50,411 nucleotides of DNA from Symbiobacterium sp. (GTDB lineage Bacteria; Bacillota; Sulfobacillia; UBA995; UBA9673). The notes under the pieces are model-generated. The model was not told the origin of the DNA. It made no database searches and worked only from the letters and a program-made list of their open reading frames with translations. The stretch's first letter is position 1. Every line of letters begins with the position of its first letter. Shown one piece after another: positions 1 through 50,411 of this stretch. The DNA is taken from assembly GCA_020725405.1 (NCBI GenBank), contig DYFB01000012.1, positions 1 through 50,411 of the forward strand, written 5' to 3'. The position numbers and the translations under genes were made by a program.

Positions 1-242
1 CTCCGGCCGCCCGCCCACGTCACCGAGATGCCACGCCCCTAGACCCACCGGTGGAAGGGTTGTTGTGGTACGTCTGCCTTCCGACGCCCGAAACCCTTGC
101 GCCATAAGGATTCCCGATTCGGCGCTGTCAAAGTCCAGTCAACTGAATGTGCTCATTGGGACGCCCGTTCTAGCTGGGACCTGTTCGGCCACCTGTCTAG
201 CGTGACGTCCCTCCGGATCCTCAACCGGAGGGAGGTGAGAAC

Positions 243-1124
243 ATGAAAAGGCGGATAATCCCCCTTCTGGTCCTCTGCGTCATCGGTTCCCTCCTGCTGA
301 GCTTCTCGGTCCAGGCCGCGGTTACCCACCGTGGCGGCGTCACCCCCGACAACCTGCCCTGGAACCGGAACCCATCGCGCCAGGTGACCTACGACTTCAG
401 CACGGTGAACACCAAGGAGACCTCGACGACCGGTACGGCCCTGGCCAAGCTGGCCCTGGTCATCGGTATCTCGGACTACTCCGGGACGTCTAGCGACCTC
501 AACTACTGTGACGACGACGCTTACGAGGTCTACAACACCCTCGTGAACGTCTACGGGTTCCCGTCGAACAACATCGTCCTCCTCATCGACTCCGACGCGA
601 CCGACGCGAACATCCGGGCCGGCATCGACTGGCTGATCTCCAACAGCGGTCCCGACTCGATCGTGGTCTTCGCCTACAGCGGCCACGGCTCGAGGTCCAA
701 CACCGACGTCGACGGCGACGGCGAGCGGGCAGACGAGTGCATCATCCCGTGGGAGCTCTCCCGTATTTGGGACGGTGAGCTCGCCAACCTCTTCAGCCAG
801 CTCACGTCGAACAAGGTCTGGATCTCCTTCGACTCCTGCTATGCGGGCGGCATGAACGACCCGGGTATCACCGGGCCCGGGAAGGTCGTGACCATGGCCT
901 GCGCCGAGAACGAGCTGTCCTACGAATCGAGCTCTATCCAGAACGGCTACTATACCTATCTGATGGTCGAGCTCGGCATGAGGCAGGGGAAGGCCGACGC
1001 CAACGGGGACGGCATCGTCACCGTCGAGGAGGCCTTCACCTACTGCAAGAACGAGATGCCGAAGTACAACCGCAGGCAGAAGCCGCAGATGAGCGACGGC
1101 GTCAGCGGCGATCTCCAGCTCTAG
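243..1124 (+). CDS. secreted caspase-fold (C14/metacaspase-like) cysteine peptidase
   Basis: A 293-aa protein with a clear signal peptide (MKRR, a hydrophobic stretch to about residue 20, likely cleavage after VQA at 25), so it should act outside the membrane. The p20-like caspase fold starts at ALVIGISDY (about 71-79). The catalytic dyad is visible as His148 in YSGHGS and Cys199 in DSCYAGG, as in peptidase family C14. Two acidic loops, DVDGDGERADE (155-165) and DANGDGIVTVEE (252-263), look like calcium-binding loops; the second matches an EF-hand loop. Metacaspases are often calcium-activated, so calcium dependence is a reasonable inference. ATG 243 follows a strong GGAGGGAGGTGAG site. It is a single gene, closed by the hairpin at 1150-1188. 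Substrate and role are unknown. Confidence 0.88.
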   Translation: MKRRIIPLLVLCVIGSLLLSFSVQAAVTHRGGVTPDNLPWNRNPSRQVTYDFSTVNTKETSTTGTALAKLALVIGISDYSGTSSDLNYCDDDAYEVYNTLVNVYGFPSNNIVLLIDSDATDANIRAGIDWLISNSGPDSIVVFAYSGHGSRSNTDVDGDGERADECIIPWELSRIWDGELANLFSQLTSNKVWISFDSCYAGGMNDPGITGPGKVVTMACAENELSYESSSIQNGYYTYLMVELGMRQGKADANGDGIVTVEEAFTYCKNEMPKYNRRQKPQMSDGVSGDLQL

Positions 1125-1149
1125 AGCCTGACGGAGCCTGACCAGTGAG

Positions 1150-1200
1150 CGAGGCACGCTCCCCGGATTCTTCCGGGGGCGTGCCTCGCCCCCTCTCTCT
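1150..1200 (+). terminator. strong terminator-like hairpin after the caspase-fold gene
   Basis: CGAGGCACGC (1150-1159) pairs perfectly with GCGTGCCTCG (1179-1188). The inner arms CCCCGGA and TCCGGGG continue the stem past one bulged base and leave a 4-nt loop. A pyrimidine-rich tract with several T residues follows (1189-1200). It lies 26 nt after the stop codon and just before the uvrA promoter, so it probably separates the two units. The tract is C/T rather than pure T, which is common in GC-rich genomes. Confidence 0.75.
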
Positions 1201-1228
1201 TGACCGAACAAGCGTTCGCCGTTATCCT
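1200..1228 (+). promoter_or_regulatory. sigma-A type promoter P1 of uvrA
   Basis: TTGACC (1200-1205) and TATCCT (1223-1228) are separated by exactly 17 nt. The -35 matches consensus at five of six positions. The spacer is occupied by the LexA box, so LexA bound there would block RNA polymerase. Confidence 0.65.
1205..1218. promoter_or_regulatory. LexA (DinR-type) SOS box in the uvrA promoter
   Basis: CGAACAAGCGTTCG is a perfect CGAAC-N4-GTTCG palindrome, the operator bound by LexA/DinR in Bacillus and relatives. It sits between the -35 and -10 of promoter P1 and upstream of a nucleotide-excision repair operon. Known biology: uvr genes are SOS-controlled in many bacteria. Inference: DNA damage induces uvrA-uvrC-ogt here through LexA cleavage. 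The lexA gene itself is not in the window. Confidence 0.85.
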
Positions 1229-1327
1229 GGAGGGGGAGCGGCCGGAACGGTCGCCCTCGGCTGAAACGGCGTCGGCCGGGCGGTCGGAGCGAACGCGCTC
1301 CTACCGGCAGGGCGGCCCGTCCGGCAG

Positions 1328-1336
1328 TGATATAAT
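1328..1336 (+). promoter_or_regulatory. extended -10 promoter P2 of uvrA
   Basis: TGATATAAT is a perfect extended -10 element (TG-N-TATAAT) about 57 nt before the uvrA start codon. No convincing -35 lies 17 nt upstream, which is acceptable for extended -10 promoters. It is about 110 nt downstream of the LexA box and probably gives basal, LexA-independent expression. Confidence 0.55.
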
Positions 1337-1392
1337 AAGGGTTACGGTCCTCAGCCTCAGGTCAGGCCGGCAAACTCGCGGAGGTAAGCCTC

Positions 1393-4260
<2,868 letters not shown>

Positions 4261-4263
4261 GGG

Positions 4264-6243
4264 GTGCCGACCGCGCCGGACCTGGAGGACCAGCTCGACA
4301 GGATACCCGACCGGACCGGCGTCTACATCTTCCGCGACGCCGCCGGGAAGCCGCTGTACATCGGTAAGGCCCGGTCCCTGCGCAGCCGCGTCCGGGCCCA
4401 CTTCCACGCCGGGCGGGCGGTCGACGCCCGGACCCTGACCATGCTGAACCGCGTGGCCGACATCGATTACATCACGACCGGCTCCGAAGTCGAGTCGCTC
4501 ATCCTGGAATCGAACCTCGTCAAAGAGCATCACCCGGAGTACAACCTCAAGCTCAGGGACGACAAGCACTTTCCCTACTTGCGCGTAGACCTGCAGGAGC
4601 CCTATCCCCGCGTCGAGGTCGTCCGGCGGATGGCCCGGGACGGCGCCCGCTACTTCGGCCCTTATACGCGGTCGGGGTCGGTGCGCGAGACGCTCCGCAC
4701 CCTGAGGAGGCTCTTCCCCTACCGGACCTGCTCCGACCACCGGATGAGGACGGTGGACCGGCCCTGTCTCGATTTCCAGATCAGGCGCTGTGCGGGGCCG
4801 TGCGTGGCCGCGGTCACGCCGGAGGACTACCGGGCGATGATGGAGGAGATGTGCCTGTTTCTCGAGGGCCGCCAGGCCAGCCTCGCGGCGCGGTTGAAGG
4901 CCCGGATGGAGGAGGCCGCCTCGCGGCTCGAGTTCGAGAAGGCCGCCGAGCTCCGCGACCAGCTCCGGGCTGTCGAGGACGTCATGCAGAGGCAGTCCAT
5001 CATCTCGACCGGCATGGAGGACCAGGACGCCGTGGGCTACGCCGGGAGCGAGGAGACCGGCCTGGCCGCGGTCCAGGTCTTCTTCGTCCGGGAGGGGAAG
5101 GTCGTCGGGCGCGACGGATTCCTCCTCCACAGCGCCGGAGCCAGTCGCGGGCCGGAGGTCGTCGAGGCCTTCCTGAAGCAGCACTACGGCCGGGAGGCCG
5201 CCCATGTCCCGTCGCGCATCCTCGTCCCGGAGGTCCTGCCGCCCGAGGAGCGCGAGCCGATAGAGGAGTGGCTCACGACCCTGGCCCGGCGAAGGGTCCG
5301 CATCCACCGGCCGCTCCGCGGCGTGGCCCGGGATCTCGTCCGCCTGGCCACGGAGAACGCCGCTCTCATGCTCCGGGAAGAGGAGATGCGGCGGCTTTTC
5401 CGCGGGGGCGAGTTCCAGGCCAGGGCGGCGGCCCTGGCCGAGGTCCTCGGTCTCCCCGAGCCCCCCCTCCGCATCGAGGGGTTCGACGTCTCGAACATCC
5501 GCGGGCAGGAGGCCGTGGGCTCGATGGTCGTGTTCGTCGGCGGGCGCCCGGCCCCCGAGGCCTACCGTCGCTTCCGGGTCCGTCTCAGGGCGGAGCCCGA
5601 TGACTACGCGATGATGCAGGAGGTTCTCTACCGGCGCTTTCGCCGTCTCCGGCCCGGGCCCGGCCGCCCCGGCTCGGCGGCTGCGGGCGGCCCGGGCGCC
5701 GGCGGCTCCGAGTCGGCCGGCGAGGCTGAGCTGGGCGACCGCCTCGGGGCTGTCCCCGACCTCGTCCTCATCGACGGGGGAAAGGGGCACCTCGAGGCGG
5801 CCCTCAAGGTCCTCCAGGACCTCGGTCTGGCCCTGCCGGTTCTGGCCCTGGCCAAGGAGCGCGAGCAGGTCTACGCCCCCGGACGGTCGGACCCCGTGGT
5901 CTTCCCGGACGGCTCGCCCGCCCTGCAGCTCCTGCGGCACGTCCGGGACGAGGCCCACCGGTTCGCCGTCGGCTACCACCGGCTGCTCCGGCGGAAGCGG
6001 GCCCGGCGCTCCCGGCTCGACGACATCCCCGGCATCGGTCCGGTCAGGAGGACGGCCCTCCTGCGGGCGTTCGGCTCCGTCGCCGGCGTGCGGGCCGCCG
6101 GTCTCGAGGACATCGCCGCCGTCCCCGGCATCGGGCGGGCCGCGGCGCGAAAGATATGGGAGGCCCTGCATGAAGGGCCGCCCGGGAGGGACGGCGACGC
6201 AGACCGAACCGAGCCGGCCGGCGAGGAGGATGACCGTGGTTAG
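4264..6243 (+). CDS. uvrC: excinuclease ABC subunit C
   Basis: UvrC makes the two incisions on either side of a lesion in the UvrB-DNA complex. Domain order: GIY-YIG nuclease for the 3' cut (GVYIFRD...PLYIGKA, about 19-40), a UVR motif that binds UvrB (EFEKAAELRDQLRAVEDVM, about 222-240), an RNase H-like 5' nuclease domain (GFDVSNIRGQEAVGSMVVF, about 406-424), and a C-terminal helix-hairpin-helix pair (DDIPGIGPVRR and AVPGIGRAAARK). Length 659 aa. A Gly/Pro/Ala-rich low-complexity insert (about 462-482) interrupts the nuclease domain. The GTG start lies directly after uvrA. The last bases overlap the next gene. Confidence 0.97.
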   Translation: MPTAPDLEDQLDRIPDRTGVYIFRDAAGKPLYIGKARSLRSRVRAHFHAGRAVDARTLTMLNRVADIDYITTGSEVESLILESNLVKEHHPEYNLKLRDDKHFPYLRVDLQEPYPRVEVVRRMARDGARYFGPYTRSGSVRETLRTLRRLFPYRTCSDHRMRTVDRPCLDFQIRRCAGPCVAAVTPEDYRAMMEEMCLFLEGRQASLAARLKARMEEAASRLEFEKAAELRDQLRAVEDVMQRQSIISTGMEDQDAVGYAGSEETGLAAVQVFFVREGKVVGRDGFLLHSAGASRGPEVVEAFLKQHYGREAAHVPSRILVPEVLPPEEREPIEEWLTTLARRRVRIHRPLRGVARDLVRLATENAALMLREEEMRRLFRGGEFQARAAALAEVLGLPEPPLRIEGFDVSNIRGQEAVGSMVVFVGGRPAPEAYRRFRVRLRAEPDDYAMMQEVLYRRFRRLRPGPGRPGSAAAGGPGAGGSESAGEAELGDRLGAVPDLVLIDGGKGHLEAALKVLQDLGLALPVLALAKEREQVYAPGRSDPVVFPDGSPALQLLRHVRDEAHRFAVGYHRLLRRKRARRSRLDDIPGIGPVRRTALLRAFGSVAGVRAAGLEDIAAVPGIGRAAARKIWEALHEGPPGRDGDADRTEPAGEEDDRG

Positions 6244-6853
6244 AGAGAAGACGGTGACCTGGGTGAGGCTGGCTCCCACCCGGGCCGGCGGCATCGGGCT
6301 GGCCGCCTCGGAAAAGGGACTCATCCTCTCGACCCTGCCCGGGGTCGAGCGGCTCCCCGCCGCCCCTCCGGCCCCGGCCGCGGCTAAGTTCCGGACGCTC
6401 CCCGGGAACCGGGGCGTGCCGTCCGCGGTGGGCCGGCTTCTCGACCGGGCTGAGCGGGCCCTGGTCGAGTACTACTCCTACTGGCCCGAGTGGCCCGGCG
6501 AGGAGATGACCCGCCTGTGGGCCGGCCTGAGCGACCTCCCGGTGGACCTGGGCGGACTCCCTTCCTTCAGCCGGCGGGTCCTCTTGCTCCTTCGCGAGGT
6601 GCCGCCGAGCATGGTGGTCTCCTACGGGGCGCTCGCCGCCCGGGCGGGATCACTGCGGGCGGCCAGAGCTGTCGGAGCCGTCCTGGCCCGGAACCCGCTG
6701 CCCATCATCCTTCCCTGCCACCGGGTCATCGCCGCTGACGGAACGCTCGGCGGCTTCTCGGGCGGGCGCCGCGAGGCCGCCCTGCGCCTGAAGGAGAGCC
6801 TACTCCGCTACGAGGGCTGGACCCTGGCCCGCGGTATTGAGGGTATGCCTTAA
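6236..6853 (+). CDS. ogt: methylated-DNA-[protein]-cysteine S-methyltransferase
   Basis: A suicide repair protein that moves the alkyl group from O6-alkylguanine to its own cysteine. The acceptor motif LPCHRVIA is present with Cys161, and the DNA-binding helix segment SYGALAARAG precedes it. The N-terminal domain is short and divergent. GTG 6236 was chosen because GAGGAGG (6223-6229) lies 6 nt upstream; an in-frame ATG at 6230 is too close to that site, and an ATG at 6170 would overlap uvrC more deeply. The 8-nt overlap with uvrC puts it in the LexA-controlled operon, joining direct reversal to excision repair. The 205-aa length is slightly longer than the usual 160-180 aa. Confidence 0.93.
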   Translation: MVREKTVTWVRLAPTRAGGIGLAASEKGLILSTLPGVERLPAAPPAPAAAKFRTLPGNRGVPSAVGRLLDRAERALVEYYSYWPEWPGEEMTRLWAGLSDLPVDLGGLPSFSRRVLLLLREVPPSMVVSYGALAARAGSLRAARAVGAVLARNPLPIILPCHRVIAADGTLGGFSGGRREAALRLKESLLRYEGWTLARGIEGMP

Positions 6854-6870
6854 CGCTTTTAATCCTCCCC

Positions 6871-6899
6871 TTGACTTCTTTAAGCCCTCCCCTTATATT
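6871..6899 (+). promoter_or_regulatory. near-consensus sigma-A promoter before the small protein at 6954
   Basis: TTGACT (6871-6876), a 17-nt spacer, and TATATT (6894-6899) form one of the two best promoters in the window. The stretch is AT-rich against its surroundings. Transcription should start near 6906 and run into the small gene at 6954 and on into the DUF2089/DUF4097 run. Confidence 0.75.
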
Positions 6900-6953
6900 C
6901 AGGGTGCAGACTCCTCAGGGGTCTCCCCTGGGGTGAGGGGAGGGTCTCCGGCC

Positions 6954-7193
6954 ATGGCCAGCTACGGGTATATAAGGATCGACTACACCGGATCCGTCTC
7001 CGACAGCCTCCGGGACTACCTCGGGGCGTCGGGTGTCCGCCCGGTGTCCGACACGCCCCTGATTCTCGTCACCCCTCAGCCCGGGCTGCTGCTCGGCCGC
7101 ATCGCCCGGTTCCTCTGCGAGGGGAGCATGGGCGTGAGGCGCATCGAGCTCCGGGGCAGCCGCGGGGAAACGGGAGAAGCGGGCATAGCTTGA
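6954..7193 (+). CDS. 79-aa hypothetical protein
   Basis: I do not recognise a family. From ATG 6954 the protein begins MASYGYIRIDYTGSVSDSL and has a compact mixed alpha/beta look without membrane segments or cysteine motifs (one Cys). The frame opens further upstream (6837), but that would start inside the ogt gene and run through the promoter at 6871-6899, so the ATG behind GGGGAGGG is preferred. It appears to be the first gene of a transcript continuing into the DUF2089 gene. Its Gly/Arg tail (about 70-79) may be disordered. Confidence 0.6.
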   Translation: MASYGYIRIDYTGSVSDSLRDYLGASGVRPVSDTPLILVTPQPGLLLGRIARFLCEGSMGVRRIELRGSRGETGEAGIA

Positions 7194-7256
7194 AAGAACC
7201 GGGGGGCCGCGCGCGGCCGCCCGGCTCGAGCGTCCGACGGGAGAGAGGTGAACGGC

Positions 7257-7646
7257 ATGGGGGAGAAGCGCAAGCTCATGGGCCGCTGCCCGGCCTGCGG
7301 GTCCGATCTGGCGGTGACCCGCCTGCACTGCTTCAACTGCGATACGGGCATCGAGGGCCGTTTCGAGATCTGCCGGTTCTGCCTGCTCACCCGGGACCAG
7401 AAGGAGTTCGTCGAGACCTTCCTCCGGGCCCGGGGCAACATCAGGGAAGTCGAGCGCGAGATGGGCATCTCCTATCCCACCGTCAGAAACAGACTCGACC
7501 AGGTCATCCGCGCCCTCGGCTACGACGTCGGCCCGGACCCCGACGACGTCCGGGCCAACGAGCGGCGCCGGGAGGTTCTCGCCCGCCTCAACCGCGGAGA
7601 GATCACCCCCGAGGAGGCCTTGAGGCTCCTCAAGGGGATTACCTGA
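7257..7646 (+). CDS. DUF2089 family zinc-ribbon/HTH protein
   Basis: A 129-aa probable DNA-binding protein. The N-terminus has a zinc ribbon, CPACG...LHCFNCDT (about 13-32), and a further CRFC pair. A helix-turn-helix segment with GISYPTVRNRLDQVI lies at about 69-83. The C-terminal 25 residues (REVLARLNRGEITPEEALRLL) form a two-helix module that recurs in the next proteins. This matches the DUF2089 family, which in Firmicutes often sits beside DUF4097 genes. ATG 7257 is placed 6-7 nt after GAGAGAGGTG; a GTG at 7248 overlaps that site. Inference: it regulates this cluster or presents the shared module to its neighbours. Confidence 0.85.
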   Translation: MGEKRKLMGRCPACGSDLAVTRLHCFNCDTGIEGRFEICRFCLLTRDQKEFVETFLRARGNIREVEREMGISYPTVRNRLDQVIRALGYDVGPDPDDVRANERRREVLARLNRGEITPEEALRLLKGIT

Positions 7647-7654
7647 GACGGTCG

Positions 7655-7685
7655 GGCCCGGCCGCCGGGTGCTTGCGGCCGGGCC
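7655..7685 (+). other. 11-bp inverted repeat before the first DUF4097 gene
   Basis: GGCCCGGCCGC (7655-7665) and GCGGCCGGGCC (7675-7685) are exact reverse complements around a 9-nt loop. There is no T-tract, so it is not a standard terminator. It ends 7 nt before the GGAGGAG ribosome binding site of the gene at 7707 and could tune expression between the two genes. Confidence 0.5.
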
Positions 7686-7706
7686 GGAGTGAGGAGGAGT
7701 CGAACG

Positions 7707-8927
7707 TTGGACGAGGAGCGCTACATGATCCTGAAGATGCTCGAGGAGGGCCGCATCTCGGCCGAAGAAGCCGCCGCCTTGCTCGAGGCCCTCGGCGGCG
7801 AGGAGACGGAGGAGGTCGACGGGAAAGGTGAGCGACCGTACCCGGGTTCCGGTCGGCGACGGCGTAAGCCCGGGCCCGGACCGTCACACTGCCGGGCCTG
7901 GGACTGGGACCGCGAGGCCTTCGCCCACAGTATGGAGGAGATGCGGCGCCAGCTTGAGAGGGTCCGCCTCGGGGCCATCGACATCGGCGACGAGGTCAGC
8001 CGGCAGGTCCAGGAAGCCCTTAACGCCTGCCGCGAGGATTGGAGCCGGGGCGGGCGGAGGTCGTTCCGGCACTTCATGCGGGACATCGGAGACGTCTTCG
8101 CCGTCCCCCACGGCCGCGAGGTGCACGAGGAGGACTTCGAGGAGGAGGTCGAGGTTGACCCCACCGGAGAGGTCGAGCTCAAGGTTCTCACCGGCGACGC
8201 GGCTGTGTCCGCCTGGGACCGTGACCTCGTCAGGGTCGAGGCCAGAAAGCGGGTTTGGGCCGCGACGGCCGAGGAGGCCGCCCGCCGGGCCGCCGATTAC
8301 AAGATAGAGGTGACGCGCGAGGGTGGCCGGGTCTCCATAGGCGCCCGTCTCGCCGACGACGCGCCGGGCTGGATCCCGGCCCGGTGCCGCATCGACTACA
8401 AGATCTGCGTACCGGCCCGGTCCCGGGTGAAGGTGGCGGCCACGAACGGCGACGTGACGGTGGCCGGCGTCCAGGGCGGCGCCCACCTCTACGCCACCAA
8501 CGGCGAAGTGGTGACCGAGAATCTGGGCGGGAAGATAGCCGTTCGCAGCACGAACGGGGACATCGTCCTCCGGAGAGCGGCGGCGGACAGCCTCAGCCTC
8601 CGGGCGGTCAACGGCGACGCGAAAGTCGAGCTGTCGTCCCTCGGGCCGGGAGAGAGCAGCCTCAGCCTCGTCCGGGGTGACGCGGTCATCCTCCTTCCTC
8701 CCGGCCTCAGTCTCGACGTCCAGGCCTCCACCCTGCACGGGGACATCCGCTCCGGCCTGCCGGGGACGATCAGGACCCGAACGGCCACTCGCCTCGAGAC
8801 GAGGTTGGGTCCGGCGACCGAGGGGGCCGCGGGGGAGGGGACGGGCTCCGAGGGTCCGGCGCGCCCTTCGCTCGCGGTCCGGACCGTGTTCGGCGACATC
8901 ACCATCGAGCGGCGTATGGAGGAGTGA
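7707..8927 (+). CDS. DUF4097 protein with N-terminal two-helix module
   Basis: A 406-aa protein. Residues 1-30 carry the shared two-helix module (MILKMLEEGRISAEEAAALL). A charged region follows with the acidic EEDFEEEVEVD stretch. From about 155 on there is a DUF4097 beta-solenoid/propeller-like domain with repeated short strands such as AATNGDVTVAGV, YATNGEVVTEN and RSTNGDIVLRR. There is no signal peptide or membrane segment. Family knowledge: DUF4097 includes LiaX/YvlB-like proteins tied to cell-envelope stress. TTG 7707 is preferred because GGAGGAG (7693-7699) lies 7 nt upstream; GTG 7689 would precede that site. The next gene starts 3 nt after the stop. Confidence 0.85.
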   Translation: MDEERYMILKMLEEGRISAEEAAALLEALGGEETEEVDGKGERPYPGSGRRRRKPGPGPSHCRAWDWDREAFAHSMEEMRRQLERVRLGAIDIGDEVSRQVQEALNACREDWSRGGRRSFRHFMRDIGDVFAVPHGREVHEEDFEEEVEVDPTGEVELKVLTGDAAVSAWDRDLVRVEARKRVWAATAEEAARRAADYKIEVTREGGRVSIGARLADDAPGWIPARCRIDYKICVPARSRVKVAATNGDVTVAGVQGGAHLYATNGEVVTENLGGKIAVRSTNGDIVLRRAAADSLSLRAVNGDAKVELSSLGPGESSLSLVRGDAVILLPPGLSLDVQASTLHGDIRSGLPGTIRTRTATRLETRLGPATEGAAGEGTGSEGPARPSLAVRTVFGDITIERRMEE

Positions 8928-8930
8928 AGG

Positions 8931-10448
8931 ATGACTGAAGCGAGCGTGCCCACGCCCGAGGCAGCCGACCGGGTCTTCGAGTGGCGGGAAACCTTTTCCG
9001 GTCGGGCGAGGCTCCACGTCGAGCAGGGCGCGCCGGGTCCGGTGCGGGTCGAGGGCTGGGACCGGGACGAAGTCCACGTCAAGGCGGTCAAGGATGTCCG
9101 AGGTCCGGTCGGCGAGGACAGCCGGCGGCTTCTCGAGATGGTCGAAGTCTGGATGGAGCGCCAGGGTGACGAGGTGCGCATCGAGACCGACATGGCCCGG
9201 CCCTTTCTCTCCTGGGGGGTGTCCCCGAGAGTCCGGGTCGACCTCTCCGTCAAGGTGCCGCGGGGCTCCAGGGTCAACGTCGACTCGGGCAGCGGACTCG
9301 TCGAGGTCAGGGACACTCTCGGTCCGGTCGACGTCGACAGCGGGAGCGGGAGCGTGACGGTCGCCCGGGCGGCCGGGCCGGTGAACGTCGACGCGAGCAG
9401 CGGTTCGGTTACCGTCGAGGAGGTCCAGGGTGACGTGGACCTCGACGTCGGCAGCGGCTCCATCACGGTGACCCGCGTCTCCGGGCGGGTCGCCATCGAC
9501 GGGTCGAGCGGGTCGGTCAGCGCGGCCGAAATCGAGGGAGGGCTGGCCGCGGACACGGGAAGCGGGTCGATCTCCCTGTGCCGGGTGGCCGGCGACATCG
9601 CGGTAAACACCGGGAGCGGGTCGGTCGGTCTCCACCAGGTCCGGAGCAAGAGCATCGTCGTCGACACGGGAAGCGGGGGCGTCGAGGCCGATTTCGAGGT
9701 TCTCCCGGCCGGGCGCTACCGGTTCGACACCGGCAGCGGGTGCATCACCCTGACGGTGCCACCCCAGGCCTCCTTCGTGCTCGAGGCGGAGACGGGAAGC
9801 GGTCGGATAGTCTCGGATGTCCCGCTGATCGCCTCGCACTCCAGCCGCCGCCGCCTCGAGGGAGTCGTCGGGGACGGGTCGGCCCGCATCACCGCAGAGA
9901 CGTCGAGCGGCGTTCTGACCATCAGGACCTCCGGTCCGGGGGGCCACGTCTGTGGGGCCCCGAAGGCTCACTGCGGCGCGGGGGGCGCGTTCCACCCGGC
10001 AGCCGCGGATCCGGACAATTCGACCCGGTCCAGCTCCAACGCTGAGCACCGCGATGCGGTCCTCAGGATGGTCGCCGAAGGTAAGCTGACCGCGGAGCAG
10101 GCCCGAGACCTCCTGGAGGCCCTCGGGGTCGTGTCGGCCGGGGACGAGCCGGGCCGCAGGGAGTTCGAGTCCGCCCTGCGGGAAGCCGAGGCCGCCGTCG
10201 AGGCCGCCGCCGAGGAAGAAGAGGAAGAGGCGGAGATGGTGGCGGAAGAGGCGGAAATGGCGGCCCAAGAGGCGGAGATGGCCGCTGAGGAGGCCACGAT
10301 CACCCCGGAAGAGGCTGAGATGCGCCGGGAAGAGGCCGAGGCAGACCGGGAGGACGCCGCGGACGACGCGGCCGAGAAGGAAGGCCCCGACGGGGGACGC
10401 CGAAGCGGGGGTCGTCGCAGCGGCTACGAGTTCGAAGGGCTCGGTTAG
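8931..10448 (+). CDS. second DUF4097 protein: repeat-rich beta domain, two-helix module and heptad tail
   Basis: A 505-aa protein, probably a cytoplasmic scaffold or sensor. Residues about 100-300 hold roughly ten repeats of 18-20 residues, each built on D-x-G-S-G-S-(V/I) followed by a short strand, a highly regular DUF4097 beta-solenoid. A linker with two Cys and two His follows (CGAPKAHCGAGGAFH, about 341-355). The shared module appears again (HRDAVLRMVAEGKLTAEQ, about 373-390), here near the C-terminus instead of the N-terminus. Residues about 420-485 are seven-residue repeats of the EAEMAAE type, predicted alpha-helical or coiled-coil, then a basic Gly/Arg tail. No signal peptide or TM segment is visible. 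It follows the first DUF4097 gene by 3 nt. Confidence 0.82.
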   Translation: MTEASVPTPEAADRVFEWRETFSGRARLHVEQGAPGPVRVEGWDRDEVHVKAVKDVRGPVGEDSRRLLEMVEVWMERQGDEVRIETDMARPFLSWGVSPRVRVDLSVKVPRGSRVNVDSGSGLVEVRDTLGPVDVDSGSGSVTVARAAGPVNVDASSGSVTVEEVQGDVDLDVGSGSITVTRVSGRVAIDGSSGSVSAAEIEGGLAADTGSGSISLCRVAGDIAVNTGSGSVGLHQVRSKSIVVDTGSGGVEADFEVLPAGRYRFDTGSGCITLTVPPQASFVLEAETGSGRIVSDVPLIASHSSRRRLEGVVGDGSARITAETSSGVLTIRTSGPGGHVCGAPKAHCGAGGAFHPAAADPDNSTRSSSNAEHRDAVLRMVAEGKLTAEQARDLLEALGVVSAGDEPGRREFESALREAEAAVEAAAEEEEEEAEMVAEEAEMAAQEAEMAAEEATITPEEAEMRREEAEADREDAADDAAEKEGPDGGRRSGGRRSGYEFEGLG

Positions 10449-10526
10449 TCGGTCGCTCACCGCGAGAGGATGGCCGTCCCCACCGGAGAAGTCAGCGGCG
10501 AAAACCAGGACAAGGAGGTCGTGCCG

Positions 10527-12173
10527 GTGGCCGACAAGACGCCGCGGGAGACGTTCAAGGCGCTGAGCCGTGAGATTCTGGACTGGTACTTCCGCACCAA
10601 CCCCGTGAACGCGAGCTTCGTAGGGATCCACGACCAGGACGACCGGCTGGGGGAGTTCAGCCGGGAGGCCATCGAGGCCAACCGGGCCCAGGGAGAGAGA
10701 TACCTCGCCGCTCTCGGGGAGCTGGACCCGAGCGGCCTCGATGCGGACGAGCGCGTGGACCTCGAGCTTCTGGAGATACAGCTCGAGACGGCCCTGAAGC
10801 TCGAGAGGGACGTCGCGGAGTGGCGGAAGAACCCCTTCTACTCTTCCATCCCGACCTTCGGGTGCTACATCCTCTTGACCCGCGATTTCGCCCCCCTGGA
10901 CCAGAGGCTCGAAGCCCTGCTCGGGCGGCTCAGGGAGGCGCCTCGCGTTCTGGCCGAGGGGAAGGAGAACGTCACCGACCCGGTCCGCGTATTCGTCGAG
11001 ACCGCTCTCGACACGACCAGGGGCGGGGTCATGTTCTTCCAGGGCCTGGTTCCCGTGTTCGCTGCGCAAGCCTCCTCGGCCGCCCTGCGCCGGGACATAG
11101 AGGAGGCGAACGCGAAGGTCGTCGAGGCCATGCAGGATTACGCCACCCACATCGAGTCGCTCCTGCCGCGAGCCGGAACCGAGTTCGGTATCGGCCGGGA
11201 GGTCTTCGACTACCTCCTCCGGCGCCGGCACCTCCTCGATTACGACGCCGACAGCCTCCACGCCAAGGGCGTGGAGCTGTTCGACGAAACCCTGAAGCTC
11301 ATGGCCGAGACGGCCCGGGAGATCGACAAGACCCGGGCATGGGAGGAGATCGTCGAGGAACTCAAGGGCGAGCATCCCGAGCCGGGAAGCCTGCTCGAGA
11401 CCTACCGCGCGGCTATGGACGAGGCTAGGCGGTTCGTCGTCGACCACGGGATAGTTGATATCCCGCCGGGCGAGAAGCTCGTCATCGAGGAAACCCCCGT
11501 CTTCCTGCGGCCGGTCATCCCCTATGCCGCCTACCTCCCGCCGGCTCCCTTCGAGCCCGACCAGACGGGGCTCTTCTGGGTCACGCCAGTCGACGAGACG
11601 GCTCCTCCCGAGCACCAGGCCCAGCAGCTCCGGGACCATAACAGCTACGGGATACCTGTGACCGCCCTGCACGAGGCCTATCCGGGCCACCACCTCCAGC
11701 TCTGCTGGTCCAACCGGAACCCCAGCGATATCCGGAAGCTCAACGCGATCGAGCACGGCACCCTGTTCGCCGAGGGGTGGGCCTTCTACTGCGAGGAGCT
11801 GATGGAGGAGCTCGGGTTCCTCAAGGGCCCGAAGGTGCGCCTCATTCGGCTCAAGGACCAGCTCTGGCGGGCCGGCCGTATCATCCTCGACGCCGCCCTG
11901 CACACCCGGGGCATGACCATTGAGGAGGCCGTCGAGTTCTTAGTCTCCAAGGTCCACATGGAGCGGCCCAACGCCCTGGCCGAGGTGAGGCGCTATGCCG
12001 TGAGCCCGACGCAGCCGATGAGCTACCTTATCGGCAAGCTCGAAATCCTGAAGCTGGTCGAGGACTACAAGACGTGGAAGGGCAGAGACTTCGACATGCG
12101 CCGCTTCCACAACGAGCTCCTGAGTCACGGAACGATACCCCCGGCTCTGGTCCGGCGGATTCTCGTCGGCTGA
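10527..12173 (+). CDS. DUF885 family zinc metallopeptidase-like protein
   Basis: A 548-aa DUF885 protein. The family signature HEAYPGHH (H382, E383, H388, H389) resembles the zinc site of gluzincin peptidases, and the downstream EHGTLFAEGWAFYCEE supplies the conserved Glu that should complete the metal site. No signal peptide is seen, so it should be cytoplasmic. GTG 10527 is chosen because AAGGAGGT (10512-10519) lies 7 nt upstream; an in-frame ATG at 10470 would place that perfect site inside the gene. It lies between the second DUF4097 gene and a gene carrying the same two-helix module, so it may belong to that system. The substrate is unknown. Confidence 0.9.
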   Translation: MADKTPRETFKALSREILDWYFRTNPVNASFVGIHDQDDRLGEFSREAIEANRAQGERYLAALGELDPSGLDADERVDLELLEIQLETALKLERDVAEWRKNPFYSSIPTFGCYILLTRDFAPLDQRLEALLGRLREAPRVLAEGKENVTDPVRVFVETALDTTRGGVMFFQGLVPVFAAQASSAALRRDIEEANAKVVEAMQDYATHIESLLPRAGTEFGIGREVFDYLLRRRHLLDYDADSLHAKGVELFDETLKLMAETAREIDKTRAWEEIVEELKGEHPEPGSLLETYRAAMDEARRFVVDHGIVDIPPGEKLVIEETPVFLRPVIPYAAYLPPAPFEPDQTGLFWVTPVDETAPPEHQAQQLRDHNSYGIPVTALHEAYPGHHLQLCWSNRNPSDIRKLNAIEHGTLFAEGWAFYCEELMEELGFLKGPKVRLIRLKDQLWRAGRIILDAALHTRGMTIEEAVEFLVSKVHMERPNALAEVRRYAVSPTQPMSYLIGKLEILKLVEDYKTWKGRDFDMRRFHNELLSHGTIPPALVRRILVG

Positions 12174-12243
12174 GACGGGCGGGGACCGTGGGCTGAGACG
12201 AACGGGGGGACCGGGCTGCCCCAGGGGCAGGCGGAGGGCGACG

Positions 12244-12618
12244 ATGGAGAGTGACGAGAGGCTGGCCATCCTGAAAATGATCGAGGCGGGGAAGGTGACC
12301 GCTGAAGAGGGTCTCAGGCTCCTCGAGGCTCTCGGCCGGTCAAGGCGCGGGTCGGCCCGGCCCGATCCGCGCCATCTCCGGCTGCTGGTCAGCGAGCTGG
12401 GGACCGGCCGGAGGCGGGCCCAGCTCAACGTACCCTTCAGCCTCGTCGAGATCGGTCTCCGCCTCGCGGCGCGAGGGATGAGCCGGACCGTACGCCTGGC
12501 GGGACAGGAGATGGACGTCGAGAGTCTCGCGGCGGCCATCCGCGACGGCGGCCCGGGCCGCGTGCTCGACCTGACCGACGACGTCGAGAACGTCAGAGTG
12601 GAGGTCTTCGTTGAGTAG
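12244..12618 (+). CDS. 124-aa protein with the shared two-helix module
   Basis: Residues 1-30 (DERLAILKMIEAGKVTAEEG, then LRLLEAL) repeat the module of the DUF2089 and DUF4097 proteins upstream. The C-terminal 80 residues, including LRLLVSELGTGRRRAQLNVP and a predicted alpha/beta unit ending VRVEVFVE, are of a type often found with DUF4097-associated SHOCT-like domains; I cannot name a function. ATG 12244 has a GGCGGAGGG site upstream. The 3' end overlaps the HAD phosphatase gene by 8 nt, so the two are co-translated. Confidence 0.8.
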   Translation: MESDERLAILKMIEAGKVTAEEGLRLLEALGRSRRGSARPDPRHLRLLVSELGTGRRRAQLNVPFSLVEIGLRLAARGMSRTVRLAGQEMDVESLAAAIRDGGPGRVLDLTDDVENVRVEVFVE

Positions 12619-13480
12619 CCGGCCCGAACCCCCGGCCGTCCGGCTGCGGCTGGCGGCCTTCGACCTCGACGGGACCCTTCTCGGCCCCGACCTGAGCCTG
12701 TCCCGTCGGGTGACCGACGCCGTTCGCCGGCTGAGGGGCGCGGGCGTCACTCCGGTCGTCGTCACCGGGCGAATGCACCGGACGGCGGAGCGTTTCGCCC
12801 TGGAGCTCGGTCTGGAGGGACTCCCGGTGGTGAGCTTCAACGGGGCCATGGCCCGTCCGGCCGGAGGGGGCGAGCCGTGGTGGTACGACCCTCTGGACAG
12901 CGGGCTGGCGGTGGAGGTCGTGACCTTCCTGACGGGCCGCGGCCTCGACCCTCTGGTCTTCGCCGGCGACTGTCTCTACGCCGGTCCGGCCGGCGAGCAC
13001 ATTGAGGTCTACGCCCGGATATCGGGCGTCCGCCCCGTCCTGACCGGGGACCTCGCGGCCAGGATCGCCGGGACGAGCGGGGAGCCGGCCCTGCGCCCGG
13101 CCAAGATCCTCCAGGTCAGGGACGAGGGGGCCATGCCTGAACTCCACCGGGAGGCCCTGGAACGCTTCGGCGAGGTCCTGAACGTGACCACCTCCTACCC
13201 TTTCTTTCTCGAGTTCATGCGGCGGGATGTCGGCAAGGGCCCGGCTCTGGCCAGGCTCTGCCGGAGGCTGGGAGTAGCCGCCCGGGAGGTCGTGGCCTTC
13301 GGCGACGGGCTGAACGACCTAGACATGATCCGGTGGGCCGGGCTCGGCGTGGCCATGAGCCACGGTCCGGAGGTCCTCCGGGCCTCCGCCGACCGGGTCA
13401 TCGCCGGTCCTCCGGGAGAGGGCGTGGCCCGGTTCATCGAAGAGAGCCTGCTCGGGGTCCGGCCCCGCGAAGCGAGGTGA
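12611..13480 (+). CDS. Cof-type HAD-superfamily phosphatase
   Basis: A 289-aa HAD hydrolase of the Cof/YbiV subfamily (type IIB cap), which dephosphorylates small phosphorylated metabolites. Motif I is AAFDLDGTLLG (nucleophile Asp18), motif II VVVTGRM, motif III lysine in the KGPALARLC segment, and motif IV VAFGDGLNDLDMI. The TTG start overlaps the preceding stop by 8 nt, with TGGAGGTC upstream. It is followed at once by glycerate kinase, which suggests, but does not prove, a phosphoglycerate or sugar-phosphate substrate. Confidence 0.92.
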   Translation: MSSRPEPPAVRLRLAAFDLDGTLLGPDLSLSRRVTDAVRRLRGAGVTPVVVTGRMHRTAERFALELGLEGLPVVSFNGAMARPAGGGEPWWYDPLDSGLAVEVVTFLTGRGLDPLVFAGDCLYAGPAGEHIEVYARISGVRPVLTGDLAARIAGTSGEPALRPAKILQVRDEGAMPELHREALERFGEVLNVTTSYPFFLEFMRRDVGKGPALARLCRRLGVAAREVVAFGDGLNDLDMIRWAGLGVAMSHGPEVLRASADRVIAGPPGEGVARFIEESLLGVRPREAR

Positions 13481-13488
13481 GGCAGCCC

Positions 13489-14685
13489 GTGTGGAAGGTC
13501 CTCGTGGCGGCGGACTCGTTCAAGGGAAGCCTCTCCTCGTCGGCGGCCGGCGAGGCCGTCCGGAGGGGTTTCCTCCGGGTTGTCCCGGGGGCCGAGGTCA
13601 GGGTCGTGCCCGTGGCCGACGGGGGGGAGGGCACGGTGGAGGCCCTGGTCGCCGCGATGGGTGGACAGACCAGGGTGGCTCTCGTGACCGGTCCCCTGGG
13701 GGTGGAGAGCGTCCCGGCCACCTGGGGGGTTCTCCACGGCGGACGGAGGGCGGTTATCGAGATGGCTCAGGCCTCCGGTCTCCCGCTCGTCCCTCCCGCC
13801 CGGCGGGACCCCATGGTGACGACCACGGCCGGCACCGGCGAGCTCATCCGCGAAGCGCTCGAAGCCGGGTGCCGGGAGATACTCGTCGGCCTGGGGGGAA
13901 GCGCCACTGTCGATGCCGGCCTGGGAGCCATGCGCGCCCTAGGGGCCCGTCTCCTGGACGACCGGGGACGGCCGGTTCCACCGGGCGGCCGCGGTCTTCT
14001 GTCGCTGGCGGCCATCGATGTCTCGGCCATGGACCCCCGCCTCCGGGAGGTCTCCGTCACCGGCCTGGCCGACGTGACCAACCCCCTGATCGGGCGCGAC
14101 GGGGCCGCCCGGGTCTTCGGACCCCAGAAGGGAGCGGACCCGAAGGCCGTCGAGCTCCTCGACCGCGGGCTCGCCAACTTCGCCCGCGTGGCCGCCCGTG
14201 ACCTCCGGCCCGGATTCGACCCGGCCACGGTGCCCGCCGGCGGCGCGGCCGGCGGCCTCGGCGCGGGCCTCGCCGTCTTCCTGGGGGCCCGCCTGGTTCC
14301 GGGCATCAACTACGTCATGGAAGCGGCCCGGCTGACGGACCTCGTCCGCTGGGCCGACCTGGTCATCACGGGAGAGGGGAGCCTGGACGGGCAGAGCCGG
14401 CACGGGAAGACCTGCGCCGGCGTCGCCCGGCTCGCCCGGAGCCTCGACCGGCCGGTGTTCGTCCTCGCCGGTTCAGTGAGCGGCGAGGACGACGCTGTGG
14501 CCGCCCTCGGCATCGACGGCGTCCTTCCCGCCGTCCCGGGGCCGATGAGCCTCGTCGAGGCTATGGCCGGAGCAGCCGGCTTCCTCGAGGCCGCGGCCGC
14601 CCGTCTGGCGCGGCTCCTGGTCGCCGGGCAGCGTCTCGGCCGCCTCCCGGGCCGGGCCGGCCCGGGTCGCGGAGGGCCGTTCTAG
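13489..14685 (+). CDS. glxK: glycerate 2-kinase (GlxK/GarK family)
   Basis: Phosphorylates D-glycerate with ATP, giving 2-phosphoglycerate for the enolase step. The 398-aa protein has the family N-terminus VLVAADSFKGSLSS, the VPVADGGEGTVEA motif, the ILVGLGGSATVDAG segment and the VITGEGSLDGQS motif near the C-terminus. GTG 13489 follows GAGGTGAGG by about 7 nt and starts 8 nt after the HAD stop. A Gly/Arg tail (about 385-398) looks like low-complexity extension. Its TAG stop overlaps the stop codon of the convergent minus-strand gene. Confidence 0.94.
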   Translation: MWKVLVAADSFKGSLSSSAAGEAVRRGFLRVVPGAEVRVVPVADGGEGTVEALVAAMGGQTRVALVTGPLGVESVPATWGVLHGGRRAVIEMAQASGLPLVPPARRDPMVTTTAGTGELIREALEAGCREILVGLGGSATVDAGLGAMRALGARLLDDRGRPVPPGGRGLLSLAAIDVSAMDPRLREVSVTGLADVTNPLIGRDGAARVFGPQKGADPKAVELLDRGLANFARVAARDLRPGFDPATVPAGGAAGGLGAGLAVFLGARLVPGINYVMEAARLTDLVRWADLVITGEGSLDGQSRHGKTCAGVARLARSLDRPVFVLAGSVSGEDDAVAALGIDGVLPAVPGPMSLVEAMAGAAGFLEAAAARLARLLVAGQRLGRLPGRAGPGRGGPF

Positions 14686-14990
14686 AGCCTGGCCGAGAGG
14701 CGGACGAGAAGCCCGAGAGTCAGAGTCACGGCTTCGGCGACAGCGAGGGCCCAGGCGAAGGGAACGAAGCCCCGGTAGGGGAGGCGGGTGCGCCGCGCCA
14801 GCCCGGTCCGTGAACGGGCGGCTTCCAGGGCGCCGCCCAAGGCGAGAGGGAGTCCGACGGTCAGCCTCAGCCAGCGGATCCAAGGCCCCGCCCGGCGACG
14901 GTAGGGGATAGCCGCGACCAGGGCCGCGACCCACCAGCCCAGCCCGAGCAGGGCCGAGGATCCGAGACCGTACCACCAGGGGTCGCTCAC
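14682..14990 (-). CDS. 102-aa small integral membrane protein
   Basis: Three hydrophobic segments are visible: about 7-28 (LGSSALLGLGWWVAALVAAI), about 40-58 and about 77-98. A basic loop sits between the first two and the Arg-rich ARSRTGLARRTR stretch between the last two. No family recognised. It is the second gene of a minus-strand pair, overlapping the start of its stop-side neighbour: it begins 4 nt inside the end of the phospholipase-like gene, so they are probably translated together. Its stop overlaps the glxK stop. Confidence 0.65.
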   Translation of the reverse strand: MSDPWWYGLGSSALLGLGWWVAALVAAIPYRRRAGPWIRWLRLTVGLPLALGGALEAARSRTGLARRTRLPYRGFVPFAWALAVAEAVTLTLGLLVRLSARL

Positions 14991-15790
14991 GGCTCACGCC
15001 CCCTTGCCGCACCCCAGCCCGGTCGGTCCCCGGGGAACGGGTCGTCCAGGGCGAGGGTGAAGAAATAGTGGAGGAATCCGGCGAGGTAGCGGACGGCCCC
15101 GGGCACGAGGTGGGCCGCCGCGCGCGGGAAAGCATCGCGCGCCTCCGGGTGCCGGCAGAGGTTAAGGTAGAGCTCGTACCACGGGAAGGACTCGTGAGCC
15201 GCCAGGTCCACCCAGTCTGCCGGACTCCGCCAGTCCAGGACGTGCGGGGGCCCGGCCCGGGGCGGGTGGAAGACCGCCTGCCACTGGTAGCGGCCGCCGC
15301 TGCCGGGCGCGAAGTCCCGCCAGCGACCCCCGTCGGCGAGCCAGCCCTCGAACTCACCGTGCCCGCAGCCGGCCACCCCGGCGGCGTGGTGGGGTATCCA
15401 GACGTCGACCAGGAGGTGTGTGGCCCGCCCGAGCTCGTAGGCGGCTTCGTTGCGGCGGTCGCGCCGCCACAGGGTCAGGCCGTCCTGGAAGACCCGCTCG
15501 AGGGCCCTGGCCGCGGAGAGGCACCATCCGGCGTAGCCGCGGTGGGTCCAGGGATGATGAAAGTGGCTCAGGTGGAGGACATAGCCGGCCGTGGCCGGGT
15601 AGTCGGCCTCGAGGCTCCCGCGGAAGAGGTCGGAGACCAGGGGGGGGCGCCCCTCCCCCGGTGGAGAGGAGATGAGACGCGCGAGGTAGGTATGGCCGTC
15701 GGCCGCGGCCACATCCACAGCCGCGGCGACCAGGGCCGGGTGGTCCGGGGCCGCCCAGAGGACGGAGACGTCGGACACGGTCGTTCTCAC
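14987..15790 (-). CDS. zinc-dependent phospholipase C / S1-P1 nuclease-fold protein
   Basis: A 267-aa helical protein with the metal-ligand pattern of Bacillus-type zinc phospholipase C and P1 nuclease: an early His (PDHPALVAAAVDVAAADG), Asp in GSLEADY, His in HLSHFHHPW, the HLLVD motif with IPHH, and GHGEFE. No signal peptide is apparent, unlike the secreted enzymes. The GTG at 15790 is the best start because GAGG lies 7 nt upstream on this strand; in-frame starts up to 15865 exist. Inference: a hydrolase acting on phosphodiesters or phospholipids. The next gene encodes a small membrane protein and may be a partner. Confidence 0.75.
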   Translation of the reverse strand: MRTTVSDVSVLWAAPDHPALVAAAVDVAAADGHTYLARLISSPPGEGRPPLVSDLFRGSLEADYPATAGYVLHLSHFHHPWTHRGYAGWCLSAARALERVFQDGLTLWRRDRRNEAAYELGRATHLLVDVWIPHHAAGVAGCGHGEFEGWLADGGRWRDFAPGSGGRYQWQAVFHPPRAGPPHVLDWRSPADWVDLAAHESFPWYELYLNLCRHPEARDAFPRAAAHLVPGAVRYLAGFLHYFFTLALDDPFPGDRPGWGAARGREP

Positions 15791-15902
15791 CACGCACCTC
15801 GCGGAGGGGTCCCGGCCGGAAGTGGTCGCCGGGGGTGAGGATTGCGGCGGGACTCCCACGGCCAAGTGTAGTCCGGAGGGAGGGCGGGTAGAAGACCCGG
15901 AG

Positions 15903-15920
15903 GGGGCCGCTGGCGGCCCC
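15903..15920. other. short GC hairpin in the divergent region 15791-16056
   Basis: GGGGCCGC and GCGGCCCC flank two bases. The 266-bp stretch lies between divergent genes and should contain both promoters, but I see no convincing -35/-10 pair in it and no gene or tRNA. Confidence 0.35.
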
Positions 15921-16056
15921 GGGTGGAGGAACGAGACCGGATGCGGGGAAGGATTTCAGGGCGGTCGCCCACTGGAGGCGGGGGCCGCCGAGATCTTCCG
16001 GGATGCCGGCGAACTCCACCGGCGGCCGGACTGGCGAATGAAGGAGGCGGAGGGGC

Positions 16057-16554
16057 TTGGCTATCAGGCGTCTTTACCGTTCTAACCGCGAGCGCATCCT
16101 CGGCGGCGTATCCGGAGGGTTGGCTGAGTACTTCGAGATAGACGTAACCCTTGTGCGCCTGGCCTGGATAATCGCTGTCCTGGCCGGGGGCTTCGGTGTC
16201 CTGGCCTACATCATCGCCTGGATTATCATCCCGGAGAACCCGGTGGGGTGCGGGCGCCCCGCGGCGGGCGAGGCGGAGGGCCTTGCCGAGGCCGGTCCGG
16301 ACGCGGCCGGTGACGCTCCCGGCCGGGCCCGGGCGGGCGGCGAGGCCGGGGAGGAGACGGGCCGCTGCACCAGCCGGCCCGGCGGGGGGCACTGGGTCTT
16401 CGGCCTCATCCTCGTCGCCCTGGGCACCCTCCTCCTGCTGCGGAATTTCTTCCCCCTCTTCCAGCTCGGGAAGTACTGGCCTGTTCTCATCATCCTCCTC
16501 GGGGTGCTGGTCATCGCCTGCGGGCTGGGCCGCCGGTCCGAAGAGGGGGAGTGA
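16057..16554 (+). CDS. PspC-domain membrane protein with LiaI/LiaF-type second membrane domain
   Basis: A 165-aa protein. The PspC domain (about 3-62) begins RRLYRSNRERILGGVSGGLA and contains a long hydrophobic segment ending YIIAWIIIPEN. An Ala/Gly/Glu-rich linker (about 68-105) follows, then a two-helix LiaI/LiaF-like membrane region, HWVFGLILVALGTLLLLRNF and KYWPVLIILLGVLVIACGL. Family knowledge: PspC and LiaI/LiaF proteins sense or signal envelope stress. The TTG start is placed behind AAGGAGGCGGAGG. The next gene starts 3 nt after the stop and shares the same membrane module. Confidence 0.88.
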   Translation: MAIRRLYRSNRERILGGVSGGLAEYFEIDVTLVRLAWIIAVLAGGFGVLAYIIAWIIIPENPVGCGRPAAGEAEGLAEAGPDAAGDAPGRARAGGEAGEETGRCTSRPGGGHWVFGLILVALGTLLLLRNFFPLFQLGKYWPVLIILLGVLVIACGLGRRSEEGE

Positions 16555-16557
16555 GCC

Positions 16558-17469
16558 GTGAGTTCGCGCGTCTTCTGGGGCTTCGTTCTGGTCCTTATCG
16601 GCGGCATTCTCCTCGCGGTCAACCTCGGACTCGTCACCTGGGCCGTCTGGAGCGCTCTGTGGCGGGCTTGGCCCGTCCTCCTCGTCCTCTGGGGAGCGTC
16701 CATCCTCCTCCGGCCCGCCGGTCGGGTCGGGGCGGTGATCGTCGGCCTTCTGGCCGTGGCCGCGGCGGCCGGGGTCCTCATCTACGCTTATTATTACTAC
16801 CCGGCCGGGACCGCCGGCCGTCCGGCCGAACAGGTCCTGTCGGTGGAGCTGCCGCCGGAGGTGGAGCGAGTCGCCCTGGATCTCGAGTTCGGGGCCGGCC
16901 GTCTCGAGCTGGCCGCCGGGGCCCCGGAGGGGAAATTGGCCGTTGGAAGCCTGCAGTACCGGCCCCCGGGCATGGGCCAGCCGACGGTAGCTTTCTCCGC
17001 CTTTGGGACCGAAGCCGAGCTGGCGGTGACCCCGGGTCGCGGGATCTGGACCCCGGGCGGCGCGTCCACGACCGTCCGGTGGACCTTGGCTCTGAGCCCG
17101 CTGCCCGTCTACGTGATGGACATCGACCTCGGCGCCTGCGAGGCCCGGCTCGACCTCTCGGGCCTGAAGGTCGCCGTACTCGACCTCAAGACGGGCGCCT
17201 CCTCCGTGACGGTGACCTTCGGGGAGCAGGATCTGGACCTCACGGGTTCCCTTGATGTCGGGGTCTCCTCAGCCCTCCTGCGCCTCCCGCGGGCGGTCGG
17301 GGTGAAGATAGCTCTGAGCTCAGGCCTGACCAGCCACAACCTGGCCCAGACCGGGTTCGTGCGGGACGGCGATGAGTGGTCGTCGCCGGGCTTCCCGGAG
17401 GCGGCCACGCGCTTCGTCTTCAGGGTCGAGGCGGGGGTCAGCACCTTCAACGTGGAGTGGACCGGCTAG
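16558..17469 (+). CDS. LiaF-like envelope stress protein
   Basis: A 303-aa protein. The N-terminus has four hydrophobic helices (about 5-25, 29-50, 56-80 including VIVGLLAVAAAAGVLIYAYY), the LiaI/LiaF-like transmembrane region. Residues about 95-303 form a soluble beta-rich domain with repeated VALDLEFGAGRLEL and LDLKTGASSVTVTF motifs, as in the LiaF C-terminal domain (DUF2154). In Bacillus, LiaF restrains the LiaRS two-component system; no kinase/regulator pair is visible here, so the output is unknown. GTG 16558 lies 3 nt after the PspC gene, so they form an operon. Confidence 0.85.
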   Translation: MSSRVFWGFVLVLIGGILLAVNLGLVTWAVWSALWRAWPVLLVLWGASILLRPAGRVGAVIVGLLAVAAAAGVLIYAYYYYPAGTAGRPAEQVLSVELPPEVERVALDLEFGAGRLELAAGAPEGKLAVGSLQYRPPGMGQPTVAFSAFGTEAELAVTPGRGIWTPGGASTTVRWTLALSPLPVYVMDIDLGACEARLDLSGLKVAVLDLKTGASSVTVTFGEQDLDLTGSLDVGVSSALLRLPRAVGVKIALSSGLTSHNLAQTGFVRDGDEWSSPGFPEAATRFVFRVEAGVSTFNVEWTG

Positions 17470-17692
17470 GGTAGGACGGAGCCCGCGGCCGGCGCGGTCG
17501 GCGGTGCCGGTCCGGGTCGGGCGCCGGCCGACACACGGCTCCGAGCGGGGCTGGTCAGGCCGACCGCGTCGTCCGGAGGGCCGGCGAGGGTGAAGGAGGA
17601 AGGCGGCCTGTTGTCGAAGGTTCTACCGAATGGTCAGTAGACTCAGCCGAGGCCGGGACAGCCCGGGCGGACCACTCGGGGAGGGTCTGGGA

Positions 17693-18265
17693 GTGTCCAA
17701 GGAGGAGCGCATCCTGGAAGTGGCCATGAGGATCTTCCGGGAGCGGGGATACCATGCCGCCTCGATGCAGGAGATAGCCGACGCGGTGGGCATGCAAAAG
17801 GGCAGCCTGTACTACTACATATCCGGTAAGCAAGAGCTTCTCTTCATGATTCTCGAGCGGGCCATAGACACCATCACGACCAGGCTGGAGGAGATCTGGC
17901 GTTCCGACCTCCCGCCCAGGGAGAAGCTGTGGCAGGCCATCATCAACCATCTCGATATCGTCTCGCAGCGGCTGGACATGCTGACCATCCTCCTCCGGGA
18001 GAGACACGCTCTCAGCCCGAGCCAACAGGAAGCAATCGACAGCAAGAGGGTGAACTACGAGAGGCTTCTGCAGAAGATCCTGGCCGAGGGTGTCCGCACA
18101 GGCGAGTTCCGGGACATCGACGTCAAGATTGTGTCTTTCGGCATCCTCGGCATGTGCAACTGGCTCTACCAGTGGTACTCTCCTGAAGGTCGGCTCACGG
18201 CCAGGGAGATCGCCGAGATATTCGGGGACCTCATCTTCCGGGGCGTGCTCGCGCGGGAGACTTGA
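17693..18265 (+). CDS. TetR/AcrR family transcriptional regulator
   Basis: A 190-aa one-component regulator. The N-terminal HTH spans ILEVAMRIFRERGYHAASM and IADAVGMQKGSLYYYISGKQ (about 7-49), the classic TetR signature. The C-terminal helices resemble the fatty-acid/acyl-CoA responsive group (TetR_C_33-like, FadR/KstR2), but the ligand cannot be read from sequence. GTG 17693 is preferred because GGGAGGG lies 7 nt upstream; an in-frame ATG at 17630 has only a weak site. An ACC-GAAT-GGT element at 17625-17634 could be part of an autoregulatory operator, but it is short. No efflux or lipid gene adjoins it. Confidence 0.88.
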   Translation: MSKEERILEVAMRIFRERGYHAASMQEIADAVGMQKGSLYYYISGKQELLFMILERAIDTITTRLEEIWRSDLPPREKLWQAIINHLDIVSQRLDMLTILLRERHALSPSQQEAIDSKRVNYERLLQKILAEGVRTGEFRDIDVKIVSFGILGMCNWLYQWYSPEGRLTAREIAEIFGDLIFRGVLARET

Positions 18266-18298
18266 GCGCGGAGAACATAGAGCTCTCCCGAGGCCGGC

Positions 18299-18349
18299 GG
18301 GCCCGTCCGGGCGGCGGGCCCGTCCGGGCGGTGGGCCCGTCCGGGCGGG
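18299..18349. repeat. three 17-bp direct repeats
   Basis: GGGCCCGTCCGGGCGG plus one variable base is repeated head-to-tail at 18299-18315, 18316-18332 and 18333-18349. Each unit contains GGGCCC and is partly self-complementary, so the transcript could fold. It fills much of the 122-bp gap between the TetR gene and the next gene. Confidence 0.8.
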
Positions 18350-18387
18350 CAGGCGGGTCGGGTGCATGATAACGGGGGTGGTTTCCC

Positions 18388-19053
18388 TTGACGGCCGCCG
18401 ACGCTGGGGGCCAGGACCGGGCAGGACGGCGGGTGACGACGTACTTCGAACGACCGGGGCCCGAGAACACCTCCGCCGTGGTCGAGGCCGCCCTGGCCAG
18501 GGCGGCCGAGATCGGCCTGGACGATATCGTGGTGGCCTCGAACACCGGGACCACGGCCCGGGCTCTCCTGGCCGGCCTGAGGGACGGAAGAGGCGGAGCC
18601 CGGCCGGCGAGGACCAACCTTGTGGTCGTGACCCACCACGTTGGTTTTCGCTCCCCCGGGGAAGACGAGATGGACCCGGCCGTCCGCGAGGAACTGGTCG
18701 GCGCCGGGGCCAGGCTCCTGACGACGACCCACCTCTTCGGCGGCGTCGAGCGGGCCGTGACCAACCAGTTCGGGGGGCTCTACCCGGGGGCCCTCGTGGC
18801 CTGGACGCTCCGGCTCTTCGGGGAAGGACTCAAGGTCGCCGTCGAGATCGCGGTCATGGCCCTCGACGCCGGGCTCGTCCCCTACGGGCGCGACATCCTG
18901 GCCATAGGCGGGTCGGGGCGCGGGGCCGACACGGCGGTGGTCGTCCGGCCCTCCCACGCCAAGACCTTCTTCGAGACCCGGGTGGTCGAGATTGTCTGCC
19001 GTCCACTCCCCGAACGACGGCCTGAGGGTTGGTCCGGCGGCCCGGCGGGCTAG
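18388..19053 (+). CDS. stand-alone pyruvate kinase C-terminal (alpha/beta) domain protein
   Basis: A 221-aa protein corresponding to the PK_C fold alone, without the catalytic barrel. Typical segments are visible: DDIVVASNTGTTARALL, VVVTHHVGFRSPGEDEMD, THLFGGVERAVTNQFGG, YPGALVAWTLRLFGEGLKV and ILAIGGSGRGADTAVVV. Free-standing members occur in archaea and anaerobic bacteria; a regulatory or small-molecule-binding role is usually assumed. TTG 18388 follows GGGGGTGG by 7 nt; a GTG at 18433 would fit the usual family N-terminus (TTYFERPGPENT) but lacks a good site. It ends with its stop overlapping that of the convergent phosphoesterase. Confidence 0.82.
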   Translation: MTAADAGGQDRAGRRVTTYFERPGPENTSAVVEAALARAAEIGLDDIVVASNTGTTARALLAGLRDGRGGARPARTNLVVVTHHVGFRSPGEDEMDPAVREELVGAGARLLTTTHLFGGVERAVTNQFGGLYPGALVAWTLRLFGEGLKVAVEIAVMALDAGLVPYGRDILAIGGSGRGADTAVVVRPSHAKTFFETRVVEIVCRPLPERRPEGWSGGPAG

Positions 19054-19763
19054 GGAAGTCGGCCGCTCTCCAGGATGCGGGCCAGCGCCGCGACGATGTC
19101 AGGGGCGAGGCCCGTCCCCTTCAGACGGCTGACCGTATCGGCGAGGTCGTGGGCGACCCTCTTGAGCTCCAGGCGGCCGTCGACCCAGACGGCGTAGGAG
19201 GCGCGCGGATCGCCGTCGCGCGGCTGCCCCACGCTCCCGGGGTTGGCGACCGTCCGGCGGCCGAGCTCCTTCACGTACGGGACGTGGGTGTGGCCGACAA
19301 GGATGACGTCTGGGTCGCCCGGCGCGACATTCATGGCCTCGACCCAGCTTTCGGGATCGTCCTCCGGGGAAGCATACTCAAAGAGATTGTCCCTCGGCGA
19401 GGCGTGGGTCGCGTAGAAGGTGAGCCCCCCTAAGGTGAAGGTCGCCTCGGTCGGCAGGCGACCGAGGAACTCGAGTTCGGCGGGGCTGAGGACCGAGCGG
19501 GTAAACGGCCGCGAGGCCACCGACAGGGCGCGGGTAGCCTCGGAGCAGGCGCAGTCCACCCCCCGTGCCACCGCGTTGTCGTGGTTCCCGCGGACCCAGA
19601 CGGGGTCGAGCTCCGTGAGTCTCCGCAGGCAGGCCGAGGGGTCGGGCCCGTAGTCGACGGCGTCACCGAGAAAGACGACCCGGTCGAAGGCTGGCTCCGC
19701 GGCCAGGACGGCGTCAAGGGCGGCCAGGTTGCCGTGAACGTCCGAGAGGATCAGGAGCTTCAT
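19050..19763 (-). CDS. YfcE/MJ0936-type metallophosphoesterase
   Basis: A 237-aa calcineurin-like phosphoesterase using two metal ions. The motif set is complete: LSDVHGN (Asp8, His10), FLGDAVDYGP, VRGNHDNAV, ATHASP and VGHTHVPY. Such proteins hydrolyse phosphodiesters; the true substrate is unknown. It has no signal peptide. It is a single gene, divergent from the cupin isomerase gene across a 122-bp gap, and its stop overlaps that of the convergent upstream gene in a shared CTAG. Confidence 0.9.
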   Translation of the reverse strand: MKLLILSDVHGNLAALDAVLAAEPAFDRVVFLGDAVDYGPDPSACLRRLTELDPVWVRGNHDNAVARGVDCACSEATRALSVASRPFTRSVLSPAELEFLGRLPTEATFTLGGLTFYATHASPRDNLFEYASPEDDPESWVEAMNVAPGDPDVILVGHTHVPYVKELGRRTVANPGSVGQPRDGDPRASYAVWVDGRLELKRVAHDLADTVSRLKGTGLAPDIVAALARILESGRLP

Positions 19764-19885
19764 GGCCGCATACTTAGGCGGCCCCAGGGACTATCCTGCT
19801 TCTGGAGGCCGGGTCGCCGCCGGGAGCTGACGGTTCCCGGCCGGGGCCTGACCGGGCGCCGGCTCAGGGAAGGGGGAGGGTATCC

Positions 19886-20920
19886 GTGTCACTGGACAGA
19901 GAACAGGGCGGCGACTCGGGGTTTCCCCCGGCGGCGGCGGCGAGGGACTTCGACCTCGCCCGGAGCTCCGGTCTTCCGCTCGCGGTCGACCGGTCGGGCC
20001 GGGTGGATTTCCTGGAGGGTCTGCCGAGAGTGGAGCCCCAGCCAAGGACCCTCGACCAGATGCGATCGGTGCTGTACAACCAGACGGCGACCGGGCCGAC
20101 CGTCCTCTACTACATGTACCGCGGACTCGGCTGGCCCGAGGACCGCGAGCGCATCAGCGGCTACGACCTCCGCTACGACCTGACCGTCCTCGTCCCGGGG
20201 CTCGTCGGCGGAGAATACGTCAAGACGGCCGGTCACTATCACCCACCGGTCGGCCAGTCAGACGCGGGAGCGGCCCGGTCGGGCGCGGAAAGGGCTCCGG
20301 CGGGCGCGGAAAGGGCCCCGTCGGGCGCGGGGAGGGCCCCGGCGGGCGCGGGGAGGGCTCCGGCGGGCGCGGGGAGGGCTCCGGCGGGCGCGGAGGTGAG
20401 CGGCAGTGGAGCGGGGGTGACCCGCTGCGGCGACGGGGACGGCGGCGCGGAAGGCCTCCTGACCTACCCCGAGCTCTACCAGGTCCTCTCCGGCCGGGCC
20501 CACTACCTCCTGCAAAAACCGGCCGCGGGAGGGCCGGCCGGGGCCATTGAGGACGCGGTCATCGTCGAAGCCGGACCGGGCGACGCCCTCTACGTGCCCC
20601 CGGGCTACGGGCATGTCACCATCAACCCCGGTCCGGATCCCCTGGTCATGGTCAACGTGGTCTACGCCGGCTTCACCTCCGTGTACGGACCCTACCGCGA
20701 GAGGCACGGGGCCGTTTACTACGAAATAGAGGAGAACGGTCAGGGCTACTTCGTCCCCAACGACCATTATCCGGACCCGCCTGAGCCGCGGCTCGGCCGG
20801 CCGACCGATCTCGGGGTTCTGGGACTCCGGGCGGGCGAACCTCTCTACGCCCAGCTGGTGGCCCGGCCCCGGGCCTTCGCCTTCCTCTCCCGGCCGCCCG
20901 GGGACGGTCCTATCCCCTGA
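19886..20920 (+). CDS. cupin-type glucose-6-phosphate isomerase
   Basis: A 344-aa metal-dependent cupin isomerase (archaeal PgiA type) interconverting glucose-6-P and fructose-6-P. The conserved RYDLTVLVPGLVGGEYVKT, the metal motif AGHYHP, TYPELYQVLSG and VPPGYGHVTINPG are present. An insert between GHYHP and PELYQVLSG (about 128-185) is made of seven-residue GAGRAPA-type repeats encoded by 21-bp DNA units. GTG 19886 follows AAGGGGGAGGG. The kinase/TudS fusion gene follows after 45 nt, perhaps in the same transcript. Alternative: a related cupin isomerase with another sugar-phosphate substrate. Confidence 0.85.
   Translation: MSLDREQGGDSGFPPAAAARDFDLARSSGLPLAVDRSGRVDFLEGLPRVEPQPRTLDQMRSVLYNQTATGPTVLYYMYRGLGWPEDRERISGYDLRYDLTVLVPGLVGGEYVKTAGHYHPPVGQSDAGAARSGAERAPAGAERAPSGAGRAPAGAGRAPAGAGRAPAGAEVSGSGAGVTRCGDGDGGAEGLLTYPELYQVLSGRAHYLLQKPAAGGPAGAIEDAVIVEAGPGDALYVPPGYGHVTINPGPDPLVMVNVVYAGFTSVYGPYRERHGAVYYEIEENGQGYFVPNDHYPDPPEPRLGRPTDLGVLGLRAGEPLYAQLVARPRAFAFLSRPPGDGPIP
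20281..20396 (+). repeat. 21-bp in-frame tandem repeat (5 full units and a partial)
   Basis: Units of 21 bp begin with GGGCGCGG at 20281, 20302, 20323, 20344 and 20365, with a partial copy from 20386. They differ at a few positions only and encode seven-residue repeats (GAERAPA / GAGRAPA) inside the cupin isomerase. The near-identity of the last two full units suggests recent expansion by slippage. Confidence 0.9.
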
Positions 20921-20965
20921 CCCGGGCCGGACCTCCGGCCCGTCAGCGAAGGGACGGGCATTCCA

Positions 20966-22432
20966 ATGAAGGTGCCGGCGGGGAAACGCGTGGTCGTGGT
21001 CGGCGAGGTCATGCTCGATGTCCTCTGCCTCTCCCCGGGCCCCGCCCTTACGGAGGGCGGCCTCTACGTCAGGGCCGGAGGCAGCGCCGTCCTTACCGCC
21101 CTGGCTCTGGCCGCCGCCGGTCGGCCGGTCGCCCTTGTCGGACGGGTCGGAAGCGACGCCAACGGGGCATGGATCGGCGACCTCCTGCGGTCCGCGGGGG
21201 TAACCCTCACCGTCCCGCCGTCGCGCACCCTGGCAACGGGCTACGTCATCCTTCACCGTCGGCGCGGGGTGGACAGGGTCGTCTACGTCGAGCGGGGCGC
21301 GAATCGGGACCTCGGTCCGGAAGACGCCGGAGAACAGACCCTTGACGGGGCCGGCTGGCTTCACGTCTCGGGCTACTCGCTCATCGAGCCCGGCCCGGCC
21401 GCGGTCGCGAGGAGTCTCGCCGGTCTCGCCCGCCGGCGCGGCCTCCGGGTGTCTCTCGACCCGGGCGTCCCCCGGGCCTTCGGACGCCTCGGCCCGGAAG
21501 AGCTCGGGCGGACCCTCTCCCTGGGTCTCGAGGCGGACCCGGGCAGGGCGCAGGGCCCGGCCGGGCCAGCCGGGCCAGCCGGGCCGGCCGCCCCGGTTCC
21601 TCCCGCAGGGCCGGACGGTCCGGACCTCCTTCTCCCCTCGGCAGCCATGGTCCAGTGCCTGAGAGGGGCGAGGACTGCGGCCGGCGAGGTCGTCGTCAAG
21701 GACGGCGAAAGCGGGGCCTGGGTCGCGGGCGAGCACGTCGCCCTCGAGCCCGGCCTGGTCCGGCCGGGGGCCGACCTGAGCGGGGCCGGGGACGTCTTCA
21801 ACGCGGCCCTCATCGACGCGGTCATGGCCGGCTCCGACCTCGCTGACGCGGCCCGGCGCGGCAACGACGCTGCGGCGGTCTTCGTCGCCGGCGGCCTGGC
21901 TGGCTCCTCGGCCCCGGGAAGAGGCTGGATCAGGGTGCGGACCCAGGAGCCTCCGGTGCTCATCAGCGCCTGTCTCGCCGGTGTGGCCTCGGCCTACGAC
22001 GGCCGGCACCGGATCGGGCCGGTCGCCGCCGCGAGCCCCCCCGACGAGGTCCTCCATCTTCCGGTCTGCCCCGAGCAGGCCGGCGGGCTCTCCACCCCTC
22101 GGAGCCCGGCCGAAATCCGGGGAGGGGACGGAGACGCCGTCATCCGAGGAGCGGCGGCGGTCATCGACCGCGACGGCCGTGACCTGACCTCGGCCTTCAT
22201 CCGCGGTGCCCGGCGTGCCGTCGACCTGGCCAGGGCGGTCGGGGCGGTGCGGGCTGTCCTCAAGGACGAGAGCCCGTCGTGCGGGACGACCCTCATCCAC
22301 GACGGGACCTTCAGCGGCCGTCTCACGGCCGGGCGGGGCGTCGCGGCCGCGGCCCTCGCCCGTCTCGGGCTCGACGTCCTTCCGGCTTCCCTCGCGGGCG
22401 AGGACCCGGGGCGGACCCCGGCAGGTGAGTAG
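20966..22432 (+). CDS. PfkB-family carbohydrate kinase fused to a DUF523/TudS domain
   Basis: A 488-aa two-domain protein. Residues 1-about 325 are a ribokinase/PfkB kinase: VVVVGEVMLDVLC at the N-terminus, GGSAVLTALALAAAG for substrate binding, and LSGAGDVFNAAL with catalytic Asp276. A collagen-like GPAGPAGPAG linker lies at about 196-206. From about 329 the sequence is a complete DUF523 domain: LISACLAG, LPVCPEQAGGLSTPR, SAFIRGARRAV, LKDESPSCGT. Cys336, Cys368 and Cys439 match the three cysteines that hold a 4Fe-4S cluster in thiouracil desulfurase TudS. The sugar or nucleoside substrate is not known. Start ATG 20966 has an AAGGGACGGG site. Confidence 0.85.
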   Translation: MKVPAGKRVVVVGEVMLDVLCLSPGPALTEGGLYVRAGGSAVLTALALAAAGRPVALVGRVGSDANGAWIGDLLRSAGVTLTVPPSRTLATGYVILHRRRGVDRVVYVERGANRDLGPEDAGEQTLDGAGWLHVSGYSLIEPGPAAVARSLAGLARRRGLRVSLDPGVPRAFGRLGPEELGRTLSLGLEADPGRAQGPAGPAGPAGPAAPVPPAGPDGPDLLLPSAAMVQCLRGARTAAGEVVVKDGESGAWVAGEHVALEPGLVRPGADLSGAGDVFNAALIDAVMAGSDLADAARRGNDAAAVFVAGGLAGSSAPGRGWIRVRTQEPPVLISACLAGVASAYDGRHRIGPVAAASPPDEVLHLPVCPEQAGGLSTPRSPAEIRGGDGDAVIRGAAAVIDRDGRDLTSAFIRGARRAVDLARAVGAVRAVLKDESPSCGTTLIHDGTFSGRLTAGRGVAAAALARLGLDVLPASLAGEDPGRTPAGE

Positions 22433-22460
22433 CGCTCGCGACGGCGGGCATGCTTAGAGC

Positions 22461-22766
22461 ATGGACGCTCGAGACATCGCCCTCACGTGGGTTCTGGCCG
22501 TGCTCCTCACCGGGGTCGTCGCCGGGGTCTTCCTCATCCGGCGGGCCGCGGCCTTCCGGCCCGCGCCTAGGGGCCGTCTCGGAACAGAGGAGCGCTTCGC
22601 CGAAGCCCTCGAGGACATGCGCCTGAGCGGTGTGGCCGACCCGGACGATCTCTCGGCCCAGACCGGAGCCGCCCGCGAGACGGGCCTGCCCCCTCCGCAC
22701 CTCAAGGGGAGACCTCAGACGCCGGCCGACATGGAGCGTCGCCGCGGGCCTAGGTCCGGACGATGA
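22461..22766 (+). CDS. 101-aa single-pass membrane protein, hypothetical
   Basis: One strong membrane segment (TWVLAVLLTGVVAGVFLI, about 9-26) is followed by a basic stop-transfer cluster and a charged, Pro/Arg-rich cytoplasmic tail. No family recognised. The ribosome binding site is weak. It starts 28 nt after the kinase fusion gene and its 3' end overlaps the convergent GHMP kinase gene by 17 nt. Confidence 0.5.
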   Translation: MDARDIALTWVLAVLLTGVVAGVFLIRRAAAFRPAPRGRLGTEERFAEALEDMRLSGVADPDDLSAQTGAARETGLPPPHLKGRPQTPADMERRRGPRSGR

Positions 22767-23754
22767 GGCCCTCTGCGTCGAAGTCGAAACCGAGGACCTC
22801 GGCCCCGGCCTCACGGAGGGCCTGAGTGACCTCTTCCCGCCGCCCCTCGCCGGCCACGGTGACCATGCAGCCGCCGCCGCCCGCGCCGCAGACCTTCGAG
22901 GCCACGGCCCCAGCCTTCGAGGCGGCGACCATCGCCCTCTCCACGGCCGGGGTGCTGACGCCGCCGGCCAGGCCGCGGCGGTCCTCCCACTCCCGGGCCA
23001 GGAGGAGGCCGAGCGCCCCCACGTCCTCCGCCAGCCAGGCTTCGCGCAGTTCCAGGGCTGTCCGGCGAATGCGCTGGAGCCGGTCGCGGGCGTCGCCCCG
23101 CCCCTCGACGCAGGCCTTCACCATCTCCCAGTTGGTCCTGGCCGACATCCGGGACTGACCGGTGAAGGATAGGATCAGGACTTCACGCAGGGCGTCGGCG
23201 AACCGCTCGCCGAGAGGCAGCTCTTCCACACGGTTGCGACCGGCTTCGAACCAGATGGCGCTGGCCCCCCCACTTACGGCGGCGTAGTAGTCCTGCTTCC
23301 CGGTCGGGGCGTTGATGGTCTGGACCTCGAGATCGGCCGCCAGGTTCACGAGCTCGGAGGTGCTCGGGGCCTGTCCGGCGAGCTTCTCCAGGCCGGCCAG
23401 GACGGCGACGAGGAGGCTCGAGGAGGCCCCGAGCCCCGACCCCTTGGGGGCCCGGTTGCGGGTGACGACCGTCAGGCCCGGGTCAGGAGCGAAGTGCCGG
23501 ACGGCGCGGGCCACGAGACCGAGGGGGCCGTTGACGTCGAGCTCCTCGAGGGAGTCGGCCCGCTCCTCCAGGCCCGTGTCCTCCGACACGAGGCGGTAGC
23601 CCTTTCCCCCTCCGGGACTGAGCCAGGCCTCACTGTAGAGGGTCACGGCCACGTTGACGGTCAGACCGTAGCCCAGAAGGAGGTAGAGGGGCCAGATGTC
23701 GAGCGTGCCTCCGGCCAGGTCGATGCGGGCCGGCGCGCGGGTCCAGATGGGCAC
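22750..23754 (-). CDS. GHMP family sugar kinase
   Basis: A 334-aa GHMP kinase (galactokinase, homoserine, mevalonate, phosphomevalonate superfamily), closest in style to HddA/sugar kinases. Motif 1 is RAPARIDLAGG, motif 2 the phosphate loop PKGSGLGASSSLL (103-115), motif 3 SKVCGAGGGGCM near the C-terminus. TINAPTGKQDYYAAVSGG supplies the substrate-side Asp. The sugar substrate cannot be read. It is divergent from feoB and convergent with the small membrane protein; no lipopolysaccharide genes adjoin it. Confidence 0.88.
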   Translation of the reverse strand: MPIWTRAPARIDLAGGTLDIWPLYLLLGYGLTVNVAVTLYSEAWLSPGGGKGYRLVSEDTGLEERADSLEELDVNGPLGLVARAVRHFAPDPGLTVVTRNRAPKGSGLGASSSLLVAVLAGLEKLAGQAPSTSELVNLAADLEVQTINAPTGKQDYYAAVSGGASAIWFEAGRNRVEELPLGERFADALREVLILSFTGQSRMSARTNWEMVKACVEGRGDARDRLQRIRRTALELREAWLAEDVGALGLLLAREWEDRRGLAGGVSTPAVERAMVAASKAGAVASKVCGAGGGGCMVTVAGEGRREEVTQALREAGAEVLGFDFDAEGLIVRT

Positions 23755-23811
23755 GATAATCCTCCCGCGGACAAGGTGGGTTCTCGGCTGAGCCTTGTCT
23801 TTCTCTTCGAG

Positions 23812-23879
23812 GCCGCCCCGGTGTTCCCTTCGGGCTCGGGACCTGCGCCGCCCCGGTGTTCCCTTCGGGCTCGGGACCT
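23812..23879. repeat. 33-bp direct repeat in the GHMP-kinase/feoB intergenic region
   Basis: A 33-bp sequence starting GCCGCCCCGGTGTTCCCTTC and ending CTCGGGACCT occurs at 23812-23844 and again at 23847-23879, identical and only 2 nt apart. Each copy contains CCCTTCGGG, a small hairpin. The 191-bp gap between divergent genes holds these repeats and no clear promoter or Fur-like box. Confidence 0.85.
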
Positions 23880-23945
23880 ACACCGACCCCGGCGCAAATA
23901 CCCATAGTCCGGAGCGCCGACCCCGCGCAGGGGAGGGGGAGTCGG

Positions 23946-25916
23946 ATGCCGCACGTCGCCGGGCCGGCCCGACCGGCCGCCGTTCGGGTCGCCATCGTCG
24001 GCTGCCCGAACGTCGGCAAGAGCGTTCTCTTCGGACGCCTCACCGGGCGGTACGTTTCGGTTTCCAACTACCCCGGCACGACGGTGGAGGTCGCCCGGGG
24101 TCTCAGGCGCTGGGGAGGGCGCACCTTCGAGGTCGCGGACACTCCCGGGCTCTACTCCCTGGCCTGCCTCACCGAGGAGGAGCGGGCCGCGCGGCGTCTC
24201 CTCATGGACGAGGTCCCCGACTGGGTCGTCCACGTCGTCGACGCCAAGAACCTCGACCGGATGCTCCCCCTCACCTTCTCGCTGGTCGAAGCCGGTTTCA
24301 GGGTCATGGTCGTCGTGAACATGCTCGACGAGGCCCGGGCCGCCGGACTCGAGGTGGACGTGGACCTGCTCGCCGATCGCCTCGGGCTTCCGGTAGTCGG
24401 GGCGTCGCTGGTCCGAGGGGAAGGAGAAGCCGGAGTGAGGGAGGTCCTGGCCGGCGGCGGCGCCCGCCCGCCCGGGCCGCCTCTCGTCCCGGACTACGAC
24501 CGGGCCACCGAGCCGGTCGCCGCGGCTCTCGAGGCGCTGCTCCGGGGGTGGTACGGCCTGTCGCCGCGGTCCGTGGCTCTCCTCTGCCTCCAGGGAGACC
24601 CCGAGATGATCGAGTTGGTGCGCCGGGAGGAAGGACCCCGGTGGCCGGAGATACGCCGGCTCATCGAAGAAGCCGGAAGAGGTCCGCGCCCGGTGAGGTA
24701 CCGCATCCCGCTGGCCGCCCACGCGCTGGCCCGGTCGGTGGCCGCGGCCGGCGTGCGCCGGATCGCCCCGCCGCAGCCGTCAGCCGGGCAGCTCCTCGGG
24801 GACCTGCTGCTGCGGCCGCTCGTCGGTCTTCCGGTCCTGGCCCTCGTCGTCTACTTCGGTCTCTACCGCTTCGTCGGCGGTTTCGGGGCGGGGACCCTCG
24901 TCGAAACACTGGACCGGGTTCTCTTCCTGGACCTCCTCAACCCGTGGCTCGACCGCACCGTGGACGGGTTGATCCGGAGCGAGGTGTGGCGGGACCTCCT
25001 GGTCCACGAGTACGGAATCCTGACCCTCGGCCTGAGGTACGCGGTGGCCATCGTCCTCCCGGTGGTCGGGACTTTCTTTGTCGTCTTCGCCCTGCTCGAG
25101 GATTCCGGCTACCTCCCGCGCCTGGCGCTTCTTGTCGATCGCCTGCTCAAGCCCCTCGGGCTCAGCGGGCGGGCTCTCATTCCCCTGGCCCTGGGATTGG
25201 GCTGCGGGACGATGGCCACTCTCGTCACCCGGACTCTGGAAACCCGGCGCGAGCGGGTGCTGGCGACCTTCCTGCTCGCCCTCGGGATCCCCTGCTCGGC
25301 CCAGCTCGGAGTGGTCATGGGCGTCCTGGCCGGCCGTCCCCTGGCCCTGGCCGCCTGGGGCGCGGCGGTGACCGTCGTCTTCACCGCCGCCGGGACGCTC
25401 GCCGCCCGGATCGTCCCCGGCCGGGCGGCCCCCTTCTTCCTCGAGGTCCCGCCCCTCCGCCCGCCCCGCCCGGTGAACATCTGGCGGAAGACCACGGCCA
25501 GAATGGTCTGGTACTTCCGGGAGGTTCTGCCTGTCTTCCTCGCGGCCAGCATCGCCATCTGGCTCGGACGCCTGACCGGGCTGTTCCCCGTGATCCTCTC
25601 GGGCCTGGGGAGGGTCTGCTCGTGGCTCGGCCTGCCGGCCGAGGTCTCCGTGGTTTTCCTCTTCGGGTTCCTGCGGCGGGACTACGGCGCGGCCGGGCTC
25701 TACGACCTCGCTCCCGGACTCTCGACCTCCGCCCTCATCGTGGCGTCCGTCACCCTGACCCTCTTCGTTCCTTGTCTAGCCCAGACGGTCCTCATGGTCC
25801 GGGAGCGGGGGCTCCCGGCGGCCGTGGCGATTCTGACCGCGGTCTTCCCGACGGCCCTGGCCGCCGGCTGGTTCGTCAGCCGCGTCCTGGCTATGGCCGG
25901 AGCGGCGGGCTGGTAA
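23946..25916 (+). CDS. feoB: ferrous iron transporter FeoB
   Basis: A 656-aa GTPase-coupled ferrous iron permease. The G domain has G1 GCPNVGKS (19-26), G2 NYPGTTVE, G3 ADTPGLYSL and G4 NMLDEA. The membrane domain starts near residue 280 with LLLRPLVGLPVLALVVYFGL and contains gate segments LALGLGCGTMATLVTRTLET and FLLALGIPCSAQLGVVMG, then FGFLRRDYGAAGLYDL. ATG 23946 follows GGGGAGGGGGA; the frame opens further upstream inside the 33-bp repeats. feoA follows instead of preceding it. G1 reads NVGKS rather than the more usual NSGKT. Confidence 0.94.
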   Translation: MPHVAGPARPAAVRVAIVGCPNVGKSVLFGRLTGRYVSVSNYPGTTVEVARGLRRWGGRTFEVADTPGLYSLACLTEEERAARRLLMDEVPDWVVHVVDAKNLDRMLPLTFSLVEAGFRVMVVVNMLDEARAAGLEVDVDLLADRLGLPVVGASLVRGEGEAGVREVLAGGGARPPGPPLVPDYDRATEPVAAALEALLRGWYGLSPRSVALLCLQGDPEMIELVRREEGPRWPEIRRLIEEAGRGPRPVRYRIPLAAHALARSVAAAGVRRIAPPQPSAGQLLGDLLLRPLVGLPVLALVVYFGLYRFVGGFGAGTLVETLDRVLFLDLLNPWLDRTVDGLIRSEVWRDLLVHEYGILTLGLRYAVAIVLPVVGTFFVVFALLEDSGYLPRLALLVDRLLKPLGLSGRALIPLALGLGCGTMATLVTRTLETRRERVLATFLLALGIPCSAQLGVVMGVLAGRPLALAAWGAAVTVVFTAAGTLAARIVPGRAAPFFLEVPPLRPPRPVNIWRKTTARMVWYFREVLPVFLAASIAIWLGRLTGLFPVILSGLGRVCSWLGLPAEVSVVFLFGFLRRDYGAAGLYDLAPGLSTSALIVASVTLTLFVPCLAQTVLMVRERGLPAAVAILTAVFPTALAAGWFVSRVLAMAGAAGW

Positions 25917-25952
25917 GGCCGTCCGGAGGGGCGGGAGACGAAGGGAGAGCCG

Positions 25953-26264
25953 ATGCCGATGCGAGGCCGGGTCGTGACCACGCTTGCCGCGATGCGCCCG
26001 GGGGAGACGGGCGAAATCGTAGCGGTCGAAAGCCCGGACCAGGCCGGCTGCCGGCGTCTTTTCGCCCTGGGGCTGGTTCCGGGAGCGGTCGTGGCCCTGG
26101 TGCAGGCCTTCCCCTCGTTCGTCTTCACGGTGGGCCGGACGACGGTCGCCGTCGACGCCGAAACAGCCCGGATCATAAAGGTCCTCCTTCTTTCTCGGCC
26201 CCGCTCCCCTCGACCCGGCTTTCGCCAGACGTCCTCCCCGCGCCCGCGGTCCAGGGAAACCTAG
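25953..26264 (+). CDS. feoA: FeoA domain protein
   Basis: A 103-aa SH3-like FeoA protein, the small cytoplasmic partner of FeoB. Typical segments: LAAMRPGETGEIVAVE, LFALGLVPGAVVALVQ and TVAVDAETARIIKV (ending about residue 80). The last 20-25 residues are an Arg/Pro/Ser tail not found in most FeoA proteins. It lies 36 nt after feoB with GGGAGACGAAGGGAGAG before the ATG. Confidence 0.9.
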   Translation: MPMRGRVVTTLAAMRPGETGEIVAVESPDQAGCRRLFALGLVPGAVVALVQAFPSFVFTVGRTTVAVDAETARIIKVLLLSRPRSPRPGFRQTSSPRPRSRET

Positions 26265-26336
26265 TCCGGGGCGCTCGGGGGCGCTCGCGGGCGGGGCTGC
26301 CGGAGCCCACCCGCCGGAAGGAACGGGGACTCGGCC

Positions 26337-27149
26337 ATGCGGGGCCTTTCCTGGACGGGTTGGCGGGTCGTCGCCGACTACCACACCCATACGCGGCACA
26401 GTCACGGCACGGGCACGGTCCTGCAGAACGCGAGGGCCGCGGCCGCTCGAGGCCTCGAGGCCGTCGGCATCGCCGACCACGGGCCCCGGATGTACCCCTG
26501 GTTGGGCGTGCGGTCGCCCGGGACCTACGACCGCATCAGGCGCGAGGCCCGGGAAGCCGCCCGGCTCACCGGGGTCAGGGTCCTCACCGCGGCCGAGTGC
26601 AACGTCGTCACCCCCGACGGGGATCTCGACCTGGCCGCCCGGGACCTCCGGAAGCTCGACATGGTCCTCGCCGGGCTCCACCTCATGGTCGTGCCCCCGA
26701 GCCTCTCGGCCGCTGCCCGGCTGCTCCTGCCGAACGTCGGACCCTGGCGCTGGTCCGGCCGGGCCAGGGCCCGGGCCAGGCAGACCAACACCAAAGCCCT
26801 CGTCGAGGCGGTGCGCCGCCATCCCGTCGATATTGTCACCCACCCCGGGCTCCACCTACCCGTAGATACCCGAGAGCTCGCGCGGGCCTGCGCCGCCAGA
26901 GGGACCAGGATGGAGATATCGAGCGCCCACCGGGAGACGGACGAGGTCTATGTGCGGGCGGCGGCGCGGGAAGGGGTCGAGTTCGTGCTCTCGAGCGACG
27001 CGCACCGTCCGTCGCGGGTGGGCGACCTGGAGGCCGCCCTGAGGGTGGCCCGTCGGGCGGGTCTCTCACCGGAGCGGGTGTATAATGTGGCCAGGTCCGA
27101 CCCGCAGGTCGGCGCCGGGAAGGACCCGCATTCAGGCCAGCGAAGCTAG
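26337..27149 (+). CDS. PHP-domain phosphoesterase
   Basis: A 270-aa PHP-family metal-dependent phosphoesterase, related to histidinol phosphatase and the PHP domain of polymerases. Metal ligands: DYHTHTRHSHG (motif 1), VGIADHGPRM (motif 2), TAAECNVVT and AGLHLM (motif 3), VTHPGLH, and SSDAHRP (motif 4). In Clostridia a gene of this type commonly precedes rapZ, as here (19-nt gap). The substrate is unknown. ATG 26337 has a weak purine-rich site (GGAAGGAACGGGG). A VYNVARSD stretch near the end is typical of the subfamily. Confidence 0.88.
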   Translation: MRGLSWTGWRVVADYHTHTRHSHGTGTVLQNARAAAARGLEAVGIADHGPRMYPWLGVRSPGTYDRIRREAREAARLTGVRVLTAAECNVVTPDGDLDLAARDLRKLDMVLAGLHLMVVPPSLSAAARLLLPNVGPWRWSGRARARARQTNTKALVEAVRRHPVDIVTHPGLHLPVDTRELARACAARGTRMEISSAHRETDEVYVRAAAREGVEFVLSSDAHRPSRVGDLEAALRVARRAGLSPERVYNVARSDPQVGAGKDPHSGQRS

Positions 27150-27168
27150 GCAGGGGTGAGCGGACGCC

Positions 27169-28050
27169 TTGTCCCAGAACGGCTCTAAGGGCAGATTCGT
27201 CGTTATTACCGGCCTCTCCGGCGCCGGAAAGACGCAGGCGGTGAGGTTTCTCGAGGACCTCGGGTATTTCTGCGTGGACAACCTCCCGCCCGCCCTCATC
27301 CCGTCCTTCGCCCAGCTCTGCAACCAGTCCGAGGGGCGGGTGAACCGGGTCGCCCTTGTTGTCGACATCCGCGGCGGCGAGTTTTTCGCCGATCTGAGCC
27401 AGGCCCTCGACCGCCTGGACGAGATGGGATTCATTCACCAGATCCTCTTCCTGGAGGCCGATGTGGAGACCCTGGTCCGGCGGTACAAGGAGACCCGCCG
27501 CCGCCACCCTCTGGCCGACCGGGCCGGCATCGAGGAGGCCATCGGCAGCGAGAAGCGGCTCCTCGAGCACATCCGCGGCCGGGCCACCAAGATCATCGAC
27601 ACGTCGGGCCTCACGTCGGCTCAGTTCCGCGACAAACTCGTGCAGATGTTCGCCGACGACCGCGACATCAGCCGGTTCATGATCTCGCTGGTTTCGTTCG
27701 GTTTCAAGCACGGTCTACCGATTCACGCCGACCTCGTTCTCGACGTGCGCTTCCTTCCGAACCCGCAGTACGTCGAGAGCCTGAAGGCTCGGGACGGCCG
27801 CGAGCGGGACGTCTGCGACTACGTCCTCAAGTGGCCCCTGACCCAGGCTTTCCTGCGGCGGCTCATGGGGTTCCTGGAGTTCCTCATTCCTCACTACATC
27901 AACGAGGGAAAGACCCAGCTGGTCATCGGAATAGGATGCACCGGCGGCCGGCACCGCTCGGTGGCCATCGCCGAGCGGCTGGCGGGCCTCCTCCGCGGCC
28001 GCCGGCACACGGTTCTCGTGGAGCACCGCGACATCGAAAAGCCCGCCTAG
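27169..28050 (+). CDS. rapZ: RNase adapter / nucleotide-binding protein RapZ
   Basis: A 293-aa RapZ (YvcJ family) protein. The P-loop is GLSGAGKT (15-22), followed by the family signature FLEDLGYFCVDNLPPALI. The C-terminal part has CTGGRHRSVAIAERL, the hallmark of the family. In enterobacteria RapZ guides RNase E to small RNAs; in Gram-positives the YvcJ homologue is a nucleotide-hydrolysing protein of less clear role. The TTG start is placed behind GCAGGGGTGAG. It forms the conserved rapZ-yvcK-whiA block. Confidence 0.97.
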   Translation: MSQNGSKGRFVVITGLSGAGKTQAVRFLEDLGYFCVDNLPPALIPSFAQLCNQSEGRVNRVALVVDIRGGEFFADLSQALDRLDEMGFIHQILFLEADVETLVRRYKETRRRHPLADRAGIEEAIGSEKRLLEHIRGRATKIIDTSGLTSAQFRDKLVQMFADDRDISRFMISLVSFGFKHGLPIHADLVLDVRFLPNPQYVESLKARDGRERDVCDYVLKWPLTQAFLRRLMGFLEFLIPHYINEGKTQLVIGIGCTGGRHRSVAIAERLAGLLRGRRHTVLVEHRDIEKPA

Positions 28051-28086
28051 GCGTCGAGGCGGGACCCTGAGACGGAGCGCGCCGAA

Positions 28087-29184
28087 ATGGGTGGTCTCTT
28101 GGGAGGCCGACTCTGGAGCCGGGACCCGGCCCGCCGCATCCAGGAGTGGTACCAGAAAAAACAGCTCGAGCGCGGTCCCCGGGTCGTCGCCATCGGGGGC
28201 GGCACCGGGCTTCCCGTCGTGCTCCGGGGGCTGAAGCGGTACACGGCCAACCTCACCGCCGTCGTGACGGTGGCCGACGACGGCGGCTCGTCGGGGCGCC
28301 TGCGCGGCGAACTGGGCATCCTCCCCCCGGGGGATATCCGGAACTGCCTTGTCGCCCTCGCCGACACCGAGCCCCTCATGGAGAGCCTCTTCCAGCACAG
28401 GTTCAGCCGTGGGGCCGGGCTCAGCGGACACAGCTTCGGGAACCTCTTCATCGCGGCCATGACCGAGGTGATGGGCGACTTCGAAGCGGCTATCATGGAG
28501 TCCAGCCGGGTTCTCAAGGTCCGCGGGACCGTCGTCCCTTCGACCCTTGACAACGTCGTCCTCGAGGCCGAGCTCGTCGACGGACGGGTGGTCTCCGGGG
28601 AGTCGGAGATAGCCAGGCAGGCCCGGGAGACGGCTATCGCCCGGGTCAGGCTCAACCCGCCGGAGCCGAAGGCTCTTCCGGCGGCGGTCCGGGCCATCGA
28701 GGCCGCGGAGTTGGTTGTCCTTGGGCCGGGCAGCCTCTTCACCAGCATCGTTCCGAACCTTCTGGTGCCCGGCATCCGCCGGGCCCTGGCCAGGGTGGCC
28801 GGGCGGGGCGTTCCGGTCGCCCTGGTGGTCAACGTGATGACCCAACCCGGGGAGACCACCGGCTTCGGGGCCCTCGAGCACGTGGAGACGATCAACGAGC
28901 TGACCGGCGGCGCCATCCGGTGGGTCGTGGTCAACTCGGAGAGGATACCGCCGGAGCTCCGCCGCAAGTACCACGAGGACGGAGCGGAGGTCGTCGCTGC
29001 TCCTCCCGGGCTCCTTGAGCGGCGCGGGCTCAGAGTCGCCCGGGCCCGCCTCCTCGATACCGACCTCCTGGGCCGGGAAGGCCTGGTCAGGCATGACCCG
29101 GACCGCCTCGCCCTGGCCGTGCTCCGGCTGATCGGCCATGTACCGTCCGGGGGAACGGGAAGGAAGGCCTTGCGCCGTCCATGA
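28087..29184 (+). CDS. yvcK: gluconeogenesis factor YvcK (CofD-like)
   Basis: A 365-aa YvcK/MgfK protein. The CofD-like Rossmann core is clear: VVAIGGGTGLPVVLRGLK (34-51), VTVADDGGSSGRLRGELG, LPPGDIRNCLVAL and VLGPGSLFTSIVPNLLV. In Bacillus, YvcK binds UDP-sugars and is needed for cell-wall shape and growth on gluconeogenic carbon. A short basic N-terminal extension (1-30) precedes the core. Its stop TGA overlaps the whiA ATG (ATGA). Confidence 0.97.
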   Translation: MGGLLGGRLWSRDPARRIQEWYQKKQLERGPRVVAIGGGTGLPVVLRGLKRYTANLTAVVTVADDGGSSGRLRGELGILPPGDIRNCLVALADTEPLMESLFQHRFSRGAGLSGHSFGNLFIAAMTEVMGDFEAAIMESSRVLKVRGTVVPSTLDNVVLEAELVDGRVVSGESEIARQARETAIARVRLNPPEPKALPAAVRAIEAAELVVLGPGSLFTSIVPNLLVPGIRRALARVAGRGVPVALVVNVMTQPGETTGFGALEHVETINELTGGAIRWVVVNSERIPPELRRKYHEDGAEVVAAPPGLLERRGLRVARARLLDTDLLGREGLVRHDPDRLALAVLRLIGHVPSGGTGRKALRRP

Positions 29185-30104
29185 CTCTCGTCGAAATCGT
29201 GAAGGCCGAACTGTGCAGTCTGAAGAACGATCGACCGTGCTGCACGGCCTGGGAGATCCGGGGGGCCCTTGACGTCAGGGGCGTCGCCCCGGGCCGCCGC
29301 GTCCACCTCCCGACCGACTCGGCCCCGGTCGCCCGGCGGCTGTACTCGCTCCTGCGCGAGGCCGGGGCTTCCGGGGTCAAGCTCGTCCGGCGACCCAGGA
29401 GCGGCTTCATGGTCAGCGCCGCCTGGCCGGACCTGCTGAGCGGCGATCAGGCCGAGGCGGGCCGTCCGGTGGCCGGACCGGGCCCGCGCTGCTGCCGGAA
29501 GGCCTACGTCCGGGGGTGCTTTCTCGTCCGGGGCTACCTCAGCGTGAGCGCTCGGGGCTACCACTGGGAGATAAAGGCCCCGGGCCGGGCCGCGGCGGAG
29601 GCCGTCGCCTCGGTCGTCCGCCGGCTCGGCCTAGATGGGGCCCGCGCGGGACGCTGGCAGAACGGCTGGGTGGTCTACATCAAGGATTCGGACCAGATAT
29701 CCGAGTGGCTCCGCCTCATCGGGGCTCACGAGGCCCTGCTCGACTTCGAGAACACCCGGGTCGAGAAGGAGATGCGCAACACCGTGACTCGGCGGGTGAA
29801 CTACGAGACGGCCAACCTAGCCAGAATGGTCGCCGCCGCCCTGCGTCAGAAGGACGACATCCGACTCATCCAGCGCACGATGGGCCTGGCCGGCCTGCCG
29901 CCCGGCCTCAGGGCCCTGGCCGAGGCGAGGTTGGCTCAGCCGCACGCAAGCCTGGCCGAGCTCGGGGCTTCCCTGGACCCGCCCCTGACCAAGTCGGGGG
30001 CCAACCACCGAATGAGGGAGATAAGCGCCCTGGCCGGGAAGATCAGGCGCGAGCTCGCGGCCCGGGCCGGCACCCGGGCTGCGCCCGGCCCGGACCACGC
30101 CTAG
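29181..30104 (+). CDS. whiA: sporulation/cell-division regulator WhiA
   Basis: A 307-aa WhiA. The N-terminal LAGLIDADG-like fold covers about 1-200 (KAELCSLKNDRPCCTAWEI, YVRGCFLVRGYLS), and the C-terminal HTH domain lies at about 215-300 (RRVNYETANLARMVAAA, ARLAQPHASLAELGASL, KSGANHRMREI). WhiA is a DNA-binding regulator of sporulation in Streptomyces and affects division and chromosome organisation in Bacillus. The start overlaps yvcK by 4 nt. It is the last gene of this block; a 7-bp inverted repeat (GCCGGAG/CTCCGGC, 30169-30205) follows but without a T-tract. Confidence 0.96.
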   Translation: MTLVEIVKAELCSLKNDRPCCTAWEIRGALDVRGVAPGRRVHLPTDSAPVARRLYSLLREAGASGVKLVRRPRSGFMVSAAWPDLLSGDQAEAGRPVAGPGPRCCRKAYVRGCFLVRGYLSVSARGYHWEIKAPGRAAAEAVASVVRRLGLDGARAGRWQNGWVVYIKDSDQISEWLRLIGAHEALLDFENTRVEKEMRNTVTRRVNYETANLARMVAAALRQKDDIRLIQRTMGLAGLPPGLRALAEARLAQPHASLAELGASLDPPLTKSGANHRMREISALAGKIRRELAARAGTRAAPGPDHA

Positions 30105-30348
30105 GCCTGCCAGAATCTCGCCATTGGAGTCCGGGCACCTTTATAGTACTGTAGTCACGGTTACGTAAGCCGGAGAATCTTTGCCCGCCGCCGCCCGGCT
30201 CCGGCCCCGTCAAGAAGGAAGAATCCTCTATACTCCAGAAAGACCGCGAAAAGCGACATGACACGAAGCTACTGCCAGGAATTCGGCCATATTTTGGCAA
30301 GCTTCTTATTTGTGCGTCATTTTGGTGGTTTTGGGAGGTAGACGACCG
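30105..30348 (+). other. AT-richer leader region of the hdr operon
   Basis: This 244-bp gap separates whiA from the hdr operon. It is markedly richer in A/T than its surroundings, especially 30215-30345, so it very likely holds the hdr promoter. Candidate -10 hexamers (TATAGT at 30142, TATACT at 30229, CATATT at 30288) lack a good -35 at 17 nt, so I assign none. No tRNA, riboswitch or Rex-type palindrome was recognised. Confidence 0.5.
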
Positions 30349-31032
30349 ATGGCCACCCCCAACGCCCCCCTGGTCATGAAGGGCGGACCAGCGGCAGGGC
30401 GGCTCCTGGCCAAGGTGGACGCCATGTCCGGCACCCAAGTCGAGGCCTGCTACCAGTGTGGGAAGTGCTCGGGCGGCTGCCCCCTGGCCTTCGCCATGGA
30501 CTACCAGCCGCGACAGATAATGCGGTTGGTCCAGCTCGGCCTCGAGGACGAGGCCCTGGCCTCGTCGACCATCTGGGTCTGCGCGACCTGCTTCACCTGC
30601 ACGGCCAGATGCCCCCGAGACATCGACATAGCCGGGGTCATGGACGCCCTGCGCGTCCTGGCCACCCGCAGGGGGCTCCGGCCGGGCGACCGGAACATCG
30701 GGGCCTTCCACCGGGCCTTCCTGGACTCGGTCAGACGGTTCGGCCGCGGCTACGAGCTCGGGCTCATGCTCCTGTACAAGCTCCGCACCTTGCGTCTTAC
30801 CGAAGACATGGGTCTCGGCCTCAAGATGCTGGCAAAGGGTAAGCTCGCCCTCCTGCCCGAAACGGCGAAGGGGCGGGCTGAGGTCGAGGCCATTTTCCGC
30901 GAGGCGGCCGAGGGCGCCCGTGAGGCGGCCGAGGGCGCCCGCAAGGCGGCCGAGGACTCCCCCGAGACGGCTGAGGGCGCCGCAGCCGGCCCCGGCCGCA
31001 GCAAGGGTGCCGCAGGAGGCGATGTCCGGTGA
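30349..31032 (+). CDS. hdrC: heterodisulfide reductase subunit C-like protein
   Basis: A 227-aa iron-sulfur subunit that carries electrons between HdrA and HdrB. Two classic 4Fe-4S motifs are present: CYQCGKCSGGCP (C34, C37, C40, C44) and CATCFTCTARCP (C78, C81, C84, C88). The C-terminal tail (about 180-227) is not in typical HdrC; it contains seven-residue repeats (EAAEGAR) encoded by 21-bp units at 30901-30942. ATG 30349 follows GGGAGGT (30333-30339); an in-frame TTG at 30310 precedes that site. hdrB overlaps the end by 4 nt. Confidence 0.93.
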   Translation: MATPNAPLVMKGGPAAGRLLAKVDAMSGTQVEACYQCGKCSGGCPLAFAMDYQPRQIMRLVQLGLEDEALASSTIWVCATCFTCTARCPRDIDIAGVMDALRVLATRRGLRPGDRNIGAFHRAFLDSVRRFGRGYELGLMLLYKLRTLRLTEDMGLGLKMLAKGKLALLPETAKGRAEVEAIFREAAEGAREAAEGARKAAEDSPETAEGAAAGPGRSKGAAGGDVR

Positions 31033-31913
31033 CAGACGAGACCCTCCGTTTCGCCTACTACCCGGGATGCAGTCTTAACTCCACGGCGAAGGAGTACGAC
31101 CTCTCGACCCGGGCCGTGGCCCGGGCCATCGGGGTGGAGCTTGTGGAGGTGCCCGACTGGAACTGCTGCGGGGCCTCTTCGGCCCACACCGTCGACCCGT
31201 TCCTGGCCTTCGCCCTCCCGGCTCGCGTCCTGGTGCAGGCCGAGGAGATGGGCCTTGACGTGCTCGCGCCGTGCGCCGCCTGCTACGGAAGGCTGGTTGC
31301 CGCCCGGGCCGAGGCCGCCCGTCATCCCGACTACGCCCGACGACTCGAGAAGGCTACCGGGCGCCGCTTCCGCGGGACGGCCCGCATCCTGAACGTGCTC
31401 GAGCTTCTGGGTGACGAGCGGGTGGCCGCGGCCGTCGCCGGCGCCGTGACCAGGCCCCTCGAGGGCCTCAAGGTGGCCCCCTACTACGGGTGCCTTCTGG
31501 TCCGGCCGCCGAAGCTCACCCGGTTCGACGACCCGGAGCGCCCGGTGACCATGGACCGGGTCCTGCAGGCTATCGGGGCCACGCCGGTCGACCACCCGTT
31601 CCAGACGGAGTGCTGCGGGGCGAGCCTCGGCATCAGCCGGACCGACCTCGTCGTCGAGCTTGCCGGACGCATCGTCGGGGCGGCTAAGCTCGCGGGCGCC
31701 GAGGCCGTGGCGGTGACCTGCCCCCTCTGCCAGACCAACCTCGACAGCCGGCAGGAGGCTGCCGCCGCGCGGCTCGGTGAGGGCCTCGGGCTTCCCGTCT
31801 ACTACATCACCCAGCTTGTGGGGCTGGCTCTCGGCGTGCCGCCGGCGAGGCTCGGTCTCCGGAGGCACCTCGTGGACGGCCTGGGCCTTCTGAGGCAGAA
31901 GAAGCTTGCTTAG
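31029..31913 (+). CDS. hdrB: heterodisulfide reductase subunit B-like protein
   Basis: A 294-aa protein with two CCG domains that, in HdrB, hold two non-cubane 4Fe-4S clusters and reduce the disulfide substrate. N-terminal site: YYPGCSLNSTAKEYD, WNCCGASSAH, APCAACYGRL. C-terminal site: PYYGCLLVRPPK, TECCGASLGIS, TCPLCQTNLD. All expected cysteines are there, so disulfide chemistry should be intact. The natural disulfide in bacteria is unknown. The GTG start overlaps the hdrC stop (GTGA). Confidence 0.94.
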   Translation: MTDETLRFAYYPGCSLNSTAKEYDLSTRAVARAIGVELVEVPDWNCCGASSAHTVDPFLAFALPARVLVQAEEMGLDVLAPCAACYGRLVAARAEAARHPDYARRLEKATGRRFRGTARILNVLELLGDERVAAAVAGAVTRPLEGLKVAPYYGCLLVRPPKLTRFDDPERPVTMDRVLQAIGATPVDHPFQTECCGASLGISRTDLVVELAGRIVGAAKLAGAEAVAVTCPLCQTNLDSRQEAAAARLGEGLGLPVYYITQLVGLALGVPPARLGLRRHLVDGLGLLRQKKLA

Positions 31914-31928
31914 GGAGAGAGCGCCCAG

Positions 31929-33929
31929 ATGAAGCGAGTCGGGGTATTCCTCTGCTGGTGCGGATCCAATATAGCCGCCACGGTCGATGTGGGTAAGGTG
32001 GCCGAGCGGGTCCGGCTCCTACCCGGGGTGGTGCACGTCGAGGAGAACAAGTACACGTGCTCCGAGCCGGGACAGGCCTCGATCATCAAGGCCATCAAGG
32101 AGCACGGCCTCGAGCGGGTGGTCGTCGCCGCCTGCTCTCCGCGCCTCCATGAGCCCACCTTCCGGCGCACGCTGGAGACCGCCGGGCTGAACCCCTACTT
32201 CCTGGAGATGGCCAATGTCCGCGAGCATTGCTCGTGGGTCCACCCCGACCGGGAGAAGGCCACGGACAAGGCCTTCGACCTCGTGCGCATGGCTGTGGCC
32301 AGGGTCCTGAAGAACGAGCCTCTCGCCCGGGGGAGCATCACCATCGAGAAGCGGGCTCTCGTCCTGGGCGGCGGAATTGCCGGCATCCAGGCGGCTCTGG
32401 ACATCGCGGACGCCGGCCACGAGGTCATCCTGGTCGAGCGCGAGCCGACCATCGGCGGGCGCATGGCCCAGCTCGACAAGACCTTCCCGACCCTGGACTG
32501 CTCCTCGTGCATCCTGACGCCCAAGATGGTTGACGCGGCCAAACACCCGAAGATAACCCTCTACACCTATTCCGAACTCGAGAAGGTCGAGGGCTACATT
32601 GGCAACTTCCACGTGACCGTCAGGAAACGGGCCCGCTCGGTCGATGAGACGCTCTGCACCGGCTGCGGCCTGTGCCAGACGAAGTGCCCGACCAAGGTCC
32701 CGAGCGAGTTCGACGTCGGCACAGGCCTGCGGAAAGCCATCTACACTCCGTTCCCCCAGGCCGTCCCGAACAAGCCTGTCATCGACCGCGAGAACTGCAC
32801 CTACTACAAGACAGGGAAGTGCCGCGTCTGCGAGCGGGTCTGCGAGGCCAAGGCCATCCGCTTCGACCAGGAGGACGTCCTCGTCGAGGAGCGGGTGGGA
32901 GCCATCGTCGTCGCCACGGGCTTCGATCTCTTCGACTGCTCGGTCTACGGTGAGTACGGCTACGGGCTCTACCCCGACGTCATCGACGCCCTGCAGTTCG
33001 AGCGGCTCATCAACGCTTCCGGGCCGACGGAGGGGAAGATTAAGCGCCCCTCGGACCACGAGATACCCAGGAGCGTGGCCTTCGTCCTCTGCGTCGGGTC
33101 CCGCGACGAGCAGAAGGGGGTCTCCTACTGCTCCCGGGCCTGCTGCATGTACTCGGTCAAGCACGCCACCCAGTACATGGACAAGGTCAAGGACGGCCGG
33201 GCCTACGTCTTCTACATGGACATCCGGACCCCCGGAAAGGCCTACGAGGAGTTCTACAAGCGCTCCAGCGTGGAGTACGGCGTCCAGTTCATCCGCGGCC
33301 GGCCCTCCAAGATTTACCAGAAGGGCGACAAGCTCATCGTCAAGGCCGAGGACACCCTCCTCGGACGTCCGGTCGAGGCCGAGGTCGAGATGGTCGTCTT
33401 GGCCCCGGCCATGGTCCCCAAGCGAGACGCGGCCAGGACGGCCCAGACCCTGGGAGTCTCCTACGACGGCTTCGGATTCCTCAACGAGGCCCACCCCAAG
33501 CTCAGGCCGGTGGAGACCAACACCGCCGGCATCTACCTCGCCGGCGTCTGCCAGGGCCCGAAGGACATCCCCGACACGGTCGCCCAGGCCAGTGCGGCGG
33601 GGGCCAAGGTTGCCGCGCTCTTCAGCCGGGACGAGATGGCGACCGAGCCGATGATCGCCCGCGTCGACGAGGCCCTCTGCTCCGGCTGCCTCTGGTGCAA
33701 GCCGGTCTGCCCCTACAAGGCCATCGAGGCCAGGACCGTCACCGAGAAGGTCCACGGGCGAACGGTCAGCCGCGAGGTCGCCTCGGTCAACGCCGGGCTG
33801 TGTCAGGGCTGCGGGGCCTGCACGGTGGCCTGCCGCGACGGGGCGATGAACCTGCAGGGGTTCACGAACGAACAGGTCATCACGGCGGTGGACGAGCTCC
33901 TGGCGGGCCTCCGGCCGGCCTGCTCCTAG
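31929..33929 (+). CDS. hdrA: heterodisulfide reductase subunit A-like bifurcating flavoprotein
   Basis: A 666-aa HdrA, the FAD subunit where electron bifurcation occurs. The N-terminal domain has GVFLCWCGSNIAATVDV and CSEPGQ. FAD binding is at LVLGGGIAGIQAALDIADAG (about 140-159), followed by TIGGRMAQLDKTFPTLDCSS. Ferredoxin-type motifs: CTGCGLCQTKCP (about 243) and the CRVCERVC segment in the insert, then CSGCLWCKPVCP and CQGCGACTVAC (about 583-635) at the C-terminus, expected to exchange electrons with ferredoxin. Cys occupies the positions that are Sec in some methanogens. ATG 31929, AGGGAGAG site, 15 nt after hdrB. Confidence 0.96.
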   Translation: MKRVGVFLCWCGSNIAATVDVGKVAERVRLLPGVVHVEENKYTCSEPGQASIIKAIKEHGLERVVVAACSPRLHEPTFRRTLETAGLNPYFLEMANVREHCSWVHPDREKATDKAFDLVRMAVARVLKNEPLARGSITIEKRALVLGGGIAGIQAALDIADAGHEVILVEREPTIGGRMAQLDKTFPTLDCSSCILTPKMVDAAKHPKITLYTYSELEKVEGYIGNFHVTVRKRARSVDETLCTGCGLCQTKCPTKVPSEFDVGTGLRKAIYTPFPQAVPNKPVIDRENCTYYKTGKCRVCERVCEAKAIRFDQEDVLVEERVGAIVVATGFDLFDCSVYGEYGYGLYPDVIDALQFERLINASGPTEGKIKRPSDHEIPRSVAFVLCVGSRDEQKGVSYCSRACCMYSVKHATQYMDKVKDGRAYVFYMDIRTPGKAYEEFYKRSSVEYGVQFIRGRPSKIYQKGDKLIVKAEDTLLGRPVEAEVEMVVLAPAMVPKRDAARTAQTLGVSYDGFGFLNEAHPKLRPVETNTAGIYLAGVCQGPKDIPDTVAQASAAGAKVAALFSRDEMATEPMIARVDEALCSGCLWCKPVCPYKAIEARTVTEKVHGRTVSREVASVNAGLCQGCGACTVACRDGAMNLQGFTNEQVITAVDELLAGLRPACS

Positions 33930-34004
33930 TCCGCGGAGGCTCCTCTCCCGGCCGGACCGCGGCCGGGAAGATGCTCAGTTCAGGGAAGGGTGGAGGTTTC
34001 GAAC

Positions 34005-34511
34005 ATGGCCGAGAGCGCGGCAACGCCGGCTGAGAGCCGGCCGCCCGGGACGGCGGGGACGGCGGTCGAGAAGCCGCCGGCCGGCGAGGAGACCCGGGAG
34101 TGGGAGCCGGTCATCGTCGGCTTTCTCTGCAACTGGTGCAGCTACGCCGGGGCCGACTCGGCGGGCACGGCCCGCATGGTCCACCCGACCAACGTCAGGA
34201 TCGTCCGGGTCCCGTGCTCGGGCCGGGTCAACCCGAGGTTTGTTCTCCGAGCCTTCCAGCGCGGGGCCGACGGCGTCCTCATCTCCGGCTGCCACCCCGG
34301 GGACTGCCACTACAGCACCGGCAACTTCTACGCCCGCCGGCGCCTGCTGCTCCTCAAGGGGTACCTCGAGTACCTCGGCATTGACCCGCGCCGCTTCCGG
34401 ACCCACTGGGTCTCGGCCTCAGAAGGCCAGAAGTGGGCGGAGGTCGTCCGTTCTATGTGCGAGGAGGTCAAGGCCCTCGGGCCGGCGCCGAGCCTCGGCA
34501 ACCTTGTCTAG
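34005..34511 (+). CDS. mvhD: MvhD/FlxD-like 2Fe-2S electron-transfer subunit
   Basis: A 168-aa protein of the methyl-viologen-reducing hydrogenase delta family, which passes electrons from a hydrogenase, formate dehydrogenase or NAD(P)H module to HdrA. The signature spans GFLCNWCSYAGADSAGTAR, RVPCSGRVNP and GCHPGDCHYSTGN, with cysteines at 42, 45, 71, 96 and 101. The first 30 residues are a Pro/Ala/Glu-rich extension. ATG 34005 follows GGTGGAGGT; GTG 33990 overlaps that site. No hydrogenase gene follows, so the electron donor is probably the reductase encoded at 36627. Confidence 0.93.
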   Translation: MAESAATPAESRPPGTAGTAVEKPPAGEETREWEPVIVGFLCNWCSYAGADSAGTARMVHPTNVRIVRVPCSGRVNPRFVLRAFQRGADGVLISGCHPGDCHYSTGNFYARRRLLLLKGYLEYLGIDPRRFRTHWVSASEGQKWAEVVRSMCEEVKALGPAPSLGNLV

Positions 34512-34528
34512 GCGGGAGGGGATGAAGA

Positions 34529-35476
34529 GTGCCCAACAACCCCACGCTCGATAAGAACATGACAGAGACGGAGACCGCCCTGCGCCGGGAGGCCGCGAGG
34601 CTCCTCAGCCAGGGCGAGGTGGCCGTCTTCCTCGGGCACGAGGAGGGGTGGGACGGCGTGCCCGTCCCCTTCGCCGCCTCGACCGCCGCCGAGGCCGGAA
34701 GGCTCGTCTGGAACCCTCTCTCGGCTCCGCACCTGGCCAAGTACCTGCTGGACCGGCTCGAGGGCGACGAGAAGGTGGGCATCGTGGTCAACGGCTGCGG
34801 TTCGCTGGCCCTCGACCGCATCCTCAAGGACCGGCGCTTCCCGCGGGAGCGTCTCCACGTCGTCGGCATCCCGTGCTCCGGTATGCTCGACCCGGCCAGG
34901 GTCGCGGCTCTCTCCGACGAGGAGAGGGAGCGGGTCCTGAAGGACGGCCCGGTCGACCCGGGCCTCTTCCTCGACCGCTGCTCGTGGTGCGACGTGCCGA
35001 ACCCCGTCGTCAGCGACACGCTCCTCAGCGAGCCGCTGCCGGTCGTCAGACACAGGCCCGAGTACCCGAGGGTGGCCGAGCTCGAGGCCATGGACCGGGA
35101 GGAGCGGGCCGAGTACCTGAGAGGGCTCTACGAGAGGTGCATTCGCTGCTTCGCCTGCCGGAACGTCTGCCCGGCCTGCAACTGCCGGGAGTGCTGCCTC
35201 GACCAGTGGGAGCCCCTCTGGCTGGGCCGAGCCACGTCTCCGGCCGAGCAGCAGATGTTCCACTTCATCCGGGCCTTCGACGTGGCCGGCCGGTGCATCC
35301 GGTGCGGCGAGTGCGAGCGCGTCTGCTCGGTTGGCCTACCCCTCATGGAGCTCAACGATAAGTTCCTGAAGGACATCACCGAGCTGTTCGGGGTCGAGCG
35401 TCCCCATATCCCGGCGGACGTCGAGCCGCTGGGCTGCTTCGAGCCGGGCGACCCCGACCTCGAGGACCACGGATGA
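34529..35476 (+). CDS. 4Fe-4S protein of the Flx type (FlxC-like)
   Basis: A 315-aa iron-sulfur protein. The N-terminal half (about 20-190) resembles a small Rossmann-like domain with NGCGSLALDRIL, IPCSGMLDP and DRCSWCDVPNP. The C-terminal half has a ferredoxin-type cysteine run from C204 (CIRCFACRNVCPACNCRECC) and a second one from C256 (CIRCGECERVC). Proteins of this layout accompany HdrA and MvhD in Flx/Flox clusters of sulfate reducers and clostridia. GTG 34529 follows GGGAGGGG by 7 nt. The stop overlaps the first ATG of the next frame. The label FlxC-like rests on gene order and motifs. Confidence 0.85.
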   Translation: MPNNPTLDKNMTETETALRREAARLLSQGEVAVFLGHEEGWDGVPVPFAASTAAEAGRLVWNPLSAPHLAKYLLDRLEGDEKVGIVVNGCGSLALDRILKDRRFPRERLHVVGIPCSGMLDPARVAALSDEERERVLKDGPVDPGLFLDRCSWCDVPNPVVSDTLLSEPLPVVRHRPEYPRVAELEAMDREERAEYLRGLYERCIRCFACRNVCPACNCRECCLDQWEPLWLGRATSPAEQQMFHFIRAFDVAGRCIRCGECERVCSVGLPLMELNDKFLKDITELFGVERPHIPADVEPLGCFEPGDPDLEDHG

Positions 35477-35496
35477 CTGGCGAGGGAGGTCTAGAG

Positions 35497-36630
35497 ATGT
35501 CTACTAGCCTGGCTTCCGGGGCGCCGACTGCTCCGAAGGCGGTCCGTCTGGTCCGGGCGGCGGACCTCGGCCGGTGGTTGGACGCCCTTTCCGCCGGGAG
35601 CCGCGTCTGGGCCCCCCAGAGCGTCGGCGGCCGGCCCCGCTACCGCGAACTCACCCCGGGCCGGGAAGGCCGCCTCGATCTTGAGGCGGTCCGGACCGTG
35701 GATTCGCCGAAAGCCGCGCTGCTGCCGCAGACGGAGCCTCTCCTGGCCTACAGGCGGGCCAAGGACCCCGGAACCGGCCGTCCCTCGCTCGACCTCACGC
35801 CGGTCCCTCCCGCCGAACCGGTCGTCCTGTTCGGCGTCCGGCCCTGCGACGCGGCGGCCGTCGAGCTCTTGGACGGGGTCTTCCTGACCGGGGACTTCGT
35901 CGACGAGCACTACAAGGCGAGGCGGGAGAAGAGCGTCATCGTCACCGTGGCCTGCTCCGCCCCGGACCGGGCCTGCTTCTGCACTTCCTTCGGGCTGAGC
36001 CCCGGGTCGACCCGCGAAGCGGACGTCGTCCTCTACGGGCGGAGCGGGCCCGGGCCGAAGGCCGAACCGGACGCCTACTACTGCGTGGCCTACAGCGACC
36101 GCGGCGAGGCCCTCCTGACCTCAGAGGCGTCGCGGTCGGCCGGAGTCGTCGAACCGCCGGCGGACGAAGGCCAGAAGCTCGAGGACACGGTGGCCGCCTT
36201 CCGGAACCTCCCGACCCCCTTGGCCGAGAGGGTCGGCCGGGTGGACGTTGTCGACAAGCTCGACGGTCTCTTCGAGAGCCCGTACTGGGAGAAGGTCGCC
36301 GCCCGCTGCCTGGGGTGCGGGACTTGCACCTTCGTCTGCCCGACCTGCTTCTGCTTCGGCGTGGCCGATTGCGCCGCCGGCGGGCGGGGAGTGAGGTTCC
36401 GGTACTGGGACTCCTGCAAATTCCCGCACTTCCTGCGGATGGCCGGCGGGCATGACCCGCGGCCGCACAAGAAGCACCGGACCAGGCAGCGCTTCATGCA
36501 CAAGCTCAACTATCATTACCACCGGTACGGCCGGTATCTCTGCGTAGGCTGCGGCCGGTGCGTCGAGAGCTGCCCGGTGGGACTTCACCTTCCTCAGGTG
36601 GCGGACGAGGTTAGGGGGCTCGAGGGATGA
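35497..36630 (+). CDS. 4Fe-4S dicluster protein of the Flx/AsrA type (FlxB-like)
   Basis: A 377-aa protein resembling the beta/A subunits of anaerobic sulfite reductase and soluble hydrogenases. Conserved features: FGVRPCDAAAVELLDGVF, VACSAPDRACFCTSFG, then ferredoxin motifs from C271 (CLGCGTCTFVCPTCFCF) and C349 (CVGCGRCVESCP). It should relay electrons between the FAD/NAD(P)H subunit and the Hdr core. ATG 35497 is chosen since GGGAGGT (35483-35489) lies 7 nt upstream; the ATG at 35473 overlaps the previous stop. The last codons overlap the next gene by 4 nt. Confidence 0.88.
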   Translation: MSTSLASGAPTAPKAVRLVRAADLGRWLDALSAGSRVWAPQSVGGRPRYRELTPGREGRLDLEAVRTVDSPKAALLPQTEPLLAYRRAKDPGTGRPSLDLTPVPPAEPVVLFGVRPCDAAAVELLDGVFLTGDFVDEHYKARREKSVIVTVACSAPDRACFCTSFGLSPGSTREADVVLYGRSGPGPKAEPDAYYCVAYSDRGEALLTSEASRSAGVVEPPADEGQKLEDTVAAFRNLPTPLAERVGRVDVVDKLDGLFESPYWEKVAARCLGCGTCTFVCPTCFCFGVADCAAGGRGVRFRYWDSCKFPHFLRMAGGHDPRPHKKHRTRQRFMHKLNYHYHRYGRYLCVGCGRCVESCPVGLHLPQVADEVRGLEG

Positions 36631-37514
36631 GCGAACACGCGACGGCAAGAGCCGCCGCCGCGGGCTCCTGCTCCTGCGGCGAGACGTCCGGGCTTCTCGT
36701 TCCGGAGGTGGCGACCATCCTCGACGTCAGGAACGAGACTGCGGCCGGGGACGTCAAGACCTTCCGCGTGGCCCTGGACGACCCCGCGGCGGCCTGGGTC
36801 CACCGGGCCGGGCAGTGCGCTATGGTCTCCGTCTTCGGTGTGGGGGAGGCCATGATCTCCATAACCTCCTCGCCGACGCGGGGATGGCCGCTCGAACTGA
36901 GCATCAAGCGTATGGGGCGGGTGACGGGAGCCCTCCACGACGCCGGGCCAGGGGAGAAGATAGGCCTTCGCGGTCCTTACGGCAACCACTTCCCCACCGG
37001 TGACTGGAAGGGGAAGAGGCTCGTCTTCATCGCCGGCGGCATCGGTCTCGCCCCGGTGCGCTGCCTCATCGACTACTGCCTGGCCCACCGGTCGGACTTC
37101 GGGCCCGTGGACATCATCTACGGAGCCCGCTCCCCCGGCGACCTCTGCTTCAAGCCCGACATCTTCGAGAGGTGGCCCAAGGAGAAGGACACCAGGGTCC
37201 ACCTCACCGTCGACAAGGGCGACGACGAGTGGACCGGTCCCGTCGGCTTCGTCCCGGCCTTCCTGGAGGAGCTCGGGCCCTCGCCCGACAACGCGGTGGC
37301 CATCACCTGCGGTCCGCCCATCATGATCAAGTTCGTCCTCCAGGCTCTCGGCCGCCTCGGCTACACCGACGACCAGATTGTGACAACTCTCGAGCTCAAG
37401 ATGCAGTGTGGCGTGGGTAAGTGCGGACGGTGTAACATAGGGGATAAGTATGTCTGTGTGGACGGGCCTGTCTTCACTCTGAGCCAGATCAAGAAGATGC
37501 CGAACGAGTTCTGA
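36627..37514 (+). CDS. flxA: FAD/NAD(P)H reductase subunit (FlxA-like)
   Basis: A 295-aa ferredoxin-NADP reductase-type protein, close to AsrB and dihydroorotate dehydrogenase electron-transfer subunits. FAD region: AGQCAMVSVFGVGEAMISIT, then GEKIGLRGPYGNHF. NAD(P) region: VFIAGGIGLAPVRCLIDYC and TCGPPIMIKFVLQAL. A C-terminal 2Fe-2S site has C261, C266, C269 and C277 (CGVGKCGRCNIG...C). In Flx complexes this subunit oxidises NADH, and HdrA splits the electrons to ferredoxin and a disulfide. The first 20 residues are an extra Ala/Cys-rich stretch. The ATG overlaps the previous stop; it ends the operon. Confidence 0.92.
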   Translation: MSEHATARAAAAGSCSCGETSGLLVPEVATILDVRNETAAGDVKTFRVALDDPAAAWVHRAGQCAMVSVFGVGEAMISITSSPTRGWPLELSIKRMGRVTGALHDAGPGEKIGLRGPYGNHFPTGDWKGKRLVFIAGGIGLAPVRCLIDYCLAHRSDFGPVDIIYGARSPGDLCFKPDIFERWPKEKDTRVHLTVDKGDDEWTGPVGFVPAFLEELGPSPDNAVAITCGPPIMIKFVLQALGRLGYTDDQIVTTLELKMQCGVGKCGRCNIGDKYVCVDGPVFTLSQIKKMPNEF

Positions 37515-37600
37515 CGGACCTCACCCTGGCGCGCCGCTGCCCGGCCCGACCGGGGCGGTGCGTCGTCCACGACCAGACACGGCAAGGGGTTGCCCGGCGG

Positions 37601-38578
37601 GTGAGCCAGAGTCATCCCTTCAAGGCCTACGAGGAGATAAGCGACGACCTAGGGGCGGTCGAGCGGAAGCTCCGCGAAGTGCTCCAATCCGACGTACCCC
37701 TGGTGACCGAGGTCACCCAGCACCCTGCGCGCGGCGGCGGCAAGCGCCTCCGCCCGGCTCTTGTCCTGCTCGGCGGGCGGTTCTACCGGCCCGAGGAGCG
37801 CGAGCGCCTCATCGGGCTGGCGACCTCGGCCGAGCTCATCCACATGGCCACCCTTGTCCACGACGACATCGTCGACCGCGCCGACAAGAGGCGCGGCCGC
37901 GACACCGTGAACGCCCGCTGGGGGGACCGCATGGCCGTCCTGGCGGGCGACTATCTTCTCGGGTCGGCCCTGGCCCTCGTGGCCGAGTGGGGGACCCAGG
38001 AGGTCATCTCGAGCCTGTCGCGGTGTGTGCAGGAGATGGCCAAGAGCGAGATGAGGCAGTTCGGCGGGGTGAACCGCCTGGCCACCACGGAGGCCGACTA
38101 CCTCGATTGGATCGAGAAGAAGACGGCCCTCCTCATGGCTGAGTCGGCCCAGCTCGGAGCCATGGGTTCCGGGGCTCCCCCGGAGATCGTCGGGCCGCTG
38201 TGGGCCTTCGGGCGCGCTGTGGGCCTGTGCTTCCAAATCGTCGACGACCTCCTCGACCTGACGGCCCCGCCCGATCGTCTGGGCAAGCCGGCCGGCGGTG
38301 ACATCCGGAACGGGGTCTCGACCCTCCCCATCATCCACGCCCTGGCCGAATCGAGCGAGCGGGCCCGCCTGAAGGCCATCCTCCTTGACGGGCAGGGCTC
38401 GGACGACCTCGAGGAGGTCGTGGGCATCCTCCGGCGTTCGGGGTCGTTCGAGTACGCCTTCGGGCGCGCGTCGAGCTTCGCCGCCGTCGCCCGCCACGAG
38501 CTCGACAAGCTGCCGACCATCCCCGCCCGGCAGGCGCTCTCTGACATGGTCGACTCCCTCCTTTACCGGACGCACTGA
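37601..38578 (+). CDS. polyprenyl diphosphate synthase
   Basis: A 325-aa trans-isoprenyl diphosphate synthase that condenses isopentenyl diphosphate onto an allylic primer. First Asp-rich motif: HDDIVDRADKRRG (D88, D89, D92). Second: QIVDDLLDLT (about 212-221). GGGKRLRPAL binds diphosphate. Chain length cannot be read with certainty; the layout is that of hepta/octaprenyl synthases (HepT, IspB), probably for a quinone side chain or carrier lipid. GTG 37601 has an AAGGGG site about 12 nt upstream. It is separated from flxA by 86 nt. Confidence 0.92.
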   Translation: MSQSHPFKAYEEISDDLGAVERKLREVLQSDVPLVTEVTQHPARGGGKRLRPALVLLGGRFYRPEERERLIGLATSAELIHMATLVHDDIVDRADKRRGRDTVNARWGDRMAVLAGDYLLGSALALVAEWGTQEVISSLSRCVQEMAKSEMRQFGGVNRLATTEADYLDWIEKKTALLMAESAQLGAMGSGAPPEIVGPLWAFGRAVGLCFQIVDDLLDLTAPPDRLGKPAGGDIRNGVSTLPIIHALAESSERARLKAILLDGQGSDDLEEVVGILRRSGSFEYAFGRASSFAAVARHELDKLPTIPARQALSDMVDSLLYRTH

Positions 38579-38657
38579 ACCGGACCCACTGACTTCAAGA
38601 GCCGCGCCGGTCCCGCCAGGAAGGTCCGCCCGGGGCGGCGAAGAGAGGTACCCGGGG

Positions 38658-40439
38658 GTGCATCGTATGGGCACCAGCTCCAGGCGTGGGGCAAGGAGAC
38701 TGTTTCCCATCGTCCTTCTCATCGTCATCCTCGTCATCGGCTTCGGCTCGGTCCGCTATCTCTCCGCCTTCAAGGTCGACCGCGAGCCCAAGGTCGTCAT
38801 CGTCGGGGTGACCCGCGGTGCCGCCAGCGACCTTGATCGGCTGGCTCAGGCCTTCTCGGCCGGTGCTCCGGGCTACGCGGTGAAGACCCTCGCCTCCGGG
38901 GCCGGCGGCGAAATCGCGTGGGACGGCGACCCCGACCAGGCCGGGGACGGCGGCGGGGAGGCCGGCGTCCTTGACGCGCGGGAAGAAGCCCGGATGCTGG
39001 CGACGCTCCTCAAGTCCGGCTGGATAGACTGCCTCTTCGCCGAGGCCGATTTTCTCCGGGAGCTCGGGCTGCCCCTGGCCGGTCCCGTCTTCCGGCAGGC
39101 GACCCTCATCTCCGTGCTCTTCCCCTCGGCCCACCAGTCGGTCACTCTCGACGAGGCCTCGAGCATCGTGACCGCCCTCACGGCCGGCAATCCGGGCCCC
39201 TGGCCCCAGAGCGGGTTGGCCCTCCTTGGTCTCGCCGACCGGTCCCCTGACCGGCAGCTCCTCGAGGTGGCCGGCGTCTATCCGACGACGGCAACCGTCC
39301 TCGACGGGCGCTACCCCCTCACCAAGGATATCGGCCTCGCCGTCCGCTCGCCCCGGGGTCTCGCCGGGCTGGTCGGAGGCCTACCGCTCCTCGGCTCCTG
39401 GCTCCAGCCCAATCGGGAGGCCGTCGACCTCTTCCTGGAGTGGATGGGGTCGGAGGAGGCCCGCGCCGCGTTCTACGGGTCGGAGATCACCCTGGCCGCC
39501 GTCGGTGACGTAATGCTGGCCAGGAAGACCCAGCGCGAGATCGACCAGTACGGGCTCGACTACCCCTTCAAGAACGTGGCCGAGCGGCTGAGCTCGGCCG
39601 ACATCACCTTCTGTAACCTCGAGGCTCCTCTCGGTGACACCGGGAGGCCGATCCCGGGTAAGGTCATCTGGCTCCGGGGACGGCCGGAGTTCATCGAGTG
39701 CCTCAAGCTCGCTGGTTTCGACGTGATCTCGGTCTGCAACAACCACATCCTCGACTACGACTCACCCTGCATGCTCCAGACCCTGGACCTCCTCGACGAG
39801 GCCGGCATAGCCTACGTCGGCGGCGGGCGGAACATCGAGGACGCCCGGACGCCCAGGATTGTCGAGGCGGGAGGTTTGAAACTCGGTTTCATCGGCTACA
39901 CCGAGTTCGCCGATTCGTGGCTGTTCTGGGACTATTCCTACCGGCGGACGTTCCTGGCCAACGAGGATGTCCCGGGGTGCAACCCGCTCGACATGACCCT
40001 CGTCGCCGCCGATATCGCCCGGGCCAAGGAAATGGGAGCCGACCTCGTCGTCGTGAGCTACCACTGGGGCTGGGAGGACATCCTCTACCCGGCGGCCTTC
40101 AACCCCAAGAACGACCTCGAGGCCATCGCCCGGCGGACCATCGACCTCGGGGCCTCCGTCGTCCTCGGGCATCACCCGCACATCGTCCAGGGCTTCGAGG
40201 TCTACCGCGGCGGGGTCATCGCCTACAGCCTGGGCAACTTCGTCAACGACCAGGCCAAGCCGCACCAGAAGGAGGGGACCATCCTGGAGCTCCAGATAGG
40301 CCCGTCCGGCGTCCTTTCGGCGCGGATAACCCCGGTGTGGATTGAGTCGACGGCCCCGCGCTTCATGACCGGCGACGAGAAGAAAGCCATGATGGAGAAG
40401 ATCGAGCGCATCTCGGTCGGCTTCCGCAGCCGCCAGTAG
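38658..40439 (+). CDS. membrane-anchored CapA-family protein with an N-terminal binding-protein-like domain
   Basis: A 593-aa protein. One N-terminal membrane anchor (PIVLLIVILVIGFGSVRYL) is followed by about 220 residues resembling a PstS-type periplasmic binding domain (VVIVGVTRG; GRYPLTKDIGLAVRSP; FLEWMGSEEARAAFYGSE). From about residue 277 comes the CapA/PgsA metallophosphatase-like domain: LAAVGDVMLAR, FCNLEAPLGD, SVCNNHILDYD, VVSYHWGWE, LGHHPHIVQGF, YSLGNFVNDQ. CapA proteins take part in polyglutamate capsule synthesis, but no capBC genes are here, so the role is uncertain. GTG 38658 (AGAGAGGT, 8 nt away) or ATG 38667 is the start. Confidence 0.85.
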   Translation: MHRMGTSSRRGARRLFPIVLLIVILVIGFGSVRYLSAFKVDREPKVVIVGVTRGAASDLDRLAQAFSAGAPGYAVKTLASGAGGEIAWDGDPDQAGDGGGEAGVLDAREEARMLATLLKSGWIDCLFAEADFLRELGLPLAGPVFRQATLISVLFPSAHQSVTLDEASSIVTALTAGNPGPWPQSGLALLGLADRSPDRQLLEVAGVYPTTATVLDGRYPLTKDIGLAVRSPRGLAGLVGGLPLLGSWLQPNREAVDLFLEWMGSEEARAAFYGSEITLAAVGDVMLARKTQREIDQYGLDYPFKNVAERLSSADITFCNLEAPLGDTGRPIPGKVIWLRGRPEFIECLKLAGFDVISVCNNHILDYDSPCMLQTLDLLDEAGIAYVGGGRNIEDARTPRIVEAGGLKLGFIGYTEFADSWLFWDYSYRRTFLANEDVPGCNPLDMTLVAADIARAKEMGADLVVVSYHWGWEDILYPAAFNPKNDLEAIARRTIDLGASVVLGHHPHIVQGFEVYRGGVIAYSLGNFVNDQAKPHQKEGTILELQIGPSGVLSARITPVWIESTAPRFMTGDEKKAMMEKIERISVGFRSRQ

Positions 40440-40478
40440 GGAGGATGAAGGACCTCCGGGCGGCTTTTCTCCCAGAAG

Positions 40479-40526
40479 CCTCCGGCAGTAGGTCCGGGCC
40501 GGTCCCGGGCAGACTACTGCCGGAGG
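40479..40526 (+). promoter_or_regulatory. 13-bp hairpin masking the ribosome binding site of the gene at 40537
   Basis: CCTCCGGCAGTAG (40479-40491) is perfectly complementary to CTACTGCCGGAGG (40514-40526). The loop contains a smaller nested stem (CCGGG/CCCGG). The right arm includes GGAGG of the Shine-Dalgarno site GGAGGTGA (40522-40529), 7 nt before GTG 40537, and the left arm supplies the anti-SD CCTCC. No T-tract follows, so it is not a terminator. A competing small hairpin, GGCTT (40462-40466) with AAGCC (40476-40480), overlaps the left arm and could free the site. Confidence 0.7.
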
Positions 40527-40536
40527 TGATGAGGGA

Positions 40537-40743
40537 GTGGCCAACGACAAGAGGGACCGCCGCGGCGACCTGCTCAGAGACCTCAACAAGCGTAGGTTCG
40601 AAGAAGAGGTCGCCGAGGAGATAGGGATAAGCCTCGAGCGGAGGACCGGAAGACCGGCGCGTCGCGCGCGTGACGCGGCCGCCTCGCCCGGGGCCGACGG
40701 TCGGCTCTCCGGGGCCCGCGACCGGGGTCGTCCGGAGGTCTGA
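40537..40743 (+). CDS. 68-aa basic protein, faint resemblance to alpha/beta small acid-soluble spore proteins
   Basis: A small, highly charged protein. The segment FEEEVAEEIGI (about 22-32) resembles the first conserved helix of alpha/beta SASPs (K-x-E-V-A-x-E-L-G-I). The second conserved SASP region, with its Gly-Gly-x-Met stretch, is not recognisable; the C-terminal half is an Arg/Ala/Gly-rich low-complexity tail. So the family call is tentative. The start GTG is fixed by GGAGGTGA at 40522-40529, which is hidden in the upstream hairpin. It stands alone between CapA and the P-loop gene, in the same frame as the latter with one TGA between them. Confidence 0.5.
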   Translation: MANDKRDRRGDLLRDLNKRRFEEEVAEEIGISLERRTGRPARRARDAAASPGADGRLSGARDRGRPEV

Positions 40744-40830
40744 GGTCTGGAGAAGGCATCCCGGCCGGGCCCGGTCCCCGTCGGAGCTCGGGGCCGTCCG
40801 AGCGGGGTTCTCGAGAAGGAGAGACACGCC

Positions 40831-41742
40831 CTGACCGACGTCTCCGTCCTCCGGCCCCGGCCCAGGGTCATCGCCTTCGTCGGCCCGGCCGGGACGGGCA
40901 AGAGCCACCGGGCCTCGCTTGTCGCCCATGAGACCGGAGCCACGGTCGTCCTGGACGACGGGCTTCTCATCGCCGGGGGGAAGATCCTGGCCGGTCGGTC
41001 GGCCAAGCGGGAGCCGACGAAGGTGGCGGCCATGAGGCGTGCCCTGCTGGAGGACCCGGCCCATGCCGCGGAGATCCGCGAGGCCCTCCGCCGGGAGGAC
41101 CCGGACGTGCTTCTTATTATTGGCATCTCCGAGGACATGATCGGCCGGGTGGCCCGGAACCTGGGTCTTCCGCCTCCCGCCCGGATCATCCCTATCGAGG
41201 CGATGGCCTCCCCCAGGCAGATGCGCAAGGCCCTCCGCATCCGGCGAAGCGAGGACAAGCACGTCATCCCCGCCCCGACCCTCGAAGTCCGCAAGGGCTT
41301 CGACGGCTACCGCGTGGACCCGCTCAGGGTCTTCCTGAAGGCCCGCGAGGAACGGCGGGCTCTGGACCAGGAGCAGTCCGCCCCGGGTCACTTCATTGAA
41401 AAGAGCGTCGTCCGGCCGACCTGGAGCTCCCTCGGACGGTTCTACATCGAAGAGGTCGTCCTCGCGGCCATCGCCGCCCGGGCGGCCGTCGAGACGCCGG
41501 GCGTGGGTCGGGTTCACCACGTCAAGGTCGAGACGACCGAGGCCGGGGTGGCCCTCGAGCTTCACCTCGGACTGGTTTACGGTTCGGTCATCGCCGACGT
41601 GGCCGACCAGGCCCGCCGGAGCGTGGCCACGGTCCTCGAGCACATGACCGCGCTCACCTGCCGCCGGGTGGACGTCCGGATCACCAGCATCCTCCCCCCG
41701 ACGATGGCGGGGCCCCGAGAGGGTCCGTCCGAGAGGCGATGA
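40831..41742 (+). CDS. P-loop ATPase fused to an Asp23/Gls24 domain, apparent CTG start
   Basis: A 303-aa protein. Residues about 13-30 hold a P-loop (VIAFVGPAGTGKSHRASLVA), followed by VVLDDGLLIAGGKILAGRSA. From about 195 the sequence is an Asp23/Gls24 (DUF322) domain: RFYIEEVVLAAIAARAAVE, VALELHLGLVYGSVIADVA, LTCRRVDVRITSI. Asp23 proteins are linked to envelope stress in Gram-positives. Between the TGA at 40741 and the P-loop the frame has no ATG, GTG or TTG, but CTG 40831 lies 7 nt after AAGGAGAG (40816-40823). The first standard start (GTG near 41014) would delete the P-loop. I therefore assign CTG. Confidence 0.75.
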   Translation: MTDVSVLRPRPRVIAFVGPAGTGKSHRASLVAHETGATVVLDDGLLIAGGKILAGRSAKREPTKVAAMRRALLEDPAHAAEIREALRREDPDVLLIIGISEDMIGRVARNLGLPPPARIIPIEAMASPRQMRKALRIRRSEDKHVIPAPTLEVRKGFDGYRVDPLRVFLKAREERRALDQEQSAPGHFIEKSVVRPTWSSLGRFYIEEVVLAAIAARAAVETPGVGRVHHVKVETTEAGVALELHLGLVYGSVIADVADQARRSVATVLEHMTALTCRRVDVRITSILPPTMAGPREGPSERR

Positions 41743-42986
<1,244 letters not shown>

Positions 42987-42993
42987 TACGGGT

Positions 42994-44244
42994 ATGCCCG
43001 GGGTTACGGCTGTGAGGCGCCTGAGCGTCCTCGACCTCCCCGACGGCCTGATCGCGGGCCGCCGCGTCTTCGTCCGCGTCGACTTCAACGTGCCGCTCAG
43101 TCCGGAGGGAGTGACCGACGACACCCGCCTCCGGGCCGCCCTGCCCACAATAACCTATCTACTGGAACGCTCGGCCAGGGTCATCCTCGCCTCCCACCTC
43201 GGCCGACCCAAGGGGAGGGTGGCCGCGGAGTTCAGCCTCGCCCCGGTGGCCCGCCGGCTCGCGGAGCTCCTCGGGCGCGAGGTCCGGACCGCTCCCGACT
43301 GCGTCGGTCCCGAGGCCGAGGCCGCCGCGGAGGCCCTTCCGCCCGGCGGGGTCCTCCTCCTCGAGAACCTCCGCTTCCACGAGGAGGAGGAGGCGGGCGA
43401 CGAGGAGTTCGCCCGGCGGCTGGCCCGCCTGGCCGACATCTACGTCAACGACGCCTTCGGGGCCGCCCACCGGGCCCACGCCTCGACGGCCGTGATGGCC
43501 CCCCACGTCGGGCGGGCCGTCGCCGGTCTTCTGATGAAGGCTGAGCTCGAGGCGCTGGGACGGCTGCTCGAGCGGCCGGCCCGGCCGTTCGTGGCCGTCC
43601 TCGGCGGGGCCAAGGTCTCCGACAAGCTCGGAGTTATCACGAACCTACTCGGCCTCGTCGACACCCTCGTCCTGGGGGGCGGCATGGCGAACACCTTCCT
43701 CCTCGCCCTCGGCCGGTCCATGGGGGACTCCCTTGTCGAGGCCGGGCTGGTCGGGGAGGCCCGCTCGGTCCTTGAGGAGGCGGCCCGTCTGGGTAAGGAG
43801 GTCCTGCTGCCGGAGGACCTTGTCATCGCCGCCGCCTTCTCCGCCGATGCGGAGCGGCGCACGGTCAGCCCGCCGGACGTTCCGGAAGGATGGCGGGCCA
43901 TGGACCTCGGTCCGGTGAGCGCCGGCCGGTTCGCGGACGCTGTCCGGCGGGCGGGGACGGTCTTTTGGAACGGTCCGGTGGGGGTCTTCGAGCTGGAACC
44001 GTTCATGGAGGGCACCCGGGCCCTGGCCCGGGCTGTGGCCGGGTGCCCCGGCCTGACCGTGGTCGGCGGCGGGGACTCCGCCGCGGCCCTGACCCGGCTG
44101 GGCCTGGCCGGAGAGGTCACCCACCTCTCCACCGGGGGTGGGGCGTCCCTCGAGTTCATGGAGGGGAAGGTCCTACCGGGGGTCGCCTGCCTGGAGGAGG
44201 CGCCCGCAGGGAAGGCTGACGGGGGTGGTCGGCGTGATCCCTGA
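42994..44244 (+). CDS. pgk: phosphoglycerate kinase
   Basis: A 416-aa monomeric PGK making ATP and 3-phosphoglycerate. Substrate-binding signature: RVFVRVDFNVPL (about 24-35), VILASHLGRPKG, LLENLRFHEEEE, and nucleotide-side GGAKVSDKLGVI, FWNGPVGVFE and GGGDSAAAL. It has an 8-12 residue N-terminal extension from ATG 42994; the site upstream is weak. The end overlaps the tpiA start by 11 nt. Confidence 0.97.
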   Translation: MPGVTAVRRLSVLDLPDGLIAGRRVFVRVDFNVPLSPEGVTDDTRLRAALPTITYLLERSARVILASHLGRPKGRVAAEFSLAPVARRLAELLGREVRTAPDCVGPEAEAAAEALPPGGVLLLENLRFHEEEEAGDEEFARRLARLADIYVNDAFGAAHRAHASTAVMAPHVGRAVAGLLMKAELEALGRLLERPARPFVAVLGGAKVSDKLGVITNLLGLVDTLVLGGGMANTFLLALGRSMGDSLVEAGLVGEARSVLEEAARLGKEVLLPEDLVIAAAFSADAERRTVSPPDVPEGWRAMDLGPVSAGRFADAVRRAGTVFWNGPVGVFELEPFMEGTRALARAVAGCPGLTVVGGGDSAAALTRLGLAGEVTHLSTGGGASLEFMEGKVLPGVACLEEAPAGKADGGGRRDP

Positions 44245-45036
44245 CGCGACCGGGCCCCGGGCCCTCCGGCGCCCGCTCGTCGCCGGGAACTGGAAGATGC
44301 ACGGGCTCTCGGCCGAGGGTGCGGCCCTGGCCGGCCGGGTCACCGGTGTCCTGGCCGACCTCTTTTCCGCTCGGGACCGGCCGGTCGACGTCGTCCTCTG
44401 CCCGCCGTTCACCGGCCTTCAAGAGGTCGGGCGGGCTGTCGCCGGCTCCGGGGTCTTCCTCGGGGCCCAGAACGTCCACTGGGAAGACAAGGGAGCCTTC
44501 ACCGGGGAGATCTCCGCTCCGATGCTCCTTGACCTCGGCTGCGAGTACGTCATCATCGGTCACTCGGAGAGGCGGCAGCACTTCGGGGAGACCGACGCCT
44601 CGGTGCGGCGGAGGCTCGCCGCCGCGGCCCGGCACAACCTCCGCCCCATCCTGTGCGTCGGTGAGACCTGGGAGGAGCGGGAAGCCGGCCGGACCGTGGA
44701 GCGGGTGACGGCGCAACTCCACGGAGCTCTGGAGGGGCTCGGCCGGGAGACCGCCCCGACCGGGCTCGCCGTGGCCTACGAACCGGTCTGGGCCATCGGG
44801 ACCGGTCGGGCCGCCCGCGGGACGGACGCGCAGGAGGTCGCGGCTCTCATCCGCCGTCTTCTCGGAGACCTTCTCGGCCCCGAGCTCGCCGTCCGGACGC
44901 GGGTTCTCTACGGCGGCAGCGTCAAGCCCGACAACATCGACGAGTTCGCCGGCCAGGCGGACATCGACGGCGCTCTGGTCGGCGGAGCCTCTCTCGACGC
45001 CGAGGCCTTCGGGGCCATCGTGAGGCGGTTCGCCCG

Positions 45037-45040
<4 letters not shown>
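44234..45040 (+). CDS. tpiA: triosephosphate isomerase
   Basis: A 268-aa TIM barrel interconverting dihydroxyacetone phosphate and glyceraldehyde 3-phosphate. Catalytic motifs: VAGNWKMHG (Asn, Lys), IIGHSERRQHFGETD (His), VAYEPVWAIGTG (Glu), and the phosphate loop YGGSVKPDN. The start is ambiguous: GTG 44234 with GGGGGTGG 6 nt upstream is preferred over GTG 44225. Both overlap the pgk end, giving translational coupling. The next gene overlaps by 4 nt (GTGA). Confidence 0.97.
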
Positions 45041-47972
<2,932 letters not shown>

Positions 47973-48361
47973 CCCCGCGCCGACCGGTGATCCGCCGCAC
48001 TGGCCGGGTCGGGGGCCTCACTCCGCGGGCTCACCGAACACGCGCTTGCGTTGGTAACCATGGGCCTGGTAGAGGCCTGTCACGGGGTTGTGGCCGGTCA
48101 CTCGGTCTCTGGCTACGAACAGGGTGACCGGAGCGCAGGAGGACTTGATGAAGAGGGTGTCGTGGCCCAAGCAGAGTCCCGGCCCGCTATCGCCCGCACC
48201 CTGGGCCATTCCCCGTGGCCGCGGGCCTCGGTGCGTGCGGCGGCGAGGTAGAGCCGTCGCGTGCAGCCAGAGCTTCTGCGAGCGGCCGCCGAACAGTCCT
48301 CAAGCAGGCCAGACGCCGACGAGTATGTCGAAACAGGCGAAATCATAGATGTAGGATACAG
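47973..48361. other. 389-bp gap between eno and the LarA-like gene
   Basis: The longest stretch here without an assured gene, and less GC-rich than its surroundings, chiefly from 48290 on. It contains one candidate small minus-strand gene (48018-48209, listed separately). I see no terminator with a T-tract after eno, no tRNA and no clear promoter pair. The GTAGGATACAG just before ATG 48362 may include both an AGGA site and a -10-like TAGGAT. Confidence 0.5.
48018..48209 (-). CDS. possible 63-aa hypothetical protein
   Basis: The frame reads like protein (DTLFIKSSCAPVTLFVARDR followed by VTGHNPVTGLYQ) and about 80 percent of third codon positions are G or C, as expected for coding DNA here. 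However, the ribosome binding site touches the ATG, and an in-frame TTG (LGHDTLF) could be the true start. No family recognised. It may be a real small gene, or a remnant of a larger one. Confidence 0.3.
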   Translation of the reverse strand: MAQGAGDSGPGLCLGHDTLFIKSSCAPVTLFVARDRVTGHNPVTGLYQAHGYQRKRVFGEPAE

Positions 48362-49675
48362 ATGGACCGCGCTCTGGGAGAGCTCGAGAAGAAGTTTCCA
48401 CGTTTTGTGCCCGTGACGGCTCCGGCCACCTCGTGGCCGGCCGTCGCCGCCCCGGAACGCGCCATCCGCCACGCGACGGTCTGGTTGGCCGACACCTGCC
48501 CGCTCCTGAGCCGCGGAGGACGCGTCGCCGTCACGGCCGGCAGCCGGGCCTTCACGGGGTTCGTCCCCGTCCTTCGCCAGCTGGTCGGCCTTCTCCGGGC
48601 GAGAGGTCTCCAACCGTTCCTCATCCCGGCTATGGGGAGCCACGGCGGGGGCACCCCTGCGGGGCAGCTTGAAGTACTGGCGAAGGGGGGCGTCACCCCG
48701 AGCACGGTCGGGGCGCCCATCATCTGCGCCGTGCCGAGTGTTGAAGCCGGTCGGCCGGTGGCCCTCCACAGTCCCCGAGGAAATCGCCTGGCCCGGGTCT
48801 TCTGCCACCCCGCCGCGCTGGCCGCGGACGCTCTCCTCGTCGTCAACCGGGTACAGAGCCACACGGCTTTCGAGGGCGAGGTTCAGAGCGGGCTTCTGAA
48901 GATGCTGGCCGTCGGCGTCGGAGGGCCCGAAGGGGCCTCCGAGACTCACGCTCTGGGGGCCGTAGGGCTTCAGGCATCCATCCTGGAGATGTCACGAGCC
49001 CTGGCCCACCGTCTTCCGGTGGCGGGCGCTCTGGCGACGGTGGAGGACTCCCGGAAGGACCTCGTGGCCGTGGATGTCGCCGGTCCGGGGTGGGTCGCCC
49101 TGAGAAAGACAGACGCGCGGTGCCTCGCGCTGGCCCGCGAGATCGAGCCACGGCTGCCCGTGGACGACCTCGACCTCCTTCTGGTGGACTGGATGGGCAA
49201 GGACATCTGCGGGTCGGGGATGCACCCCACCGTCGTCGGTCGCCTGCGGGTCTGGGATTACCCCGACCCCGACAGGCCCAGGGTCCGTCGCGTCGTGGTC
49301 TTCAGGCTCACGCCCGGCTCGGCCGGCAACGCCAACGGTATCGGCTTGGCCGACTTCACGACGCGCCGGCTGGCCGAGGCCATCGACTGGCCCAAGACCC
49401 TGAAGAACGTCCTGACCAGCACCTTCACTAAGCGGGCCCTACTGCCGCCGGTGTTCCCGACCGACCGCGAGGCGGTCAGGGCCGCTCTCCTCACCCTCGG
49501 CCCGGTCGACCCGCGTCGTATCAGGGCCATGCGTCTCACCAGCACGGGTCAGCTCGGCCGCTATTGGGTGTCCGACGGGTTGCTCCGCGACGTCCTGGCG
49601 CGCGGGGCCAGGCTGGACGGCGAACCTTCGGACCTTCCCTTCGGAGCCGACGGGAACCTCAGGGACCTACATTAA
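48362..49675 (+). CDS. LarA-superfamily (DUF2088-related) protein, putative isomerase
   Basis: A 437-aa protein resembling the lactate racemase LarA superfamily. LarA enzymes use a nickel-pincer cofactor for racemisation or epimerisation. Visible conserved segments: IPAMGSHGGGTPAGQLEVLA, VNRVQSHTAFEGEVQSGLLK, MLAVGVGGPEGA, LLVDWMGKDICGSGMHPTVV and GNANGIGLADFTTRRL. Known LarA catalytic spacing is not fully reproduced, so the reaction cannot be named. No larBCE cofactor genes are in the window. The ATG has only a weak AGGA site. It sits between eno and secG, which are commonly close neighbours in Firmicutes. Confidence 0.75.
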   Translation: MDRALGELEKKFPRFVPVTAPATSWPAVAAPERAIRHATVWLADTCPLLSRGGRVAVTAGSRAFTGFVPVLRQLVGLLRARGLQPFLIPAMGSHGGGTPAGQLEVLAKGGVTPSTVGAPIICAVPSVEAGRPVALHSPRGNRLARVFCHPAALAADALLVVNRVQSHTAFEGEVQSGLLKMLAVGVGGPEGASETHALGAVGLQASILEMSRALAHRLPVAGALATVEDSRKDLVAVDVAGPGWVALRKTDARCLALAREIEPRLPVDDLDLLLVDWMGKDICGSGMHPTVVGRLRVWDYPDPDRPRVRRVVVFRLTPGSAGNANGIGLADFTTRRLAEAIDWPKTLKNVLTSTFTKRALLPPVFPTDREAVRAALLTLGPVDPRRIRAMRLTSTGQLGRYWVSDGLLRDVLARGARLDGEPSDLPFGADGNLRDLH

Positions 49676-49751
49676 GAGCTCTCCGCTCCTCGCCTGGCTT
49701 CCCGTAACCGATTGCAGGACCTTCAGAGCTGGCTCGGCCGCGCGAAGCGGG

Positions 49752-49796
49752 CCTGTGCTAGACCGGACATTGTCCCGCTCCCGGCCCTGTGCTAGA
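49752..49796 (+). repeat. CCTGTGCTAGA direct repeat overlapping the secG promoter
   Basis: The 11-mer CCTGTGCTAGA occurs at 49752-49762 and at 49786-49796, 34 bp apart (about three helical turns). The second copy covers the -10 element. Both a duplicated promoter element and a regulator-binding pair would fit. Confidence 0.6.
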
Positions 49797-49798
49797 AT
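49770..49798 (+). promoter_or_regulatory. sigma-A promoter of secG
   Basis: TTGTCC (49770-49775), exactly 17 nt, TAGAAT (49793-49798), preceded by a TGTGC extended region. It lies 30 nt before the secG start codon. Confidence 0.75.
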
Positions 49799-49828
49799 GG
49801 TCGTTGCTGGGGAGGGGGGTCGAATAGA

Positions 49829-50059
49829 GTGGTCAACGCCATCCTCACCGCCGTTCACGTCGTCGTCGCCATCGGTCTCATCGTCACGGTCCTCCTGATG
49901 TCGGGCCGCAGCGCCGGGCTGTCAGGTTCCATCGCCGGCGGAGCCGAGCAGTTCTTCGGCAAGAGGAAAGGTCTCGACGAGTTCCTCGGGAAGCTGGCGG
50001 CAGGCTTCGCCATCGCCTTCCTGATAAGCTCCCTGGCCTTGAACTTCGTCCACGGCTAG
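49829..50059 (+). CDS. secG: preprotein translocase subunit SecG
   Basis: A 76-aa SecG, accessory subunit of the SecYEG channel. Two membrane helices (AILTAVHVVVAIGLIVTVLL and GFAIAFLISSLALNFV) flank the conserved Gly/Ser-rich loop LSGSIAGGAEQFFGKRKGLD. GTG 49829 follows GGGGAGGGGGG. It has its own promoter at 49770-49798. Confidence 0.95.
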   Translation: MVNAILTAVHVVVAIGLIVTVLLMSGRSAGLSGSIAGGAEQFFGKRKGLDEFLGKLAAGFAIAFLISSLALNFVHG

Positions 50060-50071
50060 AACCCCAGCGCC

Positions 50072-50122
50072 GGGACGCCCCCGGAACCGTTACGGGACGC
50101 CCCCGGAACCGCTACGGGACGG
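50072..50122. repeat. 22-bp direct repeat after secG
   Basis: GGGACGCCCCCGGAACCG followed by a TTAC or CTAC end occurs at 50072-50093 and 50094-50115, with a third partial copy beginning GGGACGG. It is in the non-coding gap before the ABC transporter gene. An imperfect GCGAGAG/CTCTCG stem at about 50121-50158 follows. Confidence 0.8.
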
Positions 50123-50204
50123 ACCGCGAGAGACCGGAGAAGTCTCGGGCTCTCGTCCACGCCTCCGTCGTCGCTCCGCAGCCCGCACCGGGTGGTGTCA
50201 GGCC

Positions 50205-50411
50205 GTGTCCTCCCCGGCCATCAAGCTCCTAGGCCTCAGCAAGACCTACCGGGTCAGCCGAAAAGCTCCCGGCCTCGCCGGAGCCCTGCGGGGATTCGTC
50301 CGGCGGGATTACGTCGACCGTTCGGCGGTCCGCGACCTCACCTTCGAGGTCGGGCAGGGGGAGTTCGTGGGGCTGATCGGCCCCAACGGCGCTGGCAAGA
50401 CCACCACGCTC
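50205..50411 (+). CDS. ABC transporter ATP-binding protein, truncated by the window end
   Basis: Only the first 69 residues are present. The sequence begins near SSPAIKLLGLSKTYRVSRKA and reaches the Walker A motif GLIGPNGAGKTTTL at the window edge. The extra segment between LSKTYRV and the AVRDLTFEV strand (ALRGFVRRDYVDR) is typical of ATPases of ABC-2 type exporters (drug or polysaccharide export style). The GTG start at 50205 has only a weak site. Partner permease and substrate are outside the window. Confidence 0.88.
   Translation, partial: MSSPAIKLLGLSKTYRVSRKAPGLAGALRGFVRRDYVDRSAVRDLTFEVGQGEFVGLIGPNGAGKTTTL

Follow-up and report, generated by a model that had tools for sequence, protein, structure and literature searches.

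A probable CTG start codon for a P-loop/Asp23 fusion gene of Symbiobacterium sp., with other genes that lack a canonical start

Where does translation begin when a reading frame offers no ATG, GTG or TTG codon upstream of a conserved P-loop? The question is raised by a gene of Symbiobacterium sp. encoding a fusion of a P-loop region and an Asp23 domain, located in a stretch of 50,411 nucleotides that we refer to as the window. Major features of the locus, and of other genes discussed here, are summarized in Table 1. Direct reading of the window revealed an in-frame TGA at 40741-40743 that shuts the frame on its 5' side. The only in-frame NTG codons 5' of the P-loop are CTG 40747 and CTG 40831, and ATG, GTG and TTG are absent from all three forward frames between 40741 and 40918. 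This confirms the initial annotation, which had held that no canonical start can include the P-loop and had proposed CTG 40831, 7 nt behind a Shine-Dalgarno (SD) sequence; that spacing was found as described. Prodigal considers ATG, GTG and TTG only (PMC2848648), and the first canonical codon, GTG 41023, lies 64 residues downstream of CTG 40831, past the P-loop. The warning that automatic calling would drop about 60 residues together with the ATP site is therefore right for Prodigal. Based on the sequence and its homologues, we consider a start at CTG 40831 to be the best reading, with a probability of roughly 0.75.

Table 1. Features of the P-loop/Asp23 locus (window coordinates) and of other genes lacking a canonical start (L, locus; C, contig; G000, this genome)
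Feature	Location	Strand	Remarks
SASP-like gene (weak), GTG start, 68 aa	40537-40743	+	SD -16.9 kcal/mol; its stop is the frame-closing TGA
GGAGGT (40734-40739) and CTG 40747, alternative start	40734-40749	+	SD -10.7 kcal/mol, 7-nt gap
Shine-Dalgarno AAGGAGAG	40816-40823	+	Read directly; duplex -9.7 kcal/mol; 7-nt gap to CTG 40831
Proposed CTG start codon	40831-40833	+	SD-preceded; aligned with SD-preceded TTG of G003
P-loop/Asp23 fusion gene, 303 aa	40831-41742	+	Homologues in 60/61 genomes; alignment of 29 sequences
Walker A motif GPAGTGKS	40882-40905	+	Residues 18-25 from CTG 40831; G18, G21, G23, K24, S25 invariant in 29 sequences
GTG, first canonical in-frame start, likely mis-annotated start	41023-41025	+	SD poor, -6.9 kcal/mol
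Asp23 domain PF03780, residues 229-287	41515-41691	+	Pfam E 1.9e-10
queH	L137 (G000:C28) 7052-7609	-	Frame opens TAG-CTG, GGAGG upstream; CTG is sole NTG before conserved cysteines
ispF	L065 (G000:C50) 16521-17015	+	No ATG/GTG/TTG before conserved N-terminus; CTG overlaps ispD stop as CTGA
Metal-transporting P-type ATPase	L137 (G000:C28) 14648-17014	-	HMA domain precedes first canonical start (GTG, residue 85); SD-preceded CTG at residue 63
DUF401 gene	L151 (G000:C25:20001-40000) 18003-19271	-	No canonical start before N-terminal region; CTG at SD position
AI-2E transporter	L148 (G000:C83) 636-1724	-	No canonical start before N-terminal region; ATA at SD position
TilS	L149 (G000:C88) 16634-18175	-	No canonical start before N-terminal region; ATC or ACG at SD position
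RlmI-like methyltransferase	L076 (G000:C7) 1659-2942	-	PUA domain starts 58 residues ahead of the first canonical start
ndk, G001	L170 17416	+	GGAGGTGA before CTG, -15 kcal/mol
Radical SAM gene, G001	L160 16437	+	GGGGGAGG before CTG
FMN reductase gene, G001	L161 10646-11284	-	SD-preceded ATC
ASCH gene, G001	L152 677	+	SD-preceded ATC
PIN-domain gene, control G049 (one-contig genome)	L178 6485-7195	+	Domain starts before any canonical start

The fusion had been described as little studied. No paper on it was found in a limited literature collection. Within its class, though, the fusion is common, and almost all genomes sampled (60 of the 61 searched) have it. Its Asp23 match scores 41.6 bits against a gathering score of 28, and all 29 aligned members match the profile at E values up to 1. 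No named NTPase family was found above its cut-off; the scores were 17.9 bits for AAA (cut-off 21.2), 16.1 for IPT (20) and 16.4 for AAA_33 (27). A PDB profile search returned mainly ABC transporters, with little beyond the Walker A region, and the single-sequence AlphaFold model (mean pLDDT 36) was unusable. The Asp23 domain is shared with YqhY and YloU of B. subtilis (Asp23/DUF322; PMC5437119), from which the protein differs by an extra P-loop region, some 200 residues long, at its N-terminus. YqhY appears to restrain acetyl-CoA carboxylase (PMC5437119). By analogy with YqhY, and with low confidence, the protein might bind nucleotides and act on envelope or lipid metabolism, either as a nucleotide-dependent regulator or as a scaffold. 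The gap gene adjoins the fusion gene here as well as in G001, G002 and G049.

Homologues that start downstream of the P-loop had been named as evidence that would speak against the CTG. Instead, in 36 of 50 inspected genomes (hand count) an ATG, GTG or TTG precedes the first P-loop glycine by exactly 7 codons. The conserved P-loop and this usual start at -7 together indicate that the full-length protein, P-loop included, is the real one. At -7, proline codons stand in the window and in G002; the window's family does not use this start, which is the common one in the class. SD-preceded codons are found further upstream in the relatives: GAGAGGAGACACC-TTG in G001, 22 codons before the P-loop, GGGGAGGGAAACCG-TTG in G003, 13 codons before it, and GAGGGGGGAAGAGAA-CTG in G002, 30 codons before it, where a GTG at 49 codons has no usable SD. 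An alignment of relatives had been suggested as a check on the start codon. When 40806-40850 was aligned locally with G003, the TTG of G003 fell exactly on CTG 40831 (26 of 2000 shuffles were as good); the alignment with G001 is similar and weaker (153 of 2000), and none was obtained with G002.

Within the window, the SD sequence before CTG 40831 is by itself moderate evidence, because in-frame codons near the gene starts of this genome are preceded at a suitable distance by a 5-mer SD core in about 8.6% of cases and by a 6-mer in 2.5% by chance; homology carries the case. The codons of 40831-40869 score 0.19, which classes them as coding: 28% of coding windows score as low and less than 1% of upstream windows as high. 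The short N-terminus (residues 1-11) is not conserved. An Rfam search of the window returned zero matches. The initial annotation read the SD of CTG 40831 correctly and missed the good SD of CTG 40747, which is slightly the better of the two. This second codon lies 3 nt past the upstream stop, so close that GGAGGT and termination-reinitiation coupling could start a protein 28 residues longer. It is also the best-SD CTG of the gene in the codon-identity test described below, in whose scoring CTG 40831 is weaker by 1.7 kcal/mol. Against it, the codons of 40744-40830 score only 0.05, in the 5% tail of coding and of non-coding windows alike and intermediate between the two classes, with a GC3 of 0.76 compared with 0.88-1.00 further downstream. 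No relative supports CTG 40747, and in the alignments the starts of the sisters correspond to 40831. We regard CTG 40747 as the chief alternative to CTG 40831, though a distinctly less probable one.

Is the P-loop/Asp23 gene alone in lacking a canonical start? Genome-wide, there was no enrichment of SD sequences before CTG (29/443), so that CTG can be at most a rare start in this genome. A second, codon-blind screen looked for frames with many modelled coding codons before the first ATG, GTG or TTG. It covered 878 kb (39%, 618 frames) of this genome (G000), 347 kb (about 15%, 227 frames) of G001 and 514 frames of three control genomes. Genes were retained when conserved sequence, judged by the Pfam start or a family motif, lay upstream of any canonical start; most are Pfam-supported. 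Eight genes were retained in G000 and five in G001, and these 13 of 845 frames, compared with 1 of 514 in the controls, give a Fisher p of 0.02 for a set curated by hand after the sequences had been seen. CTG occupies the best-SD position in 6 of the 13 genes (permutation p = 0.0038), and CTG, ATC, ATA or ATT does so in 10 (permutation p 0.00015); no excess at this position was found for seven control codons (CTC, GTC, GCC, GAC, GGC, CGG and GAG). The results are suggestive of a lineage-level excess of genes without a canonical start. Between close relatives, switches of an AUG start to CUG numbered 2 in 61,358 (PMC5622118); it would thus be out of the ordinary for one genome to hold several genes of this kind.

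The clearest CTG-only cases, as far as can be read from the DNA, are queH and ispF. The frame of queH opens with TAG-CTG-CCA-AGG-GTC-CTG-CTT-CAT-GTC-TGC-TGC, and its Pfam profile begins at residue 4. In ispF, whose open frame has no canonical start before residue 48, the profile begins at residue 10, and CTG-AGC-GAG of this genome corresponds to ATG-AGC-GAG in the G003 orthologue. Together with P-loop conservation and the aligned TTG of G003, these two genes of the same genome support the proposal of CTG 40831 as a start. The ndk, radical SAM, FMN reductase and ASCH genes of G001 have no canonical start before their conserved part; the N-terminus is less well supported in DUF401 and ndk, where the best Pfam stretch lies further in. 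Neither the RlmI-like gene nor an IclR gene of G001 offers a near-cognate codon at its best SD site, and both are unexplained. For the single control gene listed in Table 1, ATT with a modest SD is the likeliest start.

An error in the consensus or assembly would be another source of such frames: the true codon at 40831 or elsewhere could be canonical, or an indel could have separated the frame from the upstream gene. The assembly is a fragmented draft of 97 contigs, and the RlmI-like and IclR genes could be errors of this kind. However, a small indel between 40741 and 40918 could not create a start, since no forward frame there contains a canonical one. Real initiation, furthermore, predicts an excess of near-cognate codons, whereas random errors do not and would not place such codons exactly at the SD position in several genes. 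We regard an error at this locus as improbable. Still less likely is a functional truncated protein from GTG 41023, which has in its favour that it is the first canonical start; its SD is poor, and the skipped codons of 40870-41022 score as fully coding (0.34) and specify residues that do not vary among 29 homologues.

The upstream SASP-like gene, whose Pfam match is below the cut-off, also precedes the P-loop/Asp23 gene in G001, G002 and G003 (tblastn 4e-17 to 7.5e-10); a small gene of this type is found at this place throughout the family. In the window both genes share a frame, which would allow readthrough of TGA 40741 or a frameshift to yield a SASP-like/P-loop fusion, but the upstream gene lies outside the frame of the P-loop gene in G001 and G003, so that such a fusion is not conserved and is the least credible of the explanations; the frameshift into this gene that the initial annotation had raised as a possible refutation is likewise not favoured.

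If translation starts at CTG 40831, AAGGAGAG would position the 30S subunit there and initiator fMet-tRNA would read CUG through its CAU anticodon, with a weak first-position C-U mismatch. The protein would begin with Met; the expected N-terminal peptide is MTDVSVLRPRPR, or TDVSVLRPRPR after Met removal. In the AUU-started genes infC and pcnB, too, the initiator tRNA reads a near-cognate codon; those are single special genes, whereas here the genes are unrelated and would start at CTG, possibly also at ATC or ATA. The frame, the SD, the lack of a canonical start, the conserved P-loop and the other CTG-only genes of this genome are established by the analysis; that translation does begin at CTG 40831, with what yield, and with or without coupling to the gene upstream, is what we infer. 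Coupling is possible and made uncertain by the 87-nt gap to 40831. Output would probably be low, partly offset by the SD, and the simplest inference is a low dosage for which the SD compensates; in E. coli, output from CUG is 0.86% of that from AUG (PMC11497404), a figure that speaks against a CTG start. A close parallel is the rep gene of FIB plasmid replicons, for which CTG initiation was proven by N-terminal analysis and mutation (PMC11983097). Like the window gene, rep has CTG behind a good ribosome-binding site, a combination thought to yield just enough protein, and its annotation usually picks a downstream GTG, as with GTG 41023 here (PMC11983097). The difference is that rep is a plasmid gene with a proven start, whereas the window gene is chromosomal and its start is read from DNA. 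The P-loop/Asp23 gene is a further case of the known CTG-start genes, themselves very rare: CTG makes up 0.024% of annotated bacterial starts (PMC11497404). Because Prodigal, a gene caller in wide use, passes over CTG, that figure may not reflect the true frequency of CTG starts.

Could the family as a whole initiate less strictly? The canonical initiator tRNA anticodon arm was not found in the draft G000 among the 30 tRNA matches listed. In the wider comparison it was not found in G000, G001 and G003 and is present in G002, G004, G005, G029 and G049; assembly gaps are probably responsible for the missing arms. We consider it possible, with the odds somewhat against, that this is a family of high-GC Firmicutes with relaxed start-codon discrimination, in which about 1-2% of genes start at CTG or ATC/ATA, among them genes of metabolism and tRNA modification such as ispF and queH. 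An altered initiator tRNA, altered initiation factors or an altered ribosome might be the cause. The P-loop, the DxH motif of IspF and the cysteines of QueH are conserved N-terminal motifs that are lost under standard start rules, and if discrimination is indeed relaxed, standard annotation would systematically truncate such genes. The P-loop/Asp23 locus and its companion genes provide a concrete list with which CUG use by bacteria can be tested within one lineage.
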